50,573 bases of DNA, taken from positions 1 to 50,573 of IMG/VR virus record IMGVR_UViG_3300015194_000002, one strand, 5' to 3'. Shown here piece after piece: positions 1 to 50,573 of the stretch. This DNA is from a virus. Each line of letters starts with the position of its first letter. Positions within the stretch are counted from its first letter, which is position 1. The notes under the pieces were generated by a model that saw only the letters and a program-made list of their open reading frames with translations, made no database searches and was not told where the DNA came from. The translations under genes and the position numbers were made by a program.

Positions 1-706
1 CCAGCGTCACAAGCTCTTTCAAAGCCTTTTCACGCCATTTGGTACGCACGTTCGCTGCTGGAATTTCTGTACAAACGTCAGCGAAGAGAGTCTCTGGTAT
101 TCGTTCGGGGTCACGATAAAAAATATCGCTAGCTGTGTTTGTTTTGTTAATATCGTAAATATCCGCAAAATGTGGTACTCCACCCGCCACGAGCACGATT
201 TTAACTGGAATGCAAACGCCGCTTTGTTGTGCCCGAACAACCGCCGCCGCCCTGTGAGCAATCGTAGTGCACAATCCGTATGCATCAATACTTGCCGTTG
301 GTCCAAGGCACCATCCAATGTCAACCATGATATCGGCCATTAACTTAGCTCGGGTCTCATTCATCGATCTATTTGTCGAATTCTTGCTGGAAGAATAGAA
401 TACTTGTCCAAGTTGCATGATTGGTGCAACTTGTGTTGGGTCACAAATTTGCAATCCAAGAATCTCAGTCGCTGTTTCAAGGTTTAGTTCTAAGATAACA
501 GTTTGCAGATTTCGTTCTGCAAATTCGTTGAGTTCTAACCGTTGTTCCGGTTCTAGACTCGCTTGCGAGCAAGTTTTGATACCACAAACTGAAGACTCTG
601 ACCAGTCTACCGTACCGTCTGATTTTCGAACAATGTCGATCTCAGGGGCACTAGTGGTTGAATCGATGAATGCACGTAATTCGATGGCTGTTTTGATTAG
701 TTTCAT
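1..706 (-). CDS. Unknown protein, 3' end cut by left window edge
   Basis: An open frame begins with ATG at 706 and runs without a stop to base 1, giving at least 235 residues (starts MKLIKTAIEL). The frame is easy to miss because its stop lies outside the window. The visible part is mostly helical with scattered Cys (for example SSVCGIKTCS) and a later stretch resembling a small alpha/beta domain (VCIPVKIVLVAGGVPHF). I recognise no family. Codons are more GC-rich than in most of the window, like its three downstream-edge neighbours at 827-1448. It would be the last visible gene of the leftward transcription unit. An overlapping shorter frame at 19-324 and a plus-strand frame at 417-755 are shadows of it. 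Confidence 0.75.
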   Translation of the reverse strand, partial: MKLIKTAIELRAFIDSTTSAPEIDIVRKSDGTVDWSESSVCGIKTCSQASLEPEQRLELNEFAERNLQTVILELNLETATEILGLQICDPTQVAPIMQLGQVFYSSSKNSTNRSMNETRAKLMADIMVDIGWCLGPTASIDAYGLCTTIAHRAAAVVRAQQSGVCIPVKIVLVAGGVPHFADIYDINKTNTASDIFYRDPERIPETLFADVCTEIPAANVRTKWREKALKELVTL

Positions 707-826
707 AATGAAACAATCCATTTCTGTTGACAAAGTCAACAAAGGGGGTACTTAAACGAATATGTTTAGAAGTTAAACATCATTCGAGAGAATTGACAAT
801 CCGGTAGAATTGCCAATCCTGGGGGT

Positions 827-1018
827 TTAAAGAACTAAGTCTAGTGGTTCATCGCAACAATTGCGTTCAAATTGCAATTGTTTGAATTGGGACAATTCGA
901 TTTTCAGACTTTTTATTGAATCGGTATTCTGATCCATTGTCGATTGAAGTTTATTGTTTTCACGTTGCAAGTTAAATATTTCTTTAGCCACTAAATCGGC
1001 CATTGTTACGTTTTTCAT
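827..1018 (-). CDS. Small coiled-coil protein, unknown function
   Basis: A 63-residue protein starting MKNVTMADL. Residues 15-50 form a likely coiled coil (LQRENNKLQS and following heptads) and a CC pair lies near the C-terminus. The start is supported by TAGGAACC about 8 bases upstream of the ATG, the same type of ribosome site used by the two genes to its right. A copy of the dispersed G-rich motif begins at 819, just past the stop codon. Function is unknown. Confidence 0.65.
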   Translation of the reverse strand: MKNVTMADLVAKEIFNLQRENNKLQSTMDQNTDSIKSLKIELSQFKQLQFERNCCDEPLDLVL

Positions 1019-1060
1019 CGTTTTGGTTCCTAGTGCGAGTGTGAGTGTGAGTGGGGAAAA

Positions 1061-1273
1061 TTACCAAATCAAAATATATAAACCTAAACTAGTATCTAAG
1101 TCGGGGGTGATGATTTTTGGGGTACATACACTCCGGTTATTCGTTTCAAAATATTTCTTAACTTCCTCGATAACTATAGAATCGGAAGTACCTTCGACAA
1201 AATCGATTGAAGCGTATTCAATGTATTCGATTCCTCGCCATTGGATTTTGCAATCAAGATAGAATCGTTTCAT
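1061..1273 (-). CDS. Small unknown protein
   Basis: Seventy residues starting MKRFYLDCKI. I chose this start over one 14 codons upstream because AAGGAACC sits 7-8 bases before it. The protein is a compact alpha/beta sequence with a Ile/Tyr-rich middle (WRGIEYIEYASI) and an acidic helix. No family is recognised. It belongs to the same small-gene run as the genes at 827 and 1302, all with AAGGA-type ribosome sites. Confidence 0.6.
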   Translation of the reverse strand: MKRFYLDCKIQWRGIEYIEYASIDFVEGTSDSIVIEEVKKYFETNNRSVCTPKIITPDLDTSLGLYILIW

Positions 1274-1301
1274 TGTCTTGGTTCCTTGTGAGGGTGAGGG
1301 A

Positions 1302-1448
1302 TTATCTTGGATCATGGCCTAGAACCGCAATGGCAAGTTTACTTTTCTTGCTCTTGTCATTTTCTAGACTGAGTAGTGCAGCGACAATTGTTGTCATTGC
1401 GTCAATTCGCGTTTCTTGATCGTAGTCGCTTGTAGCCTTCATTTTCAT
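1302..1448 (-). CDS. Small helical unknown protein
   Basis: About 48 residues starting MKMKATSDYD. A second ATG two codons later (1442) is better spaced from the AAAGG ribosome site, so either may be used. The sequence is a single amphipathic helix region (DAMTTIVAALLSLEN) followed by a basic stretch. The function is unknown. Confidence 0.5.
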   Translation of the reverse strand: MKMKATSDYDQETRIDAMTTIVAALLSLENDKSKKSKLAIAVLGHDPR

Positions 1449-1476
1449 TACCTTTGTTCGCGTGTTTCGTTTTGGT

Positions 1477-1665
1477 CTACCATACAACCTGTAATACTAT
1501 CGTCGAAGTTAACAGCTTGCAAGAACAATTCTCAGAATTCTTTTTTGTGTGGCGAAAGTAGTCCAATTCTATAAGGAAGGTAGCGGTAATCCTATTTACC
1601 GCGTGAAAGCAATCGGCATACCGATGCCAACAATTATTAGAATCTAATTGCGTACCAAATGACAC
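1477..1665 (-). CDS. Doubtful small frame
   Basis: A 62-codon open frame with only a GTG start, no clear ribosome site and a composition unlike its neighbours (several Cys, His and Trp). It overlaps the region just upstream of the 1302 gene. It may be non-coding leader DNA. Listed only because otherwise about 480 bases would be gene-free. Confidence 0.25.
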   Translation of the reverse strand: MSFGTQLDSNNCWHRYADCFHAVNRITATFLIELDYFRHTKKNSENCSCKLLTSTIVLQVVW

Positions 1666-1690
1666 AATTCCAATCGGGTGTCCTCAAATC

Positions 1691-1775
1691 GATTTGACTA
1701 CGTAGTCAAATCAATCTGACTACGTCGTCAAAAAGATGCACCCCCTCCCTTTTAGGTGGAGTCAAAAAGATGCAC
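1691..1775. promoter_or_regulatory. Palindrome plus direct repeats in gene-free region
   Basis: Bases 1691-1712 form a perfect 22-bp palindrome centred on TTGACTACGTAGTCAA. A diverged second copy (CTGACTACGTCGTCA) follows at about 1716-1730. The 15-mer GTCAAAAAGATGCAC is repeated exactly at 1727-1741 and 1761-1775. This arrangement suggests operator sites for a dimeric DNA-binding protein upstream of the left-end genes. No regulator is identified. Confidence 0.55.
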
Positions 1776-1856
1776 TACCTTTGGATTTACTTACAAAACG
1801 TGTGTAATTACAATTGAATTGTAAAACAACAACTACTATCTCCCTACTAGACTCAC

Positions 1857-1930
1857 ACGTAAGACCCCTATTTTTTAATTTTTGGGTAATCGTACACGTA
1901 TACGTGAGACCCTATATTTTAATTTTTGGT
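1857..1930. repeat. Imperfect ~29-bp tandem direct repeat
   Basis: Two copies (1857-1886 and 1902-1930) of a sequence beginning ACGTRAGACCC and ending TTAATTTTTGG, separated by about 15 bp containing ACACGTATACGTG, itself a palindrome. The repeats lie directly downstream of the HNH gene and upstream of the left-end small genes. They could hold promoters or binding sites. Confidence 0.5.
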
Positions 1931-1934
1931 GTTT

Positions 1935-2519
1935 TTACGGATTTATTTGTGTAGAGGGAGTAATATATTTTTCTAATATAAATTCATAAGTTGGACACAT
2001 ACATAGATGTTTACCTTTAAAACTTAATGCCCAATTACCACGAGTTGTACGTCTACAACTATATTCATTATTTAATATAATTGGATTAGAATCTATACTT
2101 AAAGTTTTATCTTTTTTCTGGGGAGGGTTTGTGAATGATGTTTGTTTTATTATTGGTTCTGATTCGTATTCTTGATGTAAACATGTTTTAGATATTTTAT
2201 TCTCTATTTGTTTTTGTGTTAATATCTCAGGATTAATAAAAACAGGTTTAAGATTTGAAAGACGGTTGTTTGCTTTATTTAGGTCGATATGAATTACTTG
2301 TTGGGGAATTTCACCTGTTGCCCAAAAATAGATTATACGATGTAACAAGTATTGTCTACTTGATATGATTTCATAGTAATAACCATTAGAATTTATTTGA
2401 TTGAATTTTTGGTGTTTGGTGACTTTATCTAAGATAATACCTTTTATGATATCGATTTCATAGTTATTCTCTAATCGATATGGTGGAGGTACTGGACGTA
2501 TAGAATGGTTGAATGGCAT
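1935..2519 (-). CDS. HNH endonuclease-like protein (HNH_3 type), possibly degenerate
   Basis: 194 residues. Residues 40-100 match the HNH_3 homing-endonuclease pattern (LLHRIIYFWATGEIP, then HIDLNKANNRLSNLK). Intact members of this class read DHxDxxxxNNxxxNL, as in the genes at 32761 and 35678. Here the residue before the His is Ile rather than Asp, so activity is uncertain. The C-terminal 35 residues (RGNWALSFKGKHL) look like a worn AP2-type DNA-binding domain. Such genes are usually mobile, self-homing elements and it stands alone between two gene-free regions. One G-rich motif copy lies at 2118. Confidence 0.7.
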   Translation of the reverse strand: MPFNHSIRPVPPPYRLENNYEIDIIKGIILDKVTKHQKFNQINSNGYYYEIISSRQYLLHRIIYFWATGEIPQQVIHIDLNKANNRLSNLKPVFINPEILTQKQIENKISKTCLHQEYESEPIIKQTSFTNPPQKKDKTLSIDSNPIILNNEYSCRRTTRGNWALSFKGKHLCMCPTYEFILEKYITPSTQINP

Positions 2520-2551
2520 AAGATTCTATAGATAGATAGAAATTAAAGAAA

Positions 2552-2592
2552 TAAACTATTGTAGGAATGCGGGTACAATCTACAATAGTTTA
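2552..2592. terminator. 13-bp perfect hairpin
   Basis: TAAACTATTGTAG (2552-2564) pairs perfectly with CTACAATAGTTTA (2580-2592) around a 15-base loop. It lies between the genes at 2671 and 1935. On the minus strand it is followed by TTTCTTTAATTTC, a pyrimidine-rich but imperfect T tract, so it may be a terminator or a processed RNA structure. Confidence 0.45.
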
Positions 2593-2670
2593 AAGAATAG
2601 AAGTTTGTTTAAGTTGTGTGTTCAAAAAGAAACAAAACAGTTTTTGTAGTGAAAGGGAACAAACAAAAGG

Positions 2671-2826
2671 TTATTCATAAGTTATATTTTGAGGATCGAT
2701 TGGAAGTTTGGATAGAACTTCGAAAAGATCGTTGTCAGAATCAAAATACATAAATTTGAATGAACCATTGGAATTTGTGATTGCAAGTTCCGAAACATCA
2801 TTATATTGAGTAATGCAGGCTGACAT
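2671..2826 (-). CDS. Small unknown protein
   Basis: Fifty-one residues starting MSACITQYND. I chose this start because AAAAGGAAACC precedes it at normal spacing; an in-frame ATG at 2919 would add a 31-residue extension of low-complexity character. The short acidic protein (FMYFDSDNDLFEVL) has no recognised family. It is the first gene to the left of regulatory region 1 and may be driven from it. Confidence 0.55.
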   Translation of the reverse strand: MSACITQYNDVSELAITNSNGSFKFMYFDSDNDLFEVLSKLPIDPQNITYE

Positions 2827-3006
2827 AGTATTGGTTTCCTTTTCTAGTGTAGTCAATTTGAATACACGTTTGGTTATTTGGGGGTTGTTCGTTTCCATGT
2901 AGTGATTATTGCAATTCACGCCATAAAGACAATCGGTAAAATGGGTTTATTTGGGGAATATTATTGTAGGGGAATTGGGAAGAGAATAGAAAATGAAATT
3001 GATTAG

Positions 3007-3308
3007 TATCATGGAATAGGAATTATCGGGCGAAAAGGTATCAAATAAAAAGAATTTATGGGCACCTACTGTGTGTATATCGTGATACCCCGTTAACTTA
3101 CTCATATTCTAGGAATATGTGGAACGAAGTCAATGGGCGAGAATCGGGATTAATCGGATAATATCGATTTTAAGGTATTTGGCATGGCGTTAGAAGCGAC
3201 TTGATGGGCGATATGATATAGAATTCATTGAAGATTGTAGGTGCCTCTATCGCACAAAAAAAGATTCTAGAATCTGAATTCTCGCCAATAAATTCCTATT
3301 CTATGATA
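3007..3308. promoter_or_regulatory. Regulatory region 1: three copies of the 26-bp TATCA-N7-RGAATT element
   Basis: The gene-free stretch 2827-3319 holds two plus-oriented copies, 3007-3032 and 3039-3064, set 32 bp apart (about three helical turns), and one minus-oriented copy at 3283-3308. Each begins TATCA, has seven variable bases, then GGAATT or AGAATT, and ends in or near GGCG/GGGC. The middle holds further AT-rich stretches with GGGCGA words. The same element occurs only at 27626-27720 and 47944-48165. It could be a promoter, operator, partition site or origin repeat. Confidence 0.6.
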
Positions 3309-3319
3309 TCGATTAGTAT

Positions 3320-3775
3320 TTATTTAGATATTGGAAGTAATTTACAAGATAGAAATAATAAATTGAGGGATTTAGAAATAACATATTCACTATATGGAAT
3401 GTTATTGTTTAAGGCCGATTCTCTTAACCAACCAAGAATAATAGTTTTATTTTCAATACATCTGTCAATACCCCATAAATCCATTGTCTCTGCTCTATTA
3501 CTACAGTTACAATTTGGGGGAGTTATTTGAAACCAAGAAATAGCATAAGCTAATCTAGTTCCTGTTCCTTTACGTGGATTTAAAGATTCATAACCATTTC
3601 GTATTAAAATTACATCTGCATTTGCTTTTGTAATTTCATTAATTTGTTGTGGTTCTTTACATCTTTTACAAGCCTTACAATCATTTTCCTGGGGGTGGAA
3701 TACGAATGGGTATGCTAGTGTAGAAGTTATTTCACATATATTATCGATTGTTAAATGTTGGCATTCAATCGTCAT
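3320..3775 (-). CDS. Cys-rich phage protein of unknown function
   Basis: 151 residues. An N-terminal part has a CxxCxxC-like cluster (CKACKRCKEP, about 33-42) and a central core reads GTGTRLAYAI, CNCSNRAETM, then IILGWLRESA. I recall this pattern (GPGTxL...CxCxxRAxxMxxWGxxxC...IVxWLREEA) from small proteins of environmental phages, but know no function. The Cys arrangement suggests metal binding. It overlaps the DUF6527-like gene by about 10 bases and ends 12 bases from a regulatory element. Confidence 0.7.
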   Translation of the reverse strand: MTIECQHLTIDNICEITSTLAYPFVFHPQENDCKACKRCKEPQQINEITKANADVILIRNGYESLNPRKGTGTRLAYAISWFQITPPNCNCSNRAETMDLWGIDRCIENKTIILGWLRESALNNNIPYSEYVISKSLNLLFLSCKLLPISK

Positions 3776-4043
3776 AATTTGGTAGTTCTATTGTTTGACC
3801 TACTAATTCATGTTTACAGTCTGATAAAAATTGTATTTTTCCTTCTGTTACATAGGAATGACAAACAGGTTCTATTACTCCTTTTATAGTTTTATCCCAA
3901 GAAACTAATAAAGAAGGAGAAAATGTTGGGGAATCTAAAGAACCATTCCAGGTCCATCTATTTAAGTCAAATGAGTGTAAATGTCCACAACCTGGACAAT
4001 GAATAAGTATAGTATTATTTTCTGTCTTATATGCTTTAGACAT
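3765..4043 (-). CDS. DUF6527-like protein
   Basis: 92 residues with the features I associate with DUF6527: CPGCGHLHSF near residue 16, WTWNGSLDSPTFSPSLL in the middle, then CHSYVTEGKIQFLSDCKHEL and a closing LP. The CxxC and later CH/CxH pairs suggest a small zinc-binding fold. These proteins are common in phages near tail and lysis genes; their role is unknown. It overlaps both neighbours slightly, so it is likely co-translated. Confidence 0.75.
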   Translation of the reverse strand: MSKAYKTENNTILIHCPGCGHLHSFDLNRWTWNGSLDSPTFSPSLLVSWDKTIKGVIEPVCHSYVTEGKIQFLSDCKHELVGQTIELPNYDD

Positions 4044-4221
4044 TTATAGGTGCTCCATATGTTAAGAACTTTATTGCAAAGATTATTACTATTGCAACTA
4101 TTATAACCCAAAATACTTGTACTACCCAAGGAGGAATAGTTAAATTGAATTGTCTTAGAGCAATAAATACTAATGCTATTACTGCTGCTACAATTATTAC
4201 ATTAATTGCTAAAGATACCAT
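4036..4221 (-). CDS. Two-helix membrane protein, holin candidate
   Basis: 61 residues, almost all hydrophobic, with two transmembrane helices (about 3-24 and 32-53) separated by a short NLTIPPWVVQ turn. Size, topology and position after the tail genes fit a small class II-type holin. It overlaps the downstream DUF6527 gene and the upstream HNH gene. No classical endolysin lies next to it, so the lysis role is inferred. Confidence 0.6.
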   Translation of the reverse strand: MVSLAINVIIVAAVIALVFIALRQFNLTIPPWVVQVFWVIIVAIVIIFAIKFLTYGAPINV

Positions 4222-4528
4222 GTTTAATTAACATTTCTTTTGCTTGAGCTATGACGTTGGGATTAAATGTAAGCCAATTACTAAAATGACCTACCTTAAA
4301 ATGATGATTTCTACATAAGGAAATAAAATTAGTTGTATCTAATTCTAATTCTGGGTAGAGATGAAAAGGTTTTATATGGTGGACTTCTATATTGAATATT
4401 GTATTGCAAGCTTTGCAAGTAGGATTTCTCATAACATATTGGTTTCTTATGTATTCCCATTTAGGGTTTCTAGGTACACCATAATCTGGTGGATTATTAA
4501 AAAACCAATTTACAATTCTATCCAACAT
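4202..4528 (-). CDS. HNH endonuclease
   Basis: About 108 residues from MLDRIVNW. This ATG is preceded by AGAGG at good spacing, so I prefer it to one eight codons upstream. A classical HNH domain is visible: CKACN (about 38-42), VHHIKPF, then FISLCRNHHFK, giving two Cys pairs and the His-Asn-His core. It may be a packaging-associated nuclease or a stand-alone homing enzyme. In many phages HNH nucleases sit by the terminase, but here it is 24 kb away, next to the holin candidate. Confidence 0.75.
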   Translation of the reverse strand: MLDRIVNWFFNNPPDYGVPRNPKWEYIRNQYVMRNPTCKACNTIFNIEVHHIKPFHLYPELELDTTNFISLCRNHHFKVGHFSNWLTFNPNVIAQAKEMLIKHGIFSN

Positions 4529-4893
4529 GTTATTGCCTCTTCTAAAGTCCATTGTTTTCTAGTAAGTTTGGTATTGACTGCATTGTGAAACTTAACAGAC
4601 CAAGGAAACCAGTTTTCATAATCTGGTTCATTACCTAGAATATCTATCCAGTTAATAGACCATGTTTGACAACTACCACAAGATGAAGTATTAGGTACTT
4701 TTGATAACCAATCTAAAAACCATTTCTGGGTGGGGTTCTTTTTAGTATGTAGTTCTTTCCACAATGATCGTCCTAATACTTCATGTCGTTCTTGCTGCGT
4801 AGGGAAGGATTCGATTGATAGCGATTGTGTAAAGTATATTAGTTTTTTTTGCTCACTACATAAAGATTCTGGATTTGGACAGTAAATTATCAT
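4510..4893 (-). CDS. Erv1/Alr-like thiol oxidase candidate
   Basis: 127 residues from MIIYCPNPES; the ATG overlaps the TGA of the upstream gene. A CxxC (SCGSCQTW, about 79-82) is followed by FPWSVKFHNAVNTKL and a helical tail. The CxxC plus W...HNxVN arrangement matches my memory of Erv1/Alr FAD-dependent sulfhydryl oxidases (WxxHNxVN). Flanking genes upstream encode virion proteins with many cysteines, so a role in disulfide formation is attractive. FAD binding cannot be shown from sequence reading. The protein could also be a structural relative lacking activity. One G-rich motif copy at 4726. Confidence 0.55.
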   Translation of the reverse strand: MIIYCPNPESLCSEQKKLIYFTQSLSIESFPTQQERHEVLGRSLWKELHTKKNPTQKWFLDWLSKVPNTSSCGSCQTWSINWIDILGNEPDYENWFPWSVKFHNAVNTKLTRKQWTLEEAITCWIEL

Positions 4894-5237
4894 AATGCAT
4901 ATACTGCCCAACCTGTGCTTGCTTCATAAACTAAGCTTGCACCAGCTACAAGGGTTGCTTTGATGATTGGTAGAGTTGCTGAACGTCGAATTGTAATGAT
5001 TCGACTAACCGTATCTCGATTGTAAACAGACAAGCCACTAATTCGTTTTTGAGTTGAAGCAACACCACTTACCATTGCAACGGTTGTAACTCCAGTGCAA
5101 GCTCCTGTTTCACTTGAAGCTTGGACAAATACAGAACCTTGAGCAGCTACTAAACCTACTTGCCAAGCTGGTTCAGTTGTTGTTGCTGTTGCATCAGTTA
5201 GTATTTCGAGTGTTTCACCATTTTCAATTATTATCAT
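4890..5237 (-). CDS. Small virion or tail-tip protein
   Basis: 115 residues, Ala/Thr/Val-rich and probably all beta. It contains the phrase VYNRDTVSRIITIRR...KATLVAGASLVYE, a beta-sandwich pattern I associate with small phage structural proteins ("VxNxDxxxHTVTxR"). It overlaps the neighbours at both ends by four bases (ATGA), placing it in the tail operon after the large Cys-rich protein. Confidence 0.6.
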   Translation of the reverse strand: MIIIENGETLEILTDATATTTEPAWQVGLVAAQGSVFVQASSETGACTGVTTVAMVSGVASTQKRISGLSVYNRDTVSRIITIRRSATLPIIKATLVAGASLVYEASTGWAVYAL

Positions 5238-6694
5238 GTCATGTCTCCTAAGAAGTTAGTTGATTCCATTCCAAAGTTTTTCATAAATGGTGATGGGTTT
5301 ATTGTTATTGTTCCACCTAGATACGTTAAACAGATTTCTTGTTGCATGTATCCAGAACAAGTAACTGAACGTGATATGCTTATCGTACGTGTATATGTTT
5401 GTAAAGCAACCGGACCAGCTAAAGTAGTAGCTACTACAAGATTTACATCAGCACCACCTGGCCCTTGTGTACCTGTAGGACATTGTGGGCAATTTGATGT
5501 AGGCATACAAAGTAAAGAAGCACCTGTTTTATAAGATGGGGCACCACATATCCATGTAGACTGTTCAATTGTGTTCCAAGTGTAAGTTTTGTCACATTGT
5601 GCTATATCAGTCCAAGTATGTCCTAATACCGGTGGACTTCCCCAATACTGTGAGTATGGTCGATCAACAGCGGTTTCAGTTTTACACTCTAAATTTGAAG
5701 TATCCGGTGGGACTTCTCCAGCAGATACCTGAGTTGATTGACTATCATTTGACCATAAATATGTGTTGTGTTGTCCACAAGTTTTTATAGTATCTGTTTT
5801 TGTTCCAACTGTTCCTGCTGTTGTTGCATCACAGAATCCTGCACTTGGTGTGCTTGTTCCCGTTAGACCAGAATTGAAACATATTGGAGTAGTAACACAA
5901 GTTGCACAAGCTGATCTATCTAGAGTACATAAAGTTAAAATGTCTCCAGTTGCAAATGTGTAGTTAGTATTACTTGTAGGTAAAGCATCTAGTAACTTTT
6001 GACGACAGGTCTCAAAATCTATTGCAATACCTGACAAACCATCCCATTCAGCAGGATCGTAGGTAGGTGAACCTGTTGAGGTATTTGCGGTAATATTCCA
6101 GCATAGTGGATCTGAATTAGTGTATGAATAATCTACAGTTATTTGTTCATAACTACGGTAAGCATAGTGGCCACGATAGAGTTTTTTGAAAGTTAAAATA
6201 AACTTTTCTACTGGGGGGTTTGCACCACAAGTATACATTACTTTTTGTAGTGTGATACAAATACGGTAAGGTTGAGTTGCAACTACGAATTGCTGACCAC
6301 CACGTTGGCGGATTGTTTTCGTTAGAGTGTTTAGGGAAACAGGATCACTGCAACAACCTGTATAGGCCGGTTCGTTTGGCCAAAGAACATAATCACCATC
6401 ACCAGGGACTCCTGAATGAGGATAAGGATTAAGCGACCAAAATGCTTGAATTTTTTGACCGCACGTATATGGGTAATAATATCTTTCTGCAACACAAGTA
6501 TCTGTTTTGTCGTAGGTCATAGTAGCACCTACATTATTTTTTTGTAGTGCTTGTTCAGTGTCATAGTCGAAGCAAATGATTGCACAACAAGTGGCAGGTA
6601 CGAAAGTCCAACTACTAACAGCCGTCATACCAGCAATTGTAATCGTTGGCATTCGATCAGCTGTTAGCGGGCAACAGCAAGGCATTCCGGTCAT
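5234..6694 (-). CDS. Large Cys-rich virion/tail protein
   Basis: About 486 residues from MTGMPCCCPL; the ATG overlaps the TGA of the upstream gene, so I reject an earlier ATG at 6736. I count about 28 cysteines spread over the whole length, including CCC, CC, CATC and CPQC groups, in a beta-rich Thr/Ser/Tyr-rich background. There is no signal peptide or transmembrane segment. It lies in the tail-tip part of the late operon, so I infer a surface-exposed tail or fibre protein stabilised by disulfides or metals. A thiol-oxidase candidate is encoded two genes downstream. G-rich motif copy at 6211. Confidence 0.65.
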   Translation of the reverse strand: MTGMPCCCPLTADRMPTITIAGMTAVSSWTFVPATCCAIICFDYDTEQALQKNNVGATMTYDKTDTCVAERYYYPYTCGQKIQAFWSLNPYPHSGVPGDGDYVLWPNEPAYTGCCSDPVSLNTLTKTIRQRGGQQFVVATQPYRICITLQKVMYTCGANPPVEKFILTFKKLYRGHYAYRSYEQITVDYSYTNSDPLCWNITANTSTGSPTYDPAEWDGLSGIAIDFETCRQKLLDALPTSNTNYTFATGDILTLCTLDRSACATCVTTPICFNSGLTGTSTPSAGFCDATTAGTVGTKTDTIKTCGQHNTYLWSNDSQSTQVSAGEVPPDTSNLECKTETAVDRPYSQYWGSPPVLGHTWTDIAQCDKTYTWNTIEQSTWICGAPSYKTGASLLCMPTSNCPQCPTGTQGPGGADVNLVVATTLAGPVALQTYTRTISISRSVTCSGYMQQEICLTYLGGTITINPSPFMKNFGMESTNFLGDMT

Positions 6695-7776
6695 GGGCAA
6701 GCTCCTGCGGTCCAAGTACCACCTAAAGATGTACAATCGGCATTAGTTGTTTGTCCTGTCAAAGGAGAGCCTGGAGAGCCATAAACACAACAACCAAACG
6801 TAGGCGGTGATACAGTTGCTTGAGCACATTTGGCATTTATAATGAAATGTCTACCATCACAAGATCTAATACCTATTCCTTCTTGACCATATGTTATTTG
6901 ATCTTGAAAGATTCCTTTAAGGTCTTCTACAACGCCATATTGTACTGAACCACCTGTAGCTAAGGTAAATACAGCAAATGCTTTTGTACCTACCCAGTTG
7001 GAAAGCATTACAAAAGTTTCAAATTTTTCAGAACAAGGAATTATAGGTTCTACATCTATTACAAAATGTCTGCCATAGAAAGATGCAGATACAACTTTTC
7101 CAGATGCTACTACTTCAGGATATCGATTAATTACTTCTATAGTTTTACCAGTAGCAATTAACTGAGTACCTGTAGAATTCCAGTCATATACATTTATTGT
7201 TCCAGATGTAGGAGAAGCTAATGAACCTGCTCCTATACTTCCTGTAGTTACACCTATTATCGTTCCTGGGGGGGAGTTACCAAGTAATACTAGTGCATGT
7301 GGTTTTCGATAAGATAAGATACGACAGTTACCACTATTTTGTAATATTAGTTGTCCATCTCGTATATCAATATGAGTATGTTCGGTTGTATTTTCTGTGA
7401 GTGTACTTATATCTAACCAACTTTTACCTGTGAGTTGTATAATACCTGCTTGATATTGAGTAATTTGTTGTTGAGCTATACCCCAAGGACGATAAGTTGA
7501 CCAATTTGTTAATCCACGTACTTTAAAAGCATCTAAATTTAAATGAGAATTTGCAGGATTTTGTATATGAAATACATCATCTAACAATGCTGGTTTAAAT
7601 TGTCCTATAAAAGTAAAGCCTGAATTAAGAGGATCTATTTGTCCTAATATTTGGCTTTGAGTTTGAGAAGATGGATTAGGTAATTGTGGTTTTGTTCCTT
7701 CTGAACGATTTAATCTATTTATAAATTCTGCTGTTATATGTTTTTTTAAAGGATCTCCTTTTTTTGCAGGAATCAT
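6691..7776 (-). CDS. Tail-region protein with C-terminal Cys module
   Basis: 361 residues. The N-terminal part is polar; residues 150-300 look beta-rich with two similar segments (GRHFVIDVEPIIPC and GRHFIINAKCAQ), hinting at an internal duplication. The last 35 residues hold a Cys module, FGCCVYGSPG...ADCTSLGGTW...ACP. I associate modules of the form CC-LPDG-C-LGG-F-C with Planctomycete surface and phage proteins. It overlaps its neighbours by four bases each. G-rich motif copy at 7266. Confidence 0.65.
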   Translation of the reverse strand: MIPAKKGDPLKKHITAEFINRLNRSEGTKPQLPNPSSQTQSQILGQIDPLNSGFTFIGQFKPALLDDVFHIQNPANSHLNLDAFKVRGLTNWSTYRPWGIAQQQITQYQAGIIQLTGKSWLDISTLTENTTEHTHIDIRDGQLILQNSGNCRILSYRKPHALVLLGNSPPGTIIGVTTGSIGAGSLASPTSGTINVYDWNSTGTQLIATGKTIEVINRYPEVVASGKVVSASFYGRHFVIDVEPIIPCSEKFETFVMLSNWVGTKAFAVFTLATGGSVQYGVVEDLKGIFQDQITYGQEGIGIRSCDGRHFIINAKCAQATVSPPTFGCCVYGSPGSPLTGQTTNADCTSLGGTWTAGACP

Positions 7777-8573
7777 AATTTAAATGCCCTAAAATTACTG
7801 TATTCATATGGTTGAAGTATAGTACGATAAGTAGGTGTCTTTATAGAAGATCCTACACCTGCATCTATTGTTTCTGCATATTTATAGTCTATAATAGACC
7901 AACCAGAATGTACTCCATTTATATCGTTAATACCATTATAAGGCCAATAATAGTTACTTAGAAGATATTTCTCTTGATTATTAGTTGCCCGATATAGTAT
8001 AGGTTCTGATTTAGAACCTGTTGGATGGGTTACTAATAATGCTTGTGCTCCAAAGTCAGGAGATGGACTACCTCTATAACCTATGATAGTATCTTTAAAT
8101 TCTGGTTCATTTAAAATATCAAATTGATAATCAGTAACTAATTTACCAGAAGAATTTCGTTCATCTTGTGTATTAGCTAGTAATGTTGGAAGACTTTCTG
8201 AAAATCTAAAATTAGCTTTATGATCAAAAGAGAAAGTTACAGGTATATTTTGATATAAATGGCCTGCTAAAGTATAACCTCTAAAAAGCATTGAACCAGG
8301 GGCAAAACCAAAGAAATCTCTATCATTAAGGGTGGCAATTAATCTAGTTAATAATCTTACATAAGCATAAGTTAGTTTTTTAGGAGACATATATTGAGTA
8401 ACTTGCATAGAAAAACTTCTACCGAATATAGTTGCTCCTTCTATACCATTTTTTGTTGCACCAATAAATGCATTATCTCCTACCATATCTATTATACTTG
8501 GTCTAGCAGGTCTAACTCCTGCTCCTAATGCATTCCAATCACTGTATAATTTTGAACTCATCTCAGATTCCAT
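7773..8573 (-). CDS. Tail-region structural protein, unknown
   Basis: 266 residues (possible starts MESEMSS or, four codons in, MSSKLYSDWN). It lies in the block between the tape measure and the Cys-rich proteins, where tail-tip and baseplate-like proteins are encoded. Aromatic-rich beta segments dominate (for example FGFAPGSMLFRGYTL). No signature was recognised. It carries no copy of the G-rich motif that I could see. Confidence 0.6.
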   Translation of the reverse strand: MESEMSSKLYSDWNALGAGVRPARPSIIDMVGDNAFIGATKNGIEGATIFGRSFSMQVTQYMSPKKLTYAYVRLLTRLIATLNDRDFFGFAPGSMLFRGYTLAGHLYQNIPVTFSFDHKANFRFSESLPTLLANTQDERNSSGKLVTDYQFDILNEPEFKDTIIGYRGSPSPDFGAQALLVTHPTGSKSEPILYRATNNQEKYLLSNYYWPYNGINDINGVHSGWSIIDYKYAETIDAGVGSSIKTPTYRTILQPYEYSNFRAFKL

Positions 8574-8582
8574 TACCCTAGC

Positions 8583-9038
8583 TTATTGTATTTTCTTTTC
8601 TGTAGTTTCTCCATTTAAAGATATTTGAGTATATTCTTCTGAAAGATCATCTCCTTCTGCATTATCTCCTTCATCTCCACCCCCTTGATCTTTTCCATTA
8701 TCTTCTGGAATATCAAAAGTCATATGTACTTCCCAAGCACCCCAATTAAGTTGAGTTACTCTAACTGTTGATACATAAAGAATATAAGATAATCCTTGAC
8801 TTACAACAAATTCAAAGAATAAAGGTATAAATCCTCTTACTCTTTCCATTACTGCTGTTTGTACAGGAACATCATCTAACCAATATTCTATACCATTGAA
8901 GTCTTGAGCAGACATACCATGAGAGAAATCATTATAAGTTCCATCATAAACTACAAATACAAAATCTTTTGATATATTTTTTCTATCCACTGTAAAAGCT
9001 CTGGATTCACCATAAATTTCAACCCATTGAGCAGTCAT
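8583..9038 (-). CDS. Tail-region structural protein with acidic tail
   Basis: 151 residues. Residues 1-110 are probably beta-rich (VFVVYDGTYNDF, FFEFVVSQGLSYILYVS). They are followed by a very acidic Gly-rich tail (DQGGGDEGDNAEGDDLSEE). It overlaps the preceding 9019 gene by 20 bases. The position just after the tape measure suggests a tail-tip or distal-tail role; no family is recognised. Confidence 0.6.
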   Translation of the reverse strand: MTAQWVEIYGESRAFTVDRKNISKDFVFVVYDGTYNDFSHGMSAQDFNGIEYWLDDVPVQTAVMERVRGFIPLFFEFVVSQGLSYILYVSTVRVTQLNWGAWEVHMTFDIPEDNGKDQGGGDEGDNAEGDDLSEEYTQISLNGETTEKKIQ

Positions 9039-9288
9039 TTGATATATCCTTTAAAGTTGAATGTAATTCTTTTTTATTTAGAAATTCATGGTTATTTTTT
9101 AACCATTCTAAAGCTACTAATCTATCTACCCAAACCATAGTAATTTGCTCTTTCTTATTTCGAGCTACTTTTACTGGGGGGACTTTGGAAGTGTTGAACC
9201 TTGTACGATATGTTTCGTATATAAGAGGTATTAGTTCTTCTTTAGATCTATTTAGTATGTTTAGTATTGTATTGATTTGACTAGACAT
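9019..9288 (-). CDS. Small tail-region protein
   Basis: 89 residues, mostly helical and charged (starts MSSQINTILN). Its ATG overlaps the TAA of the tape measure (TAATG), which fits translational coupling. A G-rich motif copy with seven Gs begins at 9174. Function is unknown; it is likely a tail-tip or assembly factor by position. Confidence 0.6.
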   Translation of the reverse strand: MSSQINTILNILNRSKEELIPLIYETYRTRFNTSKVPPVKVARNKKEQITMVWVDRLVALEWLKNNHEFLNKKELHSTLKDISNDCSMG

Positions 9289-12200
9289 TAACCTACTCCG
9301 GCTTCTAAGTTTCCTATTCCATCTTTTATGTCTTTAAGTAATTGTCGTTGATCTTTAGCAACATCAAGTGCTAATTCAGAAGAAGTCTTAAAGTATTCTC
9401 CGCGAGTTGATTCTATACTTCCAACTAAAGCAGATAATACTTGTCCAAAGTTAGCAGATATTTCTTCTTTTTTCTTATCTGTTGGTGCATCTGGTTGTTG
9501 TGCTTTAGCTGCTTCTGCTACTTTATCTTTAAAGTCTCTTGCAGCTTTTTCCATACGACCAGCAGCTATTTTAGAATCAATATTTCTCCACTGAGCAGCT
9601 ACTTCACGAGAGTTTTTAGATGATAATATATCATTTATATGAGATTCTCTAACATTTTTTTCTTCATCTGCTATTTTAATATAATCCTTTAAAGTTTGTT
9701 CTAATCTTCTTTTTTTAGTTATATCAACATTAAGATCTATATTTCTTCGTAATCTAGTTACTTCTAGCAAATCTTTTTTATATTTTTCTGCGTTATCTTC
9801 TTGTAATTTTGGAAGATTCTTTTCAGTATCAAAAGAAGAAGTTAATTTAGCATTTCGTTCATCTCTTTTATTTGCATTATCTTTCTTACCTAAGAAATAA
9901 TCAGAATCTGATTGTAATTTTAATATTCTAGCTTCATTTTTAACATCATTAGCTCCTAGTGGGTCCATCCATTTTATAATAGGATATAACATTTGAGCCA
10001 TTCGTACAAATACTTCATTTAAAGCATGTACAAGCCAAAGACCCCAATCAATTAATACTTTAACACCTTCACTAAGTGCCAATCCTATATCTAAACCTAA
10101 AGATCCTGTACTTACTTTAGACATAGAATCTGATAATGGATTTAATAAAGTACCTAAACCTGAAAATAGATTAGTAAGAACTAAAGTTAATCCATCAAAA
10201 ACTCCTGATAAAGTTGTCCAAATAGTTTTTCCTATTTGCTTGAAGAATACTACAATGTATTCTACTTTAGACATAAACATATCCCAGGCAGCAGATAGTT
10301 GGTTACTTATAATATCTGCTACACCAGAAACTGCTGCTCCAAGAGCTTCCATACCTTTTGCTGAATTACCTTTAGAAAAAGCATTAAAAGATAATTGTAA
10401 TAATTTAAAAGCAGGTGCTGTATAAGCAGCTATTTTACCTAATTCACCAAAAGCTGCTTTAAACCCTTGTCCTAGAGCAGTAAAGGCATTAGCTATTACA
10501 GGTATTTTATCTCCAAAAAGTAAAAGTACATTAAAGATCATTCCTACTGCATTCCAAGAAAATGCAAATCTAAGGAGAGAACCTGATAATTTAAGGAAAG
10601 AGAATCCTAATCTAGTAATTCCTATAAGAGTTTTATCTACAGAAAATCCTTTAAATAAAGAAGCTATACCTTTTCCCATTCCGGTAAAATAACTTGTTCC
10701 TTGTAAGGCTTTACCTGCACGAGCTATACGTGCTGATCTAACTAAAGATGTTTTTTCAAAATTAATAGCTATTTTAGTTCTTTCAGCAGTAGCTGTAGCA
10801 TTCATTTTTTCAGCAAATCCTGCTTGTTTAGCTCCTCGCATAAGTTTAGCTTCAATTGCTTCTAAAGCTATTTTATTTTTAACTATTAATCTTTCTATTG
10901 ATAAAGTTTCTTTTTTATTAGCTAATAAAATTCTAGATTGTTCAGATTTAAAATTAGGTTTTGTAGTAGCTGCTTCTAATTTATTAATTTCAAAAGCTAT
11001 TGCTCTAGTTTTAGCTTGACGACTATTTATTAAAGAAGCTAGTTCTTTTTCTCTAGTTTTTAATATTTCATAGTTTTGAGAAGCTACTAAAGATCCACCA
11101 CCGGAAGGTTTAATAAATTTAGGTTGTGTAGCTAATTCATTTCTAACTTTATAAAGGGCATCATATTGTTTTTGAATTTCTAATTCTCTTGCAACACCAC
11201 GTATAGCTTCTGTTTGTCTTAGGTGTGTAAGTCGAGTAGTATTTTTTAAATGATTGGCTTCAAAAGATGCTTCTCGACCTAAACTAGCATTTCTTTTTAT
11301 GTTAGCTGCTTCTTGATTTGTTACAATTAAATTTTCTAAATTAGTTATTCTTTTTTTCTGTTTATTCGCAGCAGTTTCTAGTTTACTTGCAAGAGCAGCT
11401 CTATTTTTTAGATTACCATCTACATTTTTATTTAAAGCTATATTTTTATTATATTTTGCTTTAGCTGCAATACCAGCTTCTTTTTCTAATGCTATTTGAG
11501 CCTTTATTTCTTTTTTTTCTTTGTAGATAGCTTCAATTCTATCTCCCATTCCTAATATTTTAGTGCCACCTGCTCGTAGATTATTTCCAAAATTTCCTTT
11601 TGGTTTAAGTGTTGCTAACCTTGCTTCGGCAGCAATTAAATTGGCTGTATTTTTACTTGCAGCAACTTTGGCAGGAGAAGAACCTTTAGCTAAGGAAAGA
11701 GCTTGCTTAGCTTTAAGTTTAGTGATTAATTTAGTTTCTTTTTCAATAGCTGCTTTATGAGCTAAAGACGATTTACTGGGGGTGGTTAGCATAGATAAAG
11801 TATTAGTTGCTGAACCAATACTAAATTTGGCTATAGAAGATATTCCTTTTAAACCTGATTTTAGGAGTGATAGAACTCCTGTTAATCTAGATAGTGCAAA
11901 AGAAAGTGTGTATGCACCTATGGCAAATGCTCCTAAGGCAAAAGGAGCTAATAGAATTGCTAATGTTATTGCTTTGAACTTAATTGCCAAAGAACCTAAA
12001 GCATGTACAGTTACGGTAACTACTTCACCCATAACTTTAAATTCTTTATTAAGCTTTTCACCTATTTCTATATTAAGTAAAGAAGCTTCTGTAGTTAGGC
12101 GTCTCCATACACCACCCACCCCAGAATTCATTTGTTGTTGGGCTTTAACAGCTAAGTCAGTAACTTTATTTAATTTCTCAATATGATTTTCAATATTTTC

Positions 12201-13145
12201 TATATTTTTGGCACCAAGAACTGCTCTTGCACCACGAATATTAAAAATATCATTAAAGAAATCTATCTTTTTAACATTACTAAATTTCTCTGTAGCCTTA
12301 TACAAATCTGACATTGAACTTACTAGATCAACATTACCATTACCATCTGTGGTAAGATTAAATCCAGGTAGTACAGCTTTAATTTTATCTAAATTCGTTG
12401 CCATACGTAACATAACAATATTAAGTGAAGTTCCTCCTAAAGAAGCTTTAAGACTTGAATCACCTAATTCTGCTAAAAAACCAAGTATAACAGGAAGTTT
12501 AATCCCTAATTCAGCAGCAGTACCACCAGCATATTTTAGAGATTCTCTTAGATCTTCAATTTCAATAGTACCTAAATTAGTAGCTTTAACCAATTGAGAT
12601 ACTAATTTATTAACTATGTCTATTTGTTGAGCAGCTGATTGATCTGCTCCTAACAATTTAAAAGAAGCTGAAAGGTTAGCTATTAATTTAGCTGAATCAG
12701 CTAGACCATAATCTGTACCTCTAGATAAATTGATTACACCTTGTAGAGAAGCTTCTATAGCCTTTGGTGAGAAATTAGCAGAAGCTAATGATATAGCTGC
12801 TTTAGAAACTTCTAAAGGTAATTCACCCATACTACGAGAAAGAGTCTTTATCTTTTCTGATAAAGCTAAAGTTTCTTCTCCATTCTTTTTCATATCAGTA
12901 TTAAAAGATTCTAGTTTAGTAGATAGAAATAAGATACTATCTTCATAAGACATAAAATCTTTTGCTATTTTACCTGATGCTAATGCCCCAAGAAAACCTC
13001 CACGTAGAGCCGTTCCTCCCATTTTATTAAGAGAGTTAGATAGTCGAGAAACTTGATTTTGTACTTTAGTTAAACCTTTTCCGATATTATCTTCAAGGCT
13101 TACTAGAATTACTGCTTTTCCGGCTATTATCGTTGATCTGGTCAT
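9288..13145 (-). CDS. Tail tape measure protein
   Basis: 1285 residues, the longest gene in the window. Residues 60-330 carry the phage tail tape measure (PhageMin_Tail/TP901) domain, with SRSMGELPLEVSKAA, GLADSAKLIANLSASF and ELGDSSLKASLGGT. Hydrophobic helices follow around 390-420 and 800-1000. Long Lys/Ala/Glu-rich helical stretches lie at 450-780 and 1050-1250. The protein sets tail length and is threaded into the tube. The position right after the frameshifted chaperone genes is standard for siphovirus-like long-tailed phages. A plus-oriented G-rich motif lies at 11776 and one of only two inverted copies at 12112-12124. Confidence 0.93.
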   Translation of the reverse strand: MTRSTIIAGKAVILVSLEDNIGKGLTKVQNQVSRLSNSLNKMGGTALRGGFLGALASGKIAKDFMSYEDSILFLSTKLESFNTDMKKNGEETLALSEKIKTLSRSMGELPLEVSKAAISLASANFSPKAIEASLQGVINLSRGTDYGLADSAKLIANLSASFKLLGADQSAAQQIDIVNKLVSQLVKATNLGTIEIEDLRESLKYAGGTAAELGIKLPVILGFLAELGDSSLKASLGGTSLNIVMLRMATNLDKIKAVLPGFNLTTDGNGNVDLVSSMSDLYKATEKFSNVKKIDFFNDIFNIRGARAVLGAKNIENIENHIEKLNKVTDLAVKAQQQMNSGVGGVWRRLTTEASLLNIEIGEKLNKEFKVMGEVVTVTVHALGSLAIKFKAITLAILLAPFALGAFAIGAYTLSFALSRLTGVLSLLKSGLKGISSIAKFSIGSATNTLSMLTTPSKSSLAHKAAIEKETKLITKLKAKQALSLAKGSSPAKVAASKNTANLIAAEARLATLKPKGNFGNNLRAGGTKILGMGDRIEAIYKEKKEIKAQIALEKEAGIAAKAKYNKNIALNKNVDGNLKNRAALASKLETAANKQKKRITNLENLIVTNQEAANIKRNASLGREASFEANHLKNTTRLTHLRQTEAIRGVARELEIQKQYDALYKVRNELATQPKFIKPSGGGSLVASQNYEILKTREKELASLINSRQAKTRAIAFEINKLEAATTKPNFKSEQSRILLANKKETLSIERLIVKNKIALEAIEAKLMRGAKQAGFAEKMNATATAERTKIAINFEKTSLVRSARIARAGKALQGTSYFTGMGKGIASLFKGFSVDKTLIGITRLGFSFLKLSGSLLRFAFSWNAVGMIFNVLLLFGDKIPVIANAFTALGQGFKAAFGELGKIAAYTAPAFKLLQLSFNAFSKGNSAKGMEALGAAVSGVADIISNQLSAAWDMFMSKVEYIVVFFKQIGKTIWTTLSGVFDGLTLVLTNLFSGLGTLLNPLSDSMSKVSTGSLGLDIGLALSEGVKVLIDWGLWLVHALNEVFVRMAQMLYPIIKWMDPLGANDVKNEARILKLQSDSDYFLGKKDNANKRDERNAKLTSSFDTEKNLPKLQEDNAEKYKKDLLEVTRLRRNIDLNVDITKKRRLEQTLKDYIKIADEEKNVRESHINDILSSKNSREVAAQWRNIDSKIAAGRMEKAARDFKDKVAEAAKAQQPDAPTDKKKEEISANFGQVLSALVGSIESTRGEYFKTSSELALDVAKDQRQLLKDIKDGIGNLEAGVG

Positions 13146-13410
13146 TGTTAAAGTGTCTAGATGCAGATCCTTTTAACTGAGCAGATCCACTACTAGCTTT
13201 CTTTTCTGGGGTGGGAAGCATTTTAGGTTCTTGTGCAGAGCAAGCCCAAGACACTTGATCTCGGTATTGTGCTTTGCTTTCCATATACATAATTTCACCC
13301 ATAGTAAGTGAATTTATGTTTATTCCTCTTGATCTGACGTTGAGGGAGATTGTCCAACATTGTTGTTCCCAATCCGTGTTGCTCGTAGTTCTTTTTTCAT
13401 CACCTTCCAA
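13093..13410 (-). CDS. Tail assembly chaperone T domain, probably made by -1 frameshift as G-T fusion
   Basis: This frame overlaps the end of the G-like gene and has no good start (only TTG at 13410). It lies in the -1 frame relative to G. The A-run GAAAAAAG at 13391-13398, read ATG AAA AAA G in the G frame, is a plausible slip site. After the shift the T part would read RTTSNTDWEQ..., with a helical core GININSLTMGEIMYMESKAQ, then a Pro/Ser/Lys-rich tail. The gene order G, G-T, tape measure is nearly universal in long-tailed phages. It overlaps the tape measure start by 53 bases. Confidence 0.65.
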   Translation of the reverse strand: MEGDEKRTTSNTDWEQQCWTISLNVRSRGININSLTMGEIMYMESKAQYRDQVSWACSAQEPKMLPTPEKKASSGSAQLKGSASRHFNNDQINDNSRKSSNSSKP

Positions 13411-13733
13411 GCGTCTATTAACATCGGTCTTTTCAGGGGACTCGAAAAATTTACGACTCCTTCCCAGAGAGCCTCCCTAAATTCATCTACGAATTCCATA
13501 GAAGGGATTTTAGAGATCATGGACTCTTTTGTTTGAAGAGTACCTTCTTTTTTTACAAAATACCACATCAGTTCGAGTACAAATTCTTCATCTAGTAACA
13601 GTTTGCGAGGCAGTAAATCATCCTCAGCAAACATATTAAAGATATTGAAGTCACATTCCTTTTTTAAGGGACCGTAAGCTTCTTGAAAGGTAATCTCAAC
13701 GGGGTACTGTTTGTTACCTAAAGTAAATGTCAT
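13320..13733 (-). CDS. Tail assembly chaperone G-like protein
   Basis: 137 residues directly upstream of the T frame and tape measure. It starts MTFTLGNKQYPVEI, a beta-start typical of G-like chaperones, and then is helical (FVLELMWYFVKKEG, VDEFREALWEGV). The role is to keep the tape measure soluble and recruit tail tube subunits; it is not part of the virion in lambda. The stop at 13320 lies 71 bases past the candidate slip site. Assigned mainly by position and the overlapping -1 frame. Confidence 0.65.
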   Translation of the reverse strand: MTFTLGNKQYPVEITFQEAYGPLKKECDFNIFNMFAEDDLLPRKLLLDEEFVLELMWYFVKKEGTLQTKESMISKIPSMEFVDEFREALWEGVVNFSSPLKRPMLIDAWKVMKKELRATRIGNNNVGQSPSTSDQEE

Positions 13734-14020
13734 GATTGGATTAAGATCTTGTTTTCTTTGAGGAATTCGGAACTTTTAAGTGCTTCCAGTAGTGTGAGTC
13801 TATTGAAAGATCCCACTCCTGTTTTCATTTCTTTATTACGTTTTGTGGAACCAAAAGTATTTTGAGCAGCAGCAACTTGCAATTCACCAAAAGCGGTTAA
13901 TTGAGCTTCTACTTCATCAACACCAATCAAAGGAATTAGATATTGAATATCAATATGAACTTCCTCATCACTAGTATTTTCTAGTCCACGTACAATAGCT
14001 TGTGCATCTGTAATTTTCAT
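13730..14020 (-). CDS. Small tail-module protein
   Basis: 96 residues between the tail tube gene and the chaperones, starting MKITDAQAIV. It is helical and acidic, with a low-complexity centre (AAAQNTFGSTKRNKEM). The role is unknown; it may be a tail accessory or chaperone-related protein. It overlaps the G-like gene by four bases. A G-rich motif copy lies in its upstream spacer at 14032. Confidence 0.55.
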   Translation of the reverse strand: MKITDAQAIVRGLENTSDEEVHIDIQYLIPLIGVDEVEAQLTAFGELQVAAAQNTFGSTKRNKEMKTGVGSFNRLTLLEALKSSEFLKENKILIQS

Positions 14021-14043
14021 TTAAATATTTCCTGGGGAAGGTG

Positions 14044-14571
14044 TTATGGTGTGTAATCTACGATTGCTGATGCGATATTGACTCTTACTGCCCTTACTAC
14101 GCAAGCAACTAAAGAACAAGCTGCTGGCATTAGTTTGAAGTTTTGTGTTGCAGCACCTTCTTCTGGAAATGAAGATGATCGATCAAAGTTTCTAAATTTA
14201 CCTCGATAGCCAGCAGAACCGACTACAGAAATAAGATTAGAAAGAATCAAAAGATCAACAGAAGCATTACCATTTCGTGCTTTATTTAAAGCATCACAAC
14301 CTTCATAATCAATATCAAAGGCTTGTTGACCTGAAATATCAAGTTGAATACGTCCTGAAACATATTCATCATAGATTCGAGAAGGATCTCGTCGACCTAA
14401 CTTATTTTCTGGTTCAGTTTCTGTAACAGAAAGATCCCCAATAAGTCCTTTATGCCTAACCCAAACTGCTGCGGAACAGTCGTAAGTTAGACCAGTATCG
14501 GCTGAGTTAAAGTAAATTGAAGCTGCACTACCAGGATTATCGCATTTAGATAATTCTGCTGTTGTTGTCAT
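14044..14571 (-). CDS. Probable major tail (tube) protein
   Basis: 175 residues. A central segment GDLSVTETEPENKLGRR...QLDISGQQAFDIDY resembles tail-tube-like proteins, and the position between head-tail joining genes and tape measure chaperones is that of the tube protein. It is rather short for a full tube protein with decoration domains, but fits the core fold. Four cysteines (CDNPGS, YDCSAA, YEGCDA, LVACVV) are present. The start overlaps the preceding stop by one base. Confidence 0.6.
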   Translation of the reverse strand: MTTTAELSKCDNPGSAASIYFNSADTGLTYDCSAAVWVRHKGLIGDLSVTETEPENKLGRRDPSRIYDEYVSGRIQLDISGQQAFDIDYEGCDALNKARNGNASVDLLILSNLISVVGSAGYRGKFRNFDRSSSFPEEGAATQNFKLMPAACSLVACVVRAVRVNIASAIVDYTP

Positions 14572-14996
14572 TATAATACCCTTGCTATTGTTGTTGTGAA
14601 TTCTCTGCCAATCAAACCTTGAGATTGTAATCTGTTCAAGGTAGAGTTCATATACGATCTTTCAGGGTATGTTCTAAAGCCCCATTTAGAAGTAAAAGTA
14701 CCCCCAAATTCTTGAACAAAAGTCACAGGTTCATTTAATTTATTAGCCCGTGGAAACTTGTCTGGACCTATCATACCAGTATCGCCATTTACAGCAAAAC
14801 TGATTATCTTAAGACCACCTAAAGTATGAACATGAGGAGGATTTCCTGGGGAGGATGGTCCTCTTGCTAACCTTAATGATCTTCTTGTGGCTGATCGTAT
14901 TAAACCACAAACTCTATATAATCCTATTGTCTTTGCTTCTTTAAGTCTAACATTGAGTTTTTGAAAGAAATATTGTGTTCTTACTTGTACCCGCAT
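14571..14996 (-). CDS. Tail completion / virion morphogenesis protein
   Basis: 141 residues. An N-terminal basic helix (LYRVCGLIRSATRRSLR) leads into GPSSPGNPPHVHTGG-type text and then a beta core with MIGPDKFPR and VTFVQEFGG; FRTYPERSYMNSTL closes it. The pattern "SxPGxPPhxxxG.L...I.Y......v.iGP" is shared by HK97 gp10-like and Mu gpG-like tail-joining proteins. Gene position between connector and tube fits. Basic N-terminus may contact DNA at the head-tail joint. G-rich motif copy at 14846. Confidence 0.7.
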   Translation of the reverse strand: MRVQVRTQYFFQKLNVRLKEAKTIGLYRVCGLIRSATRRSLRLARGPSSPGNPPHVHTLGGLKIISFAVNGDTGMIGPDKFPRANKLNEPVTFVQEFGGTFTSKWGFRTYPERSYMNSTLNRLQSQGLIGREFTTTIARVL

Positions 14997-15439
14997 GATA
15001 AACCTTCATAAACAAAATCAGTAACAGATAAAAACCATCGTTGTCCTTGCATTACATCCATTGCTTCCATTGCTTCTATTTCTAAGATTTTAGTTGTTGA
15101 AAGAATTATTCTTTCATCAATTGCTTCTCTGAAATTTAACAAAGTTGTTATCTCAGCCCAGGAAGATATATCTCCTGTTTGGATTGTACTGAAAGGAGTT
15201 GAAATTGCAACACTGATTCTTATTTGTTTGTTTATTGTTTTAATCTCTCCCCGTCTCAAGCCTTGTGCCAAGTTGTACCCCACAATGACAGGAATTATCC
15301 AGATTCCTGATGTACTTGACTCAAAAACTTGAGACGGGTCGAGAGCCTTGTTGACAGTGAACCCATTGGTTCCTGCCCATGATCCGCTTGGGGTTGCGGT
15401 TAATGCATTATAAATTTCTTCTACTTTAGCCACAAGCAT
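14981..15439 (-). CDS. Head-tail joining or tail terminator-like protein
   Basis: 152 residues starting MLVAKVEEIY, overlapping the next gene by 16 bases. The alpha/beta layout, with a long helix first and then strands around SGIWIIPVIVGY and QIRISVAIST, fits tail terminator proteins (lambda gpU type), which sit in this genome slot. No decisive motif. Confidence 0.55.
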   Translation of the reverse strand: MLVAKVEEIYNALTATPSGSWAGTNGFTVNKALDPSQVFESSTSGIWIIPVIVGYNLAQGLRRGEIKTINKQIRISVAISTPFSTIQTGDISSWAEITTLLNFREAIDERIILSTTKILEIEAMEAMDVMQGQRWFLSVTDFVYEGLSCGYK

Positions 15440-15761
15440 GTTTGTATACAGTCTTTAAGAGGATTTCATTTTGAAATTGATCATTATAAGACCACATAAT
15501 TGGTCCTTCGAATATTACCTCATAAACTCTATTAGACCAGATGATTAACATACCTCTATTTGGAGGATAGGGAAGTTGATCAACTGTTACAAGAAAACCA
15601 ATAAATTGACTTTGAATTCTAATCTTGTCAGATGTACTGGCTTTTGAATCTATTAAAGTTGCTGAGCCTCTATACTCAGGTTTATCAGGATATTTAATAC
15701 TGATATTTTGAACAGGTTTGTGTTCAGTAAGAAACTTACTTCCTAAAGCTAATAAATCCAC
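15426..15761 (-). CDS. Head-tail connector-like protein
   Basis: 111 residues with a GTG start at 15761. It is probably a small beta barrel (SATLIDSKAS, FLVTVDQLPYPPNRGMLIIW, VYEVIFEGP). The slot after the capsid genes suggests a head closure or stopper protein. The 5' end of the gene lies inside one arm of a strong hairpin (15759-15813), so start accessibility may be controlled by RNA structure. Confidence 0.5.
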   Translation of the reverse strand: MDLLALGSKFLTEHKPVQNISIKYPDKPEYRGSATLIDSKASTSDKIRIQSQFIGFLVTVDQLPYPPNRGMLIIWSNRVYEVIFEGPIMWSYNDQFQNEILLKTVYKHACG

Positions 15762-15880
15762 TTAAGTTACCTCGGTTCAAATTGGTAGGGCGAAAAGAGA
15801 AGTAACTTAAGTGAAATAAAATGTTCTTATAATTTAAATTTGGCTGAGTAAGTGTATATTGCCTAATAAATTTAAATTAT
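15759..15880. promoter_or_regulatory. Two hairpins between capsid and connector genes
   Basis: CACTTAAGTTAC (15759-15770) pairs with GTAACTTAAGTG (15802-15813). ATAATTTAAATTT (15829-15841) pairs with its complement at 15868-15880. Both stems are perfect. The region is the only sizable spacer in the morphogenesis operon, just downstream of the head decoration gene. It may be a leaky terminator or a processing site that lets head proteins be made in excess over tail proteins; there is no clear T tract on the minus strand. Confidence 0.55.
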
Positions 15881-15894
15881 TAAAAACATAATTA

Positions 15895-16422
15895 TTAAAT
15901 GTAGGTTGGAATTGTTCCGATTACTGGAACAACTGCTTGTGAAGGATATACTCGAACACGAGCAGTTCCAGCAGCTACTTTAGAGTCTGTGTAATCTTGA
16001 GCAATTGCACGATTAGATGCAATAGTCCAAATACCAGGCATAGGAGCAGCAAAACCAAGGATATATCCATTAGTAGGAGCAGCACGAACTACAGCACCCA
16101 ATCCAGATGCTAGAGTTGTGTCACTATAATCCCACCAAACTGGATCACCAGAAAGGATATTTGCTGCAAGACCAGCGGATACAATAAAGTCTGCTACCCA
16201 ATCAAATACTAGATTACCTTCTTGCAAGGGAAGAATCAATCTAGAAGTTAGTCCTACCCTACCATTGATTAGAATGGGTTCTCCTGGGGAGATGGATAGT
16301 GTGGTTGATACGTTTACATAAGGAATAACCAACGAATTGGCTGTTGACCTGATGTAAGCACAAATTGGTGGCTGCTCCATACGGACTGGATCAGCTAAAC
16401 GAATAGGTGTTGCGTAAGGCAT
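15895..16422 (-). CDS. Head decoration protein, DUF2190-like
   Basis: 175 residues, beta-rich. The core reads INGRVGLTSRLILPLQEGNLV...GDPVWWDYSDTTL, like DUF2190 capsid cement proteins ("vG.v..........G..g.l...G.....g..vYWd"). It lies right after the capsid gene, where cement proteins are found. The N-terminus MPYATPIRLADPVR is unusual for the family. G-rich motif copy at 16284. Confidence 0.6.
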   Translation of the reverse strand: MPYATPIRLADPVRMEQPPICAYIRSTANSLVIPYVNVSTTLSISPGEPILINGRVGLTSRLILPLQEGNLVFDWVADFIVSAGLAANILSGDPVWWDYSDTTLASGLGAVVRAAPTNGYILGFAAPMPGIWTIASNRAIAQDYTDSKVAAGTARVRVYPSQAVVPVIGTIPTYI

Positions 16423-16441
16423 TGTTAATAGTTCCTTTCAA

Positions 16442-18502
16442 TTATGCTTTGGCTCGAAGAATTAGTTCACGTTCACGTTCGTTGACTGCTACATCCCAAA
16501 CGCCTCTCCAACCAAAACCAAGTAGTTCTGCTGGTAGATCAACTGTCTGAATATCTGGTGTTTTCATACCTTGTAGATAACAGATAGAGTAAGGAGCAAA
16601 TCGAGATTCTAGTGGCCATAGAACCCAAGAACTTGTTGTTGCAAATGTACTTGCACCAAAAGCTCCCGTATTTGCCATATTTCCAAATGGTACAATCTTG
16701 AACATATTGTACCAGAAGTTTTCTTGACCTGTAACTGTGTTAGCAGTTGTGTCATTAACTAGAGTGCTTTGACGCATTAGTTCAAAAGCAGTTTTTTCTA
16801 GTTCAGGAGCTACGATCAATTGCCACTTGGAACTTGCCATAGTGTTCCAACTGATATTACCTTTAGCAATACTATACTGTCGAACAGCATTCCATGCCGT
16901 TTCTAGATTTCCTCGATTAAGAGCAAAAGAAGTTCGAGAGTTATCAGCATTTACCCAAAATGAAGCTGCTGCTGATGCTTGCTTAAGCATCAAACGACCC
17001 AATTGAAGATCAGGAATCATCCTGGCACCTTCTGCCATACCTTCAAGTAGTCCTTGAATTACGTCAGAATCACCATTGATGATTTCTTGTCGAGTCAAAG
17101 TCATGATTTGAGCAGAAGTCTTTAGTTGTGTACGATAGAATACTTCCGTACCTGCCGTAGTTAGGTCAACTTTAGAATCTGCTTTAACTTCACTCCAAGA
17201 TTCTCCACTATTTGGACGTACTTTATCTGTTGGTCGGAAGTCTTCATTAGAAACTTCTTTACAGATTTTAGTTGCTAAAGGAGGATCAATTGCCCATCGT
17301 TCTTCAAGCATAATCTTTCCTGCTTTGAGGAATAGATTAGGCATATCGAAAGTACCAAAACCAGTGTTATTAATACGTGTTCGGGAATTTACGACATTAC
17401 GACGAATGAAATCGACCATATCCATCTTGTCAGAGTGACCACTATAGTTACCACCGTAAGCACGGGAGCAAAGATACATGGTTTCATGTAAAGACATACG
17501 AGCACGTTTATATTGGTTATCGATAAGTTTCTTATCGTAACCTTGTTTTTCTAGGCTTTCTGGGCTAATTCCATTACCTAGCATGAAACGTACTTCAATG
17601 GTTTGATCTTCACCTTTTTGACTAGGAGAAGGAATACCATTATTAAACTTATTTTCCAAAGCCTTATATTTAACTGTATTTTCAATAACAGAAATATCAA
17701 GACCCTCGGAAAGAGACTTTTCAACGTACTCTGCTTGATCAGGATATTGTCTTGAAAGACGCATACCATCAACCATAAGTTGACGAGCCATCTTAAAAGT
17801 ATCAGAAGCAGGAGTAGGGGTTGGAATTGGAGTAGGTTCTGGTTCTGGTAGCTTGTTTTCTACCTTAATAGGTGGTAGCTTATCTTCTACTTTAACAGGT
17901 GGTGTTTCTGAGGGAGTTGAGTTCTTGATAGTCATCCTTTGTTCCTTGTTTAAGAATTCATAACTGGTGTTACCGTCACGGCCGTTTTCCGTTACCGTCA
18001 TTTCGTCTAATTCTGACTGTTCAATAAAATAGTGTGGAGCAGTAAATGTTCTTCCGTTCATTACTCTGATTCCTTTCTCAATATAAGTTATATTACCTGG
18101 AGTATTAGGTACATAAACTCCCATTGAGCCTTGGTATGGAAAACCGTTTTCTATGCCGGAACTTATTTCTTCGGCTCTGTCATTCTTTAAACTAAGAACT
18201 CCTTCACCTTTTAGTTGTCCGCCATCGATGGATAAACTTGTTGTATGTCCCACTGATTTATAGTGTTCATACTTTATAGGTTTTTTATCATTGTTCCATG
18301 TAATGCCGTCAACATTATATGCAACAGGAGCATCAAACCCATAGTCACTTAAATCTACTGCAACTCCTGTATAACCAATAAAACTAAGTTTTACTGGTCC
18401 TATAGAGTCTTTAGATAATTTAATTGATTCTGCTTTTGAATGAAGTATCTTCCTTGAATTTTCTGGGGGAGATAGTGTATGTTTTCTTGGTTTAAGTCCC
18501 AT
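16442..18502 (-). CDS. Prohead protease - major capsid protein fusion (GpT-like)
   Basis: 686 residues. Residues 36-190 resemble a phage prohead protease: FIGYTGVAVDL, a likely catalytic His at 80 (IKYEHYKSVGH) and a likely catalytic Ser at 126 (FPYQGSMGVY). A Pro/Glu/Lys-rich linker follows (about 195-235; EPEPTPIPTPTP), then a scaffold-like helical region. From about 300 comes a major capsid domain resembling Mu gpT (NRGNLETAWNAVRQ, ILRAKA end). One polypeptide can thus provide protease, scaffold and shell; the protease would cut itself away during maturation. It sits after the portal gene, six bases away. G-rich motif copy at 18463. Confidence 0.75.
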   Translation of the reverse strand: MGLKPRKHTLSPPENSRKILHSKAESIKLSKDSIGPVKLSFIGYTGVAVDLSDYGFDAPVAYNVDGITWNNDKKPIKYEHYKSVGHTTSLSIDGGQLKGEGVLSLKNDRAEEISSGIENGFPYQGSMGVYVPNTPGNITYIEKGIRVMNGRTFTAPHYFIEQSELDEMTVTENGRDGNTSYEFLNKEQRMTIKNSTPSETPPVKVEDKLPPIKVENKLPEPEPTPIPTPTPASDTFKMARQLMVDGMRLSRQYPDQAEYVEKSLSEGLDISVIENTVKYKALENKFNNGIPSPSQKGEDQTIEVRFMLGNGISPESLEKQGYDKKLIDNQYKRARMSLHETMYLCSRAYGGNYSGHSDKMDMVDFIRRNVVNSRTRINNTGFGTFDMPNLFLKAGKIMLEERWAIDPPLATKICKEVSNEDFRPTDKVRPNSGESWSEVKADSKVDLTTAGTEVFYRTQLKTSAQIMTLTRQEIINGDSDVIQGLLEGMAEGARMIPDLQLGRLMLKQASAAASFWVNADNSRTSFALNRGNLETAWNAVRQYSIAKGNISWNTMASSKWQLIVAPELEKTAFELMRQSTLVNDTTANTVTGQENFWYNMFKIVPFGNMANTGAFGASTFATTSSWVLWPLESRFAPYSICYLQGMKTPDIQTVDLPAELLGFGWRGVWDVAVNERERELILRAKA

Positions 18503-18507
18503 TGGTT

Positions 18508-19878
18508 TTAATCCTTATTATTATCATTACCTGGAACATCCTTTATAAGAGTAAGTGCGGCAGGTGATCTACCTACTATAAAACTATCTATTAGATCTTG
18601 TGGATCTATACGAAGTAAAGTTGCTTCTCGTTCTATTTCTCTTCGAGCATTTTTGCCTCGTTCTGAATAAATATTGTATAGTGTTGTAGATCCTGTAATA
18701 AGATCAGTCATTCTAGCAGCAGCATTCTTATTTGGATCTGGATGTTCAAACACATAATCATAATTAAACTTAAAAGTTAATTTATTTAATTGTGATCTTA
18801 CTCCGGTTGGAAGATAATCTTCTTTCAATTCTGCTAATGAAGACCATAGACTGAATATCTTTCTTGGAATAGGTTCGTAATCAATACGATCTATTTTAAC
18901 CCTATTTTTCCAAGGTTGAACGTCATAAGATGCTACTGACATATTAGATCCAGAAGAATCACCTAAGGCTAATGTCTTAGGCATATTAATACATCTTGCA
19001 GCAGCACCTATAACTAACTCAATATATTGTACTCTTTCAGAAGATCTAGGTCCAGCATTATGAGCAACTAATTTAGCTCCTGGGGGGAGGGTTGGTATCA
19101 TACCTGGTTCATATTCGAATTTACCTGTAGGTATAGTAGATGCATCTTCTACTTTATACACTAAAGGATCTAATTCTAACATCATTGCTATAGATTGATT
19201 TAGTTCTTCTGAACGAACGATAGCATCCATAAATCTACGAACAGAAGGGAATAAACAAAAAGCTGGTCCACATTCTGGCATACCAATGTATTGGTCTTCT
19301 CTGGTTTTCTTGTACCAAATTAGTATGTCTTTTGCTTCATATGTTTTAGTTTGGAATATACCACTTTTGACGTGGATAGCTTCTACATCCCAATTTTTAT
19401 CATAAGTTATACCATCAATGGTATGAGGATCATTCATTAAATCAACAGGATTTGTAAGATCCATTACAGATAAAGGTTTAATACCAAGGGGTATTTTATC
19501 TATAGGATTGTTGATTATATATGGTATACCTATACCTACTCCGGTTCTTGCTGCTGCTCGTCTTATTTGTCGTAGAGCAGTACCAATACCATTATTTACA
19601 CACCAATTATACCATGCATCTTCTACTGCATTATTTACAAGTGGATTAGGGTGATCTCCTAATAGCATTGGTACAGAGCCACAACCATGTTCTGCTATAC
19701 AGTTAAGCATACCAGTATAATAACTATTTTGTTCATCTTCTTCAATAGATATTTTTCTTAGATGTTGTCTAAAGATTGGATATTTTATTAAAGAATTATA
19801 TCTAGTTCTATCAGGTAAAGTTACAGTTACTTTATTTGATAAGCCAAAGAATTGTTTTGTCTTTTCTAGTATACTCAT
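18508..19878 (-). CDS. Portal protein, lambda B-type
   Basis: 456 residues. Landmarks fit the lambda-type portal family: NSYYTGMLNCIAEH near residue 50, ALRQIRRAAARTG, a DPHTIDGI segment, then LIWYKKTREDQYIGMPECGP and the late NMSVASYDVQPWKNRV. The portal forms the dodecameric ring at the packaging vertex and seeds prohead assembly. It is encoded between a tiny membrane peptide and the protease-capsid fusion, the normal order. G-rich motif copy at 19080. Confidence 0.85.
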   Translation of the reverse strand: MSILEKTKQFFGLSNKVTVTLPDRTRYNSLIKYPIFRQHLRKISIEEDEQNSYYTGMLNCIAEHGCGSVPMLLGDHPNPLVNNAVEDAWYNWCVNNGIGTALRQIRRAAARTGVGIGIPYIINNPIDKIPLGIKPLSVMDLTNPVDLMNDPHTIDGITYDKNWDVEAIHVKSGIFQTKTYEAKDILIWYKKTREDQYIGMPECGPAFCLFPSVRRFMDAIVRSEELNQSIAMMLELDPLVYKVEDASTIPTGKFEYEPGMIPTLPPGAKLVAHNAGPRSSERVQYIELVIGAAARCINMPKTLALGDSSGSNMSVASYDVQPWKNRVKIDRIDYEPIPRKIFSLWSSLAELKEDYLPTGVRSQLNKLTFKFNYDYVFEHPDPNKNAAARMTDLITGSTTLYNIYSERGKNARREIEREATLLRIDPQDLIDSFIVGRSPAALTLIKDVPGNDNNKD

Positions 19879-19887
19879 TGCAAGTCC

Positions 19888-19962
19888 TTACATAAAAGCA
19901 TCTAAAGCGGAAAAAAGAATTGCAACAATTAATAAAAATAATAAAAAAGTTGAAGGTGTCAT
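19888..19962 (-). CDS. 24-residue hydrophobic peptide
   Basis: ATG at 19962 overlaps the TGA of the upstream gene (ATGA), and the frame ends TAA at 19888. The product (MTPSTFLLFLLIVAILFSAL...) is a single transmembrane helix. Translational coupling supports it being real; role unknown. Confidence 0.45.
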   Translation of the reverse strand: MTPSTFLLFLLIVAILFSALDAFM

Positions 19963-20195
19963 TGGTATCTCGAATGTGATCTATTTGTATTACAAGAAGA
20001 TCCACAGTTACAATCATTTTTAGCTGTAGCTATTGAGAATCCCAAAGCACCCATAGACATTGATCGTGTCTTTAGTTTTTGTTGTGCTTTAATTAAATCT
20101 CCAACTGGATGCATTTCTACTTCTAGATTTGGAGTTTTAACTCGTAATGGACCTAGATCTTTTTGTAGGTCTTGTAGTTCTGATTCAATAGACAT
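19959..20195 (-). CDS. Small protein with Cys-rich C-terminus
   Basis: 78 residues starting MSIESELQDL. The N-terminal half is a charged helix, and the end carries NDCNCGSSCNTNRS, four cysteines in ten residues. Position just before the portal raises the possibility of a small head-assembly factor. Unrecognised. It starts at the stop of the upstream gene. Confidence 0.55.
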   Translation of the reverse strand: MSIESELQDLQKDLGPLRVKTPNLEVEMHPVGDLIKAQQKLKTRSMSMGALGFSIATAKNDCNCGSSCNTNRSHSRYQ

Positions 20196-20746
20196 TATGT
20201 TGCTCCGTATTTAAAGATTGCTACACCTTCAACTAATATTGTATCTGTTGAATCTCTTATAGACCAAAAACCACATTCTGTCTGGGTGGTGTAAGGTGCT
20301 ACAGGTACTGAGAATCCGGTTGTTGTTCCTGTTGCTGTTAAGGATAACAGATCTACTTTTAGGTTTGATTCTAACTTAAAGGTTCCTGTAGTACCCAAGT
20401 AAGATACTGTGATTCCTGCATCGTCTAATGTTACTATATTTTTAGTATAAGTTCCACCATTATAGAATGTAAGGCTATTTCCTTGTTGAATCTTTTCACC
20501 TTTAACAACACTTGTATTTATTGTTACTAAATTACTATCAGTAACAGAACTAGCTCCTCGATGATCTGTATATGTTGTAGGTGTTGGTGTTCTTAAAAAT
20601 ACATACCAAATATCATAAGTAGTTACAGTAGCTAAATAACGTCCACTACTTGCTGGTGTTTCTGTCATAGCTATAGCAGTAACTAGGTCTGATCCTGATC
20701 TAACATCTAATAATAGTCCTATAGCATCTATATGTTCGACTATCAT
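20195..20746 (-). CDS. Probable virion protein, unknown
   Basis: 183 residues, Thr/Ser-rich and beta-rich with no signal peptide (starts MIVEHIDAIG). Short repeated beta strands such as TATGTTTGFSV fit a fibre-like or decoration protein. It overlaps the upstream gene by four bases. G-rich motif copy at 20282. Confidence 0.5.
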   Translation of the reverse strand: MIVEHIDAIGLLLDVRSGSDLVTAIAMTETPASSGRYLATVTTYDIWYVFLRTPTPTTYTDHRGASSVTDSNLVTINTSVVKGEKIQQGNSLTFYNGGTYTKNIVTLDDAGITVSYLGTTGTFKLESNLKVDLLSLTATGTTTGFSVPVAPYTTQTECGFWSIRDSTDTILVEGVAIFKYGAT

Positions 20747-21213
20747 TGTGCTATCTTAATTTCTGAATCAGAAGTAATTTTAACTTCCTGGGGGAGTAGT
20801 TGGGGTTGTGTTGATTGCTTTGATAATTCAACAGCTTTGACTAAAGCATCAGTGCTTGTTTGTAGGATGTTGGTTAGATTACCATTAACAAGAGTTTTAA
20901 CTGCATTAGTGGTTTCAACTAGCCTATCAAGCTTCTGTGTATTCTCTTGAGACTTGAGTTCTCTTTGATGATTTATATCTATGAGAGTTGCTTTAACTTC
21001 TTGTGCTACAGAAGCTGTTTTATTAGCTTCTGTCTTAACTATTTCTTTAACATCAGTAGCACATTTAGCATTTTCAACAACAACTGCTTGTTGTAAGCTT
21101 CTATTTCCTCTAAGAGTCACTAATAAGGTTGCTAAAGCTGCAAGCATAGCAGGTATGCCAGCAATAAGAGCTAAGATAATTTGAGTGTAGTCAATTTCCA
21201 TAAGCATAATCAA
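20743..21213 (-). CDS. Membrane-anchored coiled-coil protein, holin/spanin-like candidate
   Basis: 156 residues. One N-terminal transmembrane helix (about 11-34, IILALIAGIPAMLAALATLL) is followed by a long coiled coil (about 40-135). The ATG overlaps the TGA of the upstream membrane protein. The pair sits directly after the exported metalloprotease, which suggests a lysis or envelope-disruption cassette, by context only. G-rich motif copy at 20788. Confidence 0.5.
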   Translation of the reverse strand: MIMLMEIDYTQIILALIAGIPAMLAALATLLVTLRGNRSLQQAVVVENAKCATDVKEIVKTEANKTASVAQEVKATLIDINHQRELKSQENTQKLDRLVETTNAVKTLVNGNLTNILQTSTDALVKAVELSKQSTQPQLLPQEVKITSDSEIKIAQ

Positions 21214-21422
21214 TCTCCTTGTTTTTCAGTGATTAAAGCATCAAGTCTAGTTTCGATACTTTTTATCCAAATTCTTCTCTCGTTGTACATTGCCATATGA
21301 CTTTGTAGCTCAGCTTCGATAGCTTGTGATCGTCGAGTGAATACCAATATCGTAATGAATAAAGATAATACCCACGACATTAAACAGAAAAGCAGTACGT
21401 AATTTATGCTTGTTTTTTTCAT
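21210..21422 (-). CDS. Small membrane protein with coiled coil
   Basis: 70 residues: a short basic N-terminus, one transmembrane helix (about 7-29, VLLFCLMSWVLSLFITILVF) and then a coiled coil. This is the size and topology of an inner-membrane spanin (Rz-like) or a small holin. It lies between the metalloprotease and another membrane/coiled-coil gene. Confidence 0.5.
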   Translation of the reverse strand: MKKTSINYVLLFCLMSWVLSLFITILVFTRRSQAIEAELQSHMAMYNERRIWIKSIETRLDALITEKQGD

Positions 21423-21427
21423 TATTT

Positions 21428-22081
21428 TTAGTGTTTATATATTAGTGGAAAAATATTATCATCTACAGTTCCTGAAACAGTTTGACGAGAGAAATATGAT
21501 TTCAACCAATCTGGTTCTTGTGAGGGACGAAGATTACTTTTCCAAACCATTCTATCAAAATAACCAAGATCACTATTTAATATAAGATAACCTCCATTAG
21601 GTCCCATTAAGCCACCATCCTGGGAGTGGTGCGCTTGAGATCGTGTATGTCGGTTTTCATGACATATTACCATCATACTTTGTACTGGATTATAAAATCT
21701 AAATGTTGGACTAACTAATGTTGTTGTATTTCCCGTTCTAGCAGCAACATTAGTACCTAAATTATAGTTAGCTTGGATAACATGATATTGTCCTCCTCGT
21801 GTTACTCTTTGATATTGTATGTTCCAATAGTGTCCAAATGAGTTTAGTGCATAATCGATATCACTAAATGCAAATGTGCCATTGTATTGACCACCTTGGT
21901 ACATGGTTGCTAAATCCCATGTAACTATAACTACCCCTTGAGGAGCAGCTTCTACTCCCATTAGTGGTGTATGTACTATACGTATTGGTTCTAGGCAAGG
22001 TACTTCTTCATATGTGAGATTTTGACTCATCCCATTTGATGAAGAAATAATTAAGAACAGGATTGTAAAGATAGATTTCAT
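21428..22081 (-). CDS. Exported matrixin-like metalloprotease
   Basis: 217 residues with an N-terminal signal peptide (MKSIFTILFLIISSSNG). Residues 141-151 read HENRHTRSQAH, the HExxHxxxxxH zinc signature of metzincins. Exactly eight residues after the third His comes a Met-turn, GGLMGP (Met159). That spacing and the LMxP form are those of matrixins (HExxHxxGxxH...LMYP); the usual Gly in the zinc helix is Ser here. An upstream segment IDYALNSFGHYWNI also fits the N-terminal subdomain ("AL..W"). It probably cuts host surface or envelope proteins during entry or lysis. G-rich motif copy at 21620. Confidence 0.75.
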   Translation of the reverse strand: MKSIFTILFLIISSSNGMSQNLTYEEVPCLEPIRIVHTPLMGVEAAPQGVVIVTWDLATMYQGGQYNGTFAFSDIDYALNSFGHYWNIQYQRVTRGGQYHVIQANYNLGTNVAARTGNTTTLVSPTFRFYNPVQSMMVICHENRHTRSQAHHSQDGGLMGPNGGYLILNSDLGYFDRMVWKSNLRPSQEPDWLKSYFSRQTVSGTVDDNIFPLIYKH

Positions 22082-22083
22082 GT

Positions 22084-23004
22084 TTAGCTGATATCCGGTA
22101 TTGCGAATTCACTCATGATCTTAGCAACGTCGACATTTTTGTAATCAGGGTGAACAGTCTTGAGCGTTACCAAGATCGCGGTACACAAGGCACCAACCGA
22201 ATTCATAACTGATAGATGTAATGCCGTAGTCGATCCAAGCAAAGTACCCAGGTCACCTGTCAGCACTTTGGTAATCTCAGCAATTTGCTTTTGACGCATA
22301 ACAAGTTCCGCTTCAAATCCTTTTAGCGAAGTTGTTAGTTCAGCAACGGTTTGCTTGAGAGCAACTTCGTTGTATTGGAAGCCTTCAATAACTGGTACGG
22401 CTGTACCGTTAGTACGAGCTACCAAGAGTTGACCAGTAACATCTACCTGCAATTCGATTTGCTTGATTGCCGATTGCAGTTCAGCTTTGTTCTTGTCACG
22501 CTCTCGTCGAGTGTCACCGTCAACGAAAAGTAATTCAAGGTAAGTCTGTACCTTGTCGTAGTCTTCATTTGCATAGACACCCACTTTGATCTTGATCGAC
22601 TTCTTCTGGGTGGGGTGTAGGTTTGCTTCGAAGGCATCGGCACGAAGGAATACGGCTGGTCCGTTTACTTGGCTTCCAGCAGGTTGATCGGCTGTTTGGG
22701 GGAAGAGTTCGGCTACTTGGTCGAATGCTCCGTTCCAAGCTGCAACAACATCAGCCCCTAATGTTTTGGCTTGTTCAAGAATTTCGTCCTTTGTTGGTGT
22801 GGATTCATCGTCGTATATGAAGTAGTCACTACGAACAATTTGGTTATTGATCCAGCCAGTAATTGAAGTAGATATTTGAGGCTTGTCAGCAACCTTTTGT
22901 TGCCCTTGCCGTCCTTGATCGTCTTGTACTGCAACTTGCGAAAAGCCGGGGAACAAGACAAGCTTGAGTGAGCTAAAGAACGGTTTGGTGTATCTAATTT
23001 CCAT
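22084..23004 (-). CDS. Unknown coiled-coil protein in GC-richer segment
   Basis: 306 residues. The first 150 residues are mixed alpha/beta. Residues 155-265 form charged helices with heptads (RERDKNKAELQSAIKQIELQ; LKGFEAELVMRQKQIAEITK). No family is recognised. Its codons are clearly more GC-rich than those of the flanking phage genes and resemble the fibre gene's, suggesting joint acquisition. G-rich motif copy at 22606 in CTGGGTGGGG form. Confidence 0.55.
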   Translation of the reverse strand: MEIRYTKPFFSSLKLVLFPGFSQVAVQDDQGRQGQQKVADKPQISTSITGWINNQIVRSDYFIYDDESTPTKDEILEQAKTLGADVVAAWNGAFDQVAELFPQTADQPAGSQVNGPAVFLRADAFEANLHPTQKKSIKIKVGVYANEDYDKVQTYLELLFVDGDTRRERDKNKAELQSAIKQIELQVDVTGQLLVARTNGTAVPVIEGFQYNEVALKQTVAELTTSLKGFEAELVMRQKQIAEITKVLTGDLGTLLGSTTALHLSVMNSVGALCTAILVTLKTVHPDYKNVDVAKIMSEFAIPDIS

Positions 23005-23023
23005 TTATAAATCCTTCGAGTAA

Positions 23024-23245
23024 TTAACGTAATTCTTCGTATAGTTTTCCAGAGCCTTGACATATTGGACAGGTATAGGTTCCTGCTTCTTCAAATCCAT
23101 TAACGACAAACCAATGGTCTTTATCGTAAGTAACTTTTCCTACTCCATTACATTCAGAACAATCGACTTCTTTCCAATTTGGATGTGGAGTAGGCTTCGA
23201 GCACGACGCAAGGCATAGGATGCAAAGTAGCACTAGGTATCTCAT
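23024..23245 (-). CDS. Lipoprotein with DnaJ-type zinc-finger repeats
   Basis: 73 residues from MRYLVLLCIL; the ATG overlaps the TGA of the fibre gene, which fixes the start. A lipobox (LASC, Cys around 15) ends the signal. The mature part carries two CxxCxGxG motifs (CSECNGVGKV and CPICQGSGKL), the zinc knuckle of DnaJ-like proteins. A lipid-anchored zinc finger encoded by a phage suggests a moron-like surface protein, but no function is known. Confidence 0.7.
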   Translation of the reverse strand: MRYLVLLCILCLASCSKPTPHPNWKEVDCSECNGVGKVTYDKDHWFVVNGFEEAGTYTCPICQGSGKLYEELR

Positions 23246-24420
23246 ACGAATGTCACACTCCTCATAGTACCTGCATCGTTCAACCAAATCTTAGAAGTTC
23301 CGGTTGTTGTGTTCTTACTGATTCGTGTTTGACCGGATGCTATATCAGCCACGGATAGGTCTGTTGATTGAGAATGGATTACGGAAGTGATGTTGCCACT
23401 TGCGGTGATGTTGCCTGTGCTAATATTACCGTTAGAAATCGTTAGCCCGAGAACAGATGCCGCTAAGGTGTCTGTAGTCCCGTTATGTGTTAAAAACTCC
23501 ATAGCGTTTCCGATTGGACTGCCTTCGTTATGGATTGTTCGCACCCAATGCGAAAATCCTCCAGCCGTAAACTGCATCCGCAATTGATGGAGGCCAAGCG
23601 TGGCTGGGAAAGTGTCTCCACTTCTGGTTGAAATTGCTCCCGCAGCCATCGTCACCGTATTCGTTGTACCGAACGTATGCGTGCCAGTAGATTGGAACGT
23701 CCCAGTGCCACTTGCGGTGATGTTGCCTTTGCTAAATATCCCGTTCGTCGGTGCTGTATCCAAGTACGAATCCGACACGACCAACCCACCTACTTTGATC
23801 GGTTGAGCACTGCCTACCGAAGTTATGAAAATTGATGAACCACCTGCAGTGGTTATGTACGAGTTGTCCAAGGCAAACTCTAAAATCGTCCCTGTTTTAA
23901 TTTTCCCAATAGTCTCTAGGTAGCCTAATGCTACTATATTTACGTTTGCAACGATTGAGCCTGATGCGGTGATGTTGCCTGTTACTGCTAAAGGACAATT
24001 GATAACAAAATTGCCTCCAACATTATTAGTTAATGTTATATCATTGCCTGCATCATAACCAACGAAACCTTGTCGAGTTCCGTTAGGTTTGTACCACTCA
24101 AAATAGCCTGTTACACCTGTAGTACCGGGACTCATTCTGGCGACTCCAAGCGTGTTTATCTGAGTCCCTATGTTGCCGGTTGCGGTGATGTTGCCTGTGA
24201 CTGCTTGGTCAGTCAAAAAGAAGTTGTTTTGGCTCTTCCGTGCCACATCTAAAGGCAGTTGCCCTACTGCTACAGTTCCGAACAGGTCCAGGAAGTTCGT
24301 AGCATGGGGATTGCCGGATAGTTGGGAGTGATCGTAGGCTGTCTTGCCACGGTCACCACGGTATGCTGTGGTGGAGGTTTCGCCTAAAGCAACACCTGGC
24401 TTAATTGTTGAGAAATTCAT
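23242..24420 (-). CDS. Tail fibre-like repeat protein
   Basis: 392 residues. The start has TTAYRGDRGKTAYDHSQLSG, a motif common at the shaft of phage tail fibres and collar proteins. The rest is beta-rich with at least four GNITA(S/T) repeats encoded by an exact 18-base DNA repeat. It ends with an IWLNDAGTMRSVTF strand. It probably forms a trimeric fibre that touches the host. No C-terminal chaperone or lectin domain is visible, so it may end in an adaptor. Base composition is more GC-rich than the genome average. Confidence 0.7.
   Translation of the reverse strand: MNFSTIKPGVALGETSTTAYRGDRGKTAYDHSQLSGNPHATNFLDLFGTVAVGQLPLDVARKSQNNFFLTDQAVTGNITATGNIGTQINTLGVARMSPGTTGVTGYFEWYKPNGTRQGFVGYDAGNDITLTNNVGGNFVINCPLAVTGNITASGSIVANVNIVALGYLETIGKIKTGTILEFALDNSYITTAGGSSIFITSVGSAQPIKVGGLVVSDSYLDTAPTNGIFSKGNITASGTGTFQSTGTHTFGTTNTVTMAAGAISTRSGDTFPATLGLHQLRMQFTAGGFSHWVRTIHNEGSPIGNAMEFLTHNGTTDTLAASVLGLTISNGNISTGNITASGNITSVIHSQSTDLSVADIASGQTRISKNTTTGTSKIWLNDAGTMRSVTFV
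23401..24198. repeat. 18-base repeat inside fibre gene
   Basis: TGCGGTGATGTTGCCTGT or a near copy occurs at 23401-23418, 23713-23730, 23965-23982 and 24181-24198, with a partial copy near 23385. It encodes TGNITA on the minus strand. It is a coding repeat, and could let fibre length change by recombination. Spacing of about 220-310 bases is irregular. Confidence 0.75.
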
Positions 24421-24734
24421 TGTATTAATGCCACTAAAGTACGAGCAGAAGATTGTGCTGTTGCGACTCTAATTCTATACTGCAATAAACTTGATACAAC
24501 TTCCTGGGGGAGGTTTATTATTTTACTTTGTGTGTATCCTGGATTGTATAATGCGTTTGCATTTGTATACACTTCTATCCAAGATGTTCCTCCATCTGTT
24601 GTAGATTCTATAATAAATGTTGCTGTTCCATTCATTACAGGAAAGGATATTCCTCTCAAGGTTCTTTTATCAGGTATTGTATCTGATCCTGATATTGTAT
24701 CGCCTGATGCTATAGCTAGGTTTTGTTTTATCAT
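24417..24734 (-). CDS. Small beta-rich virion-associated protein
   Basis: 105 residues from MIKQNLAIASG; the ATG overlaps the upstream TGA (ATGA). Text such as LRGISFPVMNGTATFIIESTTDGGTSW fits a small beta-sandwich, as seen in phage accessory structural proteins. It precedes the fibre gene with a four-base overlap and may be a fibre attachment or decoration protein. G-rich motif copy at 24504. Confidence 0.55.
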   Translation of the reverse strand: MIKQNLAIASGDTISGSDTIPDKRTLRGISFPVMNGTATFIIESTTDGGTSWIEVYTNANALYNPGYTQSKIINLPQEVVSSLLQYRIRVATAQSSARTLVALIQ

Positions 24735-25234
24735 CGACAAAATATCCTTTTGAAGAATGATCTAATTGGTTTGTTTCCTCGAAAGGAATAAGAAGAAGAA
24801 GAATAAGAAGATGAATAGGAAGATCTAGAAGAAGTATGAATTGAATCATGTAATCTTAGTTGATCTTCTGTAGACATTCCAGATATTGTTTGTCCATGAT
24901 CAGTTTGTAGATGATTGGTTATGTTTCCTGGAAAACTCCAATGAGTTTGTCTAGTTTGTGTTCGTTGTACAGAGGAACTTATTGGGCAAGTACCTGTAGG
25001 ACAACTTTGTTGGGTTTGCACAGAAGAAGATTGTGTTCTTACGACAGGGCATTTACCGTCAGGACAATTTTGGAATGTGTTTTGTACGATTGTCTTTGGC
25101 AATCTTACAATTGCTTTAATGGTATCACAACGACCATTTTCGCATAGAGGAGTTTGTGTATTACGTACAGGTACATCAACATAAGCTGCTGATGTAAAGG
25201 ATGTAAGTAGTAGTAGAATTAGAATTGTTTTCAT
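24731..25234 (-). CDS. Exported protein with CPxGxCP motifs
   Basis: 167 residues with a signal peptide (MKTILILLLLTSFTSA). The mature part has three C-x4-C units: CENGRCDT, CPDGKCPVV and CPTGTCPIS. It ends in a Ser/Tyr/Arg-rich tail with FKRIFCR. I associate CPxGxCP motifs with exported proteins of Planctomycetota, which hints at the host. Role unknown; possibly a surface or virion protein. Confidence 0.65.
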   Translation of the reverse strand: MKTILILLLLTSFTSAAYVDVPVRNTQTPLCENGRCDTIKAIVRLPKTIVQNTFQNCPDGKCPVVRTQSSSVQTQQSCPTGTCPISSSVQRTQTRQTHWSFPGNITNHLQTDHGQTISGMSTEDQLRLHDSIHTSSRSSYSSSYSSSSYSFRGNKPIRSFFKRIFCR

Positions 25235-25235
25235 A

Positions 25236-26102
25236 TTATGCTGCCTTTGATGTTCTTGAAGCTACTGCTCCATTAGGTACTGCCTTGTTACCTCGAAGTA
25301 AACCCATACCTCGATCTGACCAACTATTTCCCCACGAATTCCAAATTCGTACTCCCCAACGATTTATATCTGAGAGTTTAAGTGAAGTGTCATACTCTAT
25401 TGCATCTAGACCAAGTATACTATGACCCCACCAATTGAGATCCATTACTACAGGAATATCTTGTAGTAAACAAGATATAAGTTGATCAAAACTAAAATTA
25501 CGATCGTATGGTCTAATAGATAAATCACACCAAGCACCAGTAATCTTATATTTTTCAGCTTCTTTCCATGTTGCTGGATTGTTATACGAACGAGAAAAAG
25601 ATCCTTGAGGCCACATTGACTGGGGTGGTATACCATGTTTAATGATATATTCCATTGATAGCCCTCCCCAACCTCCTTCATTTCTAAAGTCTTTTATCAA
25701 ACAAGCTACTGCGTATGCTGATAAAGCAATATAAGGTTCATTAGCTATTGCTCTATTAATTGTTTCTCCATGAGTCGTGCTGTGTACCCAACAGAAGTTT
25801 GATTGTCCTTGATCTAAGGATGGTATTGATGCACCTGCATCACCTGATAATCGTATATCAGATAGTTGTGATTGTGCTTGTTGTTTATCCTTTATACGAG
25901 AAGACCATTCTTCTCTTGTATAAAGGGTAATTAGTCTTGGATCCCAAGCTGGTACTGATTCGATACTACCTGCTGGATATATACCATAGTTTCTAGGAGT
26001 TAATCCAAAACCTTTTTGTTCACCATCTACAATTATATCAGAACAATGTTCTAAGTAATTGTTATCATCTATAATTAATTCATTGTTTCTTGCAAAGTCC
26101 AT
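25236..26102 (-). CDS. Papain-like cysteine peptidase (C1 family)
   Basis: 288 residues. The active-site set is visible: Gln98 and Cys104 in LDQGQSNFCWVH (the QxxxxxCW spacing of papain), His227 in LNWWGHSILGLDA and Asn255 in RIWNSWGNSW. The oxyanion Gln, Cys, His and Asn are all present. There is no signal peptide, so it may be a virion enzyme or released at lysis. It is encoded beside an exported thioredoxin-like protein and other exported proteins. Papain-like peptidases are rare in phages. G-rich motif copy at 25620. Confidence 0.85.
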   Translation of the reverse strand: MDFARNNELIIDDNNYLEHCSDIIVDGEQKGFGLTPRNYGIYPAGSIESVPAWDPRLITLYTREEWSSRIKDKQQAQSQLSDIRLSGDAGASIPSLDQGQSNFCWVHSTTHGETINRAIANEPYIALSAYAVACLIKDFRNEGGWGGLSMEYIIKHGIPPQSMWPQGSFSRSYNNPATWKEAEKYKITGAWCDLSIRPYDRNFSFDQLISCLLQDIPVVMDLNWWGHSILGLDAIEYDTSLKLSDINRWGVRIWNSWGNSWSDRGMGLLRGNKAVPNGAVASRTSKAA

Positions 26103-26776
26103 TATGCACCACCGTATTTCTTTAGTAGAGAAAGCATTTCTGTAGTAGTTTTGGGTGCTGGTCCCTCATAACCTGTTTTACCATCGGATATAATAATCCA
26201 AGGTTGAGTAGGTTTAGGTCTGTTCATTGCATCTTGCCACATAGGTATTGTTTCTGTAGTATCTACATTAACATCCCAAACTCTATATTCCATTGTCTTA
26301 TTGTTTGGACCTTTGACACAATGGGTATTTAAGTAGTCTCTAACTACCTTTGCAGTCATAGATTCAGGTACTCCAAGAGCTGAATCATATGTCATTAGAA
26401 CCCTAAATCCTGGATAAGGAATAGGAGCAGGATTAAGGGGAGTGGGGGTGGGAGTGGGGTTTGGAAGAGGATTAAAACCTGAATCAACAACATCTATTAT
26501 CCAAGAACCTATAGCTATACCATCTGTAGAAGAAGATACTAAATGTATTTCCTTTTTTCCTGGGAGGGTGAATGATATAGCTAATCCATTTGTTCCTGCT
26601 AATGTCATACATCCATCAGGAGTTATCCATTTTTGGTGTGTACCTACAGAAGAAGAACTATCAAGAATAATTACTTCTTGTGATTTACAGGTTGTCAGAC
26701 CTTTTATTGTTACTGATTGGGCTTGTAGGGTTGTACAGCCCAAGAGTAGTAGAAGTTTTATAAAATGCTGGATCAT
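26102..26776 (-). CDS. Exported protein with beta domain, PT linker and thioredoxin-like end
   Basis: About 224 residues from MIQHFIKLLL; an earlier ATG at 26857 would put 27 polar residues before the signal, so I reject it. A signal peptide ending LLGCTTLQA, possibly a lipobox, leads into a beta-sandwich domain. A PNPTPTPTPLNPAP linker (about residues 105-120) follows. The last domain (FRVLMTYDSALG, VWDVNVDTTETIP, WIIISDGKTGYEGP) looks like a thioredoxin-type fold without a CxxC. Function unknown. G-rich motif copy at 26560. Confidence 0.55.
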   Translation of the reverse strand: MIQHFIKLLLLLGCTTLQAQSVTIKGLTTCKSQEVIILDSSSSVGTHQKWITPDGCMTLAGTNGLAISFTLPGKKEIHLVSSSTDGIAIGSWIIDVVDSGFNPLPNPTPTPTPLNPAPIPYPGFRVLMTYDSALGVPESMTAKVVRDYLNTHCVKGPNNKTMEYRVWDVNVDTTETIPMWQDAMNRPKPTQPWIIISDGKTGYEGPAPKTTTEMLSLLKKYGGA

Positions 26777-26816
26777 TTTGTTTCTTTCATGTGGGGGGAA
26801 ATTAAAATCGGTATGC

Positions 26817-27143
26817 TTACACAACCTTTTTATGGTTGTCATAAAATTTAGTTGCAAGAGTCATAACTAATGCTTTTACAATAGGTACTATGAGAATTCC
26901 CATAGGATTACTAGCAAGCATAGGAGCAATGAAAGTATCGAATGATCTCGATACTACAGCTAGGAATTCTTCTTTAGTAAGAGAAGATACATCGATTGAT
27001 ACAAACACTTTCTTAATAATGTCCATGAATCTTTGGCCTAGACCAAAGGTTCCTAGCTTAGCTGTGTTTGTACCAATACCTGATACACTTGGTACTAAAG
27101 CTAAATTTAGAGCTTCTTGGAAATTTTGTTCTGCTGGAGACAT
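26817..27143 (-). CDS. Small helical protein, unknown
   Basis: 108 residues with amphipathic helices and a hydrophobic C-terminal stretch (GILIVPIVKALVMTLATKF). It may associate with membranes. It opens the exported-protein cassette with the 27160 gene. No family recognised. Confidence 0.5.
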   Translation of the reverse strand: MSPAEQNFQEALNLALVPSVSGIGTNTAKLGTFGLGQRFMDIIKKVFVSIDVSSLTKEEFLAVVSRSFDTFIAPMLASNPMGILIVPIVKALVMTLATKFYDNHKKVV

Positions 27144-27159
27144 TGTGGGGTTCTTTCAA

Positions 27160-27447
27160 CTAAAGTTTGGTGTAAGTGACTAGAGTAGTTGCAGGGGTTG
27201 ACGTGGTATATAAAGCTACAAGTTCCCAACCGTTTGGAACTATAGTTTCTGTTATTGATGTCGTTGTAACATCTGCTACTGATTTACAATTAGCAAGTGT
27301 TAATTGTCCAGGAGGAATTAAAACTAATTTAATACTATTTACAGTTCCTACTGCTTGAATTGCTATAGCATATCTACCACCATCTAACGGTCCTGTAGAT
27401 AAAGTAAATGTAGTTCCTGTTACTTCTAATGGTATTGATCCATTCAT
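27160..27447 (-). CDS. Small beta-rich protein, first gene left of regulatory region 2
   Basis: 95 residues, Thr/Val-rich beta protein (starts MNGSIPLEVTG). It resembles small virion accessory proteins. It is the first gene after regulatory region 2, so late transcription may begin just to its right, though a hairpin with T tract (27455-27512) lies between. Confidence 0.55.
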   Translation of the reverse strand: MNGSIPLEVTGTTFTLSTGPLDGGRYAIAIQAVGTVNSIKLVLIPPGQLTLANCKSVADVTTTSITETIVPNGWELVALYTTSTPATTLVTYTKL

Positions 27448-27454
27448 AATATTA

Positions 27455-27512
27455 TCTTTAATAAAAAGAAAAAGAAAAAGAAAAGAAGGTTATTAATGTA
27501 CTAATAACCTTC
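27455..27512 (-). terminator. Hairpin plus T-rich tract upstream of gene 27160
   Basis: GAAGGTTATTA (27485-27495) pairs perfectly with TAATAACCTTC (27502-27512) around a six-base loop. On the minus strand it is followed by CTTTTTCTTTTTCTTTTT. This has the look of a Rho-independent terminator, yet it lies a few bases before a start codon, so it may instead act as an attenuator. Confidence 0.65.
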
Positions 27513-27625
27513 CTTTATAGGAAACCGTACCTGCATTCTATTAACAGAAGTTTTAGGTTAATAGGTTCTTATGTACACTGTCAGGTTTATGTAGAATATC
27601 GTTTTTACAAACTAATGTTAGCATG

Positions 27626-27720
27626 TATCATAGAATAGGAATTCTATGGCGTTACTCCATAGTTATTATAACAAGAAGATAATAAAAAACAATACGCTAA
27701 GAAATTCTTTTTCTATGATA
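27626..27720. promoter_or_regulatory. Regulatory region 2: facing pair of the 26-bp TATCA-N7-RGAATT element
   Basis: The plus copy at 27626-27651 (TATCATAGAATAGGAATTCT...) faces a minus copy at 27695-27720. They are separated by about 43 bp of AT-rich DNA. The pair sits in the gene-free stretch 27513-27820 between the small genes after the terminase and the structural/exported operon. Same element as at 3007-3308 and 47944-48165. Confidence 0.6.
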
Positions 27721-27727
27721 CACCGCC

Positions 27728-27756
27728 ATAAATTTACTAGAATCTAGTAAATTTAT
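27728..27756. terminator. 13-bp perfect hairpin
   Basis: ATAAATTTACTAG (27728-27740) pairs with CTAGTAAATTTAT (27744-27756) around a three-base loop. It lies between the terminator at 27766 and the facing repeats of regulatory region 2. It could be a second terminator arm or a protein-binding site; it is AT-rich without a clear T tract. Confidence 0.45.
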
Positions 27757-27765
27757 AAGCATCGA

Positions 27766-27796
27766 CGAAAAAAGCCAGTGTTTTTAATACTGGCTT
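27766..27796 (-). terminator. Rho-independent terminator
   Basis: AAGCCAGT (27772-27779) pairs with ACTGGCTT (27789-27796), and on the minus strand the stem is followed at once by TTTTTTCG. It lies 25 bases past the stop of the 27821 gene. It would end the replication/packaging transcription unit before the structural operon. Confidence 0.75.
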
Positions 27797-27820
27797 GAAG
27801 GGAAATTTACTTTAATGAGT

Positions 27821-28090
27821 TTAATATGATCTTGTTGTTTTTGGGGCTTTTGGATTAGTATGTATTGGTTTAATATTTTCTTGTAGAATTAATTCTTGTT
27901 CTGTTTTTAAGGTATAAAAGACTTTTTCTTCTTTTATATGAATGCATGTAATTATTGTGTTTGATTCTATTCCATGTATTGTTGGGTAATAAGGTAATAA
28001 TTTAAATTGTATAAATGAAATATAAATTATATGTTTTTTATTTATGTATATTATCTGTCCGTAGATTGTTTCTATTTTTAAGTAGTACAT
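27821..28090 (-). CDS. Small unknown protein
   Basis: 89 residues, beta-rich and Ile/Tyr-rich (starts MYYLKIETIY). It is the last gene before the terminator at 27766. It overlaps the next gene by about 13 bases. No family recognised. Confidence 0.55.
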   Translation of the reverse strand: MYYLKIETIYGQIIYINKKHIIYISFIQFKLLPYYPTIHGIESNTIITCIHIKEEKVFYTLKTEQELILQENIKPIHTNPKAPKTTRSY

Positions 28091-28326
28091 GAGTATGGGT
28101 TGAATTTCCAGTAAGGTATAATACCTAAGAAGTATTGTTTTTTATATGTACCTATTTTTATAAATGACATGTCTTCTTCGATTATTAATAAATTATTATA
28201 ATCTGTATTTTTTACTACATATTGGTTATTTTTTGTTATTGCTATTACTCTACATAATTCTTTAGTATTAGAGTAACGAGGAATTAATACAGCATCATTT
28301 ATTTCTTTAGTTTGTTCTATTGTCAT
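28078..28326 (-). CDS. Small unknown protein
   Basis: 82 residues starting MTIEQTKEIN. It contains VLIPRYSNTKELCRVIAITKNNQYVV, a small beta domain. It is very AT-rich. It lies between the coiled-coil gene and the terminal small gene of this operon. Function unknown. Confidence 0.55.
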   Translation of the reverse strand: MTIEQTKEINDAVLIPRYSNTKELCRVIAITKNNQYVVKNTDYNNLLIIEEDMSFIKIGTYKKQYFLGIIPYWKFNPYSCTT

Positions 28327-28333
28327 AATTTAC

Positions 28334-28564
28334 TTACTTTATTATTATTGTTGTTTTTACTACATCTATATCTGCTATTCTTTTTATTTCTTTTAATGTT
28401 TTTGTATTTTGAATTACATATATTTGTTGTTGTAATCTTCTTTTTTCTATTTCAAGAGTTATTATCTTATTCATTTGGTTGTCAAATTTATTATTTATAT
28501 CTTCTATTAGTGTTATGGTTAATTCTTGCAATCTTATTATTTTAAGTAATAATTCATTTTTCAT
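28334..28564 (-). CDS. Small coiled-coil protein after terminase
   Basis: 76 residues, nearly all one coiled coil (starts MKNELLLKII). Its ATG overlaps the terminase stop (ATGA-type overlap at 28561-28564). A plus-strand open frame in the same place is an antisense shadow. Its role could be packaging-linked, but that rests on position only. Confidence 0.5.
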   Translation of the reverse strand: MKNELLLKIIRLQELTITLIEDINNKFDNQMNKIITLEIEKRRLQQQIYVIQNTKTLKEIKRIADIDVVKTTIIIK

Positions 28565-30726
28565 AATTTTGCTACTTTCAAAGACGACATATAAGAAGCC
28601 ATGTCCATACTAGTGTTTGCTACTTTTACTCTTAGAGAAGAACCTAGCATAAATAGATTGGCGGCACAACCTACAATATTATCGAAGTATTCGTTTTCTC
28701 CGTTCCCTCCCCATATAATTACTGATCGATCTTCTTTTTCAAAGTAATCTATTTTAGGGGTTTCTCCATGACAATGTTCTGCTACTAAAGCATGTTGTCC
28801 AAAGAATTCTGGGGGGAAGAGACTGACTGATCCTGCCATACCATAACGGGTTCTGAATCCTTTATGGATAAGTGTCTTCATAAAATTAATATCCATGTAC
28901 AACATCATTTGATGTTCTTCTGTTGGTGATTGCCAACAGTGATATGATTTTATTGTTGTTGCTGCATAGTTTTTATCCATCATAGGTTTTTCTTTAGCCG
29001 TAAAACCTATACCACGGGCAGGTCGTACTATATTTTTACATTTACAATCTCTACAAGCTTTTAATACTTCATGCCACATCATACCCCAACCTACGTCTAC
29101 GGTTATAAGGTTGTTTACTAATTCGACTCCATCAGATCGTAGGTATGTCTTTTCAGAAATCTTTTCAAGCATATCCTTTACAGCAGTATAAATTAGGAAA
29201 GTTGGTTCATCTTCTGGTATGTCTGGATATGCTCTAGCTAATGTATTGTATACATTATCTTTTACCCATCTTTGGCCTGATTGTTCTGGAAAAGTACCAT
29301 AGTCAATTATGTGTGGTGTGAATAGATCTCCAGTAGAACAAGTTACATAAGTTAGTAGAGGTTTGTTTACGTCAATATGGGTTGTAATATATCTTGTTTC
29401 TACAGGACAAGTATTTCTGGGGGTGTTGTGTATCTTATCCATGATTGTCTTTTGACTTGCCATTAAATCTTCCGTATCTTTACGGGATATGATGACGTTG
29501 CATTGACATTCTGATTCAAATGATTCTGCTCCTTCGTATATTAAAAAATTCATTGCATGTTGTAAAGCAGATATTTCTACTTGAGGATCTTCATTCCAAC
29601 CAAATGCCCATTCCCAAGACATTACAGAACCTTCGTCCATAGCTGTTTGGTTAGAACGATAGAATTCTAAAGCACGCATGGCAGCTTTATTACGTGAACC
29701 TAATTCTTCTTTCTTAAAGTCTAAAAGAACTTTAGCATAGTCTTCAATCCAAAGGTTATAATTCTTTGGAGGCACTTTCATCATTTTATAAAGAACAACT
29801 TCCCAACCTACTTCATTTAATATGAAGTGACTGGTTACATCATTTTCACATATTGGGGTACAACACATGAGTGCCGAAACTCGTTTAGAGTGTGATCCTC
29901 CAAATAGAACGGAGCGTTTAAGTCTTCTAACAATTTTCTTGACTGTGTTTGGATTCTCTGCATCCTCGTCTGTCTGAATGTCATCGAGAAACACAAAATC
30001 GGGTCGTAGAATCTTACCCTTTTCAGGTCCAGACCTGATTCGAGTAAAAAGCCCACGTGCTTTATCTTTGGATCTAACTTGTAGAATACTACCAGAACAA
30101 GGTTCTCCCGGTATAATAGGAAATCGTACTCTGTCTTTACCAATGCGTATATTTGTGTACTCCCCCATATAAGTTTGTCTTGGAGCTTTGTGGGGACTGT
30201 TATTGATATGTTCAAAGCAGGCACAGACGGCTGGATAGAGATTAGCCAAAGCCTCATTTTCCGTAAGTTCCGCTTGAATCGCTTCAAGAATTTCTTGTCC
30301 TTTCTCAATACTTTCGGCGAGGATAACGACATATCTTCTTGCTCCTTGTAAAGTTGCTAATAGTGCATGATTACATGTACGACCTGTTTTAACAAAACCA
30401 CGAGGTTCTGCTAATACTAATCTACCACCTTCCCAAATTAGATTACGAGACATGTTGATAGAGTTGATTTGATCAGCACCAAAATCTCTAAGACCAGTAG
30501 AATTAGTAAAAAGATCTTTATGAGCTAGTACATAATCTTTTTCATATAGTTTTCTTAATTCTATTATTTCCTGGGAGATGGGTGGTTGTTCTCCTACTTC
30601 GTTGAGTGCGTCTTTCTTTCTCTTAGAATTTTTAGTTGCTCTTAGGTTTTCTTTGGCTCTATAGATTTCTTCTTTCGTATGTTGTGCCGAAGGATCTATA
30701 TATTCGTCGTAGTCGAAATTAGACAT
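28561..30726 (-). CDS. Terminase large subunit
   Basis: 721 residues. The ATPase half has a deviant Walker A (AEPRGFVKTGRT, about 107-117) and a clear Walker B (DFVFLDDI, about 243-250), followed by a coupling-type segment VSALMCCTPI. The C-terminal half should be the RNase H-like nuclease, with acidic residues in TTHIDVNKPLL and LITVDVGWGM. The enzyme cuts concatemers and pumps DNA into the prohead. No small terminase was recognised nearby. It overlaps the primase-helicase by eight bases. Three G-rich motif copies lie within it (28809, 29417, 30571). Confidence 0.8.
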   Translation of the reverse strand: MSNFDYDEYIDPSAQHTKEEIYRAKENLRATKNSKRKKDALNEVGEQPPISQEIIELRKLYEKDYVLAHKDLFTNSTGLRDFGADQINSINMSRNLIWEGGRLVLAEPRGFVKTGRTCNHALLATLQGARRYVVILAESIEKGQEILEAIQAELTENEALANLYPAVCACFEHINNSPHKAPRQTYMGEYTNIRIGKDRVRFPIIPGEPCSGSILQVRSKDKARGLFTRIRSGPEKGKILRPDFVFLDDIQTDEDAENPNTVKKIVRRLKRSVLFGGSHSKRVSALMCCTPICENDVTSHFILNEVGWEVVLYKMMKVPPKNYNLWIEDYAKVLLDFKKEELGSRNKAAMRALEFYRSNQTAMDEGSVMSWEWAFGWNEDPQVEISALQHAMNFLIYEGAESFESECQCNVIISRKDTEDLMASQKTIMDKIHNTPRNTCPVETRYITTHIDVNKPLLTYVTCSTGDLFTPHIIDYGTFPEQSGQRWVKDNVYNTLARAYPDIPEDEPTFLIYTAVKDMLEKISEKTYLRSDGVELVNNLITVDVGWGMMWHEVLKACRDCKCKNIVRPARGIGFTAKEKPMMDKNYAATTIKSYHCWQSPTEEHQMMLYMDINFMKTLIHKGFRTRYGMAGSVSLFPPEFFGQHALVAEHCHGETPKIDYFEKEDRSVIIWGGNGENEYFDNIVGCAANLFMLGSSLRVKVANTSMDMASYMSSLKVAKL

Positions 30727-32755
30727 TTTGTATACTTTCTAGTGCATTCAATCCATGTAATACATCTTCATTTAATCTTAGTTTTTTAATAGAACGCATA
30801 ATACCTGCTGGTGCAGTTGTATGTATTTCTGCAATTTCTAAAGCTCTTAGATTATCTAATTCAGTATAGATTGGAGTTCTATTCTTTTCATAACCCATAG
30901 CATCTGCTATTTCGGGTCCAGTCATATGATTGTAAGATAATAAGTTACAGATACGATATCGAATAGATTTAGGATCTATAATATCTCTTACTATCTTATA
31001 TACTAATCTTTTTGCAGTAGGTCCATAGGTCTTTTCACCTAAGACTACTGGGCAACACATAGCTACTTTAATTAGTTGTTTAATCAAACGAGAAGGTACT
31101 TCAACTATAGGAGCAAAAGTAATTTCATTACCAAATCTAGCACGGTCTACTTTAGTTCTAAGTTTAGATGCTAATTCAGTAAGAGTTAGAATATTATTTT
31201 GTAATTCCTGGGGGATGTCTCCAATAGGTTCTCTTGTTGATAGATGATTTGCAAATCCTTTTGCTGCTGCCATAATACTCATATCAGGTATGTTAGCATC
31301 TTGTCGCATAGCAACAGACATTGCATTTTGTAATGATTTCTCAGTAATATGTTTTCGTTCTTCACGTGTGAGATGAAGTTCAAAATCCATAAACCTTTCA
31401 CCTAAGAAATTGTTGTCGAGTTTACGTAATGCATTTGTACCGCATAAGGTAACAGTGCATCTTCTGTTTTGATAATCATGATGTTTACCAGTCCGGTACT
31501 GGGTTGATGAATCTTTGTCATAAAAGTCTCTAAATTCCGACATAATTCTTGCAATGTTGGGTTGTTGGAGTAAAGCGTCCGCGTCTTTAACTCCAAGCAT
31601 ATTTCCTGTGATGATAGGAATGAGTGAGTGATCTTCATTTTCTTCTTCTCCATCTTTAGTGTGTCCTGAAAAGAGTCCTGTTAAAGTAGATCGTAATACA
31701 ACACGGTCACATGCTGATATAGCTTTTAGGATTGTTGATTTTCCTGAACCTGCTGGACCAATCATTTTTACCCATACTTGATCTCCTTCAAGTTTTAAAG
31801 AGTAAATAGAAATGAACATCAATAAAAGACCAAGTTCCATGTCTGGGGTGGTATAGTATAGTTCTTTGAAGTGTATTAATAGTTTATCGAATGTATCACA
31901 ATCTTTATCTTCCATTATTGTTTCAACAGGTGTTTTAACAATAATTACTGTTTCTGCTACTTTGAAAGGTTTGATATGAGCAGATATTTCTTGAAAGGTT
32001 GTTTTACCATAATCTTTGAGGTAATCATTGACATCATAACCTTTCTTTTTATCAATATGTTCTAAGTACGATATTGATTTAGGTTTATTTTGAGAGTTAG
32101 CAATATGTTTTAATATTACAGTCTCGAAACCTATTTTACCTGCATCATCATTGTCATATAAAAATACTATATTTTTACCAGATAGTATTTCTAACCATTT
32201 AGTATCCCATATATTTGCTCCTGGTACACCTATACACGAAATAGCTTGATCACGTGTAATATATTCAGCGGCTAATTTATCACCCCATCCTTCACATACC
32301 CAAATAGTAGGATGCCATTCTTGATCCCAATTAAATATTGTACTTTCCATTCCAGGAGAGCATCTACTTTTTAGAAATTCTTTTCCAGTTTCAGGATCGT
32401 TTTCTGGGGAGATCTTGTATAGATTGTTTATCTTACCATTTTTATATGTTGGAAGTATGTAAGTTCCATTATATTGATTATATTGTATTCCTGCCTCTTG
32501 AAAGTATTGTACAGGTATACCTCTAATTTCTGAAAGAGCATGTGATGTTTTTGTTAAATTATCAAAAGTTTCATACCATAAACGTAAGAATGTTATAGCA
32601 TTTCCTGATTTTGAACAGACTTTACAATCAAACATAAAATTTGTTGGATTGAAATAAAAATGATTTTCTTTTAAACAAAAAGGACAATCCATAGTAGATT
32701 GTATTTGATTTGTGGAATTTACTTTTAATCCTGTATGAAATTCAAATATATTCAT
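30719..32755 (-). CDS. Primase-helicase
   Basis: 678 residues. An N-terminal zinc finger has Cys24, Cys27, Cys44 and Cys47 (MDCPFC and DCKVC). A Toprim domain follows with WVCEGWGDK (about 150-159) and IVFLYDNDDAGK (about 195-205). The C-terminal half is a P-loop helicase with MIGPAGSGKST near 333 and a Gly-rich LCGTNALRKL sensor. The layout matches bifunctional phage primase-helicases. It should prime lagging-strand synthesis and unwind DNA for the family A polymerase encoded 1 kb to the right. Three G-rich motif copies lie inside (31208, 31843, 32404). Confidence 0.85.
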   Translation of the reverse strand: MNIFEFHTGLKVNSTNQIQSTMDCPFCLKENHFYFNPTNFMFDCKVCSKSGNAITFLRLWYETFDNLTKTSHALSEIRGIPVQYFQEAGIQYNQYNGTYILPTYKNGKINNLYKISPENDPETGKEFLKSRCSPGMESTIFNWDQEWHPTIWVCEGWGDKLAAEYITRDQAISCIGVPGANIWDTKWLEILSGKNIVFLYDNDDAGKIGFETVILKHIANSQNKPKSISYLEHIDKKKGYDVNDYLKDYGKTTFQEISAHIKPFKVAETVIIVKTPVETIMEDKDCDTFDKLLIHFKELYYTTPDMELGLLLMFISIYSLKLEGDQVWVKMIGPAGSGKSTILKAISACDRVVLRSTLTGLFSGHTKDGEEENEDHSLIPIITGNMLGVKDADALLQQPNIARIMSEFRDFYDKDSSTQYRTGKHHDYQNRRCTVTLCGTNALRKLDNNFLGERFMDFELHLTREERKHITEKSLQNAMSVAMRQDANIPDMSIMAAAKGFANHLSTREPIGDIPQELQNNILTLTELASKLRTKVDRARFGNEITFAPIVEVPSRLIKQLIKVAMCCPVVLGEKTYGPTAKRLVYKIVRDIIDPKSIRYRICNLLSYNHMTGPEIADAMGYEKNRTPIYTELDNLRALEIAEIHTTAPAGIMRSIKKLRLNEDVLHGLNALESIQNV

Positions 32756-32760
32756 ATAAT

Positions 32761-33327
32761 TTATCTTTCTAAATATAAAATCTTATCTAGGTTATGTTCT
32801 TTAATGTACTGTTCTCTAGCTTTAATTGCTTTTATTTTTGACTCATATACTCCTAGATATATTTGCTTAGAATTATTATTTATTTTAACTTCATACTTTC
32901 CATTATCTCTCAATCTAATTCCTTTTGTGTTATTAGATCTATTAGATGTATTTATGTTAGTATTTGCTGGTCTTAAATTAGTAATGCAATTATTAGAAGG
33001 ATTTTGATCTATATGATCTATTATAGAAGGTTGTATACCATAATATGTATAATACAATAATCTATGGGCTGTGTAAGAACTTTTATTACATATACCTCTT
33101 AAATAACCTTCATTAGTTATACTATTAAATGCTCGTTCATTTATATTATTATTATGATTTCCTATTTCCCTATAATTAGAATCAAAATAATATGGATCAC
33201 CACAAAATCTATGAGTTATATGTCCTTCTTTATAATGAAAATCAAATAATCCTATTAGGATTTTTAAAGGTGGTAATAATTTTGTATTAATTTTATATAT
33301 CCGATTTAAGTAGAGGGGTAGGTTCAA
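32761..33327 (-). CDS. HNH homing endonuclease with AP2 domain
   Basis: 188 residues. The HNH_3 motif is intact: HRLLYYTYYG, then IIDHIDQNPSNNCITNLRPA. The C-terminal 60 residues are an AP2 DNA-binding domain (GIRLRDNGKYEVKIN, IYLGVYESKIKAIKARE). It is very AT-rich. Such free-standing genes home into nearby phage replication genes; this one lies between primase-helicase and the nucleotidyltransferase. The gene is a likely mobile element. Confidence 0.9.
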   Translation of the reverse strand: MNLPLYLNRIYKINTKLLPPLKILIGLFDFHYKEGHITHRFCGDPYYFDSNYREIGNHNNNINERAFNSITNEGYLRGICNKSSYTAHRLLYYTYYGIQPSIIDHIDQNPSNNCITNLRPANTNINTSNRSNNTKGIRLRDNGKYEVKINNNSKQIYLGVYESKIKAIKAREQYIKEHNLDKILYLER

Positions 33328-33487
33328 ATATAATTTCGTGTCGATTACCTAAAGAGTTGATTTCAATTACTCTAAAAGTTTTATGTAATACTGCTTTTCT
33401 AATTTCTTGATTAGGTAAGTTTGATTGAAATTCAATCTTTATTTTTTCTGGGGAGGGTAAGAATAATGTTAGTAGGAATTTAAGCAT
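33293..33487 (-). CDS. Small unknown protein
   Basis: 64 residues starting MLKFLLTLFLP, with a hydrophobic N-terminus then a beta-rich basic part (TFRVIEINSLGNRHEIIFE). It overlaps the HNH gene start by 35 bases, consistent with later insertion of the HNH gene. G-rich motif copy at 33448. Confidence 0.5.
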   Translation of the reverse strand: MLKFLLTLFLPSPEKIKIEFQSNLPNQEIRKAVLHKTFRVIEINSLGNRHEIIFEPTPLLKSDI

Positions 33488-33801
33488 TATGTTATTCCTG
33501 ATTGAGATTTATAAAGCATGTTTTGTTTAGCTAATTCTTTTTTGTGTATTATAATTGCTTTGTCTCTGCTACAAGGTTTTATACTTAAACATTGTAATTT
33601 AGCATTATACCAGGTATTGTATTCTTGCTTTGATTGAACACATATAAAATTATATGTTTGATCTTGGTCGGTTAATTTAAATTGTAAGTGTTTAAAGAGT
33701 TCAAATGTTTCTTTATCGGTAAGAATTACTATATCATAATCAGAATCAAGTTTAGGTATTCCATAAACTCTAGATCCTGTTAAGAATGTTTGTGACATCA
33801 T
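33487..33801 (-). CDS. Minimal nucleotidyltransferase-like protein
   Basis: 104 residues. The N-terminus carries LTGSRVYGIPKLDSDYDIVI, the GSxxxG...DxD catalytic signature of the DNA polymerase beta-like (MNT) nucleotidyltransferase fold. The remainder is short, so this is a minimal domain. Possible roles include nucleotidylation of a host RNA or protein, or one half of a toxin-antitoxin pair; no HEPN partner is seen beside it. It overlaps the DNA polymerase by four bases. Confidence 0.75.
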   Translation of the reverse strand: MMSQTFLTGSRVYGIPKLDSDYDIVILTDKETFELFKHLQFKLTDQDQTYNFICVQSKQEYNTWYNAKLQCLSIKPCSRDKAIIIHKKELAKQNMLYKSQSGIT

Positions 33802-35681
33802 GTTATTCCTGTTAATAGAGGATTGTCTTTATCGTCGGGGTTTATCTTTATTTTATATGAAGCTTTGTAAGGAGCTATATGTTTGCCTGCTTCGACAATA
33901 TGATGTACACAACCTTCTATTAGTAAGGATATAGCTGATCCTATTGGTATTTGTAAGACTAGAGAGTCATGTACTTGTTGTACCATTTTTATACCATATT
34001 TTCTTACTTGAGGATCTTCATATAGACGTATCATAGCAAGTGTTATTATCCAACCTGCTGCTCCTTGAATACGATAGTTAGTTCCTTTGTAAGGTGTTTT
34101 AATATCTACTTCTAATGGGTATCCCCCTCGACATACTATAGATGGTGCTGATCTATAGTTTGCATTATCTTCTACTTCTTTTGCTGTTTGAGCTATAAAT
34201 TGTTGAACACCAGGAAATCTATTTTTAATTAAACCTGTTCCATTAGGTGGTTTGTTAGATGAAGTATCAAAGTATGTTTGATTGATCTTTTTATCACCAC
34301 CACCATAGATCCAAGAGAATGTACCACCTTTATTAGAAGCATAGGATTTAGTTTCACTAAAAGCTGCTAAGTCTGTTTTAAATAAAGGGTATTCTTCTTT
34401 CTGTCTTTTAGATCCTTCTTTTAATACTAAGTCATAAAGAGTTCCTACTATTAAATGGTGAATTGAAATACCAGCAGCAAAAGCATCTATTAGTTCTTTA
34501 TTTCCAGTTTCGTGTGCCCAAAGACATAATTCTATATTTTTTAAGTCAACATCAACCCAAATACTTCCTGGGGGTGGTCCAAAGAAGATTCGTGATGATC
34601 TATCGATGTTCTGCATGTTAGGTGAATTACTGGATTGTCTTGTTTCTCTTGTACCAGTAATGTTTAATCTAGAATGTATTAAAGAGTTTTCGTCACACCA
34701 TAAGGCATAAGCTGTTATGTAGTTTTCTTTAGTTTCTAGTTTACGGTATTCTTTAAGAGTTTCTAAAGCTGGATGATCATATTTCTTTTGATAGTGATCT
34801 ATGGTTTCTTTTGCCATAGATGGCATTCCACTTTCTGTTCTATGATCTACAGGTATTTTTAAGTGTTCGTGAATTAAAGAGTATAAGTGTGCTTTTTTTG
34901 ATAGGTCAAGTTTATAGGTTATATTTGCTTTTTCTTTTATCTTTAATCTAAGAGATTCTCTTTTAGCATTTACTGAGTTTAAGAACTTTTGTGCTTTTTC
35001 TTTATAGAAGTAAATACCTGTAGATTCCATATCATAGGTGATACGTAATAGTTTATGTCTAGTTTGATATAATCCCCAAAGGTTTTCGGATAATAGATAT
35101 GCTTTAAATTCTCTCCAAAGTAACCAAGTTCTTTCTACGTCACCTAAAGCATAAGTAATACATTCTTCCATAGCTAACCACATATCCATTTTATACCAAC
35201 GGATAGTAGATCCTTTTAATCCAGGAAAATGAGGATCTCCTTCTTTAGCTATACGATAATCTTTATTAGATGATCTTGCATTTTGTACAGCAATATCTAA
35301 GGCTTGTTCATCATCATCCCAATATTGTAGATACTTAATTGATATATCTTTTAATCCATGAGAATCTCCTGAACATATAAGATGAGAAGCAATAAGAGTA
35401 TCTTGTACTTTAGACCATAAATTAGTTATATCTATATTTATAGAATCTAACATTCTAAGATCAAAAGTAGTATTATGAAATAAGAGAGTATCAGCAGAGT
35501 TTAAAAGAGTTTGAATTTCCTCTAAATCATCATCCCCCCAGAAAACTTCACGAGAGTAAGGATTTACCTGTCCTTGCCATAACCAGGTACTTTCACCATC
35601 ACAAGCTGAAACTATGAAAGGTTTACAACCGTGATGTGGATCAGTACCGTTTGTCTCACAATCTACAGCAAGGATTATCAT
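33798..35681 (-). CDS. polA: DNA polymerase, family A with 3'-5' exonuclease
   Basis: 627 residues. Exonuclease motifs: VDCETNG (Asp7, Glu9), LLFHNTTFDLRML and YALGDVERTWLLW. Polymerase motifs: A is WVDVDLKNIELCLWAHE, B lies around KSYASNKGGTFSWIYGG, and C is VQQVHDSLVLQI. Motif C normally reads HDE; here the Glu is Ser, a notable change next to a catalytic Asp. The enzyme replicates the phage genome with the primase-helicase. It overlaps both neighbours by four bases. G-rich motif at 34568 and the second inverted copy at 35534. Confidence 0.9.
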   Translation of the reverse strand: MIILAVDCETNGTDPHHGCKPFIVSACDGESTWLWQGQVNPYSREVFWGDDDLEEIQTLLNSADTLLFHNTTFDLRMLDSINIDITNLWSKVQDTLIASHLICSGDSHGLKDISIKYLQYWDDDEQALDIAVQNARSSNKDYRIAKEGDPHFPGLKGSTIRWYKMDMWLAMEECITYALGDVERTWLLWREFKAYLLSENLWGLYQTRHKLLRITYDMESTGIYFYKEKAQKFLNSVNAKRESLRLKIKEKANITYKLDLSKKAHLYSLIHEHLKIPVDHRTESGMPSMAKETIDHYQKKYDHPALETLKEYRKLETKENYITAYALWCDENSLIHSRLNITGTRETRQSSNSPNMQNIDRSSRIFFGPPPGSIWVDVDLKNIELCLWAHETGNKELIDAFAAGISIHHLIVGTLYDLVLKEGSKRQKEEYPLFKTDLAAFSETKSYASNKGGTFSWIYGGGDKKINQTYFDTSSNKPPNGTGLIKNRFPGVQQFIAQTAKEVEDNANYRSAPSIVCRGGYPLEVDIKTPYKGTNYRIQGAAGWIITLAMIRLYEDPQVRKYGIKMVQQVHDSLVLQIPIGSAISLLIEGCVHHIVEAGKHIAPYKASYKIKINPDDKDNPLLTGIT

Positions 35682-36211
35682 ACTAAATACTCTATATTTA
35701 ATAGTTCTGGATGTTCTTCTATAAATTTATTACGAGCTTTAATTGCTGATTGTTCTGTAGGATACGTACCTAAATATAGTCTTTCTTTATTATAACATAC
35801 CCTAACCCCCCAATAACCTGAGGATTTTTTAGATATACCTTGTGTACTTATTTTTTGGTTATTTTGATTGATATGATTATTTGCTTCTCGTAAATTATTT
35901 ATACGATTATTTAATCTATTTTTATCTTTATGATCAATCATATTTGGTTGTTTTCCTGTATAGGCATAATAAAGTAGACGATGGTAAGTATGTCTTTTAC
36001 CCCATAAGTGGGTACTAGCATATCCATTATTAAATGGAGCACCTAATATTGATTGTCCTATTCTAGTGTTCCATCTACAACAAGTTAACCAGGAATAATT
36101 ATGATCATAAATTTCCCAATTCTCTTTGTATGTTGTAGTTCCTTCTTCAAAATTAAAATCATACAATCTAAGTAAAACTCTTTGAGGTATTAGTATTTTT
36201 TCTGTTTTCAT
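35678..36211 (-). CDS. HNH homing endonuclease with AP2 domain
   Basis: 177 residues. Intact HNH_3 motif (HRLLYYAYTGKQP, MIDHKDKNRLNNRINNLREA) and a C-terminal AP2 domain (GYWGVRVCYNKERLYLGTYP). It directly precedes the DNA polymerase, with its stop overlapping the polymerase ATG. A second copy of the family flanks the polymerase on the other side at 32761, with about 30-40 percent shared text by eye. Likely mobile. Confidence 0.9.
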   Translation of the reverse strand: MKTEKILIPQRVLLRLYDFNFEEGTTTYKENWEIYDHNYSWLTCCRWNTRIGQSILGAPFNNGYASTHLWGKRHTYHRLLYYAYTGKQPNMIDHKDKNRLNNRINNLREANNHINQNNQKISTQGISKKSSGYWGVRVCYNKERLYLGTYPTEQSAIKARNKFIEEHPELLNIEYLV

Positions 36212-36414
36212 GTTTTAAAACCTATTTCTGTATATTCTGTACTATCTAACATACTAATTTCTTCTTGAATTATCCAAGCTTCTTTTCTATCTAAAGAATC
36301 CCACCAACAAACTTTGTAGGTAGGAATTATAGATTCAGATAAATTGATTTCTAATATAAGCACCTCTACTTTTCCTAGAAGAACTTTTGTACCTGGTTTA
36401 AATAAGAGTATCAT
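36208..36414 (-). CDS. Small KOW-like protein
   Basis: 68 residues. The pattern F-PGTKVLLGKVEVLIL...YKVCWWDS...EAWIIQEEI resembles small beta-barrel (KOW-like) phage proteins with a WW pair. It may bind nucleic acid or protein. The start overlaps the upstream gene's stop by four bases. Confidence 0.5.
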   Translation of the reverse strand: MILLFKPGTKVLLGKVEVLILEINLSESIIPTYKVCWWDSLDRKEAWIIQEEISMLDSTEYTEIGFKT

Positions 36415-36614
36415 GTTTCTTTAACTCTTTCTTTACATTTAGTTTTCCAAGTATTTAAATTTTGTTTATTATTTACTTCTTCTTCGGAGCCTTGAAACTC
36501 TACAGTACAAGGTAAACAAAATAGTTTCTTTATTTGTTTTGACAATCCCTGGGGTGGGAGAGGATATTCTAGATATATGTATGATTTGTCTTTATACACA
36601 AACTTAGCTTTCAT
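36411..36614 (-). CDS. Small unknown protein
   Basis: 67 residues, lysine-rich, with a CLPC motif (about 33-36). It starts MKAKFVYKDK. Unknown function; part of the chain of four-base-overlapping small genes leading into the polymerase. G-rich motif copy at 36549. Confidence 0.5.
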   Translation of the reverse strand: MKAKFVYKDKSYIYLEYPLPPQGLSKQIKKLFCLPCTVEFQGSEEEVNNKQNLNTWKTKCKERVKET

Positions 36615-36816
36615 TAATATACCTTTCCAAAGTTATAGTGAATTCTTCATCAAGTCCATTTAATGTATCAGAAACTGTTGTAGCTGTTTCTTCTGATAAA
36701 TAATGATTTGCTATAATAGGGTCGTCAACCCAAAGACATTGAAGCGTATCTAATATTTCCATTAGATACATTTTATGGACTCCCATTAATCTACAGATTA
36801 CATAGGTATCATCCAA
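36604..36816 (-). CDS. Small acidic unknown protein
   Basis: 70 residues, acidic and helical (starts MDDTYVICRL). It overlaps the next gene by 11 bases. No family recognised. Confidence 0.5.
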   Translation of the reverse strand: MDDTYVICRLMGVHKMYLMEILDTLQCLWVDDPIIANHYLSEETATTVSDTLNGLDEEFTITLERYINES

Positions 36817-36871
36817 GTTAAGTTCTCCAGTTAATTGTGTTTGTCTTTAAAGCTAGGATTGCTGATTCAAA

Positions 36872-37030
36872 TTATTTATAATAGTGTGATTCTCTAGAGT
36901 AAGGACCACAACAACATTCAGTTCCTATGTAGTAACCAGCATTAGATTTAAGAACTTTATTTTCAAGTAGTTTATGACAATCAGGACAATTAGGATTTGC
37001 ACCTAAATGTATGGTTTCACGAGGTAACAT
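36872..37030 (-). CDS. 52-residue zinc-knuckle-like protein
   Basis: ATG at 37030 to TAA at 36872. The product (MLPRETIHLGANPNCPDCHK...) has CPDC near residue 15 and a CCC near 41, a four-cysteine layout that suggests a small zinc knuckle. It starts one base after the stop of the upstream 35-residue frame. The frame is shorter than common length cut-offs but fits the tight packing. Confidence 0.55.
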   Translation of the reverse strand: MLPRETIHLGANPNCPDCHKLLENKVLKSNAGYYIGTECCCGPYSRESHYYK

Positions 37031-37031
37031 A

Positions 37032-37139
37032 TTAATTGTGATCCAGTCTATCTGAGTCTATTTCTAAGTCTAGTATATATTGTACTGTAATGTATTTTTC
37101 GTCTATTTTAACTATTTTTACACATATGTCATCTAACAT
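37032..37139 (-). CDS. 35-residue acidic peptide
   Basis: ATG at 37139, TAA at 37032. The peptide (MLDDICVKIVKIDEKYITVQ...) is a short beta-type acidic sequence. It fills the gap between the DUF5664-like gene and the zinc-knuckle gene exactly, which supports it being translated. Confidence 0.45.
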   Translation of the reverse strand: MLDDICVKIVKIDEKYITVQYILDLEIDSDRLDHN

Positions 37140-37146
37140 TATGAAT

Positions 37147-37458
37147 TCATCTATATTTAGGTTCTTGATCTCTTCGGGACTCATTTTCAAGTCTTTCTAA
37201 TTCAAGTTGAGTAAAACAAAACCAAGCTATTTTTGCTAAGTGTGCTTCTGTACGATCTCCTTCTTTATATTTAATTAAATGAAGAAGAGCATGTTCTAAT
37301 CGTTCTTCTTGATACTCTTTATCGTGAACACCTTTCTTCCAATTATCTCTACCATAACGTAAACCTTCAATAAAGATTTTACCTAAGGCTAAAAGAGAAT
37401 AGAGAGGAATAAGGATCAAGCCTGTTCCTACTTTGTCTGATGCTGCTTTGTCTTTCAT
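37147..37458 (-). CDS. DUF5664-like dNTP pyrophosphohydrolase-type protein
   Basis: 103 residues from MKDKAASDKV; the ATG overlaps the ThyX TGA and has GGAGAAA upstream, so the earlier ATG at 37485 is rejected. The core LIPLYSLLALGKIFIEGLRYGRDNWKKG, followed by RLEHALLHLIKYKEGD and HLAKIAWFCF, matches my memory of the DUF5664 all-alpha family, related to dATP/dGTP pyrophosphohydrolases. It probably shapes the dNTP pool alongside ThyX and the MazG-like protein. No PurZ gene is seen, so there is no sign of a Z-genome. Confidence 0.65.
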   Translation of the reverse strand: MKDKAASDKVGTGLILIPLYSLLALGKIFIEGLRYGRDNWKKGVHDKEYQEERLEHALLHLIKYKEGDRTEAHLAKIAWFCFTQLELERLENESRRDQEPKYR

Positions 37459-38573
37459 GTTAATTTCTCCAGGAAAGATTTCCATTCATTGTCTGTCATA
37501 GAAGAAGGTTTATGTTCATCTACAAAAGTTATTTTTTCAAAAGCTAATCTTAAGAGTTCCATTTCCATTTTTGAGAACTTACGTGCATTTAATACATAGT
37601 CTTCAAACGCTTCACAAGCAATTGGACAAACTTGTTTGACTATTTCGTACATTGCTTGGGCATACAAACGTATTTCAAGTTGAGCGTGGTTGTCCATTCG
37701 CAGTCTAAGGAAGTTAAATATATTGTGTAAATCACACTTCCAATAGGCTTCTGTATATGTTGAAAGCGGTAAATCTTTTCTGGCTTGTTCACGTGCAACT
37801 CCAAATAAAAGTCGTTGTTTATAAAGTTCTTTTGCGTGCCAAAGAAAATCTTCTTCATGTTTAGATAAAACTTTTCCTGGTGTAAGTTCTCCTTTATAAT
37901 CTAATTCAGTTAAAGAGCAATTATTTTTAAATCTAAGAGTAGAAGAATCATGATCAGGGTTATAATCGTATCGAGCTTCTTCTGGCCATTCTTCTAAGAA
38001 ACCTGAACTTCCTTGTTTATTGTTGATACTCTGCATTCTCCACTGGGTAGGGTCTGTTGTTTGTTGTGAGTCTATAGCTTCTGAATATCTTGTGGAATAC
38101 TCATTAACATTAGCTGTACGATGTCGAATCCATTGTCTCCAACAATCCATTGGAACACGTACTTTAAATTTAAATTCAACCATTTCAAAAGGTGAAGTAT
38201 GTTGATCTTTCATAAGACGACGAATGAGATTACGGTCTTTTGTTAGTTGTTCAGTCTTTAATTTCTCTGTTAATTCAGAAATATCTTTTAAGGTATTTGC
38301 ATTAGTCCCACAAAATTCTAATAGAAATATATCACTAGGATTATCTTTAGTAGAGTAAGTAGCCATTGCTTTACTAAAGTTATAATGATAATGTGTTACT
38401 TCTCTATTTAATATTTTTGATGCTGCTTTAAGTTCAATAGTATTGTGTTCATCTTTTCCATAAGAGACTCTAGCGGCTTGAACGATTGCAGAGTCGTCTC
38501 CCATTACGTCTACAAGACATATAAATCCGTCGTTTAGTACGGGATATTTTTTCCATTGAAGTTCTTCGTTCAT
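37455..38573 (-). CDS. thyX: Flavin-dependent thymidylate synthase
   Basis: About 372 residues from MNEELQWKKY; an in-frame ATG at 38624 would add 17 residues, and neither start has a strong ribosome site. The ThyX signature is clear: WIRHRTANVNEYSTRYSE (RHRxxxxNExSxRY). Other features are IRRLMKDQHTSPFEMVEF and LRLAFEKI near the end. The enzyme makes dTMP from dUMP using FAD and folate. It is longer than the usual 220-250 residues, with insertions before the last helices. It is co-translated with the DUF5664-like gene. Confidence 0.92.
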   Translation of the reverse strand: MNEELQWKKYPVLNDGFICLVDVMGDDSAIVQAARVSYGKDEHNTIELKAASKILNREVTHYHYNFSKAMATYSTKDNPSDIFLLEFCGTNANTLKDISELTEKLKTEQLTKDRNLIRRLMKDQHTSPFEMVEFKFKVRVPMDCWRQWIRHRTANVNEYSTRYSEAIDSQQTTDPTQWRMQSINNKQGSSGFLEEWPEEARYDYNPDHDSSTLRFKNNCSLTELDYKGELTPGKVLSKHEEDFLWHAKELYKQRLLFGVAREQARKDLPLSTYTEAYWKCDLHNIFNFLRLRMDNHAQLEIRLYAQAMYEIVKQVCPIACEAFEDYVLNARKFSKMEMELLRLAFEKITFVDEHKPSSMTDNEWKSFLEKLT

Positions 38574-38660
38574 ATTCTTTTTTCCAGAGAGTGTTCGAGT
38601 GTTTAATAAGTGTTGAATGGACATAAGTTTCTAACCAACCTTTTTTATTAGGGTTGTTAG

Positions 38661-38756
38661 TCACCATAAAACCCTTATAACAAGAATTGTTGTTAATACA
38701 TAAAGAAAAAATACAAGACCCCACATAATATATAATAGCTTCTCTATATTTTTCAT
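38661..38756 (-). CDS. 31-residue membrane peptide
   Basis: ATG at 38756 overlaps the TGA of the upstream gene (ATGA). The product (MKNIEKLLYIMWGLVFFLYV...) is a single transmembrane helix. Coupling and placement support translation. Role unknown. Confidence 0.45.
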   Translation of the reverse strand: MKNIEKLLYIMWGLVFFLYVLTTILVIRVLW

Positions 38757-38917
38757 GATATTACCTTATAGTTTTTTGTAAAGTTGTCTAAGTTTGTTGT
38801 CCATTCATGAGGATCATTAGGATTATCATATACTAAGAGAGTTACAGTATTTTCTGTTGTTCTTAGAATAGTACATTTGTGTCCCTGGGGAGTTATGTAT
38901 GTTAGATCTAGTTCCAT
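38753..38917 (-). CDS. 54-residue unknown protein
   Basis: ATG at 38917 to TGA at 38753. It reads MELDLTYITPQGHKC and then a beta-type sequence with NDPHEWTTN. It fills the gap between 38921 and the membrane peptide. G-rich motif copy at 38885. Confidence 0.5.
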   Translation of the reverse strand: MELDLTYITPQGHKCTILRTTENTVTLLVYDNPNDPHEWTTNLDNFTKNYKVIS

Positions 38918-38920
38918 AAT

Positions 38921-39154
38921 TTAATTACTTTCTAGTGTTTGTATGTCAGATTCTTTTTCTAAAAGATATGCTAATTGTTTGTCTAATAAAATAGTTAAAA
39001 GAGATGGTTCTGTTAATTCATCTAATTTTATAGATAAAGTCATACATAAAGCAGCTAGTCCTATGTTTAGTTTTATACCTTCTTGTACTAGAAATTCATC
39101 TATTTTCCTAGTTAGTGGTAGAACTTCATTCATTAATACATTTTCTGGAATCAT
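38921..39154 (-). CDS. Small helical unknown protein
   Basis: 77 residues, helical and Leu-rich (starts MIPENVLMNE). TAGGAATAAATT precedes the ATG. It is the first gene left of the tRNA-like gene. No family is recognised. Confidence 0.55.
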   Translation of the reverse strand: MIPENVLMNEVLPLTRKIDEFLVQEGIKLNIGLAALCMTLSIKLDELTEPSLLTILLDKQLAYLLEKESDIQTLESN

Positions 39155-39187
39155 AATTTATTCCTATTATGAGTTTTAATTAAACAG

Positions 39188-39257
39188 TCCGAGTAGAAGG
39201 AATCGAACCTTCCTCAAGAGTATATAAGACTCTCTGCTTCACCAGATACATACTCGG
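39188..39257 (-). tRNA. tRNA-Ile(UAU)-like gene, odd D arm
   Basis: On the minus strand CCGAGTA pairs with TACTCGG (7-bp acceptor). The anticodon stem AGAGT/ACTCT encloses loop CTTATAT, giving anticodon UAU (reads AUA, Ile). The T arm is GAAGG-TTCGATT-CCTTC. The D region is short and irregular; TCTG/CAGA can pair but competes with the anticodon stem. The CCA end is not encoded. AUA is common in this AT-rich genome while many bacteria read it with a modified CAU tRNA, so supply of a UAU tRNA makes sense. Functionality is not certain. Confidence 0.7.
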
Positions 39258-39346
39258 TTAATACTCCTTGTTCCAAATACTTTAACAATTAAGTTACTGT
39301 GTCTTTTGAGGACCATTTTCAGTATTCGTAATATCTACAAGGGACC

Positions 39347-39360
39347 ACCATCGCGATGGT
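39347..39360. promoter_or_regulatory. Perfect 14-bp palindrome between SSB-like gene and tRNA
   Basis: ACCATCGCGATGGT is its own reverse complement and is GC-rich in an AT-rich spacer. It lies 17 bases past the stop of the 39377 gene. It could be the stem of a small terminator or an RNA processing site upstream of the tRNA; it might also be a protein-binding site. The rest of 39258-39376 shows nothing else. Confidence 0.45.
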
Positions 39361-39376
39361 AGGAGTAGTACATTAA

Positions 39377-40063
39377 TTATTGCAAGTCAGATTTTGCAAT
39401 AGTTTTTTCTCGGCCTGTAGCAGAAGATGTTACTCGAAGTCGATCTCCTAGATCTTCTTCAATCTTATATTCTACTCCAAGAAAGGTTACAAAGCCTTCC
39501 TTCTGGGGGGAGACTGTAGATGTTGCTTCTAGTGATTCTTTTCGTTGTCTGATTTGGATCTTCTTTCCTGTTGTAGATCCAAACCAAGTATCTTTTACTA
39601 CTTTGATATGAGCTATACGAGGTTCGTATCCTACAATAGAAGAATCAAGGAACCATTCACAAATCTCAGATGGATGTTCCATCTTTTCTCGAATTTCTCG
39701 GGGAAGTCCACAAGCTTCAAGACCATTGAACATCCAAGTTAAACGATCTTCTTCGGAAGAGTTGGTAGTAGCATTCAACCACCATGTCTGAGAAAGTTTC
39801 TTTCCTTTGAATTGTTCATCTGTAGAACTGAATTCAATCCTAACAAAAGGACTAGGTGGATTGACTTTCTTTGTTACAGGATCTACTTTTTCTGGTAGTT
39901 CATCAAAGACTAGATCTGTAATAAGACAATCTCCTTCCCATCCAATAGGCATTGGAATAGAATTAAGATTGTTTTCTGCTTTTTTAGCATTTTGAACTGC
40001 TACTTCTTTCTTTGCAAAAGATTTGAGAAATGCAGGAGATACTTTGCCTTGTTTTACTGACAT
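39377..40063 (-). CDS. Putative ssDNA-binding protein (DUF669-like)
   Basis: 228 residues. A basic N-terminal helix (AFLKSFAKKEVAVQNAKKAE) is followed by a beta-rich domain (GWEGDCLITDLVFDE, SPFVRIEFSSTDEQFKGKKLSQTWW) typical of phage DUF669-type single-strand binding proteins. It is encoded directly after the Sak4/AAA_24-like ATPase, the usual pairing for phage recombination modules. Assignment rests on context as much as sequence. G-rich motif copy at 39503. Confidence 0.6.
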   Translation of the reverse strand: MSVKQGKVSPAFLKSFAKKEVAVQNAKKAENNLNSIPMPIGWEGDCLITDLVFDELPEKVDPVTKKVNPPSPFVRIEFSSTDEQFKGKKLSQTWWLNATTNSSEEDRLTWMFNGLEACGLPREIREKMEHPSEICEWFLDSSIVGYEPRIAHIKVVKDTWFGSTTGKKIQIRQRKESLEATSTVSPQKEGFVTFLGVEYKIEEDLGDRLRVTSSATGREKTIAKSDLQ

Positions 40064-40099
40064 AATAAATTTCTTTCTGAATCGTGAACTGGTAAGTTT

Positions 40100-40891
40100 T
40101 TATATAGGGTTTGTTGGTACGGGTTTATTGTAATAAGGAGGAAGTTTTGACCAGAAGTTATTAAAAGCTTCATCTGCTGAATCTCCTAATAAAATTACTG
40201 GGGGGAGGTTTAACCTATTCTTTGCTGAGTGTGAAGTAGATTTAGTTGTATACATTATTCTTCTGTCTGCTGTTGTTGCCTTTCCTTCAAGAATTAGTTT
40301 GGTTAATTTGTCTGTAGTTGTTGCTCTATCTATAGTTATATCAAGAGTCATGAATAGAATTGCTTGAGCAAATTCTGTCATAGTATGTCTTATTCCAGCA
40401 TCTTTACTAGCATCCATTCTTAGTATATGAGATAGGTAATCTGCCCCAAAAGCATTAGGTTCTGCATCTGTAGCTGTATGACCTAGAAATACAATATGTA
40501 CTCCTTTATTTCTTGCACGGTTGCAAAGATCTAAAGTATTTTGTAATACTGGTGGACTGTCTTTTCTTGGTCCTCGATAGAAAGCCATGAATTTATCCCA
40601 GTCACCACCATATTCTACTGAACAGACATAACTAAATAGTAGAGCTTGCATTCCTGAACAAGAATCTATTACAATAGTACCAGATTCTATTTCTTGTAAT
40701 ATAGCATCTATTTGGCTATAGTTTTTAATATTGATGTTTTCACAACCAGGTGGTACATCTTGAATTAATTCTAAGTCTTCATAACCTGTCTCTCCACAAG
40801 ATAGACAGATAAGAGGTTGTGGGAATCTAAGAGCGAATGAGGTTTTTCCAATTCCCTCAGATCCATATACAAGTAAACCTAGTCCTTTCAT
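40100..40891 (-). CDS. AAA_24 / Sak4-like recombination ATPase
   Basis: 263 residues. Walker A is LLVYGSEGIGKTS near the N-terminus; Walker B is GTIVIDSCSGMQ near 75. The order (Walker A, SCGETGYEDLEL, Walker B, then HIVFLGHTATD) is that of the RecA-fold AAA_24 family that includes phage Sak4 recombinases. It should anneal or exchange strands together with the neighbouring putative ssDNA-binding protein. Its ATG overlaps the stop of the preceding small gene. G-rich motif copy at 40198. Confidence 0.8.
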   Translation of the reverse strand: MKGLGLLVYGSEGIGKTSFALRFPQPLICLSCGETGYEDLELIQDVPPGCENINIKNYSQIDAILQEIESGTIVIDSCSGMQALLFSYVCSVEYGGDWDKFMAFYRGPRKDSPPVLQNTLDLCNRARNKGVHIVFLGHTATDAEPNAFGADYLSHILRMDASKDAGIRHTMTEFAQAILFMTLDITIDRATTTDKLTKLILEGKATTADRRIMYTTKSTSHSAKNRLNLPPVILLGDSADEAFNNFWSKLPPYYNKPVPTNPI

Positions 40892-41043
40892 AATCGACCT
40901 CGTAATAAATCAACAAGTTCTAATCTAAGTACAAGTTCTGTAGAAGATTCTTGTGAAGGAGTTTTTGCAAGTATATTTATAAAAATTCGTGTTTCTGCTT
41001 TTGTTAAGATGATAGATACTTCATCTGTAGGTATTGCTTTCAT
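40888..41043 (-). CDS. 51-residue helical protein
   Basis: ATG at 41043 overlaps the TGA of the upstream frame and its own TGA overlaps the ATG of the ATPase gene. It reads MKAIPTDEVSIIL and then an amphipathic helix (STELVLRLELVDLLRGR). The double overlap is strong evidence for translation. Role unknown. Confidence 0.6.
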   Translation of the reverse strand: MKAIPTDEVSIILTKAETRIFINILAKTPSQESSTELVLRLELVDLLRGRL

Positions 41044-41189
41044 GAGTTTTCCTCAAAGAATTTTATAGCTTGTTCTAATTTATATGTTATTGATATTTTA
41101 CCATACATTTTACATTTAAAACACTTTCCAAAAGGATTTTGATGTAAGTAATTTTTAACTGATTTAATATCAAAAAATATTGGTATCAT
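41040..41189 (-). CDS. 49-residue protein with CxxC
   Basis: ATG at 41189 overlaps the TGA of the MazG-like gene. It contains GKCFKCKMYGK (CxxC). Coupled to neighbours on both sides by four-base overlaps. A small zinc-binding or adaptor role is possible, unproven. Confidence 0.6.
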   Translation of the reverse strand: MIPIFFDIKSVKNYLHQNPFGKCFKCKMYGKISITYKLEQAIKFFEENS

Positions 41190-41728
41190 TCTTTATCTAA
41201 CCTTTGTTCTGCATGTTTTGAAGTAAAAATGTTATCGGGGTATCTTTTTTGTAGTTTTTCTACATTCAATTCAATGATTTTTCTGGGGGAGTATGGATTA
41301 CGTATGAATTCATTTATATTATCGATTTCTTCTAATAGTGTACTGTATATTGAAGATAGGTTTAAAGGTTGTAGTTCATGTCCATACCAAGTATGTTTCT
41401 TAAAGATATTAGATAATCTTTGAGCTGAATGTAAGATTGTTTGATCGGCATAAGGAATAGGTATTGAAACCCAATCTATTTTTGTATTTGTAAGTCTTTC
41501 GATTGTGAATAAGTAATAGAAAAGATCTCCTATTTCTTCTATTTGTTCTTTATAATATTCTTCGGTATTAAGATTGTAACCGTTAGTTTCAAGTTCTAAA
41601 ACTTCTCCTATAAAACCCCAAACAGCATGTAAGAGTTCAGGTTCTGTAGGAGACCATATTTTAGCTATAAATTCTCGATATCCATCAAGAAAGGAATCAA
41701 AATCTTCGTGTTCATTCTGAGAGTTCAT
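41186..41728 (-). CDS. MazG-like NTP pyrophosphohydrolase
   Basis: 180 residues. The all-alpha MazG pattern is present: HAVWGFIGEVLELE (ExxE) and EEIGDLFYYLFTIE (ExxD) about 25 residues later. These bind Mg2+ in the family. It probably hydrolyses non-canonical or excess NTPs/(p)ppGpp. It is encoded in the same run as the RecB-like nuclease (16-base overlap). G-rich motif copy at 41283. Confidence 0.75.
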   Translation of the reverse strand: MNSQNEHEDFDSFLDGYREFIAKIWSPTEPELLHAVWGFIGEVLELETNGYNLNTEEYYKEQIEEIGDLFYYLFTIERLTNTKIDWVSIPIPYADQTILHSAQRLSNIFKKHTWYGHELQPLNLSSIYSTLLEEIDNINEFIRNPYSPRKIIELNVEKLQKRYPDNIFTSKHAEQRLDKE

Positions 41729-42674
41729 TGAAAAAGCCTTTTACTGGTACTAAGTAAGATAAATCGCATTGCTCAGTCATATATTTGTGGTATGGTCCTT
41801 CAAATGATTCTGTCATTAAAGGGTTAAAGTGTCTAATAGGATTTTCATAATATATATCATCATAGACTTCTGGATCGAAAGAATCAGAAGATACTTTTTC
41901 ATACCATTTACACATACGAAGAAGTATAGGATCTAGAGTTCTATTCTTAAAGATTGTTATATTATCTTCTGATAAGTATACAGGAAATTGATCTATCCAT
42001 AATCTTTTCTTTTTATTTATAGGATAGTCACCGAAGTCAACTTCTGTATACCAACGTCGTACTTGATTTTCAAAAGATTCAACAGTTCTTTTTACTGGGG
42101 GGGAGTATTGTAGATCTGGTATTTTGATTACATCATACTGCCATTCACGTATTCCTGTTACAAGTGAATAAAGACAGATTTGTAAGTCTTTGTAAATCTC
42201 TTGACGTAGTTTGTTTTTGTCGTGTCTCTTTTTACATTTATGTTCTACTGCTCTTGTTTTTGTTATATTGTGTCCATCTAATTTACCTCTAAGGGTAAGT
42301 TGTCTACCACAAGGTAAAGTATAAGGTACTTTGAATTCTTGTTCTGTTACCCATTCTTCTTTATTAAGGTAGGAAAGATCATATAACTTAAGCATATGAG
42401 TCGTAGAATGGGGAAATGTCGGACCTGACATTGGGTAGGTAGTTTTTAGGTGAGTCAACATATGTGTTGTTGATTCTTCTATTGATTCACCTGTGATTAA
42501 ATGTTCTAAACCAACATGAAAAGAATCTCCCCAAGTTAGATTTGCATTATATTCTTCGGGATCTTCTAATCCTAAAGCAGCATATAGAAAGAATCTATAA
42601 GGACAAGTTAGGTATCTGTTAATTATAGATTGGGAGATTCCATCAATTAATGGTCCTTTCCAGGCAAGTTTCAT
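41712..42674 (-). CDS. RecB/Cas4-like PD-(D/E)XK exonuclease
   Basis: 320 residues. The PDDEXK_1-type motifs are in order: SQSIINRYLTCPYRFFL, GDSFHVGLEHL (His), LRGKLDGHN (Asp), AVEHKCK (ExK) and DLQICLYSL (Q-motif helix). A C-rich iron-sulfur cluster like Cas4's is not obvious. It most likely resects DNA ends for the Sak4-like ATPase and ssDNA-binding partner. G-rich motif with seven Gs begins at 42095. Confidence 0.85.
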   Translation of the reverse strand: MKLAWKGPLIDGISQSIINRYLTCPYRFFLYAALGLEDPEEYNANLTWGDSFHVGLEHLITGESIEESTTHMLTHLKTTYPMSGPTFPHSTTHMLKLYDLSYLNKEEWVTEQEFKVPYTLPCGRQLTLRGKLDGHNITKTRAVEHKCKKRHDKNKLRQEIYKDLQICLYSLVTGIREWQYDVIKIPDLQYSPPVKRTVESFENQVRRWYTEVDFGDYPINKKKRLWIDQFPVYLSEDNITIFKNRTLDPILLRMCKWYEKVSSDSFDPEVYDDIYYENPIRHFNPLMTESFEGPYHKYMTEQCDLSYLVPVKGFFNELSE

Positions 42675-42677
42675 AAG

Positions 42678-42770
42678 TTATTTTTTTCTATAAAGTAATA
42701 AAGATATAATTGCTAGTAAAGATATGATTATTATAAAGTAATCATGTAATGAAAGTGTAAAGGTTTCCAT
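42678..42770 (-). CDS. 30-residue membrane peptide
   Basis: ATG at 42770, TAA at 42678. It reads METFTLSLHDYFIIIISLLA and ends in RKK, a single transmembrane helix with a basic tail. It fills a gap between the RecB-like and the next small gene. Role unknown. Confidence 0.4.
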   Translation of the reverse strand: METFTLSLHDYFIIIISLLAIISLLLYRKK

Positions 42771-42771
42771 G

Positions 42772-42888
42772 TTATAGAATTTTCATTTTTAGAATCGGTA
42801 ATTCAGTTGTAATTTTTTGTAATTCTACAAGAATTAAAAATAATATACGTTGCATTTCTACTAATTCTAATAATTTTTGATTTTCCAT
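42772..42888 (-). CDS. 38-residue helical peptide
   Basis: ATG at 42888, TAA at 42772, one base before the next start. It reads MENQKLLELVEMQRI and is an amphipathic, leucine-rich helix. It starts two bases before the end of the UDG-like gene. Role unknown. Confidence 0.4.
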   Translation of the reverse strand: MENQKLLELVEMQRILFLILVELQKITTELPILKMKIL

Positions 42889-42889
42889 T

Positions 42890-43534
42890 TTAAAACTTGT
42901 CGTATAGTTTTGATATAAACTTTGTGAGTTTATGAGATTCTTTTAAAAGAGGAAGTAATTTATATTCTTTTTTGTGAGGGAATTTAATGTTTAAAGTTGG
43001 AAGTTTTGATTTATATTCTGTATCTAATAGAACTATACCATGAGGTTGTATAGATTGTATTAGTTCAGCTATATGAGGAGAACAGAGTTGTATTTCTACT
43101 TTTCTAGGTAAGCGGTCTTCCTCTAGTATGTCATAGTCAATACCATTTATTAATTTTCTTAAATCTCCTTCTTCTTCATCATAAGCTTCGGAAGAACCTA
43201 ATACAGTCATTGTACGACAAGCAACTAATGTTGTTAATGTCCATTGAAAAGGTTCTATTACATAATTTATTAAAGCATCAATCATTTTGGATTGTTCATC
43301 CATAAAAGGTATACCTAATAAATCATCTATTTTCTGGGGGGAGTTACCTATGAATATTACTCGTATACGTCCATCTCCTCCATCCCTTCTAATGGAGACT
43401 CTCCTTCTTGTCCTTGATAATGTGCATTTTTGGCATTTGGACCAGTCTCGGATTCCTGTATGACAAGTTCTTGACGCAATATTGCTATCAAACCTGCTCC
43501 TGATAGAATCTTGTTCAGTTGGATTATTGTGCAT
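42890..43534 (-). CDS. Uracil-DNA glycosylase-like Fe-S protein (family 4/5 type)
   Basis: 214 residues. CQKCTLSRTRRRVS near residue 35, then RIRVIFIGNSPQKIDDLLGIPF (family-4 UDGs have GEAPGxxEdxxGxPF), LVACRTM (third Cys) and LCSPHIAEL (fourth Cys). The four cysteines are those that bind a 4Fe-4S cluster in the family. The catalytic part GEAPG is changed to GNSPQ, so it may be a binding protein rather than an active glycosylase. The first 59 residues overlap another coding frame, so a shorter start is possible. G-rich motif copy at 43334. Confidence 0.65.
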   Translation of the reverse strand: MHNNPTEQDSIRSRFDSNIASRTCHTGIRDWSKCQKCTLSRTRRRVSIRRDGGDGRIRVIFIGNSPQKIDDLLGIPFMDEQSKMIDALINYVIEPFQWTLTTLVACRTMTVLGSSEAYDEEEGDLRKLINGIDYDILEEDRLPRKVEIQLCSPHIAELIQSIQPHGIVLLDTEYKSKLPTLNIKFPHKKEYKLLPLLKESHKLTKFISKLYDKF

Positions 43535-43716
43535 GTTCTTGTACCATCCATTATAGAATAGAAGTTAGACGGTTGGATTCCTAGATTTTTGCAGTACCAA
43601 GGGAAAGAAGTTGATATTCTTACTTTGATTTCATCTTTGATGTAAGTTCCTTCTCTTTTAGTTAATTTAAAGCTTGTGTCATGTATGTTACGATGAAATA
43701 TATTAAGTGGTGTCAC
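43357..43716 (-). CDS. Putative DNA-binding (helix-turn-helix) protein
   Basis: 119 residues. A middle stretch YCKNLGIQPSNFYSIMDG followed by IIQLNKILSGAGLIAILR resembles XRE-type helix-turn-helix text. The last third (QEGESPLEGMEEMDVYE) is acidic. It overlaps the UDG-like gene by about 178 bases in another frame; both frames look protein-like, so this is either a true overprint or one start is annotated too early. Confidence 0.5.
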   Translation of the reverse strand: MTPLNIFHRNIHDTSFKLTKREGTYIKDEIKVRISTSFPWYCKNLGIQPSNFYSIMDGTRTCTIIQLNKILSGAGLIAILRQELVIQESETGPNAKNAHYQGQEGESPLEGMEEMDVYE

Positions 43717-44174
43717 GGTAGTAGTCTGCTCCTTGCGTGTGCTATTAAAGAACTAAATTTCTGTTTTGGTTCTTGTTGATTTTTTGTTATAGACTTGTTT
43801 TGTCTATCTTTGATTATTTGTAAAATATAATCAATAGTCGAGTTTATAGTATCAGGTTCTAATTGATAACCCATTAGATATATTGTTATCCACCCATAAC
43901 GTAATGCTTCATTACCTTTTTCATAATCATTTTTCATTGCAGGAATTGAGTTGTGTCCAGGTCCAATTCCTTGAATCTCAATCGCTATCTTTAAATCTAC
44001 AAAAGCAAAATCAAATCTCCATTGTCTAGTTTCATGGAATTTGTGTTGTTGGATCAAAGTCAATGGTAGATTCTTCTTGTTCCAATGTTCCAAGAATATT
44101 ATCTCTAAATGACTCTCGTATTTTGTAGCATTCTTCTTTATTGTTTTCCTTTTGGTTACATATTTCTTTTTCAT
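43713..44174 (-). CDS. PD-(D/E)XK endonuclease-like protein
   Basis: 153 residues. After a basic start (MKKKYVTKRKTIKKN) comes SHLEIIFLEHW, WRFDFAFVDLKIAIEIQG and NEALRYGWITIYLMGYQ. The RFDFA...AIEIxG...GW pattern is that of small phage PD-(D/E)XK endonucleases related to VRR-NUC, DUF559 and Holliday-junction resolvases. It likely acts on branched recombination or packaging intermediates. Its first 48 codons overlap the next gene. Confidence 0.7.
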   Translation of the reverse strand: MKKKYVTKRKTIKKNATKYESHLEIIFLEHWNKKNLPLTLIQQHKFHETRQWRFDFAFVDLKIAIEIQGIGPGHNSIPAMKNDYEKGNEALRYGWITIYLMGYQLEPDTINSTIDYILQIIKDRQNKSITKNQQEPKQKFSSLIAHARSRLLP

Positions 44175-44394
44175 AAAGTATACCGGATTCTGTGTATATG
44201 GTTTGGATTTCTATTGCTAATGATAAGCAACGTGACATCTTGTCTAAAAAGTCTGCATGAAATAATAAACTATCTTGTAGAAAATTATGCTCTGTAGGAG
44301 GCCAATAACCTTCTCTAGCATACTTTTTATAAGCAACATCTCTGGGGAGGAGTATATTGGTTGATATATCTTTGAGTAGTTTATCTATTAACAT
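44032..44394 (-). CDS. Unknown protein overlapping the nuclease
   Basis: 120 residues, mostly helical (starts MLIDKLLKDI). Residues 15-110 are a plausible helical bundle (LFHADFLDKMSRCLSLAIEIQ). Its 3' end overlaps the nuclease frame by about 143 bases. No family is recognised. G-rich motif copy at 44342. Confidence 0.5.
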   Translation of the reverse strand: MLIDKLLKDISTNILLPRDVAYKKYAREGYWPPTEHNFLQDSLLFHADFLDKMSRCLSLAIEIQTIYTESGILYEKEICNQKENNKEECYKIRESFRDNILGTLEQEESTIDFDPTTQIP

Positions 44395-44647
44395 GATTTT
44401 GTGGTAGTAGTCCTAAATAGGGATAATATGTTTTATCTATAATATTTTGGATTTGTCTTTGAGGTTGATAGTCTCTAAGATGGCAACAATAAATGTAATC
44501 TTTGGGTTTAATGGTATTACAGATTACGTTATTAGCTCCTAAAGAAGTGTACCATTTATTTCTTTGTTCTCTATGATAATAATAATAATCTTCGGGTTGT
44601 ATTATTGTATATGGTGGAATGTCAGGGACTTGGATTGTAGTAGTCAT
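44381..44647 (-). CDS. Small Tyr-rich unknown protein
   Basis: 88 residues, Tyr/Gln/Pro-rich (IQPEDYYYYHREQRNKW). Contains ICNT and CC. It is coupled to the ligase by a four-base overlap. Function unknown. Confidence 0.5.
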   Translation of the reverse strand: MTTTIQVPDIPPYTIIQPEDYYYYHREQRNKWYTSLGANNVICNTIKPKDYIYCCHLRDYQPQRQIQNIIDKTYYPYLGLLPQNHVNR

Positions 44648-45762
44648 GTTTCTTGGTTCAGTTCATCCTTTGTAAAAGTTTCATGTCCTACGGCGTTACG
44701 TGGTATACCAGAATTGGTTGTAGAGTCGTATTTTACTTTTAACCATTTACCTATGTAGTTGTCTTTATTTATTAGGATTGTACTTTTACGTGAATTTGTA
44801 GTTGAAGGTGTTACACGGAAAGATTCACCAGAAGGATGACGACATACAAATACACAAGTATAATTTTTACGAGGTTCGATGTCAATTATTTCAAATTCTT
44901 TATCTTTAAAGAGTTTAAGTTTAAGAAGAGAAGAAGACCTTTGATTTAATTGATAAGGTGTATCGAGAGTTCTAAGTATAACCCCTTCATATTTGGTATT
45001 GTGTTGATTTAAAAGTTCTTTAGCATATGAAGGAGTAAGGTTTTGGGAAAAAGTTGTAGGTACAAGTTCAATAGGAAATTGATTCGAAGGACTATAGATT
45101 GAAAATTGTCTATAAGTTTCTTGTGTATTGAAAGGTACGTGAGCTTCATACATTTGTTTGATGAAAAGATAATTAGTAAACATTTGTTCAATGTATAATT
45201 GAACTTGGTTGATACGTGTTTGAAAGTTATTTTCTAGATCAAGCATATCAAAGATATGATACTTTAAAGCATAATGTTTTGGAGTAACATTGAATTGTCT
45301 TGTCATACCATTAATAATTTGAAAACCTATATTTTCAACATATAGTTCTCCATCAAGTTTTACTCCATCAGGTAGAAGAGAAGTTAACATGTTGATATGA
45401 AGACAAGAAGTAATAAAAGTATTTTTACGAGATAAAAGTCCTTTATTTGAAGCTATACATCTTACCCCATCTAATTTTGGTTGATATGCAAAATGTGTAA
45501 TTTCTTGAGAATCATATTCCTGAGCAAGCATTGGTAAATCAGGTTTTTTACTGGGGGTGGTTATGCTATAACCTTTACGATCAAGTTGATATTTAATATA
45601 TGCTTCGTATTGTTCTTGAGTTCCTGGTTCGGCGGGTGTTGATATTGATTTTGCTGTTGAAGATGATGCATAAGTTCTTGTGATTAAATTATTATTTAAA
45701 GAACATTCCCACCATGCTATTTCGTTAGTAGCAGTCATTTTATATAATCTTTGAGTAATCAT
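44644..45762 (-). CDS. ATP-dependent DNA ligase
   Basis: 372 residues. Nucleotidyltransferase motifs: I AYQPKLDGVRC (Lys96), III KLDGELYVEN, IV YEGVILRTLD and V LLKLKLFKD. An OB-type C-terminal domain follows. The first 65 residues resemble the WGR-like N-terminus of some phage ligases (WWECSLNNN). The enzyme seals nicks between Okazaki fragments. Coupled to the RHH gene upstream and to the small gene downstream by four-base overlaps. G-rich motif copy at 45551. Confidence 0.9.
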   Translation of the reverse strand: MITQRLYKMTATNEIAWWECSLNNNLITRTYASSSTAKSISTPAEPGTQEQYEAYIKYQLDRKGYSITTPSKKPDLPMLAQEYDSQEITHFAYQPKLDGVRCIASNKGLLSRKNTFITSCLHINMLTSLLPDGVKLDGELYVENIGFQIINGMTRQFNVTPKHYALKYHIFDMLDLENNFQTRINQVQLYIEQMFTNYLFIKQMYEAHVPFNTQETYRQFSIYSPSNQFPIELVPTTFSQNLTPSYAKELLNQHNTKYEGVILRTLDTPYQLNQRSSSLLKLKLFKDKEFEIIDIEPRKNYTCVFVCRHPSGESFRVTPSTTNSRKSTILINKDNYIGKWLKVKYDSTTNSGIPRNAVGHETFTKDELNQET

Positions 45763-45944
45763 GTTTGTTTCTCAGTGGGTTTTATTAAAGGTATTACAAC
45801 TCTACGTCCTACGGATCGTCGTTCGTAAGGAGCTAGGTTAGTTTTCCATAGTATGTATTTTTCCATCGAGCAATTTGCTTCTGTAGCATCAATTGCTAGT
45901 TTACGATGTTGTTGGGGTGTTAGCCTTAGTGTTATTTTTACCAT
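45759..45944 (-). CDS. Ribbon-helix-helix DNA-binding protein
   Basis: About 61 residues from MVKITLRLTPQQHRKLAIDA; I reject the earlier ATG at 45995 because it lies in the previous frame's sequence. The short strand VKITLRL and following helix-turn-helix are typical of Arc/CopG-type ribbon-helix-helix proteins. It is a possible regulator of this operon or of the repeat elements in regulatory regions. No toxin is next to it. Confidence 0.6.
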   Translation of the reverse strand: MVKITLRLTPQQHRKLAIDATEANCSMEKYILWKTNLAPYERRSVGRRVVIPLIKPTEKQT

Positions 45945-46119
45945 AAATAAGTCCGAGTATAAAAGCATGTAGTTGTGAAGGAAAAACTGTTTCAAAGATC
46001 ATTTCGTTTCCATCCATGATTTTGTAGGTGTGGTCATTGACTATCCAACAGTAGAAAGTTGTTTTCAACTCTCTTAATAATTTATTTACAGAGTAGAATG
46101 CTTCAAAGTTATCTGACAT
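45901..46119 (-). CDS. Small unknown protein
   Basis: 72 residues starting MSDNFEAFYS. It contains IMDGNEMIFETVFPSQLHAF. It overlaps the RHH start by 44 bases in another frame. Unknown function. Confidence 0.5.
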   Translation of the reverse strand: MSDNFEAFYSVNKLLRELKTTFYCWIVNDHTYKIMDGNEMIFETVFPSQLHAFILGLIYGKNNTKANTPTTS

Positions 46120-46340
46120 TTATTTAGTTTTTCTGCTAAAATCTCTTTAGTTATATCTATAATAAATTGTGATATTTTATGATTATTTAAAGATAACTGT
46201 AAAGCAAAGTTTCTAATTTTTATTACTTTATTAGTATCAAAAAGCATTTGTAAAAGCGGCCCTAGTTCTAAAATTAGTTTTTCAAGATCAATTTGGGATG
46301 ATATAGTACAAGTTTCTTTGGGTTCTGCTGTGGACGACAT
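46086..46340 (-). CDS. Small helical unknown protein
   Basis: 84 residues, helical (LEKLILELGPLLQMLF). It overlaps both neighbours (34 bases with the next, 53 bases with the helicase 3' end). No family recognised. Confidence 0.5.
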   Translation of the reverse strand: MSSTAEPKETCTISSQIDLEKLILELGPLLQMLFDTNKVIKIRNFALQLSLNNHKISQFIIDITKEILAEKLNKCQITLKHSTL

Positions 46341-47745
46341 AATCTAAGTTTTCCTCTTGAGCTATTTCTTCTGGTGATTCAGCATATTCTGAAATTACTG
46401 GGGGGTGTAGTATGTATACATTGTGATGTTCTAGACCTTTGCTTTTGTGTCCTGAACATAATTGTATTCCTGCTGTTTGATCTTTTGTTATTAAAGTTTT
46501 AATTAGGTTAGTAAGTTCATCTATTGTGTTGCATGTAGAGGCACAAAATAGAATGGTTTGTATTTTATCTGAGTATGCTTTAGCTGCGGATGCCTTTTTA
46601 ATTCCTGGATCACGCGATAATATTGTTCTAAGAGAGGTTAAGTCTGTTGCTTTTGTCCCTTTAATCATATAAATTAGTTGATCTGCTAATTTACCTCCAA
46701 GTATCTTACATTTAATTTGTTCTTGTGCAAGTAAAAGAGCAAAAGATACAATAGGAGCATTATATCGACATATAATTAGACCAGAAAGAGAATTCTTAAG
46801 TTTCTCAATTGCTTCTGTGTAAGATAGTTGTACTATTTCTCCTGGGGTGGTGTTCTTTGTTCTTAGTTTGGCATTAGGTTTCATTCCATTGAGTTTTTGG
46901 ATTATATTTGGTGGATTACGGAAAGATTCTTTTAAGAATAGTTCTTTATCACAGATTGATTTAATCTTTTCATAAGCATGAGTGTCGGCACCTGAGAATC
47001 CAAATATAGATTGGTTAGGGTCTAGTACGTAGATTAGGTTTTTACATAGTTTATTACATAAAGTTAGACGAGCAACAGATAAATCTTGTGCTTCGTCTAC
47101 AAAACCTAGGTCAAAGATTGGTTCTTTAAGATATTGATTAGCTAACCAAACTTGATCAATGTATTCGATACCTTCGTCAGTGATTATTTTCATTAAAGGT
47201 ATTAAGACTAAACATTGTTCGACAATATGAGGATGGATTTCTTCTTTAGAAAGATCAGGGTATTTTTCATGTACATATTCTATGTTTGTTAAGGTAGCTT
47301 CTTTCATTTCCTCTTTTAGACAAGCAAGATGCTTGATGGTTGATTGCCATTGCTTTCGATTAGGTAATTTCCAATAGTTTTTACCTGTATATTGCTCTAC
47401 AAGATGAATGGATCGATTATGATTAATCTTGACCCATCGAGCATGTTTAATGATAATTGAAGCCCCCCATCCGTGGGCTGTCTTAACTTGAGCTGTTTTA
47501 TGTACTTTTTTACTTAATCTTTCAGCTACTTCTGCTGAATAAGCCATGTAAGCACACTGTTTCTTTTCTTCATTACCTAGTCGAATATTATGATGAATCC
47601 AATCATAAATTTCAAATTGTTCTTCTGTCCATATATTTTGTTGTAGCCAAAGAGGTTTATTTGTAGCTTTATAGTAAAAATAAGCTTGACAAATTGTATG
47701 AGATTTACCTGATCCTGGACCACTATTAATTAATAGGTTTGTCAT
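46288..47745 (-). CDS. SF1 (UvrD/Dda-like) helicase
   Basis: 485 residues. Walker A SGPGSGKSHT (about 7-16), Walker B FVDEAQDLS, motif III LDPNQSIFGFSGAD, motif IV KESFRNPPN, motif V SGHKSKGLEHHNVYI and motif VI VVHSRTQRNLYYI are all in order. It is a compact SF1A DNA helicase, probably 3'-5', acting in replication restart or recombination. It is short compared with UvrD, having small 1B/2B inserts. Two G-rich motif copies lie inside (46398, 46842). Its TAA-ATG junction with the 47745 gene is overlapping. Confidence 0.88.
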   Translation of the reverse strand: MTNLLINSGPGSGKSHTICQAYFYYKATNKPLWLQQNIWTEEQFEIYDWIHHNIRLGNEEKKQCAYMAYSAEVAERLSKKVHKTAQVKTAHGWGASIIIKHARWVKINHNRSIHLVEQYTGKNYWKLPNRKQWQSTIKHLACLKEEMKEATLTNIEYVHEKYPDLSKEEIHPHIVEQCLVLIPLMKIITDEGIEYIDQVWLANQYLKEPIFDLGFVDEAQDLSVARLTLCNKLCKNLIYVLDPNQSIFGFSGADTHAYEKIKSICDKELFLKESFRNPPNIIQKLNGMKPNAKLRTKNTTPGEIVQLSYTEAIEKLKNSLSGLIICRYNAPIVSFALLLAQEQIKCKILGGKLADQLIYMIKGTKATDLTSLRTILSRDPGIKKASAAKAYSDKIQTILFCASTCNTIDELTNLIKTLITKDQTAGIQLCSGHKSKGLEHHNVYILHPPVISEYAESPEEIAQEENLDYVVHSRTQRNLYYIIPN

Positions 47746-47927
47746 TATTCAGATTCTAATAAAAGAGTTATTATTTTGATTTTTGTGTAATGATTTTTAA
47801 GAATTGCAAGTAATGTTTCAAGTTGTTCATCATCGGGATCTTCAAACATATCTGTTTTTTTATTGTACAATTTGTTTTCGGACCAATCATATTCCATTTT
47901 ATCTATGGTTATTTCAGGTATTTTCAT
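47745..47927 (-). CDS. Small acidic protein, first gene left of regulatory region 3
   Basis: 60 residues (starts MKIPEITIDK), acidic with a Leu-rich C-terminal helix (LETLLAILKNHYTKI). Its ATG lies 17 bases from the 26-bp element at 47944-47969. Its start overlaps the helicase's upstream gene boundary. If that element is a promoter, its transcript would have a very short leader. Function unknown. Confidence 0.55.
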   Translation of the reverse strand: MKIPEITIDKMEYDWSENKLYNKKTDMFEDPDDEQLETLLAILKNHYTKIKIITLLLESE

Positions 47928-47943
47928 AACAAATTTCTTTCGA

Positions 47944-48165
47944 TATCAAGGAATAGGAATTTCTCCGCGATAATTCTACCAAACGTGATAGCTTTTCTCG
48001 TGATAAATTCAATAGAAAATGGGAATTCCCAGTGTTTTTAGGTAGGATTACTCAGATTCTGGGAATTTGAGTCAATTATCGAACTATCACAATATACATA
48101 CAGGGGGTCAGCGATAATTCTTTTTATATGATAGTTTCTCGCGGATAAATTCTGATTCTATGATA
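47944..48165. promoter_or_regulatory. Regulatory region 3: four copies of the 26-bp element
   Basis: One plus copy at 47944-47969 overlaps a minus copy at 47965-47990 in the shared GCG. Two further minus copies lie at 48108-48133 and 48140-48165, spaced 32 bp apart like the plus pair in region 1. Between them lie palindromic words (GGGAATTCCC at 48021-48030) and an ATTCTGGGAATTTGAG stretch. A palindrome-like tail, CTCATAGAATCATAATTAGAATC, follows 48165. The whole 47928-48198 is gene-free. It may be an origin, operator array or bidirectional promoter. Confidence 0.6.
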
Positions 48166-48198
48166 TCTCATAGAATCATAATTAGAATCAGAATTATT

Positions 48199-48405
48199 TT
48201 AGTTTACATTTAGTAGTGTATAATTATCTTTTACTACAAAAGTATTTTGTAAGTTTAAAGGTATATTTAGAATATAACAAACTATTCCCAATCCATTAAA
48301 AAAAGAGTTAGCACAACATAATACTAATTGACTTTGTTCACATATATCTACTCTGATGTAGTATAGATTTCCTACTACTACATCTTCTAATTTTACGTAG
48401 TTCAT
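48199..48405 (-). CDS. Small unknown protein
   Basis: 68 residues with two Cys (starts MNYVKLEDVVV). A likely small beta barrel (GNLYYIRVDI, FVVKDNYTLL). AT-rich. The first gene to the right of regulatory region 3. Function unknown. Confidence 0.5.
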   Translation of the reverse strand: MNYVKLEDVVVGNLYYIRVDICEQSQLVLCCANSFFNGLGIVCYILNIPLNLQNTFVVKDNYTLLNVN

Positions 48406-48414
48406 GATAGTTTC

Positions 48415-48639
48415 CTAATTTACATAGTAATCAAAAAGTTGTGGTTCTACAGCAATTTTTCTACAAAGTTTAATTGCTTTCTTTAATCTATTCCTTGAAG
48501 TTATTCCTGGGTGGGAACAAGCTTTTAATATTGCTCTTTGAATGTCTGATTCAAATTTACATGTCCATTTATGTATGGTAGCAAGAATAGGGAATGTACA
48601 ATAAACAAAATGATGGAATTGTGTCAATAAAATTCTCAT
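48415..48639 (-). CDS. Small helical unknown protein
   Basis: 74 residues from MRILLTQFHH; GGAAACC precedes this ATG, while the longer frame depends on TTG. It contains several His and Cys, then a helical basic part (RNRLKKAIKLCRKIAV). Role unknown. G-rich motif copy at 48507 in CTGGGTGGG form. Confidence 0.5.
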   Translation of the reverse strand: MRILLTQFHHFVYCTFPILATIHKWTCKFESDIQRAILKACSHPGITSRNRLKKAIKLCRKIAVEPQLFDYYVN

Positions 48640-48684
48640 AGTGGTTTCCAATTTAAAGTTAAGGGAAGTTGAAAGGAAAGGAAG

Positions 48685-48882
48685 TTAAATATCTAAAACC
48701 AATCCTTGAATAAGAAGTTCTTCTGCTGCATATACTGTGGGTTTATTACATTTAGGACAAATATATTCATGAGCATCAGGTTCACAAGAATCATGGGTCC
48801 ATTTACCACAATTTGTACACCAACCCTTCATAGAGTCTGATTCAATATGTTTTTCAATTGATTTAAATCTTGGTAATTTCAT
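48685..48882 (-). CDS. Zinc-ribbon phage protein
   Basis: 65 residues. CTNCGKWTHDSCEPDA and CPKCNKPTVYAAEELL give a two-CxxC zinc ribbon. The phrase EPDA...CPxC...VYGAEELLI is common to small phage proteins of unknown function (also known from Siphoviridae). It overlaps the next gene by four bases. Confidence 0.6.
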   Translation of the reverse strand: MKLPRFKSIEKHIESDSMKGWCTNCGKWTHDSCEPDAHEYICPKCNKPTVYAAEELLIQGLVLDI

Positions 48883-49094
48883 TCGTCACCTTTACTTTCG
48901 GTCGTCACCTTTTGTGTGAATATTCCATGTTTTCTATAGTGATTTATTTCTACAGAAATGAAGATTAGATCTGTAATTGTTGCTGCTAATATTGATTCAG
49001 GAAATACTTTGAATCTATCGTTAGCACGTATCTCACATTGATTTACATTATTAGAATCAATAAATATTTTAAAGTAAATTGGTTCTATATACAT
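48879..49094 (-). CDS. Small unknown protein
   Basis: 71 residues, alpha/beta (starts MYIEPIYFKI). No family is recognised. Coupled to the zinc-ribbon gene by a four-base overlap. Confidence 0.5.
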   Translation of the reverse strand: MYIEPIYFKIFIDSNNVNQCEIRANDRFKVFPESILAATITDLIFISVEINHYRKHGIFTQKVTTESKGDE

Positions 49095-49103
49095 TTTGTT
49101 TCC

Positions 49104-49232
49104 TTAAAAAGCAATCCATCCGAATAGTTTCCATTCGAATAGAGTACCATTAGTAAATTCTGGGTGGGATAGTAAATACGTTAGGTTATTTGATTCGATG
49201 AAGCCTTGAATCCATTCTAGGCGGTAGTTCAT
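49104..49232 (-). CDS. 42-residue unknown protein
   Basis: ATG at 49232 overlaps the TGA of the DUF6197-like gene; TAA at 49104. It reads MNYRLEWIQGFIESNN and then an aromatic-rich end (FEWKLFGWIAF). The overlap supports translation. G-rich motif copy at 49160 in CTGGGTGGG form. Confidence 0.55.
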   Translation of the reverse strand: MNYRLEWIQGFIESNNLTYLLSHPEFTNGTLFEWKLFGWIAF

Positions 49233-49528
49233 ATATCTAATTCCTTTAGGACAGAGTATACTCGTTCGTATGTTGTATTGTCATTCCATTCAAATAAATC
49301 TTTGAAACTAGTTAGTTTAAGATGTTTAATGATTCTTTCAGCTTCTATAGCTACTGTATATTTTAAGTCAATTTCATCATTAGGATTATAACATTTACGA
49401 ATAGAACCCCAAATACAAAAACAACAAGCGGCTTCATTATCTAAACATACTTGTCGTCCTTTATTATCTCTTGCAGCAACATGTATTGTCCATTTATCTG
49501 GACTAGATAGTAATTCGTGAGCTTTCAT
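49229..49528 (-). CDS. DUF6197-like protein
   Basis: 99 residues. VAARDNKGRQVCLDNEAACCFCIWGSI then FEWNDNTTYERVYSVLKEL matches my memory of DUF6197 (AARDxxGxxV...AxxWCxxGAI...WND..gRT..EVl). The family is common in phages and bacteria without a known role. G-rich motif copy at 49539, directly in its 5' untranslated region (CAGGAAACTAATT-ATG). Confidence 0.65.
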   Translation of the reverse strand: MKAHELLSSPDKWTIHVAARDNKGRQVCLDNEAACCFCIWGSIRKCYNPNDEIDLKYTVAIEAERIIKHLKLTSFKDLFEWNDNTTYERVYSVLKELDI

Positions 49529-49548
49529 AATTAGTTTCCTGGGGGAGG

Positions 49549-49899
49549 TTAGTAACGGATTGTGATTGATCTTCTTGATGAATATCTGACAGGATAGTAT
49601 ACAGGGTAATAGTAGATTGGTATTAGAGTACGACTTCTTTCTTGTTCTTTATACATTGCTTCTCTTTCTATTCGCATAGATTTAGAATTTGATTCTTCTA
49701 AGGTTTTCATTTGACCATAAGAAGATTTTTGGTAGTCATAGATTCTTTCTTTTCTTTCTAATGTTGCTTGTCTTACTTGTCTTGCTTGTTTAACTGCTTC
49801 ATTAAGTTCTGATTGTGTTGGTGGATAACCTGCAAGACAGGTAAAGGAAAGAAAAGAAACGAAAGGCAAAACAAAACAAAAGGTTAGGTAATCGTACAT
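49549..49899 (-). CDS. Exported coiled-coil protein
   Basis: 116 residues. A hydrophobic signal sequence (FCFVLPFVSFLSFTCLAG, possible lipobox) is followed by a Gln/Arg/Glu-rich coiled coil (residues 30-85) and a Tyr/Arg-rich tail (YYYPVYYPVRYSSRRS). One of several phage-encoded exported proteins in the window. Role unknown. Confidence 0.55.
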   Translation of the reverse strand: MYDYLTFCFVLPFVSFLSFTCLAGYPPTQSELNEAVKQARQVRQATLERKERIYDYQKSSYGQMKTLEESNSKSMRIEREAMYKEQERSRTLIPIYYYPVYYPVRYSSRRSITIRY

Positions 49900-50072
49900 T
49901 CTTTGTGTTTCTTGTGGAAGTTTAATCTTCTAGTAAAGTTTGAGTAATGAGAATGTATTATACAAAGACAAATAGTACATTTCATAGTTTTGACTGGATA
50001 GTTTTCTGATACTAAAATATGATCTTCATTATCATATCTTTCAAAAGAAACTTTAGAAAGTGGATTCATCAT
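49884..50072 (-). CDS. Zinc-knuckle protein, paralog of the 50069 gene
   Basis: 62 residues with CTICLC and a C-terminal HKKHKEC. The order NYPVKTMKCTxCxC...HKEC is shared with the 50069 gene, so the two arose by tandem duplication. The layout fits a CxxC...HxxxC zinc knuckle. Overlaps the next gene by four bases. Confidence 0.6.
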   Translation of the reverse strand: MMNPLSKVSFERYDNEDHILVSENYPVKTMKCTICLCIIHSHYSNFTRRLNFHKKHKECTIT

Positions 50073-50263
50073 CTTGTAATACCTTTACATTCTTTGTGTT
50101 GTCTAGCAAACCATAGTCTATTAAGCCATTCTTTTCTTTTAGTCTCTAAAGTGCAACCACACTTTGTACACTTTATAGTTTCGATAGGGTAGTTGTCTTT
50201 AAGAACGATGTCTCTTATTAGAATATGTTCTTCTTCACCATATTGTTTAAAAGGGAGATTCAT
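50069..50263 (-). CDS. Zinc-knuckle protein, paralog of the 49884 gene
   Basis: About 64 residues from MNLPFKQYGE; an earlier ATG in the same frame overlaps the next gene more. It has CTKCGC and RQHKECKG; the segment NYPIETIKCTKCGC...HKEC aligns with its left neighbour. Probably zinc-binding. Confidence 0.6.
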   Translation of the reverse strand: MNLPFKQYGEEEHILIRDIVLKDNYPIETIKCTKCGCTLETKRKEWLNRLWFARQHKECKGITR

Positions 50264-50573
50264 TATTAGTTTCAACTTTCTGGGGGAGGGTAAGAGTATG
50301 GATATATTCAATTGTATGATCGAACTTTTCCATTAGAGTAGAAAGACGTGTACATTGTATTTGTCTTGCTAATGGGTCTAGACGTAGAATGTCTATTGTT
50401 AGAATGGAATCGATTATTCGATTACGATGACGAACAGTGAAGTATGGTATATCTAAACCTAAATCGGAAGGTAATTTGTGATTTCGTAGTTGAGTTTCTG
50501 TATAACCTAGTTGCAGCATTATTTGTCCAATAAAATCCATTTTACCATTTTCATCGGATAAAGATTGTTTTTT
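50247..50573 (-). CDS. Unknown protein, possibly 5' truncated at right window edge
   Basis: An internal ATG at 50540 gives 97 residues (MDFIGQIMLQLGYTE), but the frame stays open through 50573 (KKQSLSDENGK before that Met), so the true start may lie outside the window. It is mostly helical with VRHRNRIIDSI in the middle. Unknown function. G-rich motif copy at 50280. Confidence 0.5.
   Translation of the reverse strand, partial: KKQSLSDENGKMDFIGQIMLQLGYTETQLRNHKLPSDLGLDIPYFTVRHRNRIIDSILTIDILRLDPLARQIQCTRLSTLMEKFDHTIEYIHTLTLPQKVETNNESPF

Follow-up and report, generated by a model that had tools for sequence, protein, structure and literature searches.

The window analysed here, the 50,573-base virus record IMGVR_UViG_3300015194_000002 (positions 1 to 50,573), encodes an orphan, exported-looking protein of 217 amino acids with a spaced zinc-site-like motif that is real and statistically notable. 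Judged from its sequence, a canonical matrixin identity of this protein is not supported, and by our own judgement it is slightly likelier to be an active zinc peptidase than to be none. More secure, and of greater interest, is what its surroundings show, namely that phages of this uncultured lineage exchange peptidases between terminase and portal. The features of this region are summarized in Table 1.

Table 1. Features of the terminase-portal region and candidate lysis genes. Positions refer to the window unless a related contig (L number) is named.
Feature	Position	Strand	Evidence
Terminase large subunit, upstream border of the variable region	28561..30726	-	
Homologue of the gene directly downstream of the relatives' subtilase; slot marker	27160..27447	-	29-32% identity, E 2e-8 to 5e-8
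Exported PKD-like/proline-rich protein, partial homologue of the relatives' cassette proteins	26102..26857	-	28-32% identity, E 1e-3 to 1.6e-7
Papain-like (C1) cysteine peptidase, 288 aa, without prodomain or signal	25236..26102	-	phmmer E 2.5e-7 to ficin
Small secreted protein with repeated CxxGxC motifs	24731..25234	-	sequence
Lipoprotein-like protein (LASC lipobox) with DnaJ-type CxxCxGxG pair	23024..23287	-	PF00684 E 2e-5, below its cut-off
HExxH protein, exported-looking; H141-E142-x-x-H145-x5-H151, Met159, LMGP	21428..22081	-	sequence
Putative zinc site and Met-turn, residues 141-160, HENRHTRSQAHHSQDGGLMG; Ser148 replaces the metzincin Gly	21602..21661	-	
Single-TM protein, 70 aa, charged, probably coiled tail; candidate holin or inner-membrane-spanin-like	21210..21422	-	hydropathy 2.5; function inferred
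Single-TM protein, 156 aa, long polar, probably coiled tail	20743..21213	-	weak PHROG match 6e-5
Portal protein, downstream border of the variable region	18508..19878	-	PF05136 E 7e-17
Holin candidate, 61 aa, two TM segments, far end of the late genes/end of the tail genes	4036-4221		PHROG-negative
Subtilisin-like peptidase of the relatives	L003:3288-4220, L005:3055-3987, L006:3227-4159, L007:3042-3971, L008:93-608		

The ORF of the HExxH protein runs on the minus strand from an ATG at 22081 to a stop at 21428. It is tightly packed, starting 2 nt past the stop of the ORF at 22084-23004 and ending 5 nt before the next gene. By eye, the N-terminus, MKSIFTILFLIISSSNGMSQ, has a signal-peptide-like layout, and from this sequence the protein is probably secreted. 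Within HENRHTRSQAHHSQDGGLMGP, HExxH occupies residues 141-145, the third His is residue 151 and the Met is residue 159. The string HENRHTRSQAH (residues 141-151) holds H141, E142, H145 and H151 and is directly followed by H152, while Met159 lies within LMGP at exactly +8 from H151. Every element named in the initial annotation, that is, signal peptide (by eye), HExxHxxxxxH and LMGP Met-turn, is thus present. When the six-frame translation of the window is considered, HExxHx5H is expected 0.05 times by chance and was seen once; the expectation falls to about 0.0009 with Met at +8, and to about 3e-6 when LMxP is also required. The hydrophobic residues before the motif (MMVICHE) agree with the matrixin positions. 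Further upstream, A78-x3-F82-x5-I88-x-Y90-xx-V93 fits by eye the spacing of helix A and strand II in MMPs, with Phe replacing Trp.

For comparison, IMG/VR was scanned with the DNA pattern HExxHx5Hx6(L/F)MxP, in which motif position 7 was left free. At least 119 contigs carry the full pattern, and the translated matches listed are mostly plain matrixins; therefore, such genes are no rarity in viral contigs. The initial annotation had regarded such enzymes as hardly known in phages, which is wrong for viral contigs in view of these matches, of the tailed-phage protein A0A6J5P205, already labelled 'Peptidase M10' in BFVD/UniProt, and of the Listeria protein Mtz (PMC8235301). On the other hand, three viral matrixins used as tblastn queries gave no match in 50,697 sequenced phages, and therefore the IMG/VR matrixins derive mostly from uncultured viruses or, as some of the matrixin-bearing contigs exceed 120 kb, perhaps partly from giant eukaryotic viruses. 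Matrixins may be scarce in tailed phages specifically. An adjacent co-directional gene for a short TM protein accompanies 25 of 72 viral matrixin genes, compared with 15% of background genes, a figure that is indicative only since the sequences are related. One matrixin ORF on the minus strand of contig L106 has a TM/coiled segment and a lipobox-like stretch followed by the matrixin domain, possibly a fusion or an overlap.

The claim that the protein matches the matrixin layout holds for the seven spaced residues and fails elsewhere. HExxH with its Glu, the third His at HExxH+6 and the Met of the Met-turn are features of metzincins and M10 that are present; the Gly of HExxHxxGxxH and similarity to an M10 profile are not. 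At motif position 7, all 96 distinct viral motif strings among the matches listed have Gly, after which the metzincin chain makes a sharp turn (PMC9848320), while the 217-aa protein has Ser148. This substitution had been overlooked, as had the non-matrixin residues at the neighbouring variable positions. Among the same 96 strings, position 3 is Gly in 87 (Arg here), position 6 is Leu in 76 (Arg here) and position 8 is Leu in 75 (Gln here); position 2, hydrophobic in matrixins, is Asn here. The layout with WSN codons (Ser, Thr, Cys, Arg, Trp) at position 7 was found in 0 contigs of IMG/VR. When scored with a profile built from viral matrixins, the protein reaches 7.0 bits (E 2.6), which is background level among 8,411 ORFs, compared with a median of 116 bits for the viral matrixins. 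An hhalign comparison with the viral matrixins aligned only 33 columns around the motif. In the profile test, shuffling the sequence with the motif kept intact left the score as high as that of the native protein, and the motif-masked protein gave no signal against the viral matrixins. Since the Gly position, a defining feature, is occupied by Ser, we do not assign the protein to the matrixins, although it may function as they do.

No homologue of the protein was found: Pfam gave no match at E<=1, PHROGs, PDB sequences, sequenced phages, IMG/VR and GTDB genomes contained no relative, and the records of the related phages held no homologue. A search for the host with the portal profile in bacterial and archaeal genomes also gave no match. 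When AF2 was run on the single sequence, the model had a pLDDT of 31, and a fold search with it returned unrelated proteins, nothing metzincin-like. A second model was built from an alignment with 32 distant viral matrixins, and the result is biased by this alignment. Its mean pLDDT is 56, with much of the sheet region below 50; the best modelled parts of this matrixin-biased model are helix A, strands 1 and 2, the HExxH helix and the Met-turn, in blocks of about 80 pLDDT, and the order is beta1-helixA-beta2. The best 50 PDB matches of the model are all MMPs, and these are weak (E >= 0.06, TM about 0.35) and subject to the same alignment bias.

With the portal and capsid profiles, six related contigs were found, which share 40-45% identity in these proteins and a colinear gene order. 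A subtilisin-like peptidase lies between terminase and portal in all five relatives that cover the region (Pfam S8 E 1e-40; PDB phmmer E 4e-51). The window has no subtilase, but retains the gene next to it (27160-27447) and the gene for the exported PKD-like protein (26102-26857); in place of the subtilase, the papain-like peptidase is found, and the HExxH protein further on. The papain-like protein has the Gln/Cys motif QGQSNFCW and the Asn motif NSWGNSW, both covered by the phmmer match to ficin; its catalytic His was assigned by eye, its Pfam C1 match is sub-threshold, and it has no match in sequenced phages. The stretch 22084-24420 has about 45% G+C compared with 34% for the window, which suggests a recent acquisition near the HExxH gene. 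This island also contains a fibre-like, repeat-rich ORF (23242-24420) in which a 31-40 nt repeat recurs several times, and the DnaJ-type zinc-finger pair of the lipoprotein-like gene in Table 1 is unusual in an exported phage protein. Beyond the portal gene, 16442-18502 encodes a protein of 686 aa in which the head maturation protease and the major capsid protein are apparently fused, an arrangement that is conserved in the relatives.

The two genes that follow the HExxH gene encode membrane proteins, as the initial annotation had noted, each with one strong N-terminal TM segment; their coiled parts were judged from sequence. The 156-aa protein resembles in architecture the TM-plus-coil proteins of 80-94 aa in the relatives (L005:6077-6361, L008:2809-3051). 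Pfam and PHROG scans of the phage, the latter covering only some of the small ORFs, yielded no confirmed endolysin, and none of the cassette genes was confirmed as a holin; an endolysin may exist despite the missing profile matches. In the genome of the relative L005 (G004, L134-L136), one protein matches PHROG 2252 'endolysin; inhibits RNA polymerase' (E 5e-8), a name without Pfam backing, as Pfam finds no amidase or lysozyme there. For the proposed lysis or surface-digestion cassette in place of an endolysin, the membrane neighbours, the late-gene position and the lack of a Pfam- or PHROG-confirmed endolysin therefore stand, and a lysis or surface role of the 217-aa protein is plausible.

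Our best explanation is an accessory protein that would be expressed late and exported by the Sec pathway, and that is most probably a zinc-dependent peptidase which has diverged strongly. Zinc would be held by His141, His145 and His151, the water would be activated by Glu142, and Met159 would lie beneath the metal as in metzincins. After export, the enzyme would cleave host envelope or surface proteins, making lysis or virion release easier or removing receptors, and the adjacent TM proteins may act together with it. Its gene lies in the variable stretch between terminase and portal, where peptidases are exchanged among related phages. The likely export, the place among the late genes, the TM proteins next to it and this exchange lead us to prefer an accessory enzyme whose substrates would be proteins of the host envelope, and we hold this reading, of a divergent exported zinc peptidase with the host envelope as its target, tentatively and at somewhat less than an even chance.

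There is also a substantial chance, though short of even, that the protein is an exported orphan without peptidase activity, whose motif is coincidental or a decayed remnant and whose role is binding or structural, for example as a surface or superinfection-exclusion factor. The background profile score with no support beyond the motif, the five non-matrixin core positions (including the Gly invariant in the viral matrixins listed) and the lack of relatives in the databases searched all point in this direction, and the protein was chosen for its motif, so that selection favours coincidence. However, a full spaced motif so rarely expected in the window argues against this reading, not even a chance copy with a Ser-like residue at position 7 occurs in the viral contigs of IMG/VR, and the export signal and the hydrophobic residues before the motif suit a zincin. 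A special case of the explanation that we prefer is a true but degenerate M10-like matrixin, obtained from a host or another phage and retaining the normal metzincin fold. The correct spacing of all seven key residues together with the helix-A pattern, the weak likeness of the aligned AF2 model to MMP catalytic domains and the abundance of matrixins in viral contigs are consistent with it; we nevertheless consider it rather unlikely, since the turn after the HExxH helix carries Gly-to-Ser, Leu-to-Arg and Leu-to-Gln changes, Ser has a precedent in 0 of the 96 viral motifs listed, and the profile score is far below the viral matrixin median.

Lysis could also be carried out by the papain-like peptidase or by an unrecognised endolysin, with the HExxH protein acting elsewhere, for instance by releasing nutrients, removing receptors or processing the virion surface. 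The family relationship of the papain-like protein is confirmed, its gene lies nearer to the slot of the relatives' subtilase, and a holin-like gene with two TM segments is present at the far end of the late genes. Neither this protein nor the subtilases have a signal peptide, however, so a holin would be needed, and we regard this division of labour as unlikely. Least probable, with a very small chance of being right, is a phage lineage without a conventional peptidoglycan endolysin, in which exchangeable peptidases (the subtilase in the relatives, the papain-like and the exported HExxH enzyme here) would dismantle a protein-rich host envelope to release the virions.

If the 217-aa protein is an active zinc peptidase, a metzincin-like zinc site would tolerate the loss of its hallmark glycine, and the lineage would swap unrelated peptidases in one region, hinting at protein instead of peptidoglycan as the target. 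Even a negative outcome would leave two points, that viral contigs commonly carry matrixin-type genes and that spaced His and Met residues alone are insufficient for family membership.

When compared with matrixins (MEROPS M10A, the MMP catalytic domain, including those of IMG/VR), the protein shares HExxHx5H, Met at +8, Pro two residues after the Met, the putative export signal and a helix-A-like segment upstream. It differs from them in the Ser for Gly, the non-hydrophobic surrounding core positions and the missing profile-level similarity, and no propeptide or cysteine switch was recognised. The nearest precedent for the proposed role is the link to lysis in the Mtz-Tim system of Listeria, in which a secreted metzincin of phage origin is paired with a TIMP-like lipoprotein; Mtz cleaves a lipoprotein and renders the cell more sensitive to lysis by phage, and genes related to this system often lie downstream of holin-lysin genes (PMC8235301). 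By its described features, Mtz is likewise phage-associated and secreted, with an extended HExxH and a Met-turn and with membrane or lipoprotein genes beside it. Unlike the present protein, Mtz has the canonical Gly, a TIMP-like partner and prophage versions next to a holin-lysin pair; no such partner or pair was found here. The subtilase of the relatives (S8), whose matches include PHROG 3677 'protease' and which has further relatives in Bacillus and Moorella phages, is a serine peptidase of a strongly conserved family, without a signal peptide and without sequence relation to the HExxH protein. Both lie between terminase and portal in this lineage, the subtilase as a phage-encoded peptidase and the HExxH protein as a putative one.
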